A stretch of DNA of 37,648 nucleotides from Candidatus Palauibacter scopulicola. Lineage in GTDB: Bacteria; Gemmatimonadota; Gemmatimonadetes; Palauibacterales; Palauibacteraceae. This document shows positions 1-37,648 of this stretch, in pieces (positions within the stretch are counted from its first letter, which is position 1; each line of letters starts with the position of its first letter). Below the pieces are notes generated by a model. It worked only from the letters and a program-made list of their open reading frames with translations, searched no databases and had not been told where the DNA came from. The position numbers were made by a program, and so were the translations under genes. The stretch is taken from contig NZ_CANPWG010000049.1 of assembly GCF_947581915.1 (NCBI RefSeq), forward strand, positions 1-37,648, in the 5' to 3' direction.

Positions 1-76
1 CGATCCGCTGGACCTCGACTGGGCGCTCTTCGTCCTCTGGGCACAGTACGACGAGGCCCCACTGAGAGCGGCCTGA
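1..76 (+). CDS. C-terminal end of a gene cut by the window edge
   Basis: Reading from base 2, an open frame runs for 24 codons and ends with TGA at 74-76. The residues (DPLDLDWALFVLW..., ending LRAA) look like a normal soluble protein tail with GC-rich third positions, while the other two forward frames read less like protein. The gene starts outside the window, so its function cannot be judged. Confidence 0.45.
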   Translation, partial: DPLDLDWALFVLWAQYDEAPLRAA

Positions 77-113
77 GAGCGGCCTGACGGCGGCCTGAGG
101 TTGGCGGCCTGAG
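63..113. repeat. Short degenerate tandem repeat, 11-bp unit
   Basis: The unit TGAGAGCGGCC occurs at 63-73 and 74-84, followed by a one-substitution-type variant at 85-95 and two longer degenerate units. The array starts at the stop codon of the upstream gene and fills the gap before the convergent gene at 126. It is probably slippage-derived; no function is evident. Confidence 0.55.
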
Positions 114-125
114 GGTCGCCGCCAG

Positions 126-896
126 CTAGTCCGGCGGCCTCAGGGACACGTGCAGATGGTCGGCCGTCCCCACGTGCCGGAGCGTGCGAAAGCCCATCGC
201 CCGGAACGCGAGTGCGGCTGCGAGGTTCCGCCATTCGGGCCGGTTGATCGTGCGAAGATCCAGCGCATGCACGAACCCGTCTGCCTGGCGGAAGTGCAGG
301 GAGGACTCATTGGCCGGAAGCCCCGCGCGGGCGTAGAACTCGGGCGTGCGCGCCGCGTCCGTGATCACGGCGTCGGCGTCGACCAGGACGAAGACCGACA
401 CGGCCATCCGCAGCAGGGGATGAAGGCGCGAGTACTCGGCCCGCACCTCTTCCGACTTCACGTTGCCGCCCGCGATGACCACCAGCGAGTAGAGCACGAA
501 CCCGGCGGCCGCGAGCGCCGCGACCCGGGTCATGAACTTCCGGAGCCGCTTCCCCGCCCCCAGGCGCCGACTCGCGATCCACGCATAGAACGCCAGGAGC
601 AGCGCGGTCGCCGCCGCTGAAACGGCCAGCGAGGACCACGCCCCGAGCCCCCATTGCTGGTAGGCGAAGACGCCCCCCCGAACGAGGAGGATGAAGGGAA
701 ACACCGCAAGCAGGACCGCCGTCACCCCCCACCGCACGACCCGGCGACCCCACCGCCGCCGTCGCCTCCCGTCGCGCCGGTCTGCCGCCCCCGCTCCGGC
801 CGCAACCTCGACGCCCGGAACGTCGGCGCCCCGAACCTCGACGCCCGGAACCTCGACCGTCACCCCGCGCGCGCGTCCTCCAATGACCCTGCCCAT
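126..896 (-). CDS. Membrane protein with C-terminal His/Asp-rich domain
   Basis: This is a 256-aa protein not matched to a named family. Residues 1-35 are a degenerate VEVPG/VEVRG repeat, followed by an Arg-rich stretch (about 40-56). Three hydrophobic segments follow at about 57-73, 88-108 and 124-142. The soluble C-terminal domain carries H201, the pair H210-x-x-D213 (VHALDLR) and a terminal HLH at 247-249. That spacing loosely recalls the zinc ligands of M15 D-Ala-D-Ala carboxypeptidases, which would suit an extracytoplasmic domain, but the canonical SxHxxGxAxD motif is not intact, so this is only a hypothesis. The start is ATG with AGGGG just upstream. It lies 76 bp downstream of the methyltransferase on the same strand. 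Confidence 0.75.
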   Translation of the reverse strand: MGRVIGGRARGVTVEVPGVEVRGADVPGVEVAAGAGAADRRDGRRRRRWGRRVVRWGVTAVLLAVFPFILLVRGGVFAYQQWGLGAWSSLAVSAAATALLLAFYAWIASRRLGAGKRLRKFMTRVAALAAAGFVLYSLVVIAGGNVKSEEVRAEYSRLHPLLRMAVSVFVLVDADAVITDAARTPEFYARAGLPANESSLHFRQADGFVHALDLRTINRPEWRNLAAALAFRAMGFRTLRHVGTADHLHVSLRPPD

Positions 897-972
897 GACC
901 CCTGCCTACGCAGAAAGCCGCCCGAACGCTTCACGAATCGTATCCGCGCCACGCCGATCCGGCCGGCATCCT

Positions 973-1779
973 TCAAACTCCTTGCTGCGACACCCGCACC
1001 AGATGGCAGCTGCTTGATGCCTGCCAGTCGTCGATTCGCATCGACATGCTGTCGAGCAGACGGGCGATCGCCGACTTGTCGCGGTACGGTTGGGTCTCCG
1101 GCGCCGCCTCGATGAAAGCATCGGGGTCCCCGGACTGAGCGACCAGCCGCCGCATCGCGAGGGCGGCCGCGCGTTCCTGTTTCGTCGATTCAAGGCCCGT
1201 GCGGATGCACAGCAGGACGGCCTGGAACGTGCTGACCCCGGCCATCTTCGCGACCCACGCCACCGTCGCGCCGAAGCCGAGGCGATGCAGCGTCAATGAC
1301 GACCGCATGTGCAGTGTGTCCTCGCGCAGGAGTCCGAGCGAGGTCAGGAAGCGCTCCTGGGCCGCACTGAATCTGTAGAACGCGACGAAGACGTTGCCCG
1401 TCCCGGAAACGATCCGGTTCGCTTCGCGCATGACCGCCTCGATGTCCCGCAGATCGGCCATGAAGTCGATGACGCCGGTCGCGAGGATGACCGTCTCATA
1501 GGCCCCATCGACGAACGGCATCGAGGTCGCGTTCGCGCGCACAAGGGTGAGACCTCTTCGCGACCTGGCGTACTCCAGCATCCTGGCGCTCAGATCGATG
1601 CCGTCGCAGCGTAGCCCCTGACGCCGCAGCTCCTCGACAATCAGCCCTTGCCCGGCACCGATGATCAGAACGGGTTGGCGAATGTCACCGACAATCCGAC
1701 CCAGGCTCGACACGTCCAGGTAGTTGTTCTCGAGGCGCCAATGATGCGGCGCCAGCGTGTCCCAGTAGTTCCCATTCAT
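973..1779 (-). CDS. Class I SAM-dependent methyltransferase (Methyltransf_11 type)
   Basis: A 268-aa cytoplasmic methyltransferase. Motif I (VLIIGAGQG, residues 37-45) forms the SAM-binding glycine loop, and the acidic end of strand 2 is the D of DGIDLS (about 63). A VRANATSMPF segment and DGAYETVILATGVIDF correspond to motifs II and III of small-molecule methyltransferases. The C-terminal half is helical and more variable, as expected for a substrate lid. The substrate cannot be read from the sequence. It is transcribed leftward, divergently from the toxin-antitoxin operon whose promoter begins only about 30 bp away, so the two may share control sequence. Confidence 0.85.
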   Translation of the reverse strand: MNGNYWDTLAPHHWRLENNYLDVSSLGRIVGDIRQPVLIIGAGQGLIVEELRRQGLRCDGIDLSARMLEYARSRRGLTLVRANATSMPFVDGAYETVILATGVIDFMADLRDIEAVMREANRIVSGTGNVFVAFYRFSAAQERFLTSLGLLREDTLHMRSSLTLHRLGFGATVAWVAKMAGVSTFQAVLLCIRTGLESTKQERAAALAMRRLVAQSGDPDAFIEAAPETQPYRDKSAIARLLDSMSMRIDDWQASSSCHLVRVSQQGV

Positions 1780-1806
1780 GGCTCAGGAAACTAACTCTTC
1801 TCGAGC

Positions 1807-1835
1807 TTGATTGCATTGCAATCATTCGGTAGCTT
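1807..1835 (+). promoter_or_regulatory. Promoter with overlapping palindromic operator for the FitAB-type operon
   Basis: A sigma-70-like promoter can be read as TTGATT (1807-1812), 17-bp spacer, TAGCTT (1830-1835). A perfect palindrome, TGATTGCA-T-TGCAATCA (1808-1824, 8-bp arms, 1-base centre), overlaps the -35 box and the spacer. Ribbon-helix-helix antitoxins of the FitA/VapB type, with their toxin partners, commonly bind inverted repeats on their own promoters, so this is a good candidate autoregulatory site. The antitoxin start is about 37 bp downstream of the -10 box. Confidence 0.6.
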
Positions 1836-1871
1836 CTCCACCCATTCCCGTACCGCGAGGAGGCACGGCCG

Positions 1872-2117
1872 ATGGCGAGCATCACGATCCGCAATCTTGA
1901 CGACGACATAAAGACGCGCCTTCGCGTACGCGCCGCCGAGCATCACCGTTCGATGGAGGAGGAAGTGCGTGTCATCCTGCGCGATGCCGTCACCGGTCGT
2001 CGCACCGGTCCGCGAAACCTCGCGACGTTCACCCGCGAGTGCTTCGCGTCCCTTGGCGGCGTCGAACTCGAACTCCCCCCCCGCGGCCCGATGCGTGCGC
2101 CTCCGGACTTCTCCTGA
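1872..2117 (+). CDS. fitA: FitA-type ribbon-helix-helix antitoxin
   Basis: An 81-aa antitoxin. The N-terminal part (MASITIRNLDDDIKTRL, then RAAEHHRSMEEEVRVIL) is the classic FitA/Arc-type ribbon-helix-helix: one beta strand that pairs in a dimer to enter DNA, then two helices. The C-terminal tail (about 45-81) is Pro/Gly-rich and would wrap the toxin and block its active site. It has a strong ribosome site (AGGAGG, 8 bp before the ATG). Its stop is 9 bp before the toxin start. The expected role is to neutralise the PIN RNase encoded next and, in complex with it, repress the operon. Confidence 0.9.
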   Translation: MASITIRNLDDDIKTRLRVRAAEHHRSMEEEVRVILRDAVTGRRTGPRNLATFTRECFASLGGVELELPPRGPMRAPPDFS

Positions 2118-2126
2118 GCGGCTCTC

Positions 2127-2546
2127 GTGTTCGTAATAGACACGAATGTCGCGTCGGAACTGATGCGCACTGAACCGACGGCGGCAGTAGCGGCATGGAT
2201 TGCTGAGCACGATGCGCAGGACATGTACCTGACGGCGGTCAGCGAAGCGGAACTGCTCTACGGTGTCGCGATCCTGCCGGCCGGCAGGCGGCGGAACGCG
2301 CTCGAAGCTGCCATGACCCGCTGGCTCAATCTTGGCTTCAGAGAGCGTATCCTCCCGTTCGACAGCGCTGCCGCCCGAGCCTACGCGGAGATCGCCGCCG
2401 AACGCCGCCACGCGGGCCGACCCATCGGCGAGGCCGACTGCCAGATCGCCGCCATATCCCGCGCACGCGGAGCCGCTCTGGTCACGCGCAACGTGAGGGA
2501 CTTCGACGGTACGGGACTAAACGTGATCGATCCCTGGTCGGGATAA
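2127..2546 (+). CDS. fitB: FitB/VapC-type PIN-domain toxin (RNase)
   Basis: A 139-aa PIN-domain ribonuclease. The expected acidic residues are visible: D5 in VIDTN, E40/E42 in SEAELLYG, D104 in GEADCQIAAI and D125 in TRNVRDF. They would hold the divalent metal for RNA cleavage. Family members act as growth-inhibiting RNases when released from the antitoxin. Translation starts at GTG 2127; the gene follows the antitoxin by 9 bp, typical of one transcript. All catalytic positions are present, so the pair looks functional. Confidence 0.92.
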   Translation: MFVIDTNVASELMRTEPTAAVAAWIAEHDAQDMYLTAVSEAELLYGVAILPAGRRRNALEAAMTRWLNLGFRERILPFDSAAARAYAEIAAERRHAGRPIGEADCQIAAISRARGAALVTRNVRDFDGTGLNVIDPWSG

Positions 2547-2601
2547 TGGCAGCCCAGTCCTGCTGACGCGTTCATAAGCGCCGATTGCTATCATGCTTCC
2601 C

Positions 2602-2751
2602 ATGGAGACAACGATCGATATTCCCGATGACTCCAGAGTTTGGCTCCGCTCATGGCTCGATGCCGCGGACAAAGCGGTCAGGCAGGCACCCGCGGGCCGT
2701 TCGGCCAGGGAAGAGTTGGCCTCCGACCGAAACCGGCTGGAGCCCCAGTGA
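2602..2751 (+). CDS. Micro-ORF, 49 aa, VapB-like N-terminus (possible antitoxin remnant)
   Basis: An ATG at 2602 (or in-frame ATG 2593) opens a 49-codon frame ending at TGA 2749-2751. It begins METTIDIPDD, the typical opening of VapB-type antitoxins (TTIDIPDDL), and continues as a short charged helix rich in Arg/Ala. There is no cognate toxin downstream; the next gene is the S9 peptidase 16 bp later. It may be a real small protein, a leader peptide of the peptidase, or a relic of a second toxin-antitoxin module. The 8-mer TGCTATCA at 2586-2593 equals the half-site known for gonococcal FitA, but it stands alone here. Confidence 0.4.
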   Translation: METTIDIPDDSRVWLRSWLDAADKAVRQAPAGRSAREELASDRNRLEPQ

Positions 2752-2767
2752 TTTTCAGGAGTGCGCG

Positions 2768-5632
2768 ATGACTTGGACCCTCGCCTCCCGTTTCCGGACG
2801 CTTGCGACGCTCGCCGCGCTCGCCGCGCTGGGCGGTCTCTCGTTCGTCCTTCCGTCCGCCGCTTCCGCCCAGGAGCGGCCGCTCGTCACGCCGGACGACT
2901 ATGGCCGCTGGGAGCGGCTGGGCGGGGTCGAGTTTTCGCCGCTGGGCGACTGGATCGCCTACGAGGTCACGCGGGTGGATGAGACGTCGGAACTCCGCGT
3001 GCGCAGGATCGAAGAGGATGAAGGGGATGAAGAGGACTCGGTCCGCGTCTTCCCGTGGGGGTCGGATCCCCGGTTCTCCCCCGACGGGCGCTGGCTCGCC
3101 TGGACCATCGGGCTGCCGCCGGAGGAACGGGAGCGGCTGGCGGAGAGCGACGAGCCGGTCCGCGAGCAGGCCTCCGTCATGGATCTGGAGACGGGAGAGG
3201 TCAGCGAGTTCGACGCGGTCTCCGAAGGGCGCTTCGACGCCTCCGGGCGATATGTGGCGTTGCGCGGCTATTCGCCGGAAGAGCCTGCGGGCAAGGGCGC
3301 CGACCTTCGCATCGTCACGCTGGCGACGGGGGTGGAGACCTCCTTCGGGAACGTGAGCGAGATGGCCTGGAGTCCGGGCGGATCCCTGCTGGCGCTCGCC
3401 ATCGCGACGGGGGCCGATGTGGGCAACGGCGTGCAGGTGTATGACGCCGATGCCGGGATCCTGCGCTCGGCCGACGCGTCAGGTTCCGCCTACCGGAGCC
3501 TCCGCTGGCGGGACGATTCGGCGGATCTGGCCGCCCTCCGCTCCCGCGAAGCGGCCTCCGAGGACGGCACGGCCTACGACGTGCTGGCGTGGCGCGGCTT
3601 GGACCGGGGGGTCGAGACGATGGTCCTCGGCGCGGACGCGCCCGGCATCCCGGAGACGCTCGAGGCCGTCCGGCACCGGGCCCCCGCCTGGTCGGATGAC
3701 GGCCGCATGATCTCCCTGGGGCTCCGGCCGACCGAGCCGGAAGCGGGCGACGACGCCGACGAGAGCGACGATGCCGACGCGGGCGACGATGCCGAGCCGG
3801 ACCTGCCCGGCCTGCAGATCTGGCACACGCGCGACGTTCGCCTCTTCCCGGAGCAGCGGGTCTCGGAGAACCGCGACGCGGCGCGGTCGCTGCTCGCGGT
3901 CTGGCACCTCGACGACGACCGCGTGGTCGTCCTCGGGTCCGACCTCATGGCCGGGGCGCAACTCCTGGGAGGCTGGGAGTACGCCCTGGAGGACATCAGC
4001 GAACCCTACCCGTGGGGCGCGAAGTTCGGCCGTCCGTACCACGACGTGTGGGCGATCGACGCGGACACCGGCGAGCGCCGCCGCCTCCTGACCCGCGTGC
4101 GCTACGAGTGGCCGAGCGCGGGCGGCGACTGGCTGCTCTCGTGGGACGGCTCGGCCTACCACAGCCTCCACCTCGCCACGGGCGAACGGCATGACATGAC
4201 GTCGGACTTGGCCGCCGAGTTCGCGGACACCGGCTACGACACGCCCACCGACGTCATTCCCCCGCACGGTTTCGGTCCCGGCGGCTGGCTCGACGGCGAC
4301 CAGGCCGTCCTGCTCTACGACGAGCACGACCTCTGGCGCGTCGCGCCCGACGGCTCGGGAGGCGAGCGGCTGACGCGCGGGGCCGAGACGGGGATCGTCC
4401 ACCGGCTGACCCGCGTCACCGATGACAACGCGCCCGGCAACGCGCCCGGCAACGCGCCCGGCATCGACCCCGACTCGCGCCCCTACCTCTCCCTCCACAA
4501 CGACGGGACGGAGCAGCGCGGCTACGCCCGCTTCGCCGCCGGCTGGGCCAGCGCGAGCGGCGGGAATCCGGCCGAGACCCCTGTGGCGGAGAGCCTGATC
4601 CTGGAGGACGCGTTCCTGGCCGGCCTCACCCGCGCCGACAGCGCCGACGTGCTGTTCTACCGCGCCGAGCGCTTCGACGACCCGCCGGACTACTTCGTCG
4701 CGGGCCCGGACCTCGCCGACCCCGTCCGGGTGACGGCGATCAATCCCTTCTTCGACGAGGTGGCGTGGGGCCGGGCGGAACTCGTCGACTTCACGAGCGA
4801 GTCGGGCCGCGACCTCCAGTTCGTCCTCCTCCTCCCCGCGAACCACGAGGAGGGCCGCGCCGTCCCCACGATAGTGTACACGTACGAGATCCTCTCGCCG
4901 CAGATGCACTTTTTCCGCGTCCCCAGCGAGCGGGACTACTACAACTACACGGTCTGGAATCAGCACGGGTACGCGGTGCTGCTGCCGGACATCGTCTACC
5001 GGGCGCGCGATCCGGGCGTGAGCGCGCTGGAGTCCGTGCGCGCGGCGGTGGCGAAGGCGGTCGAGATGGGGGTGACGGACCCGGACGCGGTCGGCCTCAT
5101 CGGGCACTCGTGGGGCGGCTACCAGGCCACCTTCCTGCCCACGCGCACCGACATCTTCGCGGCGTCCGTGGCGGGCGCGCCGCTCACCGACTTCGTGAGC
5201 TTCATGGGCCAGTTGCACTGGAACCCGGGCATCGCCGAGGTGAGCCACTGGGAGACCGGCCAGGCCCGCATGGAGGTGCCGTTCTGGGAGGATCCCGAGG
5301 CGCACCGGCGGAATTCGCCCATCCACGAGGTGCAGAACATGGAGACGCCGCTGCTGATGGCGTTCGGCGACGAGGACGGCGTGGTGGACTGGGACCAGGG
5401 GACCGAGTTCTTCAACTTCGCCCGCAGGGCCGAGAAACAGATGGTGCTCCTGGTCTATGAGGGCGAGGACCACGGGTTCCGCGAGGAGGCGAATCAGAAG
5501 GACTACCACCGGCGCATCCTCGAATGGTTCGGGCACTACCTGAAGGGCGAGCCCGCCCCCGCGTGGATCACGGAAGGGGTGGCGCTCGACGCGCTGGAGG
5601 CGGAGAAGAAGCGCGTGGCCGGGAAGCCGTGA
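2768..5632 (+). CDS. Secreted S9 family (prolyl oligopeptidase-like) peptidase
   Basis: A 954-aa exported serine peptidase. I chose ATG 2768 because AGGAG lies 6 bp upstream and a clean signal peptide follows, with a hydrophobic core ending ASAASA before QERP. Residues about 30-640 form the irregular WD/beta-propeller-like region (repeated SPDGRW, DDGRM, GSGGERL elements) that gates the active site. The C-terminal alpha/beta hydrolase domain holds the triad: S781 in GHSWGG, D870 in GDEDG and H902 in EDHGF. An Asp-rich insert lies near residue 330, and an APGN tandem repeat near residue 555. Family members cleave short peptides; a periplasmic scavenging role is likely. It is followed 4 bp later by the DUF3667 gene. 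Confidence 0.93.
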   Translation: MTWTLASRFRTLATLAALAALGGLSFVLPSAASAQERPLVTPDDYGRWERLGGVEFSPLGDWIAYEVTRVDETSELRVRRIEEDEGDEEDSVRVFPWGSDPRFSPDGRWLAWTIGLPPEERERLAESDEPVREQASVMDLETGEVSEFDAVSEGRFDASGRYVALRGYSPEEPAGKGADLRIVTLATGVETSFGNVSEMAWSPGGSLLALAIATGADVGNGVQVYDADAGILRSADASGSAYRSLRWRDDSADLAALRSREAASEDGTAYDVLAWRGLDRGVETMVLGADAPGIPETLEAVRHRAPAWSDDGRMISLGLRPTEPEAGDDADESDDADAGDDAEPDLPGLQIWHTRDVRLFPEQRVSENRDAARSLLAVWHLDDDRVVVLGSDLMAGAQLLGGWEYALEDISEPYPWGAKFGRPYHDVWAIDADTGERRRLLTRVRYEWPSAGGDWLLSWDGSAYHSLHLATGERHDMTSDLAAEFADTGYDTPTDVIPPHGFGPGGWLDGDQAVLLYDEHDLWRVAPDGSGGERLTRGAETGIVHRLTRVTDDNAPGNAPGNAPGIDPDSRPYLSLHNDGTEQRGYARFAAGWASASGGNPAETPVAESLILEDAFLAGLTRADSADVLFYRAERFDDPPDYFVAGPDLADPVRVTAINPFFDEVAWGRAELVDFTSESGRDLQFVLLLPANHEEGRAVPTIVYTYEILSPQMHFFRVPSERDYYNYTVWNQHGYAVLLPDIVYRARDPGVSALESVRAAVAKAVEMGVTDPDAVGLIGHSWGGYQATFLPTRTDIFAASVAGAPLTDFVSFMGQLHWNPGIAEVSHWETGQARMEVPFWEDPEAHRRNSPIHEVQNMETPLLMAFGDEDGVVDWDQGTEFFNFARRAEKQMVLLVYEGEDHGFREEANQKDYHRRILEWFGHYLKGEPAPAWITEGVALDALEAEKKRVAGKP
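4427..4462 (+). repeat. Three tandem copies of a 12-bp unit inside the S9 gene
   Basis: AACGCGCCCGGC is repeated three times without mismatch and encodes (NAPG)x3 in a loop of the propeller region. In-frame expansion or contraction would not break the gene. Confidence 0.9.
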
Positions 5633-5636
5633 CGCC

Positions 5637-6659
5637 GTGACGGCCGTGACACCCGCGGGGGCGCGCACCTGCCCGAACTGCGGGCGCGACCGGCCGGAGA
5701 GCTTCTGCGCCCACTGCGGGCAGAGCGACCGGGACTATGCCCGCGCGCTGCGGTCCGTGGCCGGCGAGTTCGTGCGGGAGACGTTCGAGGTGGATTCCCG
5801 GCTCTTCCGCACGCTGAAGCTTCTCATGTTCCGGCCCGGAAGCCTCACCCGGGAGTTCTCGCGCAACCGCCGCGCCGGCTTCGTGTCGCCCGTCCGGCTC
5901 TACATCTTCGCCAGCTTCATCTTCTTCCTCCTGCTGTCGCTGCGGGGAGACTTCGGCGAAGCGGCCGTGGCGGACTTCGGCGAAGCGGCCGTGGCGGACT
6001 CCGGCGAAGTGGCCGTGGCGGACTCCGGCGAAGTGGTCGTGACAGGCGCCTCCGAGGAGGACCCGGAAAACGTCGCAGACCAGCTCCCGACGGAAGAGCG
6101 CCTCGCGGCCTTCATGGCGGCGCTACCCCCGGAGCAACGGAGGAAGGCCGACGACATTCTCGCGCGGCCGGAAGGCAATTCCCGGCAAGCTCTTCTTACC
6201 CTGGCCCAGGCGGGGAACCTCGAGGAGCGGCACTGGACCCTGAGGTTCTTCGTGCTGGCGATCGTCGACATCGTTCACGATCCCTCGATCATGCCCCGGC
6301 GTTTCCTCGCGAACATGCCGATCGCGATGTTCTGCCTGCTTCCGTTCCTCGGGCTGATCCTCGCCGTCTTTCATTTTCGGAAGAAGCGCTTCTACGTAGA
6401 GCACCTGGTCTTCGCCATCCATGTCCAGACGTTCACGTTTCTCATCTACGCGGTCGCCCTTCTGCTCCCCGACTCGGGGCCCGGGCTCTGGGTCCGCGTG
6501 GGTTGTCTGCTGGTTCCCTACCCCTATTTCGTCGTTGCTCTCCGACGCTACTACGAGAACGGGTGGGTCCTGTCCGTGGTGAAGTCGGTCGGGGTGTACG
6601 TGCTCTACTCGATGGCGCTGATCCCCGCGTCCATTCTCTCAATCCTCGTGACCGGCTAG
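5637..6659 (+). CDS. DUF3667 family membrane protein with N-terminal zinc ribbon
   Basis: A 340-aa protein. Residues C12, C15, C24 and C27 (CPNC...CAHC) form a zinc ribbon. The following segment (RSVAGEFVRETFEVDSRLFRTLKLL, then PGSLTREF..RR and SPVRLYIFASFIFF) is the hallmark of DUF3667. About five membrane segments follow: one at about 85-103, the others in the C-terminal half. A variable DSGEVAVA-like octapeptide repeat sits after the first membrane segment. The start is GTG, 4 bp after the S9 stop, so it is probably co-transcribed. The family has no established function. Confidence 0.85.
   Translation: MTAVTPAGARTCPNCGRDRPESFCAHCGQSDRDYARALRSVAGEFVRETFEVDSRLFRTLKLLMFRPGSLTREFSRNRRAGFVSPVRLYIFASFIFFLLLSLRGDFGEAAVADFGEAAVADSGEVAVADSGEVVVTGASEEDPENVADQLPTEERLAAFMAALPPEQRRKADDILARPEGNSRQALLTLAQAGNLEERHWTLRFFVLAIVDIVHDPSIMPRRFLANMPIAMFCLLPFLGLILAVFHFRKKRFYVEHLVFAIHVQTFTFLIYAVALLLPDSGPGLWVRVGCLLVPYPYFVVALRRYYENGWVLSVVKSVGVYVLYSMALIPASILSILVTG
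5949..6041 (+). repeat. 24-bp minisatellite (four units) inside the DUF3667 gene
   Basis: Units start at 5949, 5973, 5997 and 6021 (GACTTCGGCGAAGCGGCCGT + GGCG and variants). Units 1 and 2 are identical; 3 and 4 diverge by a few bases and the last is partial. Each encodes D-F/S-G-E-A/V-A/V-V-A, an acidic linker just after the first membrane helix. The number of units is expected to vary between strains. Confidence 0.9.
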
Positions 6660-6685
6660 GTCCGCTTCGGCGGTGTTAGGCGGCC

Positions 6686-7981
6686 CTACGCCGGGCCGAG
6701 CAGTTCGAGGGCCGTGAGCGCGAGGGCCTGCGTGCACGCGACGAGGTCGTCGATCGCGCAGGACTCGTCGGGCTGGTGGGCCTCCTCGAGGGGGCCGGGG
6801 CCGTAGGCGACGCAGTGCTCGATGCCGGCGATGCGGGCGAAGTGCTTCTGGTCGTAGGTGCCGGGGCTCGCCACGAGTTCCGGGGGACGGCCGACGGCCG
6901 TTTCCACCGCGCGGGAGAGGGCGGCCACGAGCGGTGAACCGGGCGGGGCGGAGGTCGGGTGCACGACCATGCGCTCCTCGATGGTGAATCGGCGGTCCGG
7001 GTCGTCGCTCTCCACCGACGCGACCAGGCGCTCGATCTCGGCGCGCACCTCCTCGAAGGATTCCTCGGGGATGAAACGGCGGTCGAAGGTGGCCACGCAG
7101 CGGTCGGCCACGCAGGGCGACTGGGTCGCTTCGCCGGCCTGGCCGCCGGTGATCGCGTTCACGTTGAGCGAGGGACGCCGGGAGGGCGCCGGCACGACGG
7201 GCAGCGCGGAAAGCCGCGCCGCGAGCGTGGGGGCGAGCCGGGTGCGGAAGGCTTCCAGCAGGGTGCCCATGTCGTCGATGGCGCTGCGGCCGAGGTGGCT
7301 CATGCTGCCGTGGGCCGCGTGGCCGTGCGCAACGACGTCGAACCAGTAGACGCCCCGGTGCCCCAGGCAGACGCGCGCGGGTCCGAAGGGCTCGGGGATG
7401 ATCGCGTACCGGGTGTCGTCGCTCGAGATGATCCCCGCCTCGCACAGGTGCGCGACGCCGGCGAAGCCGCCGCTCTCCTCGTCGACGGTGGCGCTGATGT
7501 CCACGGCGCCGTCGAGTTCGACCCCGGCCCGCCGCAGCGCCTCGACCGCGAACACCGCGGCGGCGATCCCGGATTTCATATCCGACGCGCCCCGCCCGTA
7601 GATGCGCCCGTCGCGCACCGTGCCCGCGAACGGGTCGACCGTCCATTCCTCGCCCGGCGGGACCACGTCGAAGTGGCCGTTCAGGTGCAGCCGCGGGCGT
7701 CCCGGGCCGGCGTCCCCCCGCCCCACGGCGTTCACCCGCGGGTGCGCGGCGGTGTGCTCCGGGCGCCCCTCCGCCTCCACGTACTCGACCGCCAGGCCCG
7801 CCGTCTCCAGCCGCCGACCGATGAATTCGGCGCACTCCCGGTAGCAATCCCCCGGGGGATTCACGGTGGGGATCCGGATCATCTCCGCCGTGAAGGCCAC
7901 GATCTCGTCGCGCGCGGCCTCCACTTCGGCGAGGACGCGGTCCGCCTGGCGAAGGGCGGTCGGCGGGCTGGCAGGGTGCAT
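6686..7981 (-). CDS. M20 family metallopeptidase (ArgE/DapE/CPG2-like deacylase)
   Basis: A 431-aa zinc-dependent amidohydrolase of the acetylornithine deacetylase / succinyl-DAP desuccinylase group. The zinc site is complete: H103-x-D105 (LNGHFDVVP), D134 (GRGASDMKSG), E168/E169 (DEESGG), E197 (EPF) and a C-terminal H in EEAHQPDE. The dimerisation domain lies in the middle (about 200-320). There is no signal peptide, so it is cytoplasmic. It is convergent with the DUF3667 gene and divergent from the SDR. The exact acyl-amino-acid substrate cannot be read; no arginine or lysine biosynthesis genes are nearby, so a catabolic N-acyl-amino-acid hydrolase is as likely as ArgE. Confidence 0.9.
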   Translation of the reverse strand: MHPASPPTALRQADRVLAEVEAARDEIVAFTAEMIRIPTVNPPGDCYRECAEFIGRRLETAGLAVEYVEAEGRPEHTAAHPRVNAVGRGDAGPGRPRLHLNGHFDVVPPGEEWTVDPFAGTVRDGRIYGRGASDMKSGIAAAVFAVEALRRAGVELDGAVDISATVDEESGGFAGVAHLCEAGIISSDDTRYAIIPEPFGPARVCLGHRGVYWFDVVAHGHAAHGSMSHLGRSAIDDMGTLLEAFRTRLAPTLAARLSALPVVPAPSRRPSLNVNAITGGQAGEATQSPCVADRCVATFDRRFIPEESFEEVRAEIERLVASVESDDPDRRFTIEERMVVHPTSAPPGSPLVAALSRAVETAVGRPPELVASPGTYDQKHFARIAGIEHCVAYGPGPLEEAHQPDESCAIDDLVACTQALALTALELLGPA

Positions 7982-8106
7982 GCGGATCTCCGGTCCGGGG
8001 GACGCGCGGGCCGAGTTGCCCGGCGTGTGCGGTCCCTACATTGTGTCGCGCCTTGCACCACACGAAACCCTTCACACCACGCGAAAGCCCTGCCCGAGAA
8101 ATCTCC

Positions 8107-8895
8107 ATGACCCACATGTTCAGCCTCGAAGGACGCACGGCCGCGGTCGTCGGAGGCGGCTCCGGCATCGGCGAAGCCGTCGCGATCGGGTGCGCCGAGG
8201 CGGGCGCGCGCGTGTCCTGCCTCGACATCGACGCGGACGCCGCCGCCGACACCGCGGCGACCATCCGCGCGGCGGGAGGCGAGGCCGACTCCGCCCACCT
8301 GAACATCCTGGACGGCGCCGCCATCACCCGCGCGTTCGAGGAGATCGCGGCGGCCCGCGGGTCCCTCGACGTCGTCGTCTGCACCCCCGGCGTGAACGTG
8401 CGCAAGCCGCTCCTCGACTACACCGACGAGGAGATCGACCGCGTCCTGGGCCTCAACCTCAAGGGCGGCGCGCACGTCATTCAGTCCGCCGGACGGATCA
8501 TGACCGCGCAGGGGTCAGGGTCCATCATCCTCTTCAGTTCGATCCGGTCGGTGGTGGTCGAGCCGGGGCAGAGCATGTACGCCGCCACCAAGGCGGGGAT
8601 CGTGCAGATGGTGCGCACCGCCGCGGCCGAACTCGGGCCCAGCGGGGTGCGGGTCAACGCGGTGGCGCCGGGCGTCATCGACACGCCGCTCACCGCCCCG
8701 ATCAAGAGCAAGCCGGACTGGTACGGCGCCTACGCCGCGCGCAACATCATGAACCGCTGGGGCAGCGCCACGGAGATGGCCGGCCCGACCGTCTTCCTCG
8801 CCTCCGACGCCGCCAGCTACGTGACCGGCACCGTCCTGTTCGCCGACGGCGGCTGGACCGCCATCGACGGGAGGTACACGCCGCCCGCAGGTTGA
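8107..8895 (+). CDS. Short-chain dehydrogenase/reductase (SDR)
   Basis: A 262-aa NAD(P)-dependent oxidoreductase. I chose ATG 8107 (MTHMFSLEGRTAAVVGGG) over the upstream TTG 8041 because SDRs begin only a few residues before the Rossmann strand. The cofactor loop GGGSGIG is at about 13-19 and D at the end of strand 2 (LDIDAD) suggests an NAD preference. Catalytic residues are Ser in FSSIRS and Tyr/Lys in YAATK. The C-terminal GTVLFADGGWTAIDG is the usual SDR ending. The sugar, sterol or fatty substrate is unknown. It is divergent from the M20 gene, with a 125-bp shared upstream region. Confidence 0.92.
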   Translation: MTHMFSLEGRTAAVVGGGSGIGEAVAIGCAEAGARVSCLDIDADAAADTAATIRAAGGEADSAHLNILDGAAITRAFEEIAAARGSLDVVVCTPGVNVRKPLLDYTDEEIDRVLGLNLKGGAHVIQSAGRIMTAQGSGSIILFSSIRSVVVEPGQSMYAATKAGIVQMVRTAAAELGPSGVRVNAVAPGVIDTPLTAPIKSKPDWYGAYAARNIMNRWGSATEMAGPTVFLASDAASYVTGTVLFADGGWTAIDGRYTPPAG

Positions 8896-8928
8896 CTCCG
8901 CGCGAGACCTTCTTCCGGGAGAGAGAAC

Positions 8929-9612
8929 ATGGACGACGCCAACCCGGCGACGGGTGAAGCGAAGGGTGAAGCGACGGGCTCCGAAGCCGGCTTCCAGGAC
9001 CCGACCGCGCTCGCGAAGTGGACAAGGATCTTTCTCTACGCAGGCGTCGTGGTGGCGATCGTGTCGGCATGGGAGATGGCCGGCGAACTGGGGCTGTACG
9101 GAGGGGCGGGATCGCTGGAAGGCTGGACGCCCTTCGGGATCATCTGGATCCTGGCGCAAGTCACGATCGCGCTCGGCACCGTCATCCTCGTGCTTTCCTG
9201 GATCTATCGCGCCAATCACAACGCCAGGCAGTTGGGCGCGGCCGACATGCGCTTCACGCCGGGATGGGCCGTCGGCTGGTATTTCATCCCGATCGCGTGG
9301 TTCTGGAAGCCGTATCAGGCGATGACGGAGATCTGGCGCGCCTCCGTGAGCCCTTCCGACTGGGGCGCGACGCCGGTATCGCCCCTGCTGCGCTGGTGGT
9401 GGGGCCTGTGGATCGTGCCGTTCTGGGGCCTGGGCGTCGTGGATGCAGTGGCGTTCGAGGTTCTGGACGAGGCGGGCACGGAGACCGTGGAGATGGCCAC
9501 GGCTCTGGTCGCGAACCTGCTGGACATTCCGCTGGCGTTCGTCCTCGTGGCCATCATCACCGCCGTCACCCAGCTCCAGACCGCCCACCACCGGCGCCAA
9601 ACCGGGCCTTGA
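8929..9612 (+). CDS. DUF4328 family membrane protein
   Basis: A 227-aa integral membrane protein. After a polar N-terminus (about 1-30) there are five hydrophobic segments. Between the second and third lies the family signature, LSWIYRANHNARQLGA...FTPGWAVGWYFIPIAWFWKPYQAM, with its conserved W/P/K pattern. The start ATG follows GGGAGAGAG. It follows the SDR by 33 bp and precedes the VOC gene by 34 bp on the same strand. The function of DUF4328 is not established. Confidence 0.85.
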   Translation: MDDANPATGEAKGEATGSEAGFQDPTALAKWTRIFLYAGVVVAIVSAWEMAGELGLYGGAGSLEGWTPFGIIWILAQVTIALGTVILVLSWIYRANHNARQLGAADMRFTPGWAVGWYFIPIAWFWKPYQAMTEIWRASVSPSDWGATPVSPLLRWWWGLWIVPFWGLGVVDAVAFEVLDEAGTETVEMATALVANLLDIPLAFVLVAIITAVTQLQTAHHRRQTGP

Positions 9613-9646
9613 CCACTTCACATTCAATGGATGAGGGCAGCGAGGG

Positions 9647-10048
9647 ATGAGAATCCATCTGACCAGCGTCGTCGTGAACGACCAGCAGAAGGCGCTTCGT
9701 TTCTACACGGACATCCTCGGGTTTCAGGTGAAGCACAACATCCCCATGGGGGAGTACGCGTGGATCACCGTGGTATCCGCGGAAGATCCCGATGGGACGG
9801 AGTTGCTGCTCGAGCCCGACGCCCACCGTGCCGCCCGTACGTTCAAGGAGGCGCTCATGGAGGATGGGATTCCGAGCGCCTCCTTCGCGGTCGATGATGT
9901 CGAAGCCGAGCACGAGCGTCTCGTGGCGAAGGGCGTGAAGTTCGTGCAGCCGCCGAAGGACCTGGGGACCGTCATCACCGCCGTCTTCGACGATACATGC
10001 GGCAGCCTGATCCAGATTCTGGAAGAGAAACAGCAGGGAGGAACATGA
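9647..10048 (+). CDS. VOC superfamily (glyoxalase/bleomycin-resistance fold) protein
   Basis: A 133-aa protein built from two beta-alpha-beta-beta-beta units (VVVNDQQKALRFYTDILGF and ASFAVDDVEAEHERLVAKGVKF). Metal-site candidates are H4, the E of ELLLEPDAH, and the Glu in the last strand (LIQILEE). Such single-domain proteins act as dimers in lyase, dioxygenase or binding roles; the specific reaction cannot be predicted. Its stop overlaps the next start (ATGA), so translation of the two is coupled. Confidence 0.88.
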   Translation: MRIHLTSVVVNDQQKALRFYTDILGFQVKHNIPMGEYAWITVVSAEDPDGTELLLEPDAHRAARTFKEALMEDGIPSASFAVDDVEAEHERLVAKGVKFVQPPKDLGTVITAVFDDTCGSLIQILEEKQQGGT

Positions 10049-10476
10049 TGCTCAGGAACATCCTCGCCGCCATCGTCGGCTACATCGCGATCGTCGCCGT
10101 GCTCTTCGCACTCTCGTCGCTTCTGTGGCTGGTGCTGGGCGCCTCGCGCTCCTTCCAGCCGGGTACGTGGGAGGTCGCCAGCGGCTGGATACTCGGCTCG
10201 ATCGCGATCGGGTTCGTGGGGGCGTACATCGGCGGACGGGTCTGCGCGCGCATGGCGCACGATGCCAAGGGCGCTCTGATCCTGATCGGCATCCTGGTCG
10301 TGCTCGGGGTCGTGTCGATCCTGATCCCGGTGGAGGCGGCGACGGGACCCCGCCCCGACGATGTGGGGATGCTGGAGGCGACCATGAGCGCCAACCAGCC
10401 GACATGGCTGACCTGGCTCAACCCGGTGATCGGCGTCGTCGGCATCTGGCTCGGCTCCCGCAAACTCCGCGCCTAG
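10045..10476 (+). CDS. Small membrane protein, four TM segments
   Basis: A 143-aa hydrophobic protein with segments near 6-30, 46-66, 77-97 and 120-140. No family was recognised beyond TM-rich hypothetical proteins. The start is ATG 10045, overlapping the TGA of the VOC gene in ATGA, with AGGGAGG 5 bp before it; ATG 10048 is the alternative. The tight coupling suggests that it works with, or is made in proportion to, the VOC protein. Confidence 0.8.
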   Translation: MMLRNILAAIVGYIAIVAVLFALSSLLWLVLGASRSFQPGTWEVASGWILGSIAIGFVGAYIGGRVCARMAHDAKGALILIGILVVLGVVSILIPVEAATGPRPDDVGMLEATMSANQPTWLTWLNPVIGVVGIWLGSRKLRA

Positions 10477-10487
10477 CCGTCCCGTTC

Positions 10488-10504
10488 CCGGCTGTCGGAG
10501 CCGG
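10488..10504. terminator. Hairpin between convergent genes
   Basis: CCGGCT-GTCGG-AGCCGG forms a perfect 6-bp GC-rich stem with a 5-base loop between two genes that converge. There is no T-run on either side, so it is only a candidate bidirectional transcription stop. Confidence 0.35.
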
Positions 10505-10506
10505 CG

Positions 10507-11760
10507 CTAGCGGCGGCCGTCGTCTCGGGTGAGGGGGCTCAGGTAGTCGCGGTTGCCGAGGCCGAGCTTCCGGAGGGCGATGCCGGTCATGCACTCGTCC
10601 ACAATCTTCTTGGCGTTGAGCATGGTCGTGTAGCCCGGGTCGACGAGCGGATTGAGTTCGACCAGGTCGAAGCCCACCACGTTGTTCTCCGAGCAGAGCC
10701 CGCGGACCATGTAGAACACCTCCCGGGGCGTCAGGCCTCCCGGCACCGGCGTCCCCGTGCCCGAGGTGTAGGCCGGGTCCATGACGTCGATGTCGAAGGA
10801 GATGTGCAGGTACTCGGGGCCTTCGTTCGCCTGGTCGAGGACTTCCGTCATGACGTTCGTCCAGCCGTCCCGGTCGATCTCGGCCATCGTGTGGTACCGC
10901 ATGTCGTTCGCCCGCATCCACTCGAACCCTGACGGCCCCGGCCAACTGCCCCGCAGCCCCACCTGGATGAAGTTCCGGCCGAGGATGTGGCCGTCATCGA
11001 TGAGGCGTCGCACCGGCTGCGCGTGCGAGATCAGGTGGCCGTGCCGGGCGTCCCCCGCGTCGTAGTGCGCGTCGAAGTGGATGACGCCGACGTTCTCCTT
11101 GCCGTACACGTCCGCGAGGCCCGCCACGTTGGCGAACTCGATCGAGTGGTCTCCCCCGATGATCACGGGGATGGCGCCGGTCTCCGCGATCTCTCGCACC
11201 ATCCGGCGGATCGGCGGCATGCTGCGCTCCACGCTCAGGTTGTCGATCGGCGCGTTGCCGTAATCGACCGCCGTGAGTTCGCTCCGCCACGAGATCATCG
11301 TCTCCATGCTGCCCACGCTGCGCCGCATGGCACGGAGCGCGGTCGGCCCCTCACCCGCCCCGCGGTACCCGACGCCCATGTCGACCGGCGCCCCCATGAA
11401 GGCGACTTCGACCTCGCCCGCGACGAGATCCTCGGGCGTGCGCGCGATCGGCAGCCCGAAGAAGGTGAGGACGGACCCGACCTCGATGGGTCCGGGTTCC
11501 CGCGGAGGATCCCCGGAGATGTCCCGGTCCTGCCACACCGCGAGGTTGGGATCGCTCGCGTCGAGCCGGATGATGGCCGAGTCGGGCGGGAGCGGCTCCC
11601 GCTCGGGGACAGTGTCGCCCGCGGCGTCCGTCACAGGGTCGGTCGGGTCCGCCGGCGCATCCGCAGCCGCGACATCGCCGGATTCCGGCGGCGGAACCTC
11701 GCAGGCCGTGAGGAGCAGACCGCACAGGAGGAGAGCGGAGGAAGACGGTCGGGATGTCAT
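10507..11760 (-). CDS. Lipoprotein of the ureohydrolase (agmatinase/arginase) family
   Basis: A 417-aa protein with all ureohydrolase manganese ligands: H205 (GGDHS), D230-H232-D234 (DAHYD) and D323-D325 (DID in SFDIDVMDPAYTSGTGTP). This family hydrolyses guanidino compounds such as agmatine or arginine to urea plus an amine. Unusually, it begins with a lipoprotein signal: hydrophobic core LLLCGLLL, lipobox LLTAC with C20, then a Pro/Asp/Ala linker to about residue 75. The enzyme is therefore predicted to sit in the periplasm or at the outer membrane rather than in the cytosol. It is 9 bp downstream of the small coiled-coil protein and may be co-transcribed. Confidence 0.9.
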   Translation of the reverse strand: MTSRPSSSALLLCGLLLTACEVPPPESGDVAAADAPADPTDPVTDAAGDTVPEREPLPPDSAIIRLDASDPNLAVWQDRDISGDPPREPGPIEVGSVLTFFGLPIARTPEDLVAGEVEVAFMGAPVDMGVGYRGAGEGPTALRAMRRSVGSMETMISWRSELTAVDYGNAPIDNLSVERSMPPIRRMVREIAETGAIPVIIGGDHSIEFANVAGLADVYGKENVGVIHFDAHYDAGDARHGHLISHAQPVRRLIDDGHILGRNFIQVGLRGSWPGPSGFEWMRANDMRYHTMAEIDRDGWTNVMTEVLDQANEGPEYLHISFDIDVMDPAYTSGTGTPVPGGLTPREVFYMVRGLCSENNVVGFDLVELNPLVDPGYTTMLNAKKIVDECMTGIALRKLGLGNRDYLSPLTRDDGRR

Positions 11761-11769
11761 GGCTTCGAA

Positions 11770-12072
11770 CTAAGGGAGAAGTCGACGGCGACGGTCGGAA
11801 ACGTCCTCCGTCGTCAGCCGCCGGGACGTTCCCGCGGGAACGCGTGAGACCGGTGGCACTTCACGGAGCGCTTCCTCAATGCTGATCAAACGGGCGTTGA
11901 GCCGGTCAAATCCATCCGACATGTTGGCCTCCAGGGATTCGATCTTGCCTTCCACCGTTCCCATACGGCCCGAGAACGAGAACAGCCCGCTGGCTAGCAT
12001 GATAACAAGCATGACGAAGGACACCCCGAAGGACGCCCAACTCAGCAACGTTTTTTGGTTGATGCGTGCCAC
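11770..12072 (-). CDS. Small single-pass membrane protein with coiled coil
   Basis: A 100-aa protein: cytoplasmic MARINQKTLL, one membrane helix (about 12-32, ASFGVSFVMLVIMLASGLFSF), then a heptad-patterned helix (about 36-72, VEGKIESLEANMSDGFDRLNARLISIEEAL) and a basic tail. It starts at GTG 12072 behind AAGGAAGG. No family function is known; the form resembles small membrane tethers. The gap to the ureohydrolase is 9 bp. Confidence 0.75.
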   Translation of the reverse strand: MARINQKTLLSWASFGVSFVMLVIMLASGLFSFSGRMGTVEGKIESLEANMSDGFDRLNARLISIEEALREVPPVSRVPAGTSRRLTTEDVSDRRRRLLP

Positions 12073-12194
12073 GTGTCCTTCCTTTCTGCGACTGATAACA
12101 CCGTACTACGCCAGGCGTTCGGACGCTAACTCGCCGTGCGTGGCTCCATGCGACATCGCCTGGCGAGGTGGATGCCCACGGAGCCTGGCCCCTC

Positions 12195-12248
12195 GCAACA
12201 CCAAGGTCCGCCGCGGTCTCAACGGCGCATCATCAGGTTGAGACCGCG
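12195..12248. repeat. Diverged copy of a dispersed repeat, with a 12-bp-stem hairpin
   Basis: The motif TCCGCCG..GTCTCAAC..GC.CATCATCAG seen here (12195-12236) recurs at 23752 and 24378. In this copy only, the core is followed by its reverse complement: CGCGGTCTCAAC (12212-12223) pairs perfectly with 12237-12248 across a 13-base loop. It lies 61 bp downstream of the stop of the leftward LRR gene and may serve as its transcription stop, although no T-run follows. Apart from this, the 236-bp gap 12073-12308 shows no coding signal. Confidence 0.6.
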
Positions 12249-12308
12249 TGTCACCACGGCGCACCGGTCACACTTCACGTTCGATGGAGGGGCCGTTCTC
12301 TCAGCCGA

Positions 12309-15017
12309 TCACGGTGTCGGAGCCTTGCGGCGCGCGCTTCCGGGCAGGCCGCGGCTGACCAGAATGTCCGTTGCATACGTCGATCCGACCGCCGTGCCGA
12401 GGGACGTGACGGCATCCCGCACGGCGTCTTCCCCGCGGAGGATCGCCCTGATTCGCCCCGTGGCTCGATCCGTCACGAGCGCCATCGGAGCGTCGCTCCC
12501 GCCATCCAGCACGGCGGCGCCTTCCGGCCCCGAGAGGACGATCCGGTCGAGCGAGTGCGTCCAGCGGTCGTCGAACGGGATCGCGAAAAGGAAGCTGCCC
12601 CCGCCGTGGTCAACCCGCTCCAGGTCGAAGTTCAACCGGAACAAGCTCTCGCCGTTCGCCCCGGAACCCTCCACCCGGTAAGGCCCGCCCGAAGCCGGAA
12701 GCCTCGGCGAGGCGTCGAGCACGAAAGCGGGATCGAGCTTCAGTCTGCCGCCCGGACTCACGCGGCCCCACAGCAACAGTTGCGCGCCCCGAATGTCCCC
12801 GGTGACCGCAGCGTCGCGTCCGGGAGCCGCGTCGTTCTCGAAGCGGTGCTCCAGCGCCTTGTCGAAATGATAGTCGCTGATCCACTGGGGCCCACAGTAC
12901 GTCATGAGGTCGGGAGTGGATGAGGCGACGAATTCGTCGCTGCGGAAGTCATAACCCGGCACGCCTATGTTGCCGCCCTCGTACGGATAACGGCGATCCA
13001 CGCCGCGCGGATCCCCGCACGGCGCGTGTGCCAGGCCCATGTTGTGCCCGAGTTCGTGGGCCATGGTCGCGGCGTTCGACACACCGAGGCTGGTCCGAGC
13101 CCCAATCAATCCAATCCCACCTCGATCCGCGGCCACCACCGCGTACCAGTACTCGTCCAGGGCCCCGGCGCTGGTTTGGACGAGCCTGATTTCCTGGAGT
13201 ATCTCCGCCATGCCCTCGTATCCGGCCCCCGTCCAGACGGGCCGTATCTCGGTAGATGTGTGGAAGGTCGGGGCGACTTCGAGACCGAGATCACCGACCG
13301 GCAGAATGTTCGTCACGAATTCGATGCTCGGGTCGTCGGGTTCGAGCGCCGAGGCCCACTCCAGCGCGCTGCTGTCGGGCGCAGGTCCGAACAGCACCGG
13401 CACGATCGTCAGATGCAGGCTCGGCATCGGCCGCACGTCGAGCCGCAGGTCACCCCGCTCCGGCAGGCGATCGAGCCTGCCCGCCGCCCTCGGCACGACG
13501 CTGTCGGGATCGATCTGAACCACCATCCGAACTCCTGGCCGCAGCACATCGCCGGGCACGACCGCGCGGAAGGACCGGTCCGGTTTCTCGGAGTCCACAA
13601 GCTCCGGAAGTCCGCCCGATGGGAACTCCATCTCGACTCTGTGCGCTTCCGATCCATCCACCTCGAAGGCCGCCCATGCGCGAGGCCGGTAGGTGTTCGC
13701 GGAGTCGGCGGTAACGAAGACCCTGAGCAGCGCCGGTCGTCCCGCGATGAGGGGGACGTCGCCCTCGAAGTTCTGTGCGGCCTGAGTCAGGTGAGCACCA
13801 TGCACTGCCAGTACGGGTGAGCCCCGACAGTTCCCGGTTCCGCTGCCGCCGGCCGCACCTCGAGAATGTTCCGCGATCGAGCGCAGCCACGCCTGGAAGA
13901 CCGGATCCGGAGGAGCGCAAAGGTCGGTGGACGACCAGTTGAAGCGCGCGAGCGACAGATCGATGAACTGAAGCGGGATCGGACCGCTCAGTGGATTGTC
14001 ATGCAGGTCCAGCGATTCGAGGCTCTCGAGATCTCCGAGTTTGGGTGGAATCCGACCGGTGAGTTCATTCTCCTGGACGTGCAGCGACTGAAGGCCATGG
14101 AGGTTTCCGAGTTCGGACGGGATCGAACCGCGTAGTTCGTTCTCCTGGAGTTCCAGTGATTGAAGGCTGCCCAGGCCTCCGACTTCGGCTGGAATCGAAC
14201 CCCCGAGTGCGTTTTGCTGAAGATCCAGGGTCTGGAGGCTGTCGAGACCTCCCAGTTCGGACGGAATCGAGCCATTCAGAGTGTTCCCGTGCAGATCCAG
14301 TGCCCGAAGGCTCCACAGCGTGCCCAACTCGGGCGGTATCGGGCCGCTGAGGGCATTGCCCGAAAGGTCGAGGCGCTCGAGGCGCTCCAGGTCTTTCAGG
14401 GCGGGCGGAATGAGACCCTTCAGACCGTTCTCCGCCAGGTTCAGCCTCGTGACCCGCCCCACAAGGTCCGTCTCCACACCGTACCAGGTGCGTAGCGGGC
14501 GACCGGTCAACCAGTTCTCCGCGTTGATCCAGTCCGTACCGCCGGTCTCCGCGTGGAGCGCGACGAGGGTTCGGGTCATCGTCATGTCGACGACGATCTC
14601 CGCCGTCCCCTGAGGACCGCCCTCGACGCCGGCCAATGCGGCCGTGATCTCGACCGATCCCTCTCCGGTCGACGTGACGCGTCCCTGGTCGTCCACCGTT
14701 GCAACGGAGGGATCACCCGATGACCAGGAGATGGTCTGGCGATGAACGACCTGGTCGTTCTGGTCACGCACCGTCGCGTGGAGGCCGGTCTCGACTCCGA
14801 TCGAGTACAGGGTCGCCGAAGCGGGCACCACCGTGATCGTGGTTGGCACGGGAGCAGGCGGCGGCGGGGGCGGAGGCGCGACCGGCTCCTCGCCCCCGCA
14901 GGCCACTGCCGAAAGGACGACCAGTGACGCCACCGCTCCAGGACGGGGGGGTACGTCGCCCCGACCCCAGCGGTGTAATCCGCGCACGCCCTCCTCCTCT
15001 ATCGCCGTTGCGGTCAT
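12309..15017 (-). CDS. Modular lipoprotein: Ig-like + leucine-rich repeats + metzincin protease
   Basis: A 902-aa exported protein. ATG 15017 is preferred; a TTG at 15053 is the alternative. A lipobox LSAVAC leads to Cys followed by a poly-Pro linker. Then come a Big_2-like Ig domain (about 60-140: TITVVPASATL...WSSGDPSVATVDDQGRVTSTGEG), eight or so plant-type LRRs (about 180-345, consensus LxxLxxLDLxxNxLxGxIPxELG), a beta-rich region, and a zinc protease domain with HELGHNMGLAH (H654, E655, H658, H664), the metzincin signature. All three His and the Glu are present. The likely role is a surface-attached endopeptidase targeted by the LRRs. The natural substrate is unknown. Confidence 0.88.
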   Translation of the reverse strand: MTATAIEEEGVRGLHRWGRGDVPPRPGAVASLVVLSAVACGGEEPVAPPPPPPPAPVPTTITVVPASATLYSIGVETGLHATVRDQNDQVVHRQTISWSSGDPSVATVDDQGRVTSTGEGSVEITAALAGVEGGPQGTAEIVVDMTMTRTLVALHAETGGTDWINAENWLTGRPLRTWYGVETDLVGRVTRLNLAENGLKGLIPPALKDLERLERLDLSGNALSGPIPPELGTLWSLRALDLHGNTLNGSIPSELGGLDSLQTLDLQQNALGGSIPAEVGGLGSLQSLELQENELRGSIPSELGNLHGLQSLHVQENELTGRIPPKLGDLESLESLDLHDNPLSGPIPLQFIDLSLARFNWSSTDLCAPPDPVFQAWLRSIAEHSRGAAGGSGTGNCRGSPVLAVHGAHLTQAAQNFEGDVPLIAGRPALLRVFVTADSANTYRPRAWAAFEVDGSEAHRVEMEFPSGGLPELVDSEKPDRSFRAVVPGDVLRPGVRMVVQIDPDSVVPRAAGRLDRLPERGDLRLDVRPMPSLHLTIVPVLFGPAPDSSALEWASALEPDDPSIEFVTNILPVGDLGLEVAPTFHTSTEIRPVWTGAGYEGMAEILQEIRLVQTSAGALDEYWYAVVAADRGGIGLIGARTSLGVSNAATMAHELGHNMGLAHAPCGDPRGVDRRYPYEGGNIGVPGYDFRSDEFVASSTPDLMTYCGPQWISDYHFDKALEHRFENDAAPGRDAAVTGDIRGAQLLLWGRVSPGGRLKLDPAFVLDASPRLPASGGPYRVEGSGANGESLFRLNFDLERVDHGGGSFLFAIPFDDRWTHSLDRIVLSGPEGAAVLDGGSDAPMALVTDRATGRIRAILRGEDAVRDAVTSLGTAVGSTYATDILVSRGLPGSARRKAPTP

Positions 15018-15189
15018 CGTCTCGCTGGTCCTGGAGGTGTCAGGCCAGTACAAGGCGACCTGCCGTCAGAGCAGAACATCTCTTCGGAAGATAAGGCGTT
15101 TTGCGTAGACGGAACGTGCACGACGGCGCTATTTTTGTGTCGGAAAGATGTATTCATGCAGACTCCACCATTTTCCGCAGATAAGACGC
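15018..15189. promoter_or_regulatory. Divergent control region between LRR protease and sensor kinase
   Basis: The 172-bp gap must contain promoters for both outward genes. GCGCTATTTT at 15127-15136 recurs at 17649-17658 upstream of the MORN-like gene, in both cases 43-54 bp before a start and with GTGCA a few bases upstream. A related pair, CGGAAGATAAGGCG (about 15085) and CCGCAGATAAGACG (about 15175), also occurs here. These could be -10-type elements or response-regulator sites; neither role can be proven by eye. Confidence 0.35.
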
Positions 15190-15909
15190 ATGACCCACGT
15201 CGAAGAGCTGAGGCGCGAGAACCGGGCGCTCAAGGACCGCTTCGCCCGGCTGAGCGGTGCGGTGCTGCGCATCAGCTCGAGCCTCGATCTGGACACGGTG
15301 CTCCAGGAGGTCATCGATGGCGCGCGGGCGCTGACCGGCAGCCGCAAGGGCATCATCACGACGATCGACGGACGCGGCCGGCTCGTGGACTTCCTGAGCT
15401 CCGGTTTCACGCCCGAAGTGCTCCAGGAGCTGGTGACGTGGCCCGAAGGCCCCCGGTTCTTCGAGCATCTCCGAGACCTTTCCGAACCGTTCCGCCAAGC
15501 GGATGTTCCCGCCTACCTGACCTCTCTGGACCTGCCCGTGGCCCCGTGGTTCACGAAGACGATGCAGGGCGCACCGATGCACCACCGAGGCGAGCATCTC
15601 GGCCATTTCTTTCTCGGCGACAAGGAGAACGACGAGACGTACACGGGCGAGGACGGAGGAGATCATGGTGCTGTTCGCTTCGCAGGCCGCGGCTGCGATC
15701 GCCAACGCGCGCACGCACCGCGACGTGCAACGCGCACGGGCGGACCTGGAGGCCCTGGTCGAGACCTCGCCGTTTGGCGTGGCGGTGTTCGACCCCGGCA
15801 CCGGTCGGATTGCGTCGATCAACCGCGAGGCGCACCGCATGGCCGAGGCGATCCGCACGCCGGGCTCCCCGCCGGAGCAGCTATTGGAGGTGCTGACGTG
15901 CCGACGTGA
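15190..15909 (+). CDS. GAF-domain N-terminal half of a frameshifted sensor kinase
   Basis: The frame opens at ATG 15190 (MTHVEELRRENRALKDR, a coiled-coil start) and encodes a GAF domain (about 12-155: LDLDTVLQEVIDGARALTGSRKGII...GHFFLGDKENDETYTGED). Coding sense ends near 15655; the remaining codons to the stop at 15907 are an Arg/Gly-rich shadow of the next frame. The natural continuation (IMVLFASQAAAAIANARTHRDV) lies in frame +2, starting at 15662. One extra G at about 15655-15656 (GACGGAGGAG where GACGAGGAG is expected) accounts for the break. It may be a real mutation, a phase-variable or recoded site, or a sequencing error. Confidence 0.7.
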   Translation: MTHVEELRRENRALKDRFARLSGAVLRISSSLDLDTVLQEVIDGARALTGSRKGIITTIDGRGRLVDFLSSGFTPEVLQELVTWPEGPRFFEHLRDLSEPFRQADVPAYLTSLDLPVAPWFTKTMQGAPMHHRGEHLGHFFLGDKENDETYTGEDGGDHGAVRFAGRGCDRQRAHAPRRATRTGGPGGPGRDLAVWRGGVRPRHRSDCVDQPRGAPHGRGDPHAGLPAGAAIGGADVPT

Positions 15910-17524
15910 GGACGGGCGCGAGTTCTCGCTGGCGGACTTTCCGCTGGCCGAGCACCTGAAGAACGCCACGGGGATGCGGGCCGAAGAGATCGAACTCTCG
16001 GTGCCCGACGGCCGGAGCGTGCGGCTGCTGATCAACGTGACGCCGCTCCATGCCGAAGACTCCGGCGAGGCCGTCTCCGTCGTCGTCACGATGCAGGACC
16101 TGGCTCCGTTCGAGGAACTGGAGCGTCAGCGGGCGGACTTCCTGAGGATGGTGAGCCACGAGTTGCGCGCTCCGCTCGCCTCGATCAAGGGCTCGGCCGG
16201 GACCGTGCTCGAGGCCTCGCCACCCGCGTCCCGGGCGGAGATGGTCCAGTTCTTCCGCCTCATCAACGGGCAGGCGAACCACATGCGGGGCCTGGTCGCG
16301 AACCTGCTGGACGCGGGGAGCATCGAGGCGGGCACGCTCACCGTGGCGCCCGAGCCCACAAGCGTGGCGGCGCTCGTGGACCGGGCCCGCACGACCTTCC
16401 TGAGCGGCGGGAGCCGGCACCCCGTGCTCGTCGACCTGCCGCCCGACCTTCCCGGCGCGATGGCCGACCGCGGGCGCATCGAGCAGGTGCTGAACAACCT
16501 GTTCTCGAACGCGGCCCGCCACGCGCCCGAGACATCGCCGATCCGGGTCGAGGCGGCGCGCGAGGGCATGCACGTCGCGATTTCGGTCAGCGACGAGGGG
16601 CGCGGGATCGCACCCGACGAGTTGCCGCACCTCTTCCGGAAGCGCCCCGGCCTCATGGGAGGCACCGGGCTTGGACTGGCGATCTGCAAGGGTCTCGTCG
16701 AGGCGCACGGCGGCCGCATCAGGGCGGAGAGCGGAGGGCCGGGTCTCGGCGCGCGCTTCACCTTCACGCTTCCGGTGGCCGCGGGCACGGTCGAGGCCGT
16801 CCACGCGGGTGGCGGCGTGCGGGCCACCCCGGACGGCCGCGCCCGCGTCCTCGTGGTCGACGACGATCCGCAGATGCTGCGCTTCGTCCGCGACGCGCTC
16901 GGCGCGGCGGGCTTCACGCCGCTCGCAACAGCCGACCCGCGCGAACTGTCGCACCTGCTCGAGACCGAGAGGCCCGATCTCGTCCTTCTCGACCTGATCC
17001 TTCCCGGCACGGACGGCATCGAACTAATGAAGCGCATGCCCGAACTCTCCGACCTGCCCGTGATCTTCATATCCGGCTACGGCAACGACGAGACCATCGC
17101 CAAGGCGCTCGAACTCGGGGCGGCCGACTACATCGTCAAGCCGTTTTCCCCCACCGAACTGACGGCGCGGGTGCGCGCGGCGCTCCGGCGGCAGGCCGAG
17201 CCCGAGGCCTTCGTTCTCGGCGACCTCCGAATCTCGTACGACCGCCGGCGGGTGACCCTGGCGGGCTGCACCCTCAAGCTGACCGCCAAGGAGTACGACC
17301 TGCTCAGCGTCCTCTCGCGCAACGCGGGACGCGTGGTGACCTACGAGGCGCTGCTGCGTCAGGTGTGGAACCGGCGCGGCGGGGGCAAACCGGGGCCCGT
17401 CCGAACGTACGTGAGGAAGCTCCGCCACAAGCTGGGGGACGACGCGGCGGACCCCTCATACATCCTCACCGAGCGCGCCGTAGGCTACCGCATGCCCGAG
17501 CCGGAGTCCGGCGAGAACCCGTAG
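15665..17524 (+). CDS. PAS - histidine kinase - receiver - OmpR-type DNA-binding hybrid
   Basis: A 619-aa frame carrying the end of the GAF domain (1-22), a PAS domain (about 28-150), HisKA with phospho-acceptor H165 (MVSHELRAPL), HATPase with N-box (NNLFSNAARHA), DEGRGI and GTGLGL, a receiver with D443 (LLDLILPG) and K in VKPFSP, and a winged helix (about 520-615: LKLTAKEYDLLSVLSRNAGRVVTYEALL...VRTYVRKLRHKL...VGYRM). Sensor, kinase, receiver and DNA-binding output are thus in one chain, which allows direct signal-to-promoter control. It belongs with the frame at 15190. The nearest candidate target is the MORN-like gene downstream. Confidence 0.9.
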   Translation: MVLFASQAAAAIANARTHRDVQRARADLEALVETSPFGVAVFDPGTGRIASINREAHRMAEAIRTPGSPPEQLLEVLTCRREDGREFSLADFPLAEHLKNATGMRAEEIELSVPDGRSVRLLINVTPLHAEDSGEAVSVVVTMQDLAPFEELERQRADFLRMVSHELRAPLASIKGSAGTVLEASPPASRAEMVQFFRLINGQANHMRGLVANLLDAGSIEAGTLTVAPEPTSVAALVDRARTTFLSGGSRHPVLVDLPPDLPGAMADRGRIEQVLNNLFSNAARHAPETSPIRVEAAREGMHVAISVSDEGRGIAPDELPHLFRKRPGLMGGTGLGLAICKGLVEAHGGRIRAESGGPGLGARFTFTLPVAAGTVEAVHAGGGVRATPDGRARVLVVDDDPQMLRFVRDALGAAGFTPLATADPRELSHLLETERPDLVLLDLILPGTDGIELMKRMPELSDLPVIFISGYGNDETIAKALELGAADYIVKPFSPTELTARVRAALRRQAEPEAFVLGDLRISYDRRRVTLAGCTLKLTAKEYDLLSVLSRNAGRVVTYEALLRQVWNRRGGGKPGPVRTYVRKLRHKLGDDAADPSYILTERAVGYRMPEPESGENP

Positions 17525-17526
17525 CA

Positions 17527-17575
17527 ACCGGCGGGCTCCGGTCCTCCAGCGCCCTCTCCACAGGGCGTATCGCCC
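17527..17575 (+). terminator. Cluster of short overlapping hairpins after the kinase gene
   Basis: ACCGG/CCGGT (17527-17542), GCCCT/AGGGC (17551-17566) and GGGCG/CGCCC (17563-17575) are 5-bp stems; the last two share bases and exclude each other. They lie directly after the kinase stop and before an AT-richer promoter region. No T-run is seen, so a terminator role is weakly supported. Confidence 0.25.
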
Positions 17576-17634
17576 GTGGTCGCGCGGGCGCGATTCACAG
17601 TACGAACATGAAAATCATGCATTTGTACACGCCC

Positions 17635-17661
17635 GGTGCATGAAAAACGCGCTATTTTCAT
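17635..17661 (+). promoter_or_regulatory. Palindrome and GCGCTATTTT element upstream of the MORN-like gene
   Basis: ATGAAAA (17640-17646) and TTTTCAT (17655-17661) form an inverted repeat around ACGCGCTA. The embedded GCGCTATTTT matches the element at 15127 before the kinase gene. It lies 40 bp before the start at 17701, in a locally AT-rich stretch, as expected for a promoter/operator. Binding by the upstream winged-helix regulator is an inference only. Confidence 0.4.
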
Positions 17662-17700
17662 AAAGACTGTGCGACCACCGAAATCGAGAAGGCGGGAGAG

Positions 17701-18861
17701 ATGTCGGTGATGCCCCTTCAACCGCAGACCCGCGGCAGTGCATGCGTGCCCGCACTGCTGGCCGGCAGCCTGCTGATCGCGGGTTCGGTACCCGCCGCCG
17801 CGCAGTCCGCCTCGGCGACCGTCGTGTGCGTGGGAAGCGAACGGCAGACCCTCGAGAGTTCAGGCCCCGTCCGGCGCGTCATCACGGAAGACGTGGCGGT
17901 CGTCTACCGGCTCGGCGTCCCGATCGATGATCGGCAGGGGATGGAGCAGTCCCTTGTCGCCGAGTTGGGGGACGTTGCGGAGGCGTCGTGCCTCTGGTCG
18001 AACCCCGGCGACAGCCACGTCGTGATCATCCGGTACACCGGGGCGATCCGGCGCGACCTGACGCTGGACCCGGACGACCCCAGGTTCCAGGCGTTCGCGG
18101 TGGGCTACGGCACGAGCGCCCAGGCGGCCGAGGAGAACGCGACGAGGCTCGACGCCCGCTTCTCGACGTACGCCGACCGAAGCGGGTACGAGGTGCTGGT
18201 CGCGGAGAGCTGGGTCGTCAGCGCGGGCGCGGTCCCCGGTGCGGCAAGCGAGCCGGGCACTGCGCGACTCGGCCAACCGGACTCCCGAGTTGGCGGTAGC
18301 TCGAGTACCGCCGCGCCCCCCTCGGTCGACCTTGAGACGTGCGCCGGCAAACCCGTGGGCTCGGAGTGCTGGATGGAAGTGGCCAACCAGCCCGGGTGCC
18401 ATCTCTGGAACGAGGGTCTCCACACGGGCGCAACGGTCACATGGAGCGGCGAGTGCTTTGCCGGCTATGCGCAAGGAACGGGAACGGTTCATTGGCGCTA
18501 CGACGATGGACAACAGACTGCGCAAGGTGCCTACATCGACGGCAAGGGGCACGGTAACTGGGTCATTCGGTTCTCGGACGGCGACGTGGCTGAAGGATCC
18601 TACGTCATCGGTGAGTGGCAGGGCATCTGGACGTGGTGGTTTTCGAACGGAAACGTCAAAGAATCTCCATATGTGAACGACGAGCTGAGTGGGAGGGCAA
18701 TCGAGTGCGCCCGTGACTTGGGCGACGTCATCGCCTGGATCATTTCGTACATCGAGGGTGAGGAGAGTTCTACGGAGACGATCGGTCTCCGCCACCCGGA
18801 GGCGCCGACCGTAAGAGCCCGATGCTCCGTCCTCCTGAACAAGCCGAGGCCGTGGCCGTGA
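17701..18861 (+). CDS. Secreted protein with C-terminal MORN-like repeats
   Basis: A 386-aa protein. A signal peptide (hydrophobic core ALLAGSLLIAGSV, cleavage near PAAA/QSAS) is followed by a mixed domain (about 45-190) not matched to a family, a Ser/Gly-rich linker (about 195-215), and a Cys-containing domain with tandem YxxGxGxWxxxxxDGxxxxG units (about 235-330: GYAQGTGTVHWRYDDG, GAYIDGKGHGNWVIRFSDG, GSYVIGEWQGIWTWWFSNG). These match MORN-type repeats, which form beta-hairpin surfaces that bind lipid or protein. ATG 17701 follows GGGAGAG. It is periplasmic or secreted and possibly controlled by the adjacent kinase-regulator. Confidence 0.8.
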   Translation: MSVMPLQPQTRGSACVPALLAGSLLIAGSVPAAAQSASATVVCVGSERQTLESSGPVRRVITEDVAVVYRLGVPIDDRQGMEQSLVAELGDVAEASCLWSNPGDSHVVIIRYTGAIRRDLTLDPDDPRFQAFAVGYGTSAQAAEENATRLDARFSTYADRSGYEVLVAESWVVSAGAVPGAASEPGTARLGQPDSRVGGSSSTAAPPSVDLETCAGKPVGSECWMEVANQPGCHLWNEGLHTGATVTWSGECFAGYAQGTGTVHWRYDDGQQTAQGAYIDGKGHGNWVIRFSDGDVAEGSYVIGEWQGIWTWWFSNGNVKESPYVNDELSGRAIECARDLGDVIAWIISYIEGEESSTETIGLRHPEAPTVRARCSVLLNKPRPWP

Positions 18862-19167
18862 ACGCGGCCCGGCCCCGTGCACGAAGTGGCGGGAGCTGTC
18901 GGAGAGACCGGGGCGATACACCATCGCAGCCAGTTCGCGCGAGGGTGGGATCCCCCGCCGCAGGGTACAGTTGGATCATGCCTTGGCACCGCCGGGCCCG
19001 TAGGCCCTCGTCGTTGGTTTGTTCGATCTCTAATGGTCCGACACACACCACCGCACCAGGTGCACGCCGATCCCTGTTTGCACCATTCTGTTGCTCCAAC
19101 TCCCGACACCGCTTGCTCGTCGTGCGACGGCATGGACTTCAACCTGCTACAACGGAACGAGTGTACT
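18862..19167. other. 306-bp gap without a convincing gene
   Basis: An open frame continues through here into the next gene, but its residues are low-complexity and start signals are poor, so I treat the region as the upstream region of the gene at 19168. Base composition falls and codon choice changes from here rightward, marking an island boundary. A small palindrome, CGTCG-TG-CGACG, lies near 19117-19128. Confidence 0.5.
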
Positions 19168-21510
19168 ATGTCTAAACTCGCTGTGGGCGGCATCGCTTCG
19201 GCGCTGGTTCAACACGGAGCGAAGGCGCTGCGGGATCCCACCCTCCCAATCACACTCGTAGAAGGGTCTCTCGAAGAGGAAATACCGATTGCCCATGATG
19301 ACTCCATGTTCACAGTTAGGGGGCAGGCCAACATTGCTGTGTTCAATTCGCCCAGTGATGCGGATCCCGCCGGCCTGTTCGGGCCACCTCTGGCCCCAGT
19401 AACTCCGGCAGACGATCCCTCTGTCGCGGAAAGAGTTGATGACTTCAGAGTCCGACCGCCGATCACCTTCGCGGCGGACTCTGCGTGGCTGGTGTACCGC
19501 ACCAGTGCCGACATGAAGGTCACCGGCAGTTTCGAAGCCCGCGATTTCGGAGTCGCAAGCACCGGGAAGGCCAATATGTCGGTGATCTTCCACGATTACC
19601 GGTGTCACAAGGCTTCAGAGAGCGTTCTCGAAGCGCTAGCCGGGGACATCCTCGGAGCCCGTTTCGTCCTGTGTGAATCGGACATCCGGTTACTTGGCGA
19701 GGGAGACGCGCTTGCGATGGAAGTGACCGGGACCCTGAGTGGATCGGTCAGCCTCGAGTGGTCGGATGTCCTGACGAGTCATATCGGCATACTCAGCAAG
19801 TTCCTGAAAGACGGGGAGGACTTCGGCGTCGATCTCCGGACGAGCCTACGCGCTCAATGCGCTTTCAGTATCCGAGATCATTTTCTGATAGTGTTCACGC
19901 GAGTAGGCGAAAAAGAGATCGCGCTTAGGATAAGCAAGTCGGCACGCGAAGAACGGACGGCAGATGTCGCTGCAGGAGTGGTCGTAGGATTCGCCAATGA
20001 CGAGCAGGTGGAGGAAGTAGGAAAGGCGCTACTGGAAGGTCTTCTCGGAATGGGCCTAGAGCAGATCGAGGGGCTCCTTAAGGCTCCCTCGCTGGAAGCG
20101 CTGAACGAGGGAGACCGGCAGATCGTCGAACGGCTCCTGGCTCGGTTGAGGCTCGAGGACGCCCAAGAGCGGGTGGCGGCTCTCGCGAAGCGTATCGAGG
20201 AACTGAAGTCCGAGACGATCGATACCGTCAGGAAGGCCGCCCAAGAGAAGGTCAAGTTTGCAATCGATTTCGAATACAGCCGGATCGAGACCAACGATAC
20301 GGTGCTGGAAGCGTCGATCGATCTGGCCGGACGACAGGAGCAGTTCTCGAGTTTCCACAGGGCGGCACTGACCCTGAGCTTTGACTCCATCCTGAAGCTG
20401 GGTCCGGCTCACGGCGTGACGATCCACCGTTTCCTCAGACAAGAGACGACGAAGGTCAAGAAGTCTTGGGGCGTGTCGTTGAGCCTGGGCGACGTGTTTG
20501 CGATGGGGGGGAAGAGCTGGAACGTTCGGGAAAGGAAGTTGACGACGCGACGGGACCATGCACACATAGCCAGCCGCTACTGTTTCCTAGCCGTTAACGG
20601 ATACACGGGGCAGTGGGGCGACGACACATATGAGTGGAAGACGACGCTGGCTGCAAAGTCCCGTAGTTGGACCGACGGCATGAATCCTCCAGCTGCATCC
20701 CTCGACTATTCTCTGCACCTGCTCATGCAGTATCATGAGGCGGTGGCTTCCGGGCGGGACATCGGGCGACTTGTCGATTTGGGAGTTCTGTGGGGCATGG
20801 TGCCTGTCGACGGCACGGGAGACGCGAGAAAACGCCTTGCGGGCACAGTTAAAGGTCGACGCGACGTGGAATTCTCTTTTCATGTGACGCTGGACGATTC
20901 CGCGTTCAGACTTCTGCTCAAACTCCTTGCCGCAGGCGACGCACGGAGTTTCGGCTTCGCCCTTGGTCGGGCTGTTCCATGGTCAAATGAGAGCGGACGA
21001 TCTGATCCTCGCGTTCGACAGGCCTTGTATGGCGAACTGTGGCAGGAATATCTGCAAGACCCAGGGATGTCTGCACGGACCCTTGCCAACAAGGCCTACG
21101 CAACCGTCAAGGGGTACCGACGGTCGGGAAGCGCCGGACGCTTGAGCCGCTTGGAACGTGACGAACTCGCGGGACTCGCCGGCGCCGAGCGCCAGATGAA
21201 GCATTGGTGGACGGTGGGCGAGCTGGCAAGAATTAATCCTGGCACACAAAGGCGCTGGTCAAAAATGGTTCGCGGCGCGGAACGACTGGATCAGGCTATC
21301 TCGCGTGGGGGATCGCATGAGGAAGTTGAGGCAGCGACCGACCTGATGTGCAAAGGATGGGAACACGCATTTCATCTGCGGGCGCTTGGTGCCTACCTGA
21401 TTTCGACATTTCGACCGCATGCGAGTCTGTGGACAGCCGTGAACCGTACGCTGCGCGTGGAATGCCCGGACGGTGACGAACACGTGACGCTCAACCTCAG
21501 TTCCTCGTGA
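19168..21510 (+). CDS. Large protein of unknown function (780 aa)
   Basis: No family was recognised. I start at ATG 19168 (MSKLAVGGIASALVQHGAKALRD); an in-frame ATG at 19132 is possible. There is no signal peptide and no clear membrane helix, so it is probably cytosolic. Residues 1-270 are beta-rich (alternating FTVRGQANIAVF, AMEVTGTLSGSVSLEW). A charged helical segment with coiled-coil character follows (about 285-395, including QERVAALAKRIEELKSETIDTVRKAA), then a second beta-rich part and a helical C-terminal region rich in W/R/H. Codons are less GC-biased than in the flanking genes, which suggests transfer. A transposase remnant follows 62 bp later. Isolated from any operon, its role cannot be inferred. 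Confidence 0.8.
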   Translation: MSKLAVGGIASALVQHGAKALRDPTLPITLVEGSLEEEIPIAHDDSMFTVRGQANIAVFNSPSDADPAGLFGPPLAPVTPADDPSVAERVDDFRVRPPITFAADSAWLVYRTSADMKVTGSFEARDFGVASTGKANMSVIFHDYRCHKASESVLEALAGDILGARFVLCESDIRLLGEGDALAMEVTGTLSGSVSLEWSDVLTSHIGILSKFLKDGEDFGVDLRTSLRAQCAFSIRDHFLIVFTRVGEKEIALRISKSAREERTADVAAGVVVGFANDEQVEEVGKALLEGLLGMGLEQIEGLLKAPSLEALNEGDRQIVERLLARLRLEDAQERVAALAKRIEELKSETIDTVRKAAQEKVKFAIDFEYSRIETNDTVLEASIDLAGRQEQFSSFHRAALTLSFDSILKLGPAHGVTIHRFLRQETTKVKKSWGVSLSLGDVFAMGGKSWNVRERKLTTRRDHAHIASRYCFLAVNGYTGQWGDDTYEWKTTLAAKSRSWTDGMNPPAASLDYSLHLLMQYHEAVASGRDIGRLVDLGVLWGMVPVDGTGDARKRLAGTVKGRRDVEFSFHVTLDDSAFRLLLKLLAAGDARSFGFALGRAVPWSNESGRSDPRVRQALYGELWQEYLQDPGMSARTLANKAYATVKGYRRSGSAGRLSRLERDELAGLAGAERQMKHWWTVGELARINPGTQRRWSKMVRGAERLDQAISRGGSHEEVEAATDLMCKGWEHAFHLRALGAYLISTFRPHASLWTAVNRTLRVECPDGDEHVTLNLSSS

Positions 21511-21572
21511 TGTCCGGCAAGATGTACAAGTATGGTATTCACGCGACCCGCGGCTTCGCCGAGGTCAGCGCT

Positions 21573-21900
21573 TCAGGCTACCGTCTTCACCTCTTTTCCG
21601 GTTGACTTCTTCCGGCTGCGGGGCTTCCGGATTCCGGTCTTGAAGACCTGATACGGCGTTCTCCCGTCCATGCCGCGGCTGCGGTGCGGCCGGTTCCGGT
21701 GGTAGGTCTCGAGGTAGGCGTCCAGATCCGCGTGCATCTTCTCGACGGACTCGTACCAGGTCGTTCGCCCGTTCACCTTGAGGTGCTCGTCCAGGAGCGT
21801 GGGGTGGAAGCGCTCCATGAACCTGTTCGTCGCTCAGGATCGTCTCGATCTTCACAAAGAAGGGCAGCACGTGGTCGTTCAGGACCTCGACCCCCAACAG
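21573..21900 (-). pseudogene. Remnant of an IS481/IS3-type transposase (integrase core)
   Basis: Reading leftward, VLNDHVLPFF.KIETILSD (frame of the ORF ending at 21565) is the middle of a DDE integrase core, and MERFHPTLLDEHLKVNGRTTWYESVEKMH...RPHRSRGMDGRTPYQVFKTGIRKPRSRKK is its C-terminus, ending at TGA 21573-21575. Between them, about 40 codons that normally hold the DNGREF motif and QSNGFVERFH are gone, and the frame changes near 21836. The upstream part of the gene is absent. The element cannot be active; it marks past insertion next to the orphan gene. Confidence 0.8.
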
Positions 21901-22019
21901 CTGGACACCAGACCTCCGGGTTGTTGTCCCGCGCCCGGAGGTCAAGCGGGGACGCTCCCGCAGCCTACGTACGACGGCCCACACGTCTTCGGCCACGGTC
22001 AGCACTTCGGCGACTTCAC

Positions 22020-22883
22020 TCACCCTCGGTCCGGCCTCTTCCCCGTGCCTCGCAGCTTCGCCACCTGACTAAGGAGATCGAACCAGAACGGAGCGCCAAG
22101 CGACACCGCTGCCGCAGTGAAGAGCCACCCGAAAACATGGCTAATCCAAGTCGACGCATCCCAATCCTGCACGTCATCCCGCACGCGGAACGGATCTTCG
22201 TCCTCCCACCCTAGCGGAAAGGACTGGAGAATCGCGTCCGCGACCTGCACGGAGTCCGCGCTCGCGGTGCCGGCCGCGGCAACCGCCTTTTGGGCGATCT
22301 CATACCGGAGCGCGTCATCCCGCCAGAGGTCCTGCACGACGTGCACGGTGCTCGCGTTCGCCGACACGGCCACGACGGCGCCGATCGCGAAGATGATCAG
22401 TTGCGTCTGCCGGCGATACCAACCCGACACCCGGTTCATCCCCTCGTCAAACCACCCGGCGACCTGGCGCCGCAGGTCGTCCACCTTCTCCGCGCCCAGG
22501 TGGGTCATCGCCCGGAGAGGCGCCTTGAGCTCCGAGTCGTCTTCGACCCGATCCACCAACTCGGCCGCCTTGTCCTCCATGGTCACCACGAGATTGCCGT
22601 CCTCATCCTGCGCGAGCAGGTCCACCAGCGCCGAGGCGAAGGTGTCGCTTCCGATGTACGACGGCATCTTCTTGCCCTTCGCCAGCGTGTTGACCAGCGG
22701 GTGTCCGTAGAGCCGCTCGCCGTAATCGTTGCCGATCAGGGTTCCGATCCCCTTCCGGAGGTTCTTCGCCCGCAGCGAGAACAGGGTGGAAACCCACTCC
22801 TTGACGACCGAGGCGACGAGGCTCAGCACGCTGTAGAGCAGCATGAGGCCGAGGGCCACGTCGACTACTGGATGATCGAGCAC
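22020..22883 (-). CDS. Membrane protein of a widespread uncharacterised family
   Basis: A 287-aa protein. I place the start at GTG 22883 because GGAGG lies 4 bp upstream and the protein then begins at the first membrane helix (VLDHPVVDVALGLMLLYSVLSLVASVVKEWVSTLF). Next comes the family-like LRAKNLRKGI..LIGN...LYGHPLVNTL...PSYIGSDTFASALVDLL segment, then helices near 165-182 and 250-275. The large polar parts between helices are likely cytosolic. It lies 19 bp downstream of the NYN gene, on the same strand. The function of this family is not known to me. Confidence 0.75.
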   Translation of the reverse strand: MLDHPVVDVALGLMLLYSVLSLVASVVKEWVSTLFSLRAKNLRKGIGTLIGNDYGERLYGHPLVNTLAKGKKMPSYIGSDTFASALVDLLAQDEDGNLVVTMEDKAAELVDRVEDDSELKAPLRAMTHLGAEKVDDLRRQVAGWFDEGMNRVSGWYRRQTQLIIFAIGAVVAVSANASTVHVVQDLWRDDALRYEIAQKAVAAAGTASADSVQVADAILQSFPLGWEDEDPFRVRDDVQDWDASTWISHVFGWLFTAAAVSLGAPFWFDLLSQVAKLRGTGKRPDRG

Positions 22884-22902
22884 TGCGCCTCCTTCTCCCT
22901 CT

Positions 22903-23475
22903 TCATTCCGCGTCCGGTCCACCGACCGCCGCCAGCCCACAAGGTAGGTACCCCCGCCCATATCGGCTGGCACGAATCGGCCCGTAGCGGCGCCGGAGGA
23001 TCAGATGAGTACCTGCGATGTCGTAGTTGTCGACCCATGCGAGACTGATCATGTCGGTGGCCATGCGAACGTCGAGACCTTTCTCCTCGGTGCCCCGCAT
23101 GTCAGCGCCACAGGCAGGGCATCGACCTATCGCCTCATGGCGCGTCGGACATTTTGGTGGCGACCGCTTCTTCTGACGGGGGACCATCGAGACGCTCACG
23201 CCAAGGAACCCAGCCACGACTCCGGTTGCCCAGCGATGGAGCTCTCGGTCCGTGGATTTGTTGTAGGAGCTGTAGAAGTTCAGCCCCTGGTACTCGTCCC
23301 TGGAGGCTGCATCGACCACCTCGACGGCAGCACGCGAAAGAACCGGCCCCAGTCTCGACCAATCCGCCCTGAATCTTGGGTCGCGAGCCCTCATGGAGAG
23401 CTCGTAGTTCCAGAAATCCACGAACACTCTTACACGATGGCGCGAGACGTTGGCTGCGACATGAGGCAGGCTCAT
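22903..23475 (-). CDS. NYN-domain (LabA/DUF88-like) protein with damaged C-terminus
   Basis: A 190-aa frame. RVFVDFWNYE (D20) is the first acidic motif of the NYN/PIN-like nuclease fold, and KGLDVRMATDMISLAWVDNYDIA contains the second. A Cys/His knuckle (PKCPTRHEAIGRCPACGADM) is inserted between them. In intact relatives, YDIA is followed at once by a strand and an SSDxDFVP motif that supplies the last metal ligand. Here the frame goes to GTHLILRRRYGPIRAS instead. A neighbouring frame reads VLI-stop-SS...RFVPA, so the expected motif is present but out of frame and mutated. The gene is likely decayed or recently frameshifted. Confidence 0.7.
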   Translation of the reverse strand: MSLPHVAANVSRHRVRVFVDFWNYELSMRARDPRFRADWSRLGPVLSRAAVEVVDAASRDEYQGLNFYSSYNKSTDRELHRWATGVVAGFLGVSVSMVPRQKKRSPPKCPTRHEAIGRCPACGADMRGTEEKGLDVRMATDMISLAWVDNYDIAGTHLILRRRYGPIRASRYGRGYLPCGLAAVGGPDAE

Positions 23476-23495
23476 GCCGAGTAGCCTGATGCAAA

Positions 23496-23526
23496 CAGGG
23501 GCGCTGATGGTTGATCAGCGCCCCTG
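23496..23526 (-). terminator. Perfect 13-bp-stem hairpin
   Basis: CAGGGGCGCTGAT (23496-23508), loop GGTTG, ATCAGCGCCCCTG (23514-23526). On the minus strand it is followed by TTTGC. It stands 20 bp upstream of the NYN start, so it could stop leftward transcription arriving from hicB or act in the NYN leader. Confidence 0.5.
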
Positions 23527-23751
23527 GGGTCGAAATTGTCGGTCCCCGTAATCCCTCTCTGGGCGGTGGACCGACGGGTCATCGGCTGAAGGCACGATAC
23601 GACGTCGCTTGCCGGGGTGCAAATCGGCCGCTCCATGGCCCGCGAGAGCGGAGCCGTGACCCGAGATGGTGTGTTCACGCTGGATCCTCACATGCTGGTT
23701 GCAGGGGTAGCGGCTCCGGCACCGGGAAGCGTGCCTTCGGAGCCCGACCGG

Positions 23752-23822
23752 CTGTAACACGAGGATCCGCCGGAGTCTCAACCGCCCATCATCAGTGTCT
23801 TGCGGCGCCGACCGGACCATGG
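23752..23822. repeat. Dispersed repeat, copy 1 (left of the pseudogene)
   Basis: About 71 bp (CTGTAACACGAGGATCCGCC..., ending GGCGCCGACCGGACCATGG) that recur at 24378-24447 with only a few changes; a diverged third copy is at 12195. Copies 1 and 2 bracket the pseudogene fragment and hicB. Confidence 0.8.
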
Positions 23823-24055
23823 AGATCGGGCATTCTTCAGGATCTCCACGCGCGACGCCCTGACGGTGCAGATGGCCGCGCCCATCGAGGGCCGCGTGCT
23901 TCTGGCTCATGGCGACGCGGGCGTGGTCTTCGAAGGACACCGGGGGGAGGCGCGTCGTGGGGACCGTCGTCGACTCGTTTGGCGTCGGACTGCCGAACGC
24001 CCGTGCCTACGTGCAGGGATCCGGCACGGAGACGGAAACGGACGGCGAAGGACGA
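23823..24055 (+). pseudogene. Shrunken, frameshifted copy of the gene at 24584
   Basis: The stretch 23829-23885 matches the parent at about 24874-24933 (GCATTCTTCAGGATCTCCAC...), then jumps to sequence matching parent 25635-25790 (GGCGACGCGGGCGTGGTCTT...), so about 700 bp is deleted inside. A further short deletion lies at its left end, and an additional G in a G-run (near 23946) shifts the frame. Homology ends near 24055. It is a dead partial duplicate of the secreted carboxypeptidase-regulatory-like gene 500 bp downstream. The rest of 23527-24106 shows no coding signal. Confidence 0.85.
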
Positions 24056-24106
24056 TAGATGTGTATTCGTGGGGGGAAGAGCTAACGAGGTGTAGTGCTG
24101 AGTCGG

Positions 24107-24319
24107 TCAAGCCGGCATCAGGCGCTCGCCCTTGGGTTCCGGTACGGGCCGTCCCAACTCCCGTGCCCGGTCGATCCAGAACTGCATCGCATCCTTGATG
24201 TTGCTCAAGGCGCTCTCGTGATCGTCTCCGTGCGCCATGCACCCGGGCAACTCGGGCGCCTCGGCGACGAAAGCCTGACCTTCGTCGCTCCAGTAGAGAA
24301 TGATCGCGTACTTGTACAT
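24107..24319 (-). CDS. hicB: HicB-family antitoxin, solitary
   Basis: A 70-aa protein with the HicB partial RNase H-like fold: YKYAIILYWSDEGQAFVAEAPELPGCMAHGDDHESALSNIKDAMQFWID. The motif PELPGCxAxGDxxxEAL is diagnostic. The C-terminal DNA-binding extension seen in longer HicBs is missing. Its ATG overlaps the stop of an upstream frame (TGATG), as in hicA-hicB operons, but that upstream gene is reduced to a stub (see 24319-24375). No intact HicA toxin is visible, so it is an orphan antitoxin. Confidence 0.85.
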   Translation of the reverse strand: MYKYAIILYWSDEGQAFVAEAPELPGCMAHGDDHESALSNIKDAMQFWIDRARELGRPVPEPKGERLMPA

Positions 24320-24375
24320 CAGTCGTCCGCTCCCAACTTGTACTTGAGGATCAGCTGCCGAACCTGCCTAACCCC
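24319..24375 (-). pseudogene. C-terminal stub of the former hicB partner
   Basis: The minus-strand frame ending TGA (24321-24319) reads VRQVRQLILKYKLGADD before the stop and overlaps the hicB start by one base. Coding sense ends where the dispersed repeat begins (24378). The stub does not clearly resemble a HicA C-terminus, but the one-base overlap shows that a translationally coupled gene once stood here and was cut off at the repeat boundary. Confidence 0.45.
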
Positions 24376-24377
24376 GC

Positions 24378-24447
24378 CTGTAGCACAAGGGTCCGCCGGA
24401 GTCTCAACCGTCCATCATCAGCGTCCGCGGCGCCGACCGGACCATGG
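24378..24447. repeat. Dispersed repeat, copy 2 (upstream of the intact secreted gene)
   Basis: CTGTAGCACAAGGGTCCGCC...GGCGCCGACCGGACCATGG, the near-identical partner of 23752-23822. It lies 137 bp before the GTG start at 24584; the sequence between (24448-24583) shows no gene. Confidence 0.8.
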
Positions 24448-24583
24448 CCGATCCGCGCCCATGGTTTCGAACGGGCCTGGGGAGTCCAGCTTCAGGGTTG
24501 GGTTGTACCGGCTGCGGGCATAGCATCCCCGGCATGGGGAGATCGCACGCTGACCCGAGGCTCACACGAGAGGCGTAGGCACC

Positions 24584-26419
24584 GTGCCCGCCGACCGCGG
24601 CAGGGTCCGGCTGACGATCGCGACGGTCGCGCTGGTCGTGCTCCAGAGTGCGGTTGCGTCGGCCGTGCAGGGCCAGGTGGTGCGTGGCAGGCTCGTTGAC
24701 GATGGGGACAGCGCGGCCATTGCGGGGGCGATGATCACCCTGGTGGGCCGGGACGGCCGCGGCGTCGCGCGGATGCTTACGCGGAGCGGTACGGGTGTGT
24801 TCGAGTTGCGGGTCCCCGCCCCCGGCGAATACCGGTTGCGCGCCGAGCGGATCGGGTATGGGACCACGCACTCGGCATTCTTCAGGATCTCCACCCGCGA
24901 CACCCTGACGGTGCAGATGGCCGCGCCCATCGAGGCGATTTCGCTGGCGGAAATCAGCGTGTCCGTCCGTCCCCAGTGCCATCTGCGCCCCGAGGAGGGG
25001 CTGGCCGTCGCCAGAGTCTGGGACGAGGCGCGCAAGGCGCTCGCGGCGGCGAGCTGGACGCAGGAGCGAGGCCTCTACCGGTACGAGATGCTGGGCATCA
25101 AGCGGTTTCTCGACCAGGACGGACGCAGGGTGGAGGCCGAGGATCGAGCCTATGGGCAGGCCCTCGTGCCCGTACCGTACGTCGCCCGTTCAGCCGACTC
25201 TCTCGTGCACGGAGGATTCGCGAGGTTCTCGGCCGAGGCGTCGGATTTCTGGGGTCCCGACGCCGGCGTTCTTCTCTCCGATCCGTTTCTCGACACCCAC
25301 TGCCTGCGGATCCGGTCCGGAGTCAGCGGACTCGTCGGGTTGGAGTTCGAGCCCCTGCCGGACCGGAACGTGGCGGACATCGCGGGAACGATGTGGCTCG
25401 ATGCGGCGACCGCGGAACTCCAGCGGGTGGACTACCGCTACGTGAACCTCCCCGTGCCCGAGTGGCTGATGGATGCGTCTCCCGGCGGCACCGTGAGCTT
25501 TCGCGGCCTCCCGGACGGCACCTGGATCGTCACCTCGTGGAACATCCGGATGTTCACGGCGGGCGAGGCCGAGCACCCGCTCACGGGCCAGCCCACGGCC
25601 ACCCTGGAGGGCGTCGCCATCACGCACGGCGAAGTGCTTCGGGCGCATGGCGACGCGGGCGTGGTCTTTGAAGGACACCGGGGGAGGCGCGTCGCGGGGA
25701 CCGTCGTCGACTCGCTCGGCGTCGGACTGCCAAACGCGCGCGTCTACGTGCGGGGATCCGGCACGGAGACGGAAACCGATGCCGAAGGCCGATTCGAGCT
25801 GGACCGCCTGGGCGCCGGCACCTACGCGCTCCAATTCACGCATCCGTACCTGGAGCCGCTGTGGTACGAATCCGAGCCCGTCGAGGTGGAAATGGGACCG
25901 GACGTCGACAGCCGGGTCGAGGTCCGGTTCGAAGCGCCCCCGCTGAGCGATGTCCTCTCCGCGGTCTGCGGTCGAAATGGCCCACCCGGCGTTCCCATGG
26001 TCTCCGCCGCCGGCACCGCAGTCTGGCAAACGGGCATCCTCACCGGGACGGTGACGGACACGGACGGAAACCCGATCGAGGACGCGACGCTTCACCTGCT
26101 GACGAGGGCATACGACCCCCGCCACTTCGCCAGGGTCCGGGATCCGCGCACCATCAACCTCGAGGAACAGCGCAGCCGCTGGACGGAAAAAAGCAGCTCG
26201 ACCGGCTTCTACCGAGTGTGCTGGCTGCCCTCCGGCGTCCCGATTGAGCTGGTGGTGCTCGGCAGCGACGAAGACGTGGACCGGGACGCGCTCGAAGCTG
26301 CGCTGAGCCTCGCCGACGTGTTTCCGGGTCGCGTTACGACCCTGACCATCGACCCCACGTCGCCGCAAAGGGCGCTGAACCTGCGCCTGGAGGTTGGGGG
26401 CCGCGACGACCCACACTAA
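24584..26419 (+). CDS. Secreted protein with carboxypeptidase-regulatory-like domains
   Basis: A 611-aa protein starting at GTG 24584. A signal peptide (TIATVALVVLQSAVASAVQG) is followed by a carboxypeptidase-regulatory-like beta-sandwich (about 30-105: GRLVDDGDSAAIAGAMITLVGRDG...FELRVPAPGEYRLRAERIGY). The middle domain (about 120-360) is conserved in appearance but not assigned. A second sandwich is near 370-450 (GTVVDSLGVGLPNARVYVRGSGTETETDAEGRFELDRLGAGTYALQF) and a third near 490-600 (GTVTDTDGNPIEDATLHLL). Such proteins are cell-surface or periplasmic binding modules common in Gemmatimonadota and Bacteroidota. A damaged partial duplicate lies upstream, and a strong terminator follows. Confidence 0.85.
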   Translation: MPADRGRVRLTIATVALVVLQSAVASAVQGQVVRGRLVDDGDSAAIAGAMITLVGRDGRGVARMLTRSGTGVFELRVPAPGEYRLRAERIGYGTTHSAFFRISTRDTLTVQMAAPIEAISLAEISVSVRPQCHLRPEEGLAVARVWDEARKALAAASWTQERGLYRYEMLGIKRFLDQDGRRVEAEDRAYGQALVPVPYVARSADSLVHGGFARFSAEASDFWGPDAGVLLSDPFLDTHCLRIRSGVSGLVGLEFEPLPDRNVADIAGTMWLDAATAELQRVDYRYVNLPVPEWLMDASPGGTVSFRGLPDGTWIVTSWNIRMFTAGEAEHPLTGQPTATLEGVAITHGEVLRAHGDAGVVFEGHRGRRVAGTVVDSLGVGLPNARVYVRGSGTETETDAEGRFELDRLGAGTYALQFTHPYLEPLWYESEPVEVEMGPDVDSRVEVRFEAPPLSDVLSAVCGRNGPPGVPMVSAAGTAVWQTGILTGTVTDTDGNPIEDATLHLLTRAYDPRHFARVRDPRTINLEEQRSRWTEKSSSTGFYRVCWLPSGVPIELVVLGSDEDVDRDALEAALSLADVFPGRVTTLTIDPTSPQRALNLRLEVGGRDDPH

Positions 26420-26437
26420 GCGAACCCACCTTTAACC

Positions 26438-26472
26438 AAGAGCCCCGAGGACCAAACGGCCTCGGGGCTCTT
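26438..26472 (+). terminator. Strong intrinsic-type terminator
   Basis: AAGAGCCCCGAGG pairs perfectly with CCTCGGGGCTCTT (13-bp stem, 9-base loop ACCAAACGG), 19 bp after the stop of the secreted protein. The A/T ends of the stem give a short U-run on either strand. Confidence 0.85.
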
Positions 26473-26580
26473 ATCTCAGCGCCTTGCTGCGCCCGAAGGT
26501 TCTGTGCAGTAGAGGACGACCTGAGACGTATGCGCGAAGTATCGTCAGATCCCACCCAAAACGCAACTTGTGGAGTTGTC

Positions 26581-27294
26581 ATGCTATCCATCGGAAGCCT
26601 TCGAAGTGCGCTCTCGGCGGAGCGGCTGAGCGCCTACGCCCTGCCTGACGACATCGACGAAGTCGACAGCGTGGCGAGATACCTGTGGAACCTGGCGCTG
26701 TGCAGCGCCCTCCAACCGGCGCTTCATACCCTTGAGATTACCGTCCGGAACCACCTCTTAAGGATTTCCGGAAGGATCGTGGATCAGGCGACGCTCCGTT
26801 TTGATAAGGTCCCGTGTTGGCTCGACGCCCAACCCTCGCTGCTTGCCAACCGCGAGCGTCAGGCCGTCGAGACGGCGAAGAGTACGATCGCGAGCCGGAG
26901 CCGTCCGATGACCGAAGGCCGGCTTGTCTCCGCTCTGGGGTTTGGTTTCTGGGTGAGCCTGTGCAAGAAGCCATATGACCAAGGGCGTGCCGGCCGGTCC
27001 AGCCTCTGGCCCGAACTGGCAACGAGGGGATTCCCGCATCTACCCAAAGCCCAGCGCACACGCAGCCAGATCTTCCACGCCTTGGATCCGCTCCGCGACC
27101 TGCGTAACCGCGTTTCTCACCATGAGTCCGTTTGGGACCGGAAGCTCAACCGAAGTCATCAGGACATCCTCGAGACCATTGGCTGGATCAACCTCGACCT
27201 GGCGACGACCCTGCGGGCACACTCGCCGCTGCCTGAAGTGCTCGAGAGGGGCGTAGCCGGCTTCCGTGCTCAGGCTGAAGCAATCATCAAGTGA
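26581..27294 (+). CDS. Abi-like (Abi_2/AbiF type) HEPN protein
   Basis: A 237-aa protein. ATG 26581 (MLSIGSLRSALSAERLSAY) has GGAG 6 bp upstream and matches the usual Abi_2 opening; a longer frame from 26530 is less likely. The body (VARYLWNLALCSALQPALHTLEITVRNHLLR) and the RNRVSHHESVW segment near residue 180 are typical of Abi-like proteins. RNRVSH fits the Rx4-6H motif of HEPN RNases. Relatives are linked to abortive infection or toxin-antitoxin-like phage defence by RNA cleavage. It is convergent with the XRE-ImmA gene (gap 26 bp) and has no obvious antitoxin. Confidence 0.85.
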   Translation: MLSIGSLRSALSAERLSAYALPDDIDEVDSVARYLWNLALCSALQPALHTLEITVRNHLLRISGRIVDQATLRFDKVPCWLDAQPSLLANRERQAVETAKSTIASRSRPMTEGRLVSALGFGFWVSLCKKPYDQGRAGRSSLWPELATRGFPHLPKAQRTRSQIFHALDPLRDLRNRVSHHESVWDRKLNRSHQDILETIGWINLDLATTLRAHSPLPEVLERGVAGFRAQAEAIIK

Positions 27295-27320
27295 TGTCGG
27301 CCCGGCGCCACCTCGGCCGG

Positions 27321-28400
27321 TCACCGGTTGGCGGGACCGGCGATCTGCCGCTCGACCACGTCGAGGGATTCGTTGAGGAGAGTGGCCGCCCGGATCGGCG
27401 AGATCAGCTCTTCGCCGACCGCGCGGCAGACAAGGCTCCTGAAGCGCTGGGGCTTCTCGAACGCCGCGAATCCTTCGTTGCCCTCGAGGGGTTCCGGTTC
27501 AGTCTTCCGCCAGGAGCGGGCGAAGGTTCGAAATGCGCGTCGGACCGCGGCAGGGGTCAGAGCGCCGACCTGGCCGAGACGTACGAGCATGGCGGCCGCC
27601 GACACCCCGTACGTGTGTTTGAGGCGGATGATCTCACAGTAAGTGATCCGGCGACGTCCCTCACCGGCTCTCTCACGGAGATGCCGACCCGGGACGAGGA
27701 AGGCGACCGCGAAGCGGTTCATCGCAGCTTCCAGCTTGATGGCTGGGTTGCCGGTGGCACGGATCATCCTGTGCGCGAGGTCGTGGGCCAGGGTGAGGCG
27801 TTTCCGCTCGACGTTGGCCCGACTCGATACGAGGACGGCGTCGGCGACCGGCTTGCCCCCTCGCAGGACCTGGCAGGCCAAGCCGCTGATGCGCGCCGGG
27901 AGATCGTCTTCGATCACCTTGATCCCTTTCTCATCGAGGAGGCCGCACAGGTTGGGCACGGGATCGAGGCCGAGGTCCCACGCGTTGCGGAGTTCGTCGG
28001 CCATGCCGTCGATCTCTTCGGCCTCGGCAACGCTGCCACAACGACGGCCTTCAAAACGATCGCTCGCAGGCGGAATGCCGAGGATCTCCTCGATGGTCAG
28101 GTATCGCTCGAGGTTGTCGATCAGCACGGCTTCGGCTCTGGCGCGATCCCGGGCGGAGGTGCCGGAGTGCTTCCGGAACTCAAGGCCGTCGAGGATCTCA
28201 ACCTGGGAACTCATGAGGAAGTCCACCGAGACGTCGAGGGCCTTCGCGAGACCGACCAGGACCGCCGAACGGGGCATCATCTTCCCGGTCTCGTACTTGC
28301 TGATGGCCTGAGCGGTGATCCTCGGATCCATCCGCTCGGCCAGCGCGCGCATGGAAAGGCCGGCGCGTTTGCGGGCGAGCCGTAGCCGTCGTCCAAACAT
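27321..28400 (-). CDS. XRE regulator fused to ImmA/IrrE-type domain (HDxxH variant)
   Basis: A 359-aa protein. An XRE helix-turn-helix (about 5-62: LRLARKRAGLSMRALAERMD...ISKYETGKMMP) is followed by a helical linker (EFRKHSGTSARDRARAEA) and an ImmA/IrrE-like domain. In this family a HExxH zinc-protease motif cleaves phage or SOS-type repressors. Here the motif reads H206-D207-L-A-H210, with Asp in place of the catalytic Glu; the downstream E224 is kept (LEAAMNRFAVAFLVP). The protein may therefore bind metal but cleave poorly, or use Asp. Ribosome site AAGGAGAG is upstream. It is divergent from the AAA+ gene, whose control region holds a palindrome suited to XRE binding, so mutual regulation is likely. 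Confidence 0.9.
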   Translation of the reverse strand: MFGRRLRLARKRAGLSMRALAERMDPRITAQAISKYETGKMMPRSAVLVGLAKALDVSVDFLMSSQVEILDGLEFRKHSGTSARDRARAEAVLIDNLERYLTIEEILGIPPASDRFEGRRCGSVAEAEEIDGMADELRNAWDLGLDPVPNLCGLLDEKGIKVIEDDLPARISGLACQVLRGGKPVADAVLVSSRANVERKRLTLAHDLAHRMIRATGNPAIKLEAAMNRFAVAFLVPGRHLRERAGEGRRRITYCEIIRLKHTYGVSAAAMLVRLGQVGALTPAAVRRAFRTFARSWRKTEPEPLEGNEGFAAFEKPQRFRSLVCRAVGEELISPIRAATLLNESLDVVERQIAGPANR

Positions 28401-28430
28401 GCCGTTCTCTCCTTTCGTTCGCGTAAACGA

Positions 28431-28470
28431 CGGTTGACAAATGGCGTAAATTGTGACAATACGTCAACCG
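28431..28470. promoter_or_regulatory. Inverted repeats between XRE-ImmA and AAA+ genes (likely operator)
   Basis: CGGTTGAC (28431-28438) and GTCAACCG (28463-28470) form a perfect 8-bp inverted repeat, 24 bp apart. Nested inside is ATTGT-G-ACAAT (28450-28460). GCGTAAA occurs at both about 28421 and 28444. The site is 30 bp upstream of the XRE start. Such paired palindromes are typical operators for XRE dimers, so autorepression by the adjacent regulator is the simplest reading. Confidence 0.6.
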
Positions 28471-28542
28471 ATGGAACGATGGTCCTCGGAGAGGATGCGA
28501 CGCAGGACCTCGGGAAGGGCACGATGCAGATACCCATCGCCG

Positions 28543-28551
28543 TGATATAAT
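28543..28551 (+). promoter_or_regulatory. Extended -10 promoter for the AAA+ gene
   Basis: TGATATAAT contains the exact TATAAT hexamer with a TGn extension, 65 bp before the AAA+ start. No good -35 is seen 17 bp upstream, which fits an extended -10 promoter. It stands out in this GC-rich DNA. Confidence 0.6.
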
Positions 28552-28615
28552 AGGGTCACCCGAATCGCTACGTCGCCGAGCGACGCGATTTCCGCCAGCC
28601 GAACCGGAGGCTTCC

Positions 28616-29602
28616 ATGGCCAGTGCCGAGCAGCTCAAGGCGTTGCTGAGGTCGCATCTGGAAGGCGACGACGACCGATTCATCTCGGTCGCCATGCAGG
28701 TTGCCGCCCACGAAGCGAAGGTTGGGCACGGCAAACTGGCCACCGAACTCCGCGACATTATCGACAAGGCCAAGAGCCGACGTGGGGCTGGATCCCCGGT
28801 GCCGATCGGTCGACCGCGCGGCGAACTGGCCAACCTGCTCGAAGCTTCGTTCCCCAAGGCACGGTTGGGGGACATGATCCTCGGGAAGGCCCTGGCGAGT
28901 CGCATCGACCGAATCATTCGTGAGCAGCGCCACGCCAGCCAGATCCTGGATCACGGCCTCTCGCCGAGGCGCAAGCTCCTGCTCGTGGGCCCTCCGGGTA
29001 CCGGGAAGACGCTTTCCGCATCCGTCCTGGCGGGAGAACTCGGTCTCCCCCTGCTCCAGGTTCGGCTTGACGGCCTGATCACCAGGTTCATGGGAGAGAC
29101 CGCGGCCAAGCTGCGGCAGATCTTCGACGCCACCGGCCAGACACGAGGCGTTTACTTCTTTGACGAGTTCGACGCCATCGGCTCGGAACGCGGGATCGCC
29201 AACGACGTGGGCGAGATCCGGCGGGTGCTGAACAGCTTCCTCCAAATGATCGAGCAGGACGACTCGCACAGCATCGTGATGGCCGCGACCAATCATCCGA
29301 GCGTACTCGACCAGGCGCTCTTCCGCCGCTTTGACGACATCCTTCACTTCGAGATGCCGGACGAGGACCAAATCGCCGAGCTGTTGAAGACGCGGGTTGG
29401 TCCGCGCGCTTCGCAGGACATCACGTGGGGCGACCTCGCGTGGCGGGCAGTGGGCCTGAGCTTCGCGGACGTGGCGCGGGTGGCAAACGACGTTCTCAAG
29501 GACGCACTCGTCGGGCAGCGGCAGCAGATCCAGGCGGAGGAGATTCGGGCGGTGATCGACGAGCGCAAAGCGGTCGCCATTCTCCCCGACCCGAAGGAGT
29601 AG
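28616..29602 (+). CDS. AAA+ ATPase (SpoVK/CDC48-like single domain)
   Basis: A 328-aa ATPase. A helical N-terminal domain (1-90) precedes the AAA+ core: Walker A GPPGTGKT (125-132), pore-loop region near FMGE (158-161), Walker B VYFFDEFD (179-186), sensor-1 ATN (224-226), arginine fingers R237/R238 (FRRFD), and a small helical lid with LSFADVARVANDVLK. These features indicate a hexameric remodelling ATPase. Relatives are often paired with subtilisin-like proteases or other effectors in defence islands; no protease is encoded here, but two small genes follow closely. A GGAGG site precedes the ATG. An extended -10 promoter lies upstream and it is divergent from the XRE-ImmA gene. Confidence 0.9.
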   Translation: MASAEQLKALLRSHLEGDDDRFISVAMQVAAHEAKVGHGKLATELRDIIDKAKSRRGAGSPVPIGRPRGELANLLEASFPKARLGDMILGKALASRIDRIIREQRHASQILDHGLSPRRKLLLVGPPGTGKTLSASVLAGELGLPLLQVRLDGLITRFMGETAAKLRQIFDATGQTRGVYFFDEFDAIGSERGIANDVGEIRRVLNSFLQMIEQDDSHSIVMAATNHPSVLDQALFRRFDDILHFEMPDEDQIAELLKTRVGPRASQDITWGDLAWRAVGLSFADVARVANDVLKDALVGQRQQIQAEEIRAVIDERKAVAILPDPKE

Positions 29603-29607
29603 CACCC

Positions 29608-29829
29608 GTGACAATGCTCAACACGCCGGACATGACCTTCGTTCCGTCGTCCGTTCAGAAGTCATCCGAGGATGACGGCTGGTGCGTCAAACTCGTGGCG
29701 TCCCCGGAGGGCGAGGGCACGGCCTCGATGCTGAGCCTCGAGGGGCTGACCAGGGAGCAGGCCGGCCAGTTCTTCCCCGCCCGGAACTACCGGGTGTGGG
29801 TGGAGCCGGCCGCGGAGCAGCGTTTCTGA
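29608..29829 (+). CDS. Small protein next to the AAA+ ATPase (73 aa)
   Basis: GTG 29608 starts MTMLNTPDMTFVPSSV, 5 bp after the ATPase stop. The protein is short, acidic in the middle and mixed alpha/beta (WCVKLVASPEGEGTASMLSLEGLTREQAGQFFPARNYRVWVEPA). No family was recognised. The codon pattern matches the ATPase. The position suggests an adaptor or partner of the ATPase. Its stop overlaps the next frame (CTGA at 29826). Confidence 0.65.
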   Translation: MTMLNTPDMTFVPSSVQKSSEDDGWCVKLVASPEGEGTASMLSLEGLTREQAGQFFPARNYRVWVEPAAEQRF

Positions 29830-30215
29830 TCCGGAGCGAGCAAGCCACCGGATCCCGGATCCGGGAATCCGCAATCCGAGACCCGGAGGTGCGGCCGGCG
29901 CTCCAGAGGTATCTGCAACTCGTCCCCGGGTGGTGGGGCGTGCTCCTGGTTCGTGCCGGCGCCGGGGGCATCGCGATTGATCCGATTCGCCCCGCCGCCA
30001 GGAATCCCGACCAGGATCCGCGTGCGTTGGTCGAGTTGCTTTGGCGCGACGAGGCGCTGGAGTTGCTCACGCACCACAACGCAGCGGCAGGTGTACGAAG
30101 CAAGCCGAGACCAGCGGTGTGGGACCGTGTATGCGAAGTCCTCGATCCGTCCGAGATTCAGGCCGCCGTCCGATGCCGCCTCAAGACCCGGAGAGCGCGC
30201 GCAACGCCCGCGTGA
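29826..30215 (+). CDS. Hypothetical protein, about 110-129 aa, start uncertain
   Basis: The frame ending at TGA 30213-30215 reads as real protein from about 29880: DPEVRPALQRYLQLVPGWWGVLLVRAGAGGIAIDPIRPAARNPDQDPRALVELLWRDEALELL...GVRSKPRPAVWDRVCEVL...VRCRLKTRRA. The basic C-terminus and conserved-looking W and P residues suggest a true small family, but I cannot name it. No ATG exists in the right place; candidates are CTG 29826 (overlapping the previous stop) and GTG 29889. It probably belongs to the AAA+ operon. Confidence 0.55.
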   Translation: MIRSEQATGSRIRESAIRDPEVRPALQRYLQLVPGWWGVLLVRAGAGGIAIDPIRPAARNPDQDPRALVELLWRDEALELLTHHNAAAGVRSKPRPAVWDRVCEVLDPSEIQAAVRCRLKTRRARATPA

Positions 30216-30308
30216 CTTCGGTGATGTGACACCCTGTGGCTGAGACTTCCCCCTTGGGCGAGCCAGCAAGAGGCGATTGGGATCTCGATCCGGAGCCCCT
30301 GCGGCGCG

Positions 30309-30623
30309 ATGGCGGGGACTCCGCCGCCGCCGGGGCTGTGGCGCGCGCACTCGCCGACGCCCGCTGCGACGCCGTTGCTCGCCCGCGCCGGGGCCACCAC
30401 CAAGGCGCTCCTCCGCCCCGCCTCCGACGGCGGCTGGGAGTTGCGGCTCCACACCAGCTATCCGTTCGGCGCCGACTACCTCTGCGAACCCCGGCACGCC
30501 GTGTCCGGCTGGGCCGACGCTGGCCACGACGCGGCTTGGCCCGAGGCGTGGAACCGCGTCGACTGCCCCCCGCTGCACTGGCCCGACGGCACCCACGACG
30601 TGGCGCTCCCGCTCTTGCCCTAG
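30309..30623 (+). CDS. Hypothetical protein (104 aa), possibly frameshifted
   Basis: ATG 30309 opens a frame with strong GC third-position bias and plausible protein (ATTKALLRPASDGGWELRLHTSYPFGADYLCEPRHAV...HWPDGTHDVALPLLP). Before it, another frame from GTG 30239 also looks coding (PARGDWDLDPEPLRRDGGDSAAAGAVARALADA). Either the two overlap or one longer gene has been broken near 30350. No family was recognised. It is the last gene before the CD-NTase operon and is separated from it by a region with a weak promoter. Confidence 0.5.
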   Translation: MAGTPPPPGLWRAHSPTPAATPLLARAGATTKALLRPASDGGWELRLHTSYPFGADYLCEPRHAVSGWADAGHDAAWPEAWNRVDCPPLHWPDGTHDVALPLLP

Positions 30624-30669
30624 GGGAAGCAACGGGCTCCGACGCTCGAGCCTCCGGAATCGCGGGAAG

Positions 30670-30699
30670 TTGACCCCAACCCGACACCCCTCCTACCGT
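30670..30699 (+). promoter_or_regulatory. Weak candidate promoter for the CD-NTase operon
   Basis: TTGACC (30670-30675), 18-bp spacer, TACCGT (30694-30699). A strong ribosome-binding sequence, GGGAGGAG (30714-30721), follows, 13 bases before GTG 30735 (see the small ORF). The -10 box is poor, so confidence is low. Confidence 0.35.
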
Positions 30700-30956
30700 G
30701 CTCTCGTCCCAACGGGAGGAGAAGTCGGGCGGACGTGGCGAACGCTTCGATAGGGCGGGTGGCGGCTCTCTTGGTCCTACGGCAGATGCCAGTGATGTTC
30801 CATCAACTCCTCTCCCTCCACCAAGAGACTCGGGAACATTCGACAAGGCAGGCAAGGAGTGAGGCCAAGTAGAGCGACGATCAGAAGTTCTGGGAGGAGG
30901 TCACGGCCCGGAAGGATCCCGACCCGCCCGCGGGCATCCTCGAAGGCGACGCTGGA

Positions 30957-31142
30957 ATGAAGCTCCACGAGGACATGGCCGTTGAGAGCGGGATCGTCGG
31001 GCAACTGTTCGAGGAGGACTTCACGACCGCTGACGACGCTGACATCCAGCTCGATCTTGAGAAGAAACTGGAGTCCCTGGGGCGTTACCGTGGCGCACTC
31101 AAACAGACTCGCGGGGATCTCGAAGAGCTGGGGGCTCTCTGA
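30957..31142 (+). CDS. Small helical protein at the head of the CD-NTase operon
   Basis: The 61-aa frame from ATG 30957 is acidic and helical (MKLHEDMAVESGIVGQLFEEDFTTADDADIQLDLEKKLESLGRYRGALKQTRGDLEELG). Its TGA overlaps the CD-NTase ATG by one base (TGATG at 31140-31144), which implies coupled translation and supports a real gene. The same frame extends upstream without a start as SDDQKFWEEVTARKDPDPPAGILEGDAG to an in-frame TAG (30870-30872). Beyond that it continues back to GTG 30735 behind GGGAGGAG. The full-length gene may thus be 30735-31142 with a nonsense codon. Function unknown. Confidence 0.55.
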   Translation: MKLHEDMAVESGIVGQLFEEDFTTADDADIQLDLEKKLESLGRYRGALKQTRGDLEELGAL

Positions 31143-32026
31143 TGGGGCTCGCCGCCTGGTTCAGCACGTTCTGCGGTAACATACAGGTCAGGAACGGAGC
31201 GACGATCTCCAGCCGATACAAGAGTATCACCCGACGGCTGAATACCGACTTCTGGACAACGACATCGGACACCGCGCATAGCCTCCAGGTCGGCTCGTAC
31301 GGCCGCAATACAGCCATTCATGGTACGAGCGACGTGGACATGATCTTCCAGTTGCCCTACTCGGTCTACCAGCAGTACGACAGCCACGTCGGCAATGGCC
31401 AATCCGCGCTGCTGCAAGCCGTCCGCGCGTCGGTCAGAAAGACCTACCCCGCTACGGACATCGGGGCGGACGGCCAAGTGATCGTGGTTTCCTTCGGGGA
31501 TTCCATCAGGTTCGATCTCGTTCCCGCCTTCACCAACAAGGACGGCAGCTACACCTACCCCGACTCGAACGGCGGCGGGAGCTGGAAGAAGACGAACCCG
31601 AGACCGGAGATCGAGGCTATTCGCACCCGCAACGATGCCTGCAATGGCAACCTGATCCCGCTGTGCCGAATGATGCGGGCTTGGAAGACCAAGATGGCCG
31701 TGCCCATCGGTGGCCTTCTCATTGACACGCTGGCGTATCAGTTCATCGGTTCGTGGAAGTACCGCGACAAGTCCTACCTCTACTACGACTGGATGTGCCG
31801 CGACTTCTTCGATTTCGTGGCCCGCCAGGACAAAGAACAGCAGTATTGGAAGGCCCCCGGGAGCGGCCAACGGGTGTACGGCCCCAAAGGTCAGTTCCAG
31901 TACAAGGCAAGACGCGGCTACAACCTGGCATGCGAGGCCATCGAGCACGAGACGGCCGATCCGAAGCGGGAGTGGTCGGCGAAACAGAAGTGGAGGGAGA
32001 TCTTTGGCACCTCATTCCCGAGCTGA
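31142..32026 (+). CDS. CD-NTase / SMODS nucleotidyltransferase (CBASS-like)
   Basis: A 294-aa nucleotidyltransferase of the cGAS/DncV-like group. The polymerase-beta fold active site is complete: the G51-S52 motif (QVGSYGRNTAI), D64-x-D66 (SDVDMIF) and the third Asp D125 (IRFDLVPAF). The C-terminal helical domain includes LCRMMRAWKTKM and GGLLIDTLAYQFI. In CBASS, such enzymes sense infection and make cyclic di- or trinucleotides that activate an effector. Here the effector candidate is the SLATT protein encoded 7 bp downstream. The ATG overlaps the previous stop. No Cap2/Cap3 or HORMA/TRIP13 genes are visible, as in the simplest CBASS operons. The nucleotide product cannot be predicted. Confidence 0.93.
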   Translation: MGLAAWFSTFCGNIQVRNGATISSRYKSITRRLNTDFWTTTSDTAHSLQVGSYGRNTAIHGTSDVDMIFQLPYSVYQQYDSHVGNGQSALLQAVRASVRKTYPATDIGADGQVIVVSFGDSIRFDLVPAFTNKDGSYTYPDSNGGGSWKKTNPRPEIEAIRTRNDACNGNLIPLCRMMRAWKTKMAVPIGGLLIDTLAYQFIGSWKYRDKSYLYYDWMCRDFFDFVARQDKEQQYWKAPGSGQRVYGPKGQFQYKARRGYNLACEAIEHETADPKREWSAKQKWREIFGTSFPS

Positions 32027-32033
32027 AACGCCC

Positions 32034-32696
32034 ATGGATTCCAGAGACTACATCGAAGCGCAACTGCGCGACTGCTATGGGCGCGTCGTCTATTCCCACA
32101 AGGCGCATGAGAAGTGCGCGGACCTCCTTCTGACGAGGCTGTCCAGGATCAAGCTCGCGCAGATCATTCTCGCGTCCGTGACGACGGGGAGCTTCATTTC
32201 CGCGTTCTTCGGAACCGGGGATGTCGGCACGGCCGTCGGTCTCGTCGTTTCTGCGACGCTCGTCGCGTTGAATACATACACCAAGGACTACGACCTCGGT
32301 AGGCTCGCGCAGAAGCACCGCCAGTCCGGAGCGGAGCTATGGCTCATCCGCGAGGAATACCTATCGCTCATCACAGATCTGCGAGTTGGGGATGAGTCCG
32401 TCGAGAACATTCGATTGCGGCGCGACGCGCTTCTCGAGCAATTGCACGCCGTCTACGCCGGAGCACCCAGTACGACGGTTCGAGCGTATACGGAGGCTCA
32501 AAAGGCGCTGCAACAGTTGGAGGAGTTGACCTTCTCCGACGACGAGATCGACAAGCTGCTGCCCCCTCGGCTGAGGAGCACTACCGCGCGGCCTGATGGC
32601 AGCGACCAGCCCAAGGCTAGCGTGAATCGCGACGAGGCAGGACGAGCGCACGAGGGGAATGGCAGCGCTCTCCACATTGACCAGGAGACCAAGTAA
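32034..32696 (+). CDS. SLATT-domain two-TM effector
   Basis: A 220-aa protein starting at ATG 32034. An amphipathic N-terminal helix region (MDSRDYIEAQLRDCYGRVVYSHKAHEKCADLLLTRL) precedes two membrane helices (about 40-60, AQIILASVTTGSFISAFFG, and 63-82, VGTAVGLVVSATLVALNTY). A long helix with YDLGRLAQKHRQSGAELWLIREEYLSLITDL then completes the SLATT signature. SLATT proteins are thought to be membrane-perturbing or pore-forming effectors activated by nucleotides made by SMODS enzymes, causing abortive death of infected cells. The C-terminal 45 residues are a disordered polar tail. The next gene starts directly after its stop. Confidence 0.92.
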   Translation: MDSRDYIEAQLRDCYGRVVYSHKAHEKCADLLLTRLSRIKLAQIILASVTTGSFISAFFGTGDVGTAVGLVVSATLVALNTYTKDYDLGRLAQKHRQSGAELWLIREEYLSLITDLRVGDESVENIRLRRDALLEQLHAVYAGAPSTTVRAYTEAQKALQQLEELTFSDDEIDKLLPPRLRSTTARPDGSDQPKASVNRDEAGRAHEGNGSALHIDQETK

Positions 32697-33530
32697 GTGA
32701 GGCAAGGGAGAACACGGAGCTGCGGAGACAGGTGGGATGAGCACTACCGGGGTACCAAGTACCACTGCAAGCCTGATGGCGAGTTCTGGTGGGGGCTTCC
32801 TGACCGCCAAAACATGGCGACCGTGAGGGTCGCGGCCACCGGTGGATTCCAGGAGGTCGCCGACGCCTACCTCTCGCTCAGGCCCGAGGGCGGGAGTCTC
32901 CGCATTACCGAGACCGGCGTCGTCCTTACCAGAATGCCGACCGACACCTGGGAGGCCGTGTATGTCGCCGACTATGATGTCCCCTTGGAGTTCGCCTCCG
33001 TGGACGTCCTGGGCAGCGGCGTCCCGCCCCTCGGGCTGTGGCCGTCCTTCTACGACGGTGCCCGGTACTCCTACAAGGGGGGTCGCCTTTGGTGGAAGAA
33101 CTCCGCCGATGGCGTGTGGCAGAAGACCCGGGAGACGTTGCCGGCTGAGATCGAAGCTCGCTTCCGAAAAGTGAAGCCCGACGGGGGCTCCATACGAGTC
33201 ACAGAGAACGGCAAGGTGCTCGCTCTCATTGAGCCACAACCGTTGCCCGCGGGGATGAAGGACCAGTACGAGGCGCTCACGGACCTCCAGAAGCGCCTCA
33301 TCGAAGTGAAGATGCGCAACGTCGCACTGCTGCCCGTGTTCCTCGGTGAGTACTCGGGCGGATTCACGCTACATGAAGCAATCGATCTCTCCGCCCCGCT
33401 CACCCCAGGCGAGGAAGCCGACCTCATGGCCTTCCTGTCGCAGTACGGAGAGGCGATTGAGGACAATGCGCCGGCACCGTTCGATCCGCTCGCGGAGCAC
33501 GAAGACGCCCTGGATCGGGAGGACAACTGA
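32697..33530 (+). CDS. Unrecognised protein A with two copies of a repeated module
   Basis: A 277-aa protein whose GTG directly abuts the SLATT stop; AGGAG lies 10 bp upstream. Module copy 1 (about 17-100): YRGTKYHCKPDGEFWW...VADAYLSLRPEGGSLRITETGVVLTRMP...YVADYDVPLEF. Copy 2 (about 119-218): YDGARYSYKGGRLWW...GGSIRVTENGKVLALIE...VFLGEYSGGF. Shared elements are YxGxxY...GxxWW and GGS(L/I)R(I/V)TExGxV. Similar copies occur in the next gene and at the helicase C-terminus. The C-terminal 50 residues are acidic. The module is beta-rich and reads like a binding domain; no catalytic motif is seen. Its stop overlaps the next ATG (TGATG). Confidence 0.85.
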   Translation: MRQGRTRSCGDRWDEHYRGTKYHCKPDGEFWWGLPDRQNMATVRVAATGGFQEVADAYLSLRPEGGSLRITETGVVLTRMPTDTWEAVYVADYDVPLEFASVDVLGSGVPPLGLWPSFYDGARYSYKGGRLWWKNSADGVWQKTRETLPAEIEARFRKVKPDGGSIRVTENGKVLALIEPQPLPAGMKDQYEALTDLQKRLIEVKMRNVALLPVFLGEYSGGFTLHEAIDLSAPLTPGEEADLMAFLSQYGEAIEDNAPAPFDPLAEHEDALDREDN

Positions 33531-34348
33531 TGAGACTCCGTTCGATCAACGTGCAGGGCGCCAACGGCGAAACCCGATCCGTTCGTCCAGGTGAACCGTG
33601 GCCCGCCCCGTACCGCGGCAGTCGGTACAAAGTACGCCGCGGCGGGGGACTAACGTACGTGGGCTGGTACCGTGATCCTCTGAGCGTCCGGGCCGAACCA
33701 TATCCACGGCAGCTGGCCGATACTGTTCGCGCGGTCAAGGGAGGCAACGGTTCGTTCCGGGTTACCCCACACGGGGCAGTGATTACCAAGGTGCTGAGGG
33801 GCGGTGGCACCTGGTGGGAGCCCCGGTACGTGGGAATCTACGAAGACGACCTTGTGTTCCCCGGCATCGACAACGCACCGGCAACGCTGACTCGGGGCAT
33901 GTACTGGCCCGGCCTCCCCTTCATGCACGGTGAGTATTGGCGTGTCTCCCCCAACACCCAGTTGCGGAACCGCCTCGAATGGAAGTCGCGTGGTCACGTC
34001 TTCTCCTCAACGCGCGGATATCCAGACCTGGTCTCAGCCTGTCTGGACCTGCGGCCGGGGGGAGGCCGGATCTACATCACTGAATCCGGCTGCGTGTGGA
34101 TGAACGTGCCTGACGGTGACCTCAACCCGGACCATCGGACCCAGTTTCGACGTCTTCAGCGATCGCAACTCGAGGACCTTAAGGAAGCCCGGGCGTCCGC
34201 CACGCTGCGACTGCTCCGGGAGCGCATTGAAGCAACCAAGGGTTGTCGTCCCCTGTACGTAGGGCGGCTCTCCGAGTTCGACCACGGCGAACCTCCCTGG
34301 ACGGCATTCGAGTCGTCTCCACCAGAAGACGATGGAAAAGAGGCGTAG
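33530..34348 (+). CDS. Unrecognised protein B with two copies of the same module
   Basis: A 272-aa protein, ATG overlapping the previous stop by one base. Copy 1 (about 28-112): YRGSRYKVRRGGGLTYVGWY...ADTVRAVKGGNGSFRVTPHGAVITKV...RYVGIYEDDLVFPG. Copy 2 (about 131-255): HGEYWRVS...YPDLVSACLDLRPGGGRIYITESGCVWMNVP, a helical insert, then PLYVGRL. It is clearly related to protein A: SLRPEGGSLRITETGVV in A lines up with DLRPGGGRIYITESGCV here. No catalytic motif, membrane segment or signal peptide is seen. The helicase follows 3 bp later, so stoichiometric production with A and the helicase is expected. Confidence 0.85.
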   Translation: MRLRSINVQGANGETRSVRPGEPWPAPYRGSRYKVRRGGGLTYVGWYRDPLSVRAEPYPRQLADTVRAVKGGNGSFRVTPHGAVITKVLRGGGTWWEPRYVGIYEDDLVFPGIDNAPATLTRGMYWPGLPFMHGEYWRVSPNTQLRNRLEWKSRGHVFSSTRGYPDLVSACLDLRPGGGRIYITESGCVWMNVPDGDLNPDHRTQFRRLQRSQLEDLKEARASATLRLLRERIEATKGCRPLYVGRLSEFDHGEPPWTAFESSPPEDDGKEA

Positions 34349-34351
34349 AGG

Positions 34352-37252
34352 GTGTCCCGCGGAGTCAGACTTCCGACGCTCTACCCCATGCCGCGCAACA
34401 GGGCACAGTACTGGGTGTGTTATCAGGCCTCTCTGGCTGAGCCCACGGTGGAGGAATGCAGGAAGTTGGTCCGCGAAGAACTGATCCGTGAGGACGGCCG
34501 GCCCTACGGTGAGGGGATGGTCGCCGGACTCGTTTCCAACCTTGCAGGGATCGGATTCCTGCGGCGTTCCGGGCGCCGGATTCTGCCGCCCGACCGCTTC
34601 CCCTTCGGACGGTTTTCGTGGGATGGAACGTGGGACGGCTCGCCCGACGGTTTCGAAGAGTACGTTGACAAGACGATCCTCAAGTGGTGCTGGTGGTGGC
34701 CAGATGGCCTTCAGCTTGCCTACGACCTGCTGTCTGCCCTCGATAACTCCGAAACTGGCCTGGGCGTAACGCAACTCTGGGACCGTTTGAGGATCGATCC
34801 GGCCGGCGGAACCGGTCGGTACGACGGTGGCGATCGACATGGAGCGCGGACCGTCTCAGAAACGCTTCGGGTCATGGAGTTTGCAGGTTGGGTCGAACTC
34901 CAAGGCAGAAAACGAGTCGTCACAGCGCGTGGACGGCGGCGTCGGCCCAGTCTGAGGAAACGCGATACCTATCACCGGATCGAGCGCATCCTCGCCACGA
35001 TCGATCCCTTTTCCACCGACATACTCGACCAATCGCAGTGGATCGATCTGACGAAACTCTTCATGTGGCGGGAGAGTGGTGGCAAGGGAAGACGGACCCC
35101 GATCCGAGAGACTCGCGACCAGCTCTTCACGAACCGCTACTCGAGGACCCTGAAGTCTGAGATCCGCAGTGAAATTGACCGCAGCCAGCGCACCTTGTCC
35201 GACCTGAGGTCCGAGATCGCCGACTACGACGCTTCGCTCGGACACCGGGTCGAGAACGTCCGTAACGCGGCGAAGCTCGTCCGAATACGAGACCACCTCG
35301 CCGAAGGGAAGGTGGAACAGGCGGAATTGAGTCTGGACTCCTCGGGGGCAGGCCTGTCAGGTCGGGCCCTTCGCGAACTGAAGCACCCCGGATCCGACTA
35401 CTCGCTCGCTCCGTCTCTGGCGCCCTACCGTTGGCAGTCGGAAGCGCTCCGCTGCTGGAGCGACGCTGGAGGTCGAGGCGTTCTCCAAGTCGTTACGGGA
35501 GCGGGAAAGACCTTTCTGGCGCTTCTGGCCATCGAGCGGCTGCTCGAGTCGCACCCCGAACTCCGCGTGAGCGTCCTCGTGCCCACCAAGGTACTCATGT
35601 ACCAGTGGGTCATGGAGCTTGTCCGCTTACTGGGTGTCCCGCCGGATGACGTCGGGCTCCGTGGAGATGGGCACAAGGACGGGTTTGTTGAAGGCCGGAG
35701 AATCGTCGTAAACATCATCAACTCGGCGATCCTCGATGACCAGCTCAAGAAAGACGCAGCGAGCCTGCCCCCGAACACGCCTCACCTCCTGATTGCGGAT
35801 GAATGCCATCGATACCGTGGCCGAGCATTCCGTCGGGCCTTCGGCGCACGCTACGATTTCAGCATGGGACTCTCTGCCACGCTGGGGGACTCCTCCCGGG
35901 CGAACAGCGGGGAGGGCTCTGAGGAGTCCGATGACCCGCTGTTGTCGGAGCTAGGGTCCCTGGTCTACGAATACACGTACCAGCAGGCAAGATCCGACGG
36001 TGTCGTCCAACCCTTCGAAGTCTACTACGTGGGCGTCGAACTCAGCACTTCAGAGCGTACTCAATACGAGGCGTACAGCAAGCGTATTCGGACCGCCTTG
36101 CAGAAGATTCGCCAACGGTACGGGCCGCGAATCGACGCGATGCCAGGACCGTTTTACGCACGTCTCCACACGATCCTGCATGGCGACGAGAGACCGGATC
36201 CCGCCATCCCCAAGTACTTCGAGGCCGTCCGGGAGAGGAAGGAGCTCGTCTATCGGGCGCGGAACAGGAAGTGGGCCTATCTGGATATCGTCGCGAAACA
36301 CGCGGTCCGCAGTGACGGCCAGGAAGACCGCATCATCGTTTTCGACGAACGCATCGAGAACGTTCAAGAGGTCGTTGCGCCGATGGATCGACGGAAGGCC
36401 CGTCAGCTCGGCCCGGTGGAACGAGCCATCAACAATCAACTTGCAGAGCTGCTGTGGAATCGGGCATTTCGCGCGGTCATGTATCACTCGGGGCGATCGA
36501 AGCCCCTGTGGAACGAGATCTCGATGGAGTTCTTTCGGGAGGGCTGGGCAAACGTGATGCTCTCCGTGAAGGCCCTGGTGGAAGGTGTCGATGTTCCGGC
36601 CGCCAATGTGGGGATCATTCGGGCCTCTTCCAGTTCCGTTCGCCAACGCATCCAGACGACCGGCCGGATCCTCCGACGGGCGGCTGGCAAGAATAGCGCA
36701 GCCAAGCTCTACGTCATTTTCGTAAGGGACACGACGGACGAGCGAATCTTCCACGGTACCGATTGGGCGGAGCAATTGGGATCCAGCCAGATTCGCTGGA
36801 TTCACTGGTTCCCACCGACAGAGCTAGGGTCGCCCGGAGGCGATTGGCGCGAGGGGCAACCTCCGGACCTTGAATCAGGGTGGGAAGAGGAGACTCTCCC
36901 CGAATTCGAGGTCGACGACCTCACGCCTGGTGATCCGTATCCGGGCGCCTATGCGGGCAGGGAATACCATGTGGACGCATCGGCCAGACCTTTCAAGAAC
37001 ACTCGGGACGGGCGCCGGCGAATAACCAACGTCGATGTCGCGACGGCGGCTGCCCTGGTCTTCCAGCTCAAGCGCGGAGGGAAATTCGTAGTCACGCCCG
37101 AGAACCACATGATCACGCGGGTGGGGAGGGATCTGGTGTTCCTGGGGGTCCTAGACGGCGAACCGCAGTTGGAGCCAACAAGGTCTTCAAGGGTCCCCCA
37201 CACCGGCAGCCCGCCGACTTTCGAAGAGCTATTCGGTAGGCGTGACGCCTAG
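34352..37252 (+). CDS. SF2 DECH-box helicase with C-terminal copy of the repeated module
   Basis: A 966-aa protein starting at GTG 34352. The N-terminal 250 residues contain winged-helix-like segments (YGEGMVAGLVSNLAGIGFLRRSG; TVSETLRVMEFAGWVELQGRKRVV) and a charged helical linker. The SF2 motor has motif I VTGAGKT (about 377-384), DECH (about 482-486), GLSATL motif III, and motif VI QTTGRILRRAAGK (about 767-779). All core residues are present, so it is a likely ATP-driven translocase on nucleic acid. The C-terminus (about 867-938: YAGREYHVDASARPF...VATAAALVFQLKRGGKFVVTPENHMITRV...LVFLGVLDGEP) repeats the module found in proteins A and B, which suggests that the three act together. Similar helicases serve in anti-phage systems such as Hachiman. 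Confidence 0.9.
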   Translation: MSRGVRLPTLYPMPRNRAQYWVCYQASLAEPTVEECRKLVREELIREDGRPYGEGMVAGLVSNLAGIGFLRRSGRRILPPDRFPFGRFSWDGTWDGSPDGFEEYVDKTILKWCWWWPDGLQLAYDLLSALDNSETGLGVTQLWDRLRIDPAGGTGRYDGGDRHGARTVSETLRVMEFAGWVELQGRKRVVTARGRRRRPSLRKRDTYHRIERILATIDPFSTDILDQSQWIDLTKLFMWRESGGKGRRTPIRETRDQLFTNRYSRTLKSEIRSEIDRSQRTLSDLRSEIADYDASLGHRVENVRNAAKLVRIRDHLAEGKVEQAELSLDSSGAGLSGRALRELKHPGSDYSLAPSLAPYRWQSEALRCWSDAGGRGVLQVVTGAGKTFLALLAIERLLESHPELRVSVLVPTKVLMYQWVMELVRLLGVPPDDVGLRGDGHKDGFVEGRRIVVNIINSAILDDQLKKDAASLPPNTPHLLIADECHRYRGRAFRRAFGARYDFSMGLSATLGDSSRANSGEGSEESDDPLLSELGSLVYEYTYQQARSDGVVQPFEVYYVGVELSTSERTQYEAYSKRIRTALQKIRQRYGPRIDAMPGPFYARLHTILHGDERPDPAIPKYFEAVRERKELVYRARNRKWAYLDIVAKHAVRSDGQEDRIIVFDERIENVQEVVAPMDRRKARQLGPVERAINNQLAELLWNRAFRAVMYHSGRSKPLWNEISMEFFREGWANVMLSVKALVEGVDVPAANVGIIRASSSSVRQRIQTTGRILRRAAGKNSAAKLYVIFVRDTTDERIFHGTDWAEQLGSSQIRWIHWFPPTELGSPGGDWREGQPPDLESGWEEETLPEFEVDDLTPGDPYPGAYAGREYHVDASARPFKNTRDGRRRITNVDVATAAALVFQLKRGGKFVVTPENHMITRVGRDLVFLGVLDGEPQLEPTRSSRVPHTGSPPTFEELFGRRDA

Positions 37253-37278
37253 GTAATCCTGACCACGGAGAGGAGACG

Positions 37279-37590
37279 ATGAGCGTCCAGCTAATCCGCC
37301 ATGCGATAAGGTGCAAACAACCCATTTCCGCAACCTATCTGGGCAAACGGCGGATCCTGTGTCCTCACGTGATTGGCACGAAGAACGGTGTTTGGAACGT
37401 CCTCAGCTACCAGTCTGGCGGAGGAAGCAGCAGCGGACTCAGCACCAACCAGGCGGACAATTGGAGATGTATGCGTGTGTTGGAGCTAAGCCGCGTGGCA
37501 TCGGCACCCCACCATGGATGGCAGACAGCCCCACGCGCAACACGCCCGCAAACATGTGTCGATGTCGTCGACACCGAGGTAGCCTACTAG
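37279..37590 (+). CDS. WYL-like small protein closing the operon
   Basis: A 103-aa protein, ATG behind GGAGAGGAG, 26 bp after the helicase. Residues 1-72 (LIRHAIRCKQPISATYLGKRRILCPHVIGTKNGVWNVLSYQSGGGSSSG...WRCMRVLELSRV) match the SH3-like beta-barrel of short WYL-type proteins, which bind nucleic acid or nucleotide ligands and often accompany defence genes. The last 30 residues are of poor quality, so the original end may be shifted. It could regulate the operon or bind a signal. The final 58 bases of the window show no gene. Confidence 0.7.
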   Translation: MSVQLIRHAIRCKQPISATYLGKRRILCPHVIGTKNGVWNVLSYQSGGGSSSGLSTNQADNWRCMRVLELSRVASAPHHGWQTAPRATRPQTCVDVVDTEVAY

Positions 37591-37648
37591 CTAGTTCTCG
37601 TCCGTAAATCGCTTCATGGCAGAGCTTTACCGGCGTGTTTTCACCAGT

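Follow-up and report, generated by a model that had tools for sequence, protein, structure and literature searches.

The repeat pair and its surroundings

The window, the whole 37,648-nucleotide stretch of Candidatus Palauibacter scopulicola DNA analyzed here, carries three copies of a short intergenic repeat. The left copy (23748–23822, +) is composed of a core that runs up to CATCATCA at 23794, a right extension termed D1, and the sequence GACCGGACCATGG. The right copy (24374–24447, +) is a chimera: its upstream side is of the hicB-module type found in the relatives G020, G023 and G026, and its downstream side resembles that of the left copy. Aligned over 75 columns, the two share 89.3% identity and end alike in GACCGGACCATGG, in agreement with the original prediction, which placed near-identical copies with a common ending at 23752 and 24378. 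Their longest exact word in common is 21 bp, shorter than the k-mers usual in assembly, which makes an assembly artefact from the repeat unlikely.

The third core copy (the 12207 copy; 12174–12236, +) is of downstream type D2 and scores 59 bits with the repeat model R2. It had been described at 12195 as hairpin-forming, and a perfect 12-bp palindrome (12212–12223/12237–12248, +) with a fold z of −3.4 is indeed present. The palindrome is private to this copy; no family-wide fold of the core was found, and a family-wide hairpin was rejected, as was a structured RNA in the core, which has neither an Rfam family nor a conserved fold. Alignment of 16 copies defines a 45-bp core, CGGCTGTAACACNAGGGTCCGCCGCAGTCTCAACCGCNCATCATCAG, and the repeat reaches ~265 bp with its upstream part. 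Searched with three mismatches allowed, the repeat pattern occurs at five places in this genome, far above chance, and the reversed control pattern at none; besides the copies in the window, two lie on contig C22.

Between the paired copies lie a dead gene fragment and a hicB module. The 228-bp fragment (23829–24056, +), anticipated as a remnant of ~230 bp, is a decayed copy of the intact gene at 24584–26419 (+), which encodes carboxypeptidase-regulatory-like domains. It consists of two pieces, 23829–23890 (96.8% identity to 24874–24935) and 23896–24056 (90.1% identity to 25634–25793), with two internal deletions and a missing 3′ end. The hicB module (24058–24423, −) ends in the right core and is 97.5% identical in G026, 95.1% in G023, and 91.5% in G020 (over 24084–24423). 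Its ORF (24107–24319, −) is HicB-like (Pfam PF15919, E 2.8e-10), and it is an orphan as proposed. The evidence does not bear out the proposal that its partner is cut off precisely at the right copy: only ~18 open codons separate hicB from the core, and these have no recognisable HicA similarity, the best tblastn match against 20 HicA loci of the genus having an E value of 0.82. HicA loci are present elsewhere in the genome; in other versions of the island, hicB comes after an NYN gene in G027 and after a gene for a small membrane protein in RHO3_bin_72, rather than after hicA.

Upstream of the pair, the left core forms part of a ~265-bp non-coding unit, unit a (23530–23795, −). A coding function was rejected, with variable columns distributed 26/25/26 over the three codon positions. 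A promoter-like TTGCAC-N17-TATCGT (23594–23622, −) is found on the minus strand in all five full-length copies of unit a; it resembles the tRNA-gene promoters of this genome and has their spacing. Unit a reaches a promoter score of 11.1, against a 95th percentile of 10.07; the core scores 4.3, against 6.85 for the 95th percentile of random 56-mers, and a sigma-70 consensus scan of 22800–24700 returned no site. A housekeeping, sigma-70-type promoter in the core is thus not supported, and a regulatory reading rests on unit a and on the position of the repeat.

A hairpin (23497–23526, −) separates unit a from an NYN-like ORF (22903–23475, −; weak match), whose 3′ part is unlike its relatives beyond 22998. 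The same hairpin stands between unit a and the NYN-like gene or its remains in the RHO3_bin_72 copies, where it is followed by a T-run, weakly so in the window. Folded on the minus strand, single sequences of the unit a region exceed their shuffled versions in stability (z −3.59 and −3.45), and covariation is thin, with double-sided changes in 7 of 101 predicted pairs among five sequences. Unit a resembles a promoter-plus-leader region, and 23497–23622 (−), comprising the highly conserved promoter-like site, a possibly structured leader and the hairpin before the NYN-like gene, is a candidate attenuator or regulatory RNA.

Other features of the window include an arginase-family gene (10507–11760, −), which serves as an island landmark in relatives, and two 45-bp tandem copies at 5949–6041 that are 88.9% identical. 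To the right of the pair, the gene at 26530–27294 (+) encodes a PD-T4-5-like defence protein (PADLOC E 1e-16); it is preceded by a stand-alone D1 box at 26476 and a terminator-like hairpin. For an AAA ATPase at 28616–29602 (+), PADLOC gives a match to IetA, a component of the IetAS defence system (E 6e-74). The SLATT_4 effector-domain protein at 31710–32696 (+; Pfam E 2.5e-66) and the large ResIII/DEAD-type helicase encoded downstream of it (34352–37252) are possible further defence genes.

Distribution of the repeat

A genome-wide count yields 20 copies, of which 13 belong to 8 of the 17 Candidatus Palauibacter genomes; contigs from two other bins hold the remaining 7. With a sequence-only model, the 13 genus copies score 58–71 bits across the 17 genomes, and the next best match scores 19.4. 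Among 295 genomes of the class, the remaining strong matches are six in RHO3_bin_72 (G234) and one in RHO2_bin_50 (G182), the remaining weak ones scoring at most 21.5 bits. The pattern search finds the repeat in 8 of 35 genomes of the family, all within Candidatus Palauibacter; in public genomes it returns seven loci, two under the name Candidatus Palauibacter, four under Gemmatimonadota-type names and one under a Gammaproteobacteria name. RHO2_bin_50 is itself titled Gammaproteobacteria. The plasmid collection and viral contigs searched contain no match.

The contigs from RHO3_bin_72 and RHO2_bin_50 (L091–L094) match the Palauibacter window at ~90–95% identity over many kilobases and are therefore taken as probably mis-binned Palauibacter DNA, although they may alternatively reflect transfer between symbionts. 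The repeat is specific to the genus Candidatus Palauibacter, a marine, mainly sponge-associated lineage. No earlier description appears in the titles and abstract openings of open-licence papers on Palauibacter or Gemmatimonadota intergenic repeats, and a word search of the main text of the main Palauibacterales paper (PMC10469786) does not return the words repeat, integron, restriction or toxin.

Each positive genome has one to six copies on one or two contigs rather than genome-wide dispersal. The contigs bearing them have further island modules in common, so the copies seem confined to a single hypervariable island with many genes for defence and toxin-antitoxin systems. By reading of ORF lists, the nearest upstream gene reads away from the core in 18 of 20 copies, the exceptions being C22b and one RHO3_bin_72 copy. 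These upstream genes include the weakly matching NYN-like gene, hicB, a gene for a PD-Lambda-5_A-like protein, a HEAT-repeat protein gene with a type II DNA methylase gene after it, and a multiubiquitin–E2–ThiF/JAB operon; on this gene set the region is a defence-rich accessory island. In RHO3_bin_72, the multiubiquitin operon (L092, 13195–15802, −) stands directly behind a repeat copy.

Flank reassortment and the right edge of the core

The flanks of the core fall into types. Upstream, type a is the ~265-bp unit, full length in five copies and 5′-truncated in C22a, G019 and G030; type b is the hicB module, present at the right copy of the window (G000) and in G020, G023 and G026; type c is the small membrane-protein gene found at the 12207 copy, G027a and RHO3_bin_72; and further upstream types exist. 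Downstream, the GCGTCTTGCTGCGCCCG-like extension D1 follows 10 of the 20 copies, D2 follows 3, and something else follows the other 7. Type b is joined to three downstream types, D1 and two others; type a occurs with several, and type c with at least two, D2 included. D1 in turn occurs with several upstream types and, in the window and two relatives, precedes the gene at 26530 without a core. The flanks therefore reassort across the core.

We surveyed breakpoints in pairwise alignments over 14 loci (244,064 bp), which gave 276 distinct breakpoint clusters. Ten of these fall within 8 bp of the right edge of the core, CATCATCA|G, against 0.38 expected from a uniform spread, and none lies near its left end. 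Most of the loci were selected because they contain the core, a single joint may count in more than one locus, and breakpoints are commoner in intergenic DNA; the excess is therefore indicative and is not to be read as a probability. With this proviso, the right edge of the core is a recurrent, one-sided rearrangement joint for modules. Its right-hand partners include the C-terminal ends of genes (G019, G023/G026) and the stop codon of a gene (G020). Several of these joints lie within 0–6 bp of the same base, and no microhomology is visible between the core and its right-hand partners, a pattern that would not be expected from plain homologous recombination. The suggestion that the repeat is a recombination target thus fits in part: it holds for the reassorting flanks and the recurrent synteny breakpoint at the right edge.

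Origin of the pair and alternative readings

The original prediction had proposed a search of relatives for empty sites. In two loci orthologous to the window, L094 and L093, the arginase gene leads via unit a straight to the 24584 gene, with a single core directly before it. The segment 23796–24480 is absent, and with it the pseudogene, hicB and the second core. At the right copy, a type b upstream side is joined to the same D1 and GACCGGACCATGG as in the left copy, and a GGAGTC variant is common to these two copies only, among those aligned. This chimera leads us to read the pair as the outcome of a tandem duplication between short direct repeats, with G026 displaying the parent order that such a model needs (gene, hicB module, core). 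A core before the 24584 gene would have recombined with, or slipped onto, a core located beyond a gene-hicB block, duplicating a segment composed of D1, leader, gene, hicB and core. The predicted product, core a–D1–leader–gene copy 1–hicB–core (b/a)–D1–leader–gene copy 2, has the order found in the window. The left gene copy would then have decayed through its two internal deletions and through loss of its 3′ end as far as the beginning of the hicB module. G019 carries a further decayed variant of this neighbourhood, in which unit a is followed by another module and then by a different fragment of the 24584 gene.

Several observations weigh on this model. No hicB follows gene copy 2, so the duplication would be incomplete or altered since. 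CCGTCC places one right-core base of the G026 type inside otherwise left-copy-like sequence, which counts against the model. The insertion-free loci lie on contigs that are probably mis-binned, and L094 has lost D1 and is therefore not a pristine ancestor. The low promoter score of the core, and right-hand joints not expected from plain homologous recombination, likewise weigh against the reading as a whole. Overall, we consider the best explanation, at a probability of roughly 55%, to be a genus-specific intergenic element that forms a recurrent joint in one island, with the pair as the scar of a duplication. The element would sit at the 5′ edge of leftward-read modules and mark where modules are shuffled, among them the NYN-like, hicB and PD-Lambda-5_A-like modules, the HEAT-repeat and DNA methylase module, the ubiquitin-like operon, and others. 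The joint would be due to short homology and to a 5′ regulatory region being retained, not to a dedicated recombinase.

The repeat could instead be an ordinary conserved 5′ region, an operator or regulatory site kept by selection before accessory genes, with the apparent joints marking where selection stops and neutral flanks have diverged. The away-reading upstream genes agree with this, as does a core that is better conserved than its flanks in the aligned copies. Yet modules that are ~90–97% identical switch abruptly to unrelated downstream genes when G019, G020, G023/G026 and G027a are compared with the window; divergence therefore cannot explain the joints, and we regard this reading as rather unlikely. 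Its narrower form, in which the repeat is the leader of paralogues of the 24584 gene and which the original prediction had named as its refutation, is rejected, since only 4 of 20 copies stand directly before that gene or its remains. Related arrangements have been described. Intergenic repeats of the halovirus HF2 carry promoters (PMC8707807); the Palauibacter repeat likewise precedes several unrelated genes and its unit a looks promoter-bearing, but the core alone misfits the local promoter consensus, and it resides in a bacterial chromosome rather than a virus. CapK/CapS (PMC13373217) and RptR (PMC12255303) are shared regulatory modules upstream of diverse immune operons, comparable in placing one upstream element ahead of unrelated defence genes, whereas the Palauibacter DNA repeat travels without a regulator gene.

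A non-autonomous mobile element, as the original prediction entertained, would make the core the end by which a MITE or IS remnant is recognised and mobilised in trans, its sharp right end being the terminus and its variable upstream ends truncations. The one-sided, near base-exact right boundary beside unrelated DNA fits this, as do the nested 5′ truncations of unit a. Against it stand the apparent limitation to one island, the missing matches in viral and plasmid collections, and the lack of inverted ends: the only palindrome is private to one copy, and the two sides of the core right end pair above chance in 1 of 20 copies (p under 0.01 against window background). Moreover, the window ORFs scanned with Pfam (part of the total) include no transposase, and 10 of 20 copies run past the supposed end with the same D1 extension. 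Visual inspection of the junctions shows no target-site duplication, although the loci offer no clean pair of empty and filled sites in which both ends are present. Such an element is a poor candidate, and the pair is most likely the scar of one duplication rather than a product of jumping. Small intergenic repeat families such as RU/ERIC and MITE-like sequences (PMC2229807, PMC2759123) are likewise short, non-coding and intergenic (~50–300 bp) with several copies per genome; the Palauibacter repeat differs in having few copies in one genus and apparently one island, without inverted ends or signs of transposition.

Under cassette capture of the integron kind, the modules (hicB, NYN and others) would be cassettes and the repeat a recombination site of unusual type. 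An attC site is an imperfect palindrome with RYYYAAC and GTTRRRY boxes. Within a contig the repeats do all point the same way (two of them on C22 and five on RHO3_bin_72 C81), small accessory genes lie between them, and the flanks reassort. However, there is no attC-like fold, no fitting RYYYAAC...GTTRRRY pair by inspection, and the repeat lies 5′ of genes, not 3′. No integron integrase exceeds the curated cut-off (TIGR02249) in this genome, which is 96% complete; one of the 17 genus genomes, G029, encodes a genuine one (C376, 7438–8367, +; 369 bits). An integron with attC sites was thus rejected, and a cassette system in the wider sense is highly improbable. Clusters of attC sites without an integrase are known as CALIN (PMC9024848, PMC7923331); like these and other cassette arrays, the Palauibacter repeat lies in one orientation between small accessory genes of variable order, but it has no attC fold, boxes or integrase, is 5′ of genes, and is spaced at long and irregular intervals.

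One feature, the one-sided joint with its near base-exact position, is not fully accounted for and lends itself to testing. It is very doubtful that an unrecognised recombinase, or some other activity that processes ends, cleaves at CATCATCA|G. If one did, it would build defence islands by joining modules of core, leader and gene to arbitrary upstream DNA, an integron-like capture that acts on the 5′ side of genes instead of the 3′ side. The locus serves as a case study of the shuffling of accessory defence and toxin-antitoxin genes in an uncultured symbiont, in which a short repeat common to unrelated modules marks the points where they are cut and rejoined.

Follow-up and report, generated by a model that had tools for sequence, protein, structure and literature searches.

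The window (the whole 37,648-nucleotide stretch of Candidatus Palauibacter scopulicola DNA that was analysed) contains three consecutive genes that encode two proteins, A and B, and an SF2 helicase, preceded by two CBASS genes (Table 1). The ATG of B overlaps the stop codon of A by 1 nt. By profile comparison, A and B are evidently full-length paralogues (hhalign probability 97%, E = 7.6e-11, 182 columns). We compared the trio across nine loci, of which four are bacterial (the window, L002, L003 and L004) and five archaeal (L007–L011). Archaeal orthologues of A are ~30–34% identical to it across most of its length, those of B are ~29–35% identical, and the trio genes are under purifying selection, with dN/dS mostly 0.1–0.3 (0.11–0.19 for A and 0.17–0.33 for B).

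Table 1 Features of the trio and of the CBASS genes next to it, in positions of the window
Feature	Positions	Strand	Description and basis
CD-NTase (SMODS), CBASS cyclase	31142..32026	+	SMODS E 2.3e-54; PADLOC Cyclase E 2.2e-140; outside the trio
SLATT_4 two-TM CBASS effector	32034..32696	+	SLATT_4 E 8.6e-67; stop abuts the start of A
Protein A	32697..33530	+	277 aa; two module copies, then a C-terminal tail predicted to be helical; ORF
Module copy A1	32721..32996	+	Sequence and profile comparisons
Module copy A2	33030..33365	+	Inserted segment, predicted helical, ahead of the last strand
Protein B	33530..34348	+	272 aa; full-length paralogue of A by profile comparison
Module copy B1	33587..33859	+	Sequence and profile comparisons
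Module copy B2	33899..34288	+	Longest insertion of all copies
SF2 helicase	34352..37252	+	966 aa; ResIII, DEAD and Helicase_C matches
Helicase N-terminal region	34439..34981	+	aa 30–210; putative winged-helix repeats, by eye, without Pfam match
Helicase motor	35411..36751	+	aa 354–800; GAGKT, DECH and SAT motifs
Module copy H, helicase C terminus	36920..37165	+	blastp, profile comparisons and conservation

The three proteins share a module of ~80–92 amino acids, and the second copies in A and B are longer because they carry an insertion (predicted to be helical in A). The five motifs quoted for the module in the first-pass annotation all lie in frame where they had been placed, with the right coordinates: GGSLRITETGVV in A copy 1, GGSIRVTENGKV in A copy 2, GNGSFRVTPHGAV in B copy 1, GGRIYITESGCV in B copy 2 and GGKFVVTPENHM at the helicase C terminus. 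The proposal that all three proteins share one module also holds. When single sequences were compared, 6 of the 10 copy pairs beat at least 998 of 1000 shuffles, with z of 5.6–12.2 for A1–A2, A1–B1, A1–B2, A2–B1 and A2–B2 and 3.6 for A1–H; B1–H was borderline (11 of 1000 shuffles), and A2–H, B1–B2 and B2–H showed no excess over 1000 shuffles. Profiles built per copy from the nine loci were aligned by hhalign with probabilities of 98% (A1–A2 and A1–B1), 97% (A2–B1 and A2–B2), 95% (A1–H), 94% (A1–B2 and B1–H) and 87% (A2–H), and B1–B2 and B2–H are linked solely via the remaining copies.

Leave-one-out HMMs clearly recovered A1, A2 and B1 (26–52 bits in members holding the whole copy; decoys ≤6.2) and more weakly B2 (15–27 bits). 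The helicase copy was marginal in bacterial members (11–15 bits versus 8.3 for the best decoy) and was not recovered in archaeal members. By sequence H is the weakest copy, yet profile–profile comparison supports it, with an H–A1 hhalign score of 46.1, whereas 60 column-shuffled controls reached no more than 25.6. When a module profile was made from the window and its three bacterial relatives alone, each of the eight genomes or records searched, five of them archaeal, gave exactly five matches, split 2+2+1, and nothing further at E ≤ 1, which agrees with the earlier count of five copies of one module in three consecutive genes. The bacterial H copies in this profile may themselves find archaeal H, so the homology of H to the copies in A and B is drawn from hhalign and from a blastp match of helicase aa 857–924 to an archaeal A protein, and not from the profile search alone. 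Between bacteria and archaea, conserved positions concentrate in the modules and in the motor, and the linkers are poorly conserved; the H copy is 41% identical to the archaeal copies versus 25–26% on either side, nearly as conserved across bacteria and archaea as the motor.

Searches for A, B and the module returned no identifying match in Pfam, NCBIfam, PADLOC, PHROGs, PDB sequences or Foldseek, so that two protein families and, as had been suspected, one domain are nameless in every library searched. PADLOC models gave nothing for A or B at E ≤ 1. Candidate families for A or B were rejected as chance-level matches (CRR42-like, E = 0.018; SipA, E = 0.022; a phrog, E = 0.14; a CBS protein, E = 0.16). 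Viral contigs and phages contained no relatives of A or B and matched the helicase at the level of the motor only. We found no paper that describes the set of A, B and helicase, consistent with the initial view that no described system has this gene set. AlphaFold2 models, for which archaeal sequences were left out, had a pLDDT of 58 for A and 71 for one module, too weak to show an interface. For the module fold, Foldseek found nothing better than E = 0.011 against the PDB or than E = 1 against viral models.

The first-pass annotation had also held that the module ties the helicase to the two other proteins, and the tie is stronger than was claimed: the 2+2+1 trio is kept from Gemmatimonadota to Haloarchaea. 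L003 and L004 share ~90% DNA identity across a segment of 4569 bp that starts 25 nt upstream of A and stops where the helicase ends, and the two loci do not match beyond it. A collection of 72,556 plasmid records has five, all of them haloarchaeal, with the full-length helicase, and these five are also the ones that contain A and B; records with the helicase motor only are without A and B. Trees of A, B and the helicase do not conflict at any well-supported branch. The trio is sporadic, being present in 2 of 35 genomes of the family and 2 of 395 of the phylum. At L007 and L010, an SNF2 gene separates B from A and the helicase, and the two sides are divergent, which shows that a single operon is not the only arrangement of the trio. 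It is near certain that A, B and the helicase form a single unit, whose genes have been passed on and exchanged as a set in both bacteria and archaea.

Defence genes were found near all nine loci, with the caveat that some of the PADLOC models (SNF2 and methyltransferases) are unspecific: IetA, RmrA and CBASS in the window, CBASS and a methyltransferase at L002 and L003, a BilD-like E1, a methyltransferase and a second PbeA-like helicase at L004, a DrmD-like SNF2 at L007 and L010, AbiEi and type I R-M at L008, PDC-S39 and an MkoA-like gene at L009, and pAgo at L011. A defence role of the trio is likely by this guilt by association. Because it moves as one between sponge-associated bacteria and salt-loving archaea, within defence islands, the trio probably represents a new helicase-based system against viruses, and it stands as a candidate for defence that is compact, has clear bounds and is common to bacteria and archaea. 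The reading that we favour, at slightly better than an even chance, is a mobile three-subunit, ATP-driven, DNA-directed defence complex, which the new module would hold together or direct to its target. A and B would pair via their related modules into a platform, onto which the helicase would dock by its C-terminal module; the motor would then translocate on or unwind invading DNA, and the complex would block the invader or hand it to an effector. The shared module makes a concrete, testable prediction of how the subunits fit. The trio has no recognised nuclease, and the neighbouring genes that might act after it in a pathway vary (cyclase and SLATT at three bacterial loci, a PD-(D/E)xK-type protein at two archaeal loci). 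An Mrr-like protein beside B at L007 and L010 was rejected as the nuclease of the system, as its usual (E/Q)xK position reads AIK and GIR by eye, so that the protein looks inactive.

Instead of acting as an assembly domain, the module might read a ligand or a nucleic acid, such that three proteins carry five readers of one molecule and module-mediated binding is not needed. The WW, YxG and GG positions conserved within each module could form a binding face, but a folded core or an interface would account for them equally well, and no ligand-binding family matches; we consider this reading possible, if doubtful. A role outside defence is unlikely. The trio, as an XPB-like helicase with two cofactors, would then serve plasmids and genomic islands in replication, repair or maintenance; Rad25/XPB-type repair helicases are indeed the best matches of the helicase among solved structures, and the archaeal copies found here sit on large plasmids, which makes a plasmid-maintenance role possible for the archaeal trios. 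However, the presence of the trio is sporadic, it is exchanged as a bare cassette, and its flanks vary among defence genes, in bacterial chromosomes too.

For the favoured defence complex, known helicase-based systems offer partial parallels. The helicase matches ResIII (E = 2e-17), DEAD (E = 6.6e-11) and Helicase_C (E = 8.7e-8) in Pfam, with intact SF2 motor motifs, and its N-terminal 353 aa have no Pfam match; identity to the archaeal copies is 45% in the first RecA-like lobe, 55% in the second and 23–24% in the N-terminal region. Judged by profile matches, the nearest kin of the motor are Dnd/PbeA-type helicases: PADLOC PbeA models match down to E = 1.2e-52 over aa 353–791 (motor only), and the Dnd restriction helicase dnd_restrict_1 (NCBIfam TIGR04095) matches at E = 1.6e-40, but with 139.5 bits, far under the cut-off of 600. 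In PbeA itself, an HKD nuclease is joined to an SF2 helicase; for PbeA of haloarchaea, a partly dispensable motor and protection without visible DNA cleavage have been reported (PMC6459918, PMC10853773). The trio resembles PbeABCD / CxC-ABC-DndE in its SF2 motor, in being helicase-centred and in occurring in haloarchaea and bacteria. It differs in that the defining HKD motif of PbeA (HxKx4D) is absent from the helicase, A and B in the trio proteins compared, and no CxC ABC ATPase, DndE or small disordered protein was matched. Neither the scanned neighbours nor the archaeal annotation beside the trios includes a match to PbeB, PbeC or PbeD, no Pbe model matches A or B, and no dnd genes, dndCDE included, were found among the ORFs scanned or in the archaeal annotation near the trios. 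Hachiman HamAB likewise pairs a defence helicase with a partner protein (PMC12278908); the trio motor matches HamB weakly (E = 6e-5, motor only), and neither HamA nor any other PADLOC model matches A or B. Type III Druantia DruH–DruE, reported to stop viral DNA replication, is similar in joining a large helicase to an uncharacterised partner (PMC13316683), and no Druantia model was among the trio matches.

Kinship of the motor with PbeA and dnd_restrict_1 would suit a modification-dependent restriction system of the Dnd/Pbe kind, in which A and B read a phosphorothioate or other mark and the helicase powers the restriction of DNA according to the absence, or the presence, of that mark. A type II methyltransferase of PADLOC family PDLC03323 also lies near the trio at L002 (at L003 by DNA identity) and L004. 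These methyltransferases are, however, outside the segment exchanged between L003 and L004, and the lack of an HKD motif, of Dnd and Pbe partners and of a Pfam match in the helicase N terminus makes such a system quite unlikely.

In the window, the cyclase, SLATT, A, B and the helicase lie head to tail with gaps of 0–7 nt, and L002 and L003 keep this order, with type I CBASS (CD-NTase and SLATT) directly upstream of A. At L004, no cyclase or SLATT match lies beside the trio and homology breaks just before A, and the annotation around the five archaeal trios has neither gene. CBASS is therefore a separable neighbour, and membership of the trio in it was rejected as a main reading in view of L004 and the archaeal loci. 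An enlarged CBASS, in which the trio forms an ancillary half that senses invading DNA and activates the cyclase, whose messenger opens SLATT, so that five genes act as one system, is very unlikely despite the conserved gene order, given these loci and given that CD-NTase and SLATT already make up a known minimal form of CBASS. That an unrelated cassette directly follows a CBASS operon, head to tail, cautions against taking operon neighbours as one system.

A bolder form of the mobile defence complex, which we consider quite improbable, would be a new class of immune machine that spans both domains. In it, two paralogous scaffolds and a helicase, joined by a new module, would form an invader-DNA sensor that plugs into varied effectors, namely CBASS in bacteria and, in some archaea, a PD-(D/E)xK nuclease. 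The module might even be related, as a single motif, to the sliding-clamp beta-alpha-beta-beta-beta unit, with A and B forming a partial or full ring on DNA. Sliding clamps (PCNA/DnaN) head the Foldseek lists for the models of A (pLDDT 58; E = 0.011, prob 0.33) and of the module (pLDDT 71; E = 1.1, TM 0.28), neither match being significant, and clamp chains are abundant in the PDB, a caveat on their recurrence. The archaeal hosts include described strains from culture collections, such as Haloferax lucentense SVX82 and Natrinema pellirubrum DSM 15624, which make the trio open to testing.

The open reading frames for A, B and the SF2 helicase are all intact and tightly packed (277, 272 and 966 amino acids); the A stop overlaps the B ATG by 1 base and 3 nt separate B from the helicase. 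The first-pass annotation had proposed that a module of 75–125 residues occurs twice in A (A1, A2), twice in B (B1, B2) and once at the helicase C terminus (H). In the strongest single test of the module, a profile to which the window and three of its close bacterial relatives alone contributed found exactly five places in each of 3 bacterial genomes and 5 archaeal plasmids. In every case A and B each held two of these places and the helicase held one, with no further copies in these genomes and plasmids at E ≤ 1. The module is common to all three proteins, as hhalign also supports. Pairwise shuffling supported 6 of the 10 copy pairs, with one more borderline. With profiles from nine loci, hhalign gave probabilities of 94–98% among A1, A2 and B1 and for A2–B2 and A1–B2, and of 87–95% for H against A1, A2 or B1 (H–A1 score 46.1; maximum of column-shuffled controls, 25.6). 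B1–B2 and B2–H are weak links, joined solely via other copies. In a leave-one-out HMM test, the bacterial helicase copies scored just 11–15 bits (best decoy 8.3) and the archaeal helicase copies were missed. A and B themselves are paralogous along most of their sequence (hhalign 97%, E = 7.6e-11).

Between bacteria and archaea, the C-terminal module of the helicase retains 41% identity, compared with 26% for the preceding linker, 25% for the tail and 23–27% for the N-terminal part. The helicase has therefore maintained its module copy, and conservation is higher only in the motor lobes (45% and 55%). Values of dN/dS are mostly 0.1–0.3, indicating purifying selection. AlphaFold2 modelled A from eight alignment rows at a pLDDT of 58, and one module from 20 rows at a pLDDT of 71 (pTM 0.65), as a strand, a helix and three strands. 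Foldseek returned no significant fold match for either model. Sliding clamps, whose building blocks are beta-alpha-beta-beta-beta units, rank highest in both PDB lists (E = 0.011 and 1.1; TM-scores 0.14 and 0.28); given these values and the abundance of clamp chains, we regard the possible likeness as a lead and make no claim from it.

Neither A nor B matched a family in five libraries, and the literature searched, which included few subscription papers or preprints, yielded no description of the A, B and helicase set, in line with the original statement that no named domain and no described system were known. The helicase motor is nearest to PbeA and the Dnd restriction helicase. However, the defining feature of PbeA is the fusion of its helicase to an HKD nuclease, and its partners are a CxC ABC ATPase and DndE (PMC6459918, PMC10853773); neither this nuclease nor these partners were found in the trio proteins or the neighbours scanned.

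The window is one entire contig of a Gemmatimonadota genome, and a helicase relative with 93% identity is found in a Candidatus Palauibacter MAG. The trio is rare: at family level it occurs in 2 of 35 genomes, at phylum level in 2 of 395. Among 72,556 plasmids searched with A, B and the helicase, A and B matched the same five haloarchaeal records (L007–L011; roughly 30–37% identity to the window proteins), and a full-length helicase occurred in exactly these five. The remaining helicase matches in plasmids covered the motor only, without A or B, and one additional record held a 46-amino-acid stretch of B alone, which looks like a remnant. Gene order is A–B–helicase in three of the plasmids; in L007 and L010, an SNF2 gene and an Mrr-like gene separate B from the helicase and A, which are divergently oriented relative to it. 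Trees built for the three proteins show no conflict in supported branches. Two archaeal plasmids from different genera share 96% identity over 8.2 kb. This stretch encodes the trio together with a PD-(D/E)xK-like protein, which weakly matches NERD, Card1 and CARF-PDDEXK, and one more protein with a weak ribbon-helix-helix match.

Immediately upstream of A in the window, a SMODS-domain CD-NTase (E = 2.3e-54) and an effector with two TM segments, SLATT_4 (E = 8.6e-67), form a type I CBASS. The gap from CD-NTase to SLATT_4 is 7 nt, and that from SLATT_4 to A is 0 nt. The bacterial loci L003 and L004 are about 90% identical in DNA over 4569 bp, starting 25 nt ahead of A and ending with the helicase, with no match outside, and L004 has neither cyclase nor SLATT. 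The trio is therefore mobile independently of CBASS, which adjoins it at three of the four bacterial loci.

Defence-related genes lie near the trio at every locus. The window has IetA, RmrA and CBASS, L002 and L003 each have CBASS with a methyltransferase, and L004 carries genes for a BilD-like E1 protein, a methyltransferase and another PbeA-like helicase. Among the haloarchaeal loci, L007 and L010 have a DrmD-like SNF2, L008 has AbiEi and type I R-M, L009 has PDC-S39 and MkoA-like proteins, and L011 has a prokaryotic Argonaute. Because some of the matched models are unspecific, this setting supports a defence role but does not prove it. The PD-T4-5-like and RmrA-like proteins make the window end a defence island.

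For the trio, the analysis shows joint inheritance, a module common to its proteins, intact motor motifs, selection and a defence-island setting. A and B may form a heteromeric platform on which the helicase would dock through its own C-terminal module; ATP hydrolysis could then drive the complex along invading DNA, blocking replication of the invader or passing its DNA to a nuclease or other effector. The trio itself contains no recognised nuclease. By eye, the PD-(D/E)xK-like protein of L008 and L009 keeps its ExK motif, which the Mrr-like protein of L007 and L010 seems, from its sequence, to have lost. In the bacterial loci, neither type of protein is directly attached to the trio.

Features of the window and of related bacterial (L002, L004) and haloarchaeal plasmid (L007, L010, L011) loci
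Locus	Position	Strand	Feature	Remarks
Window	26530-28400		PD-T4-5-like protein (E 1e-16); RmrA-like HTH plus ImmA/IrrE protein (E 2e-42)	
Window	28616-29602		IetA-type AAA ATPase (PADLOC E 6e-74)	no obvious long ORF downstream for an IetS partner
Window	30875-31083		208-bp remnant of HTH_17-helicase gene	corresponds to L002 4943-5151; just upstream of cyclase; rest lost from window
Window	32697-33530	+	A	
Window	33530-34348	+	B	
Window	34352-37252	+	SF2 helicase	
Window	37279-37590		small WYL-like protein	after helicase; present in L002 and L003, not found in L004
L002	3534-5558		HTH_17-helicase gene	complete, as in L003
L002	12565-13560		type II methyltransferase, PADLOC family PDLC03323	downstream of trio, outside exchanged unit; paired with HEAT-repeat protein
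L004	13219-14181		type II methyltransferase, PADLOC family PDLC03323	downstream of trio, outside exchanged unit
L004	14204-15277		second helicase	~30% identity to trio motor; immediately after methyltransferase; not accompanied by A or B copies
L007	10656-13943		1095-aa cysteine-rich protein	between SNF2 and Mrr-like genes; dozens of short zinc-finger-like repeats
L007	14210-14962		Mrr_cat-like protein	beside B; catalytic (E/Q)xK reads AIK (by eye)
L007	15172-15855		B	annotated start too late; longer open frame holds both module copies
L010	13930-14883		Mrr_cat-like protein	beside B; catalytic (E/Q)xK reads GIR (by eye)
L011	12112-12849		A	annotated start too late; longer open frame holds both module copies
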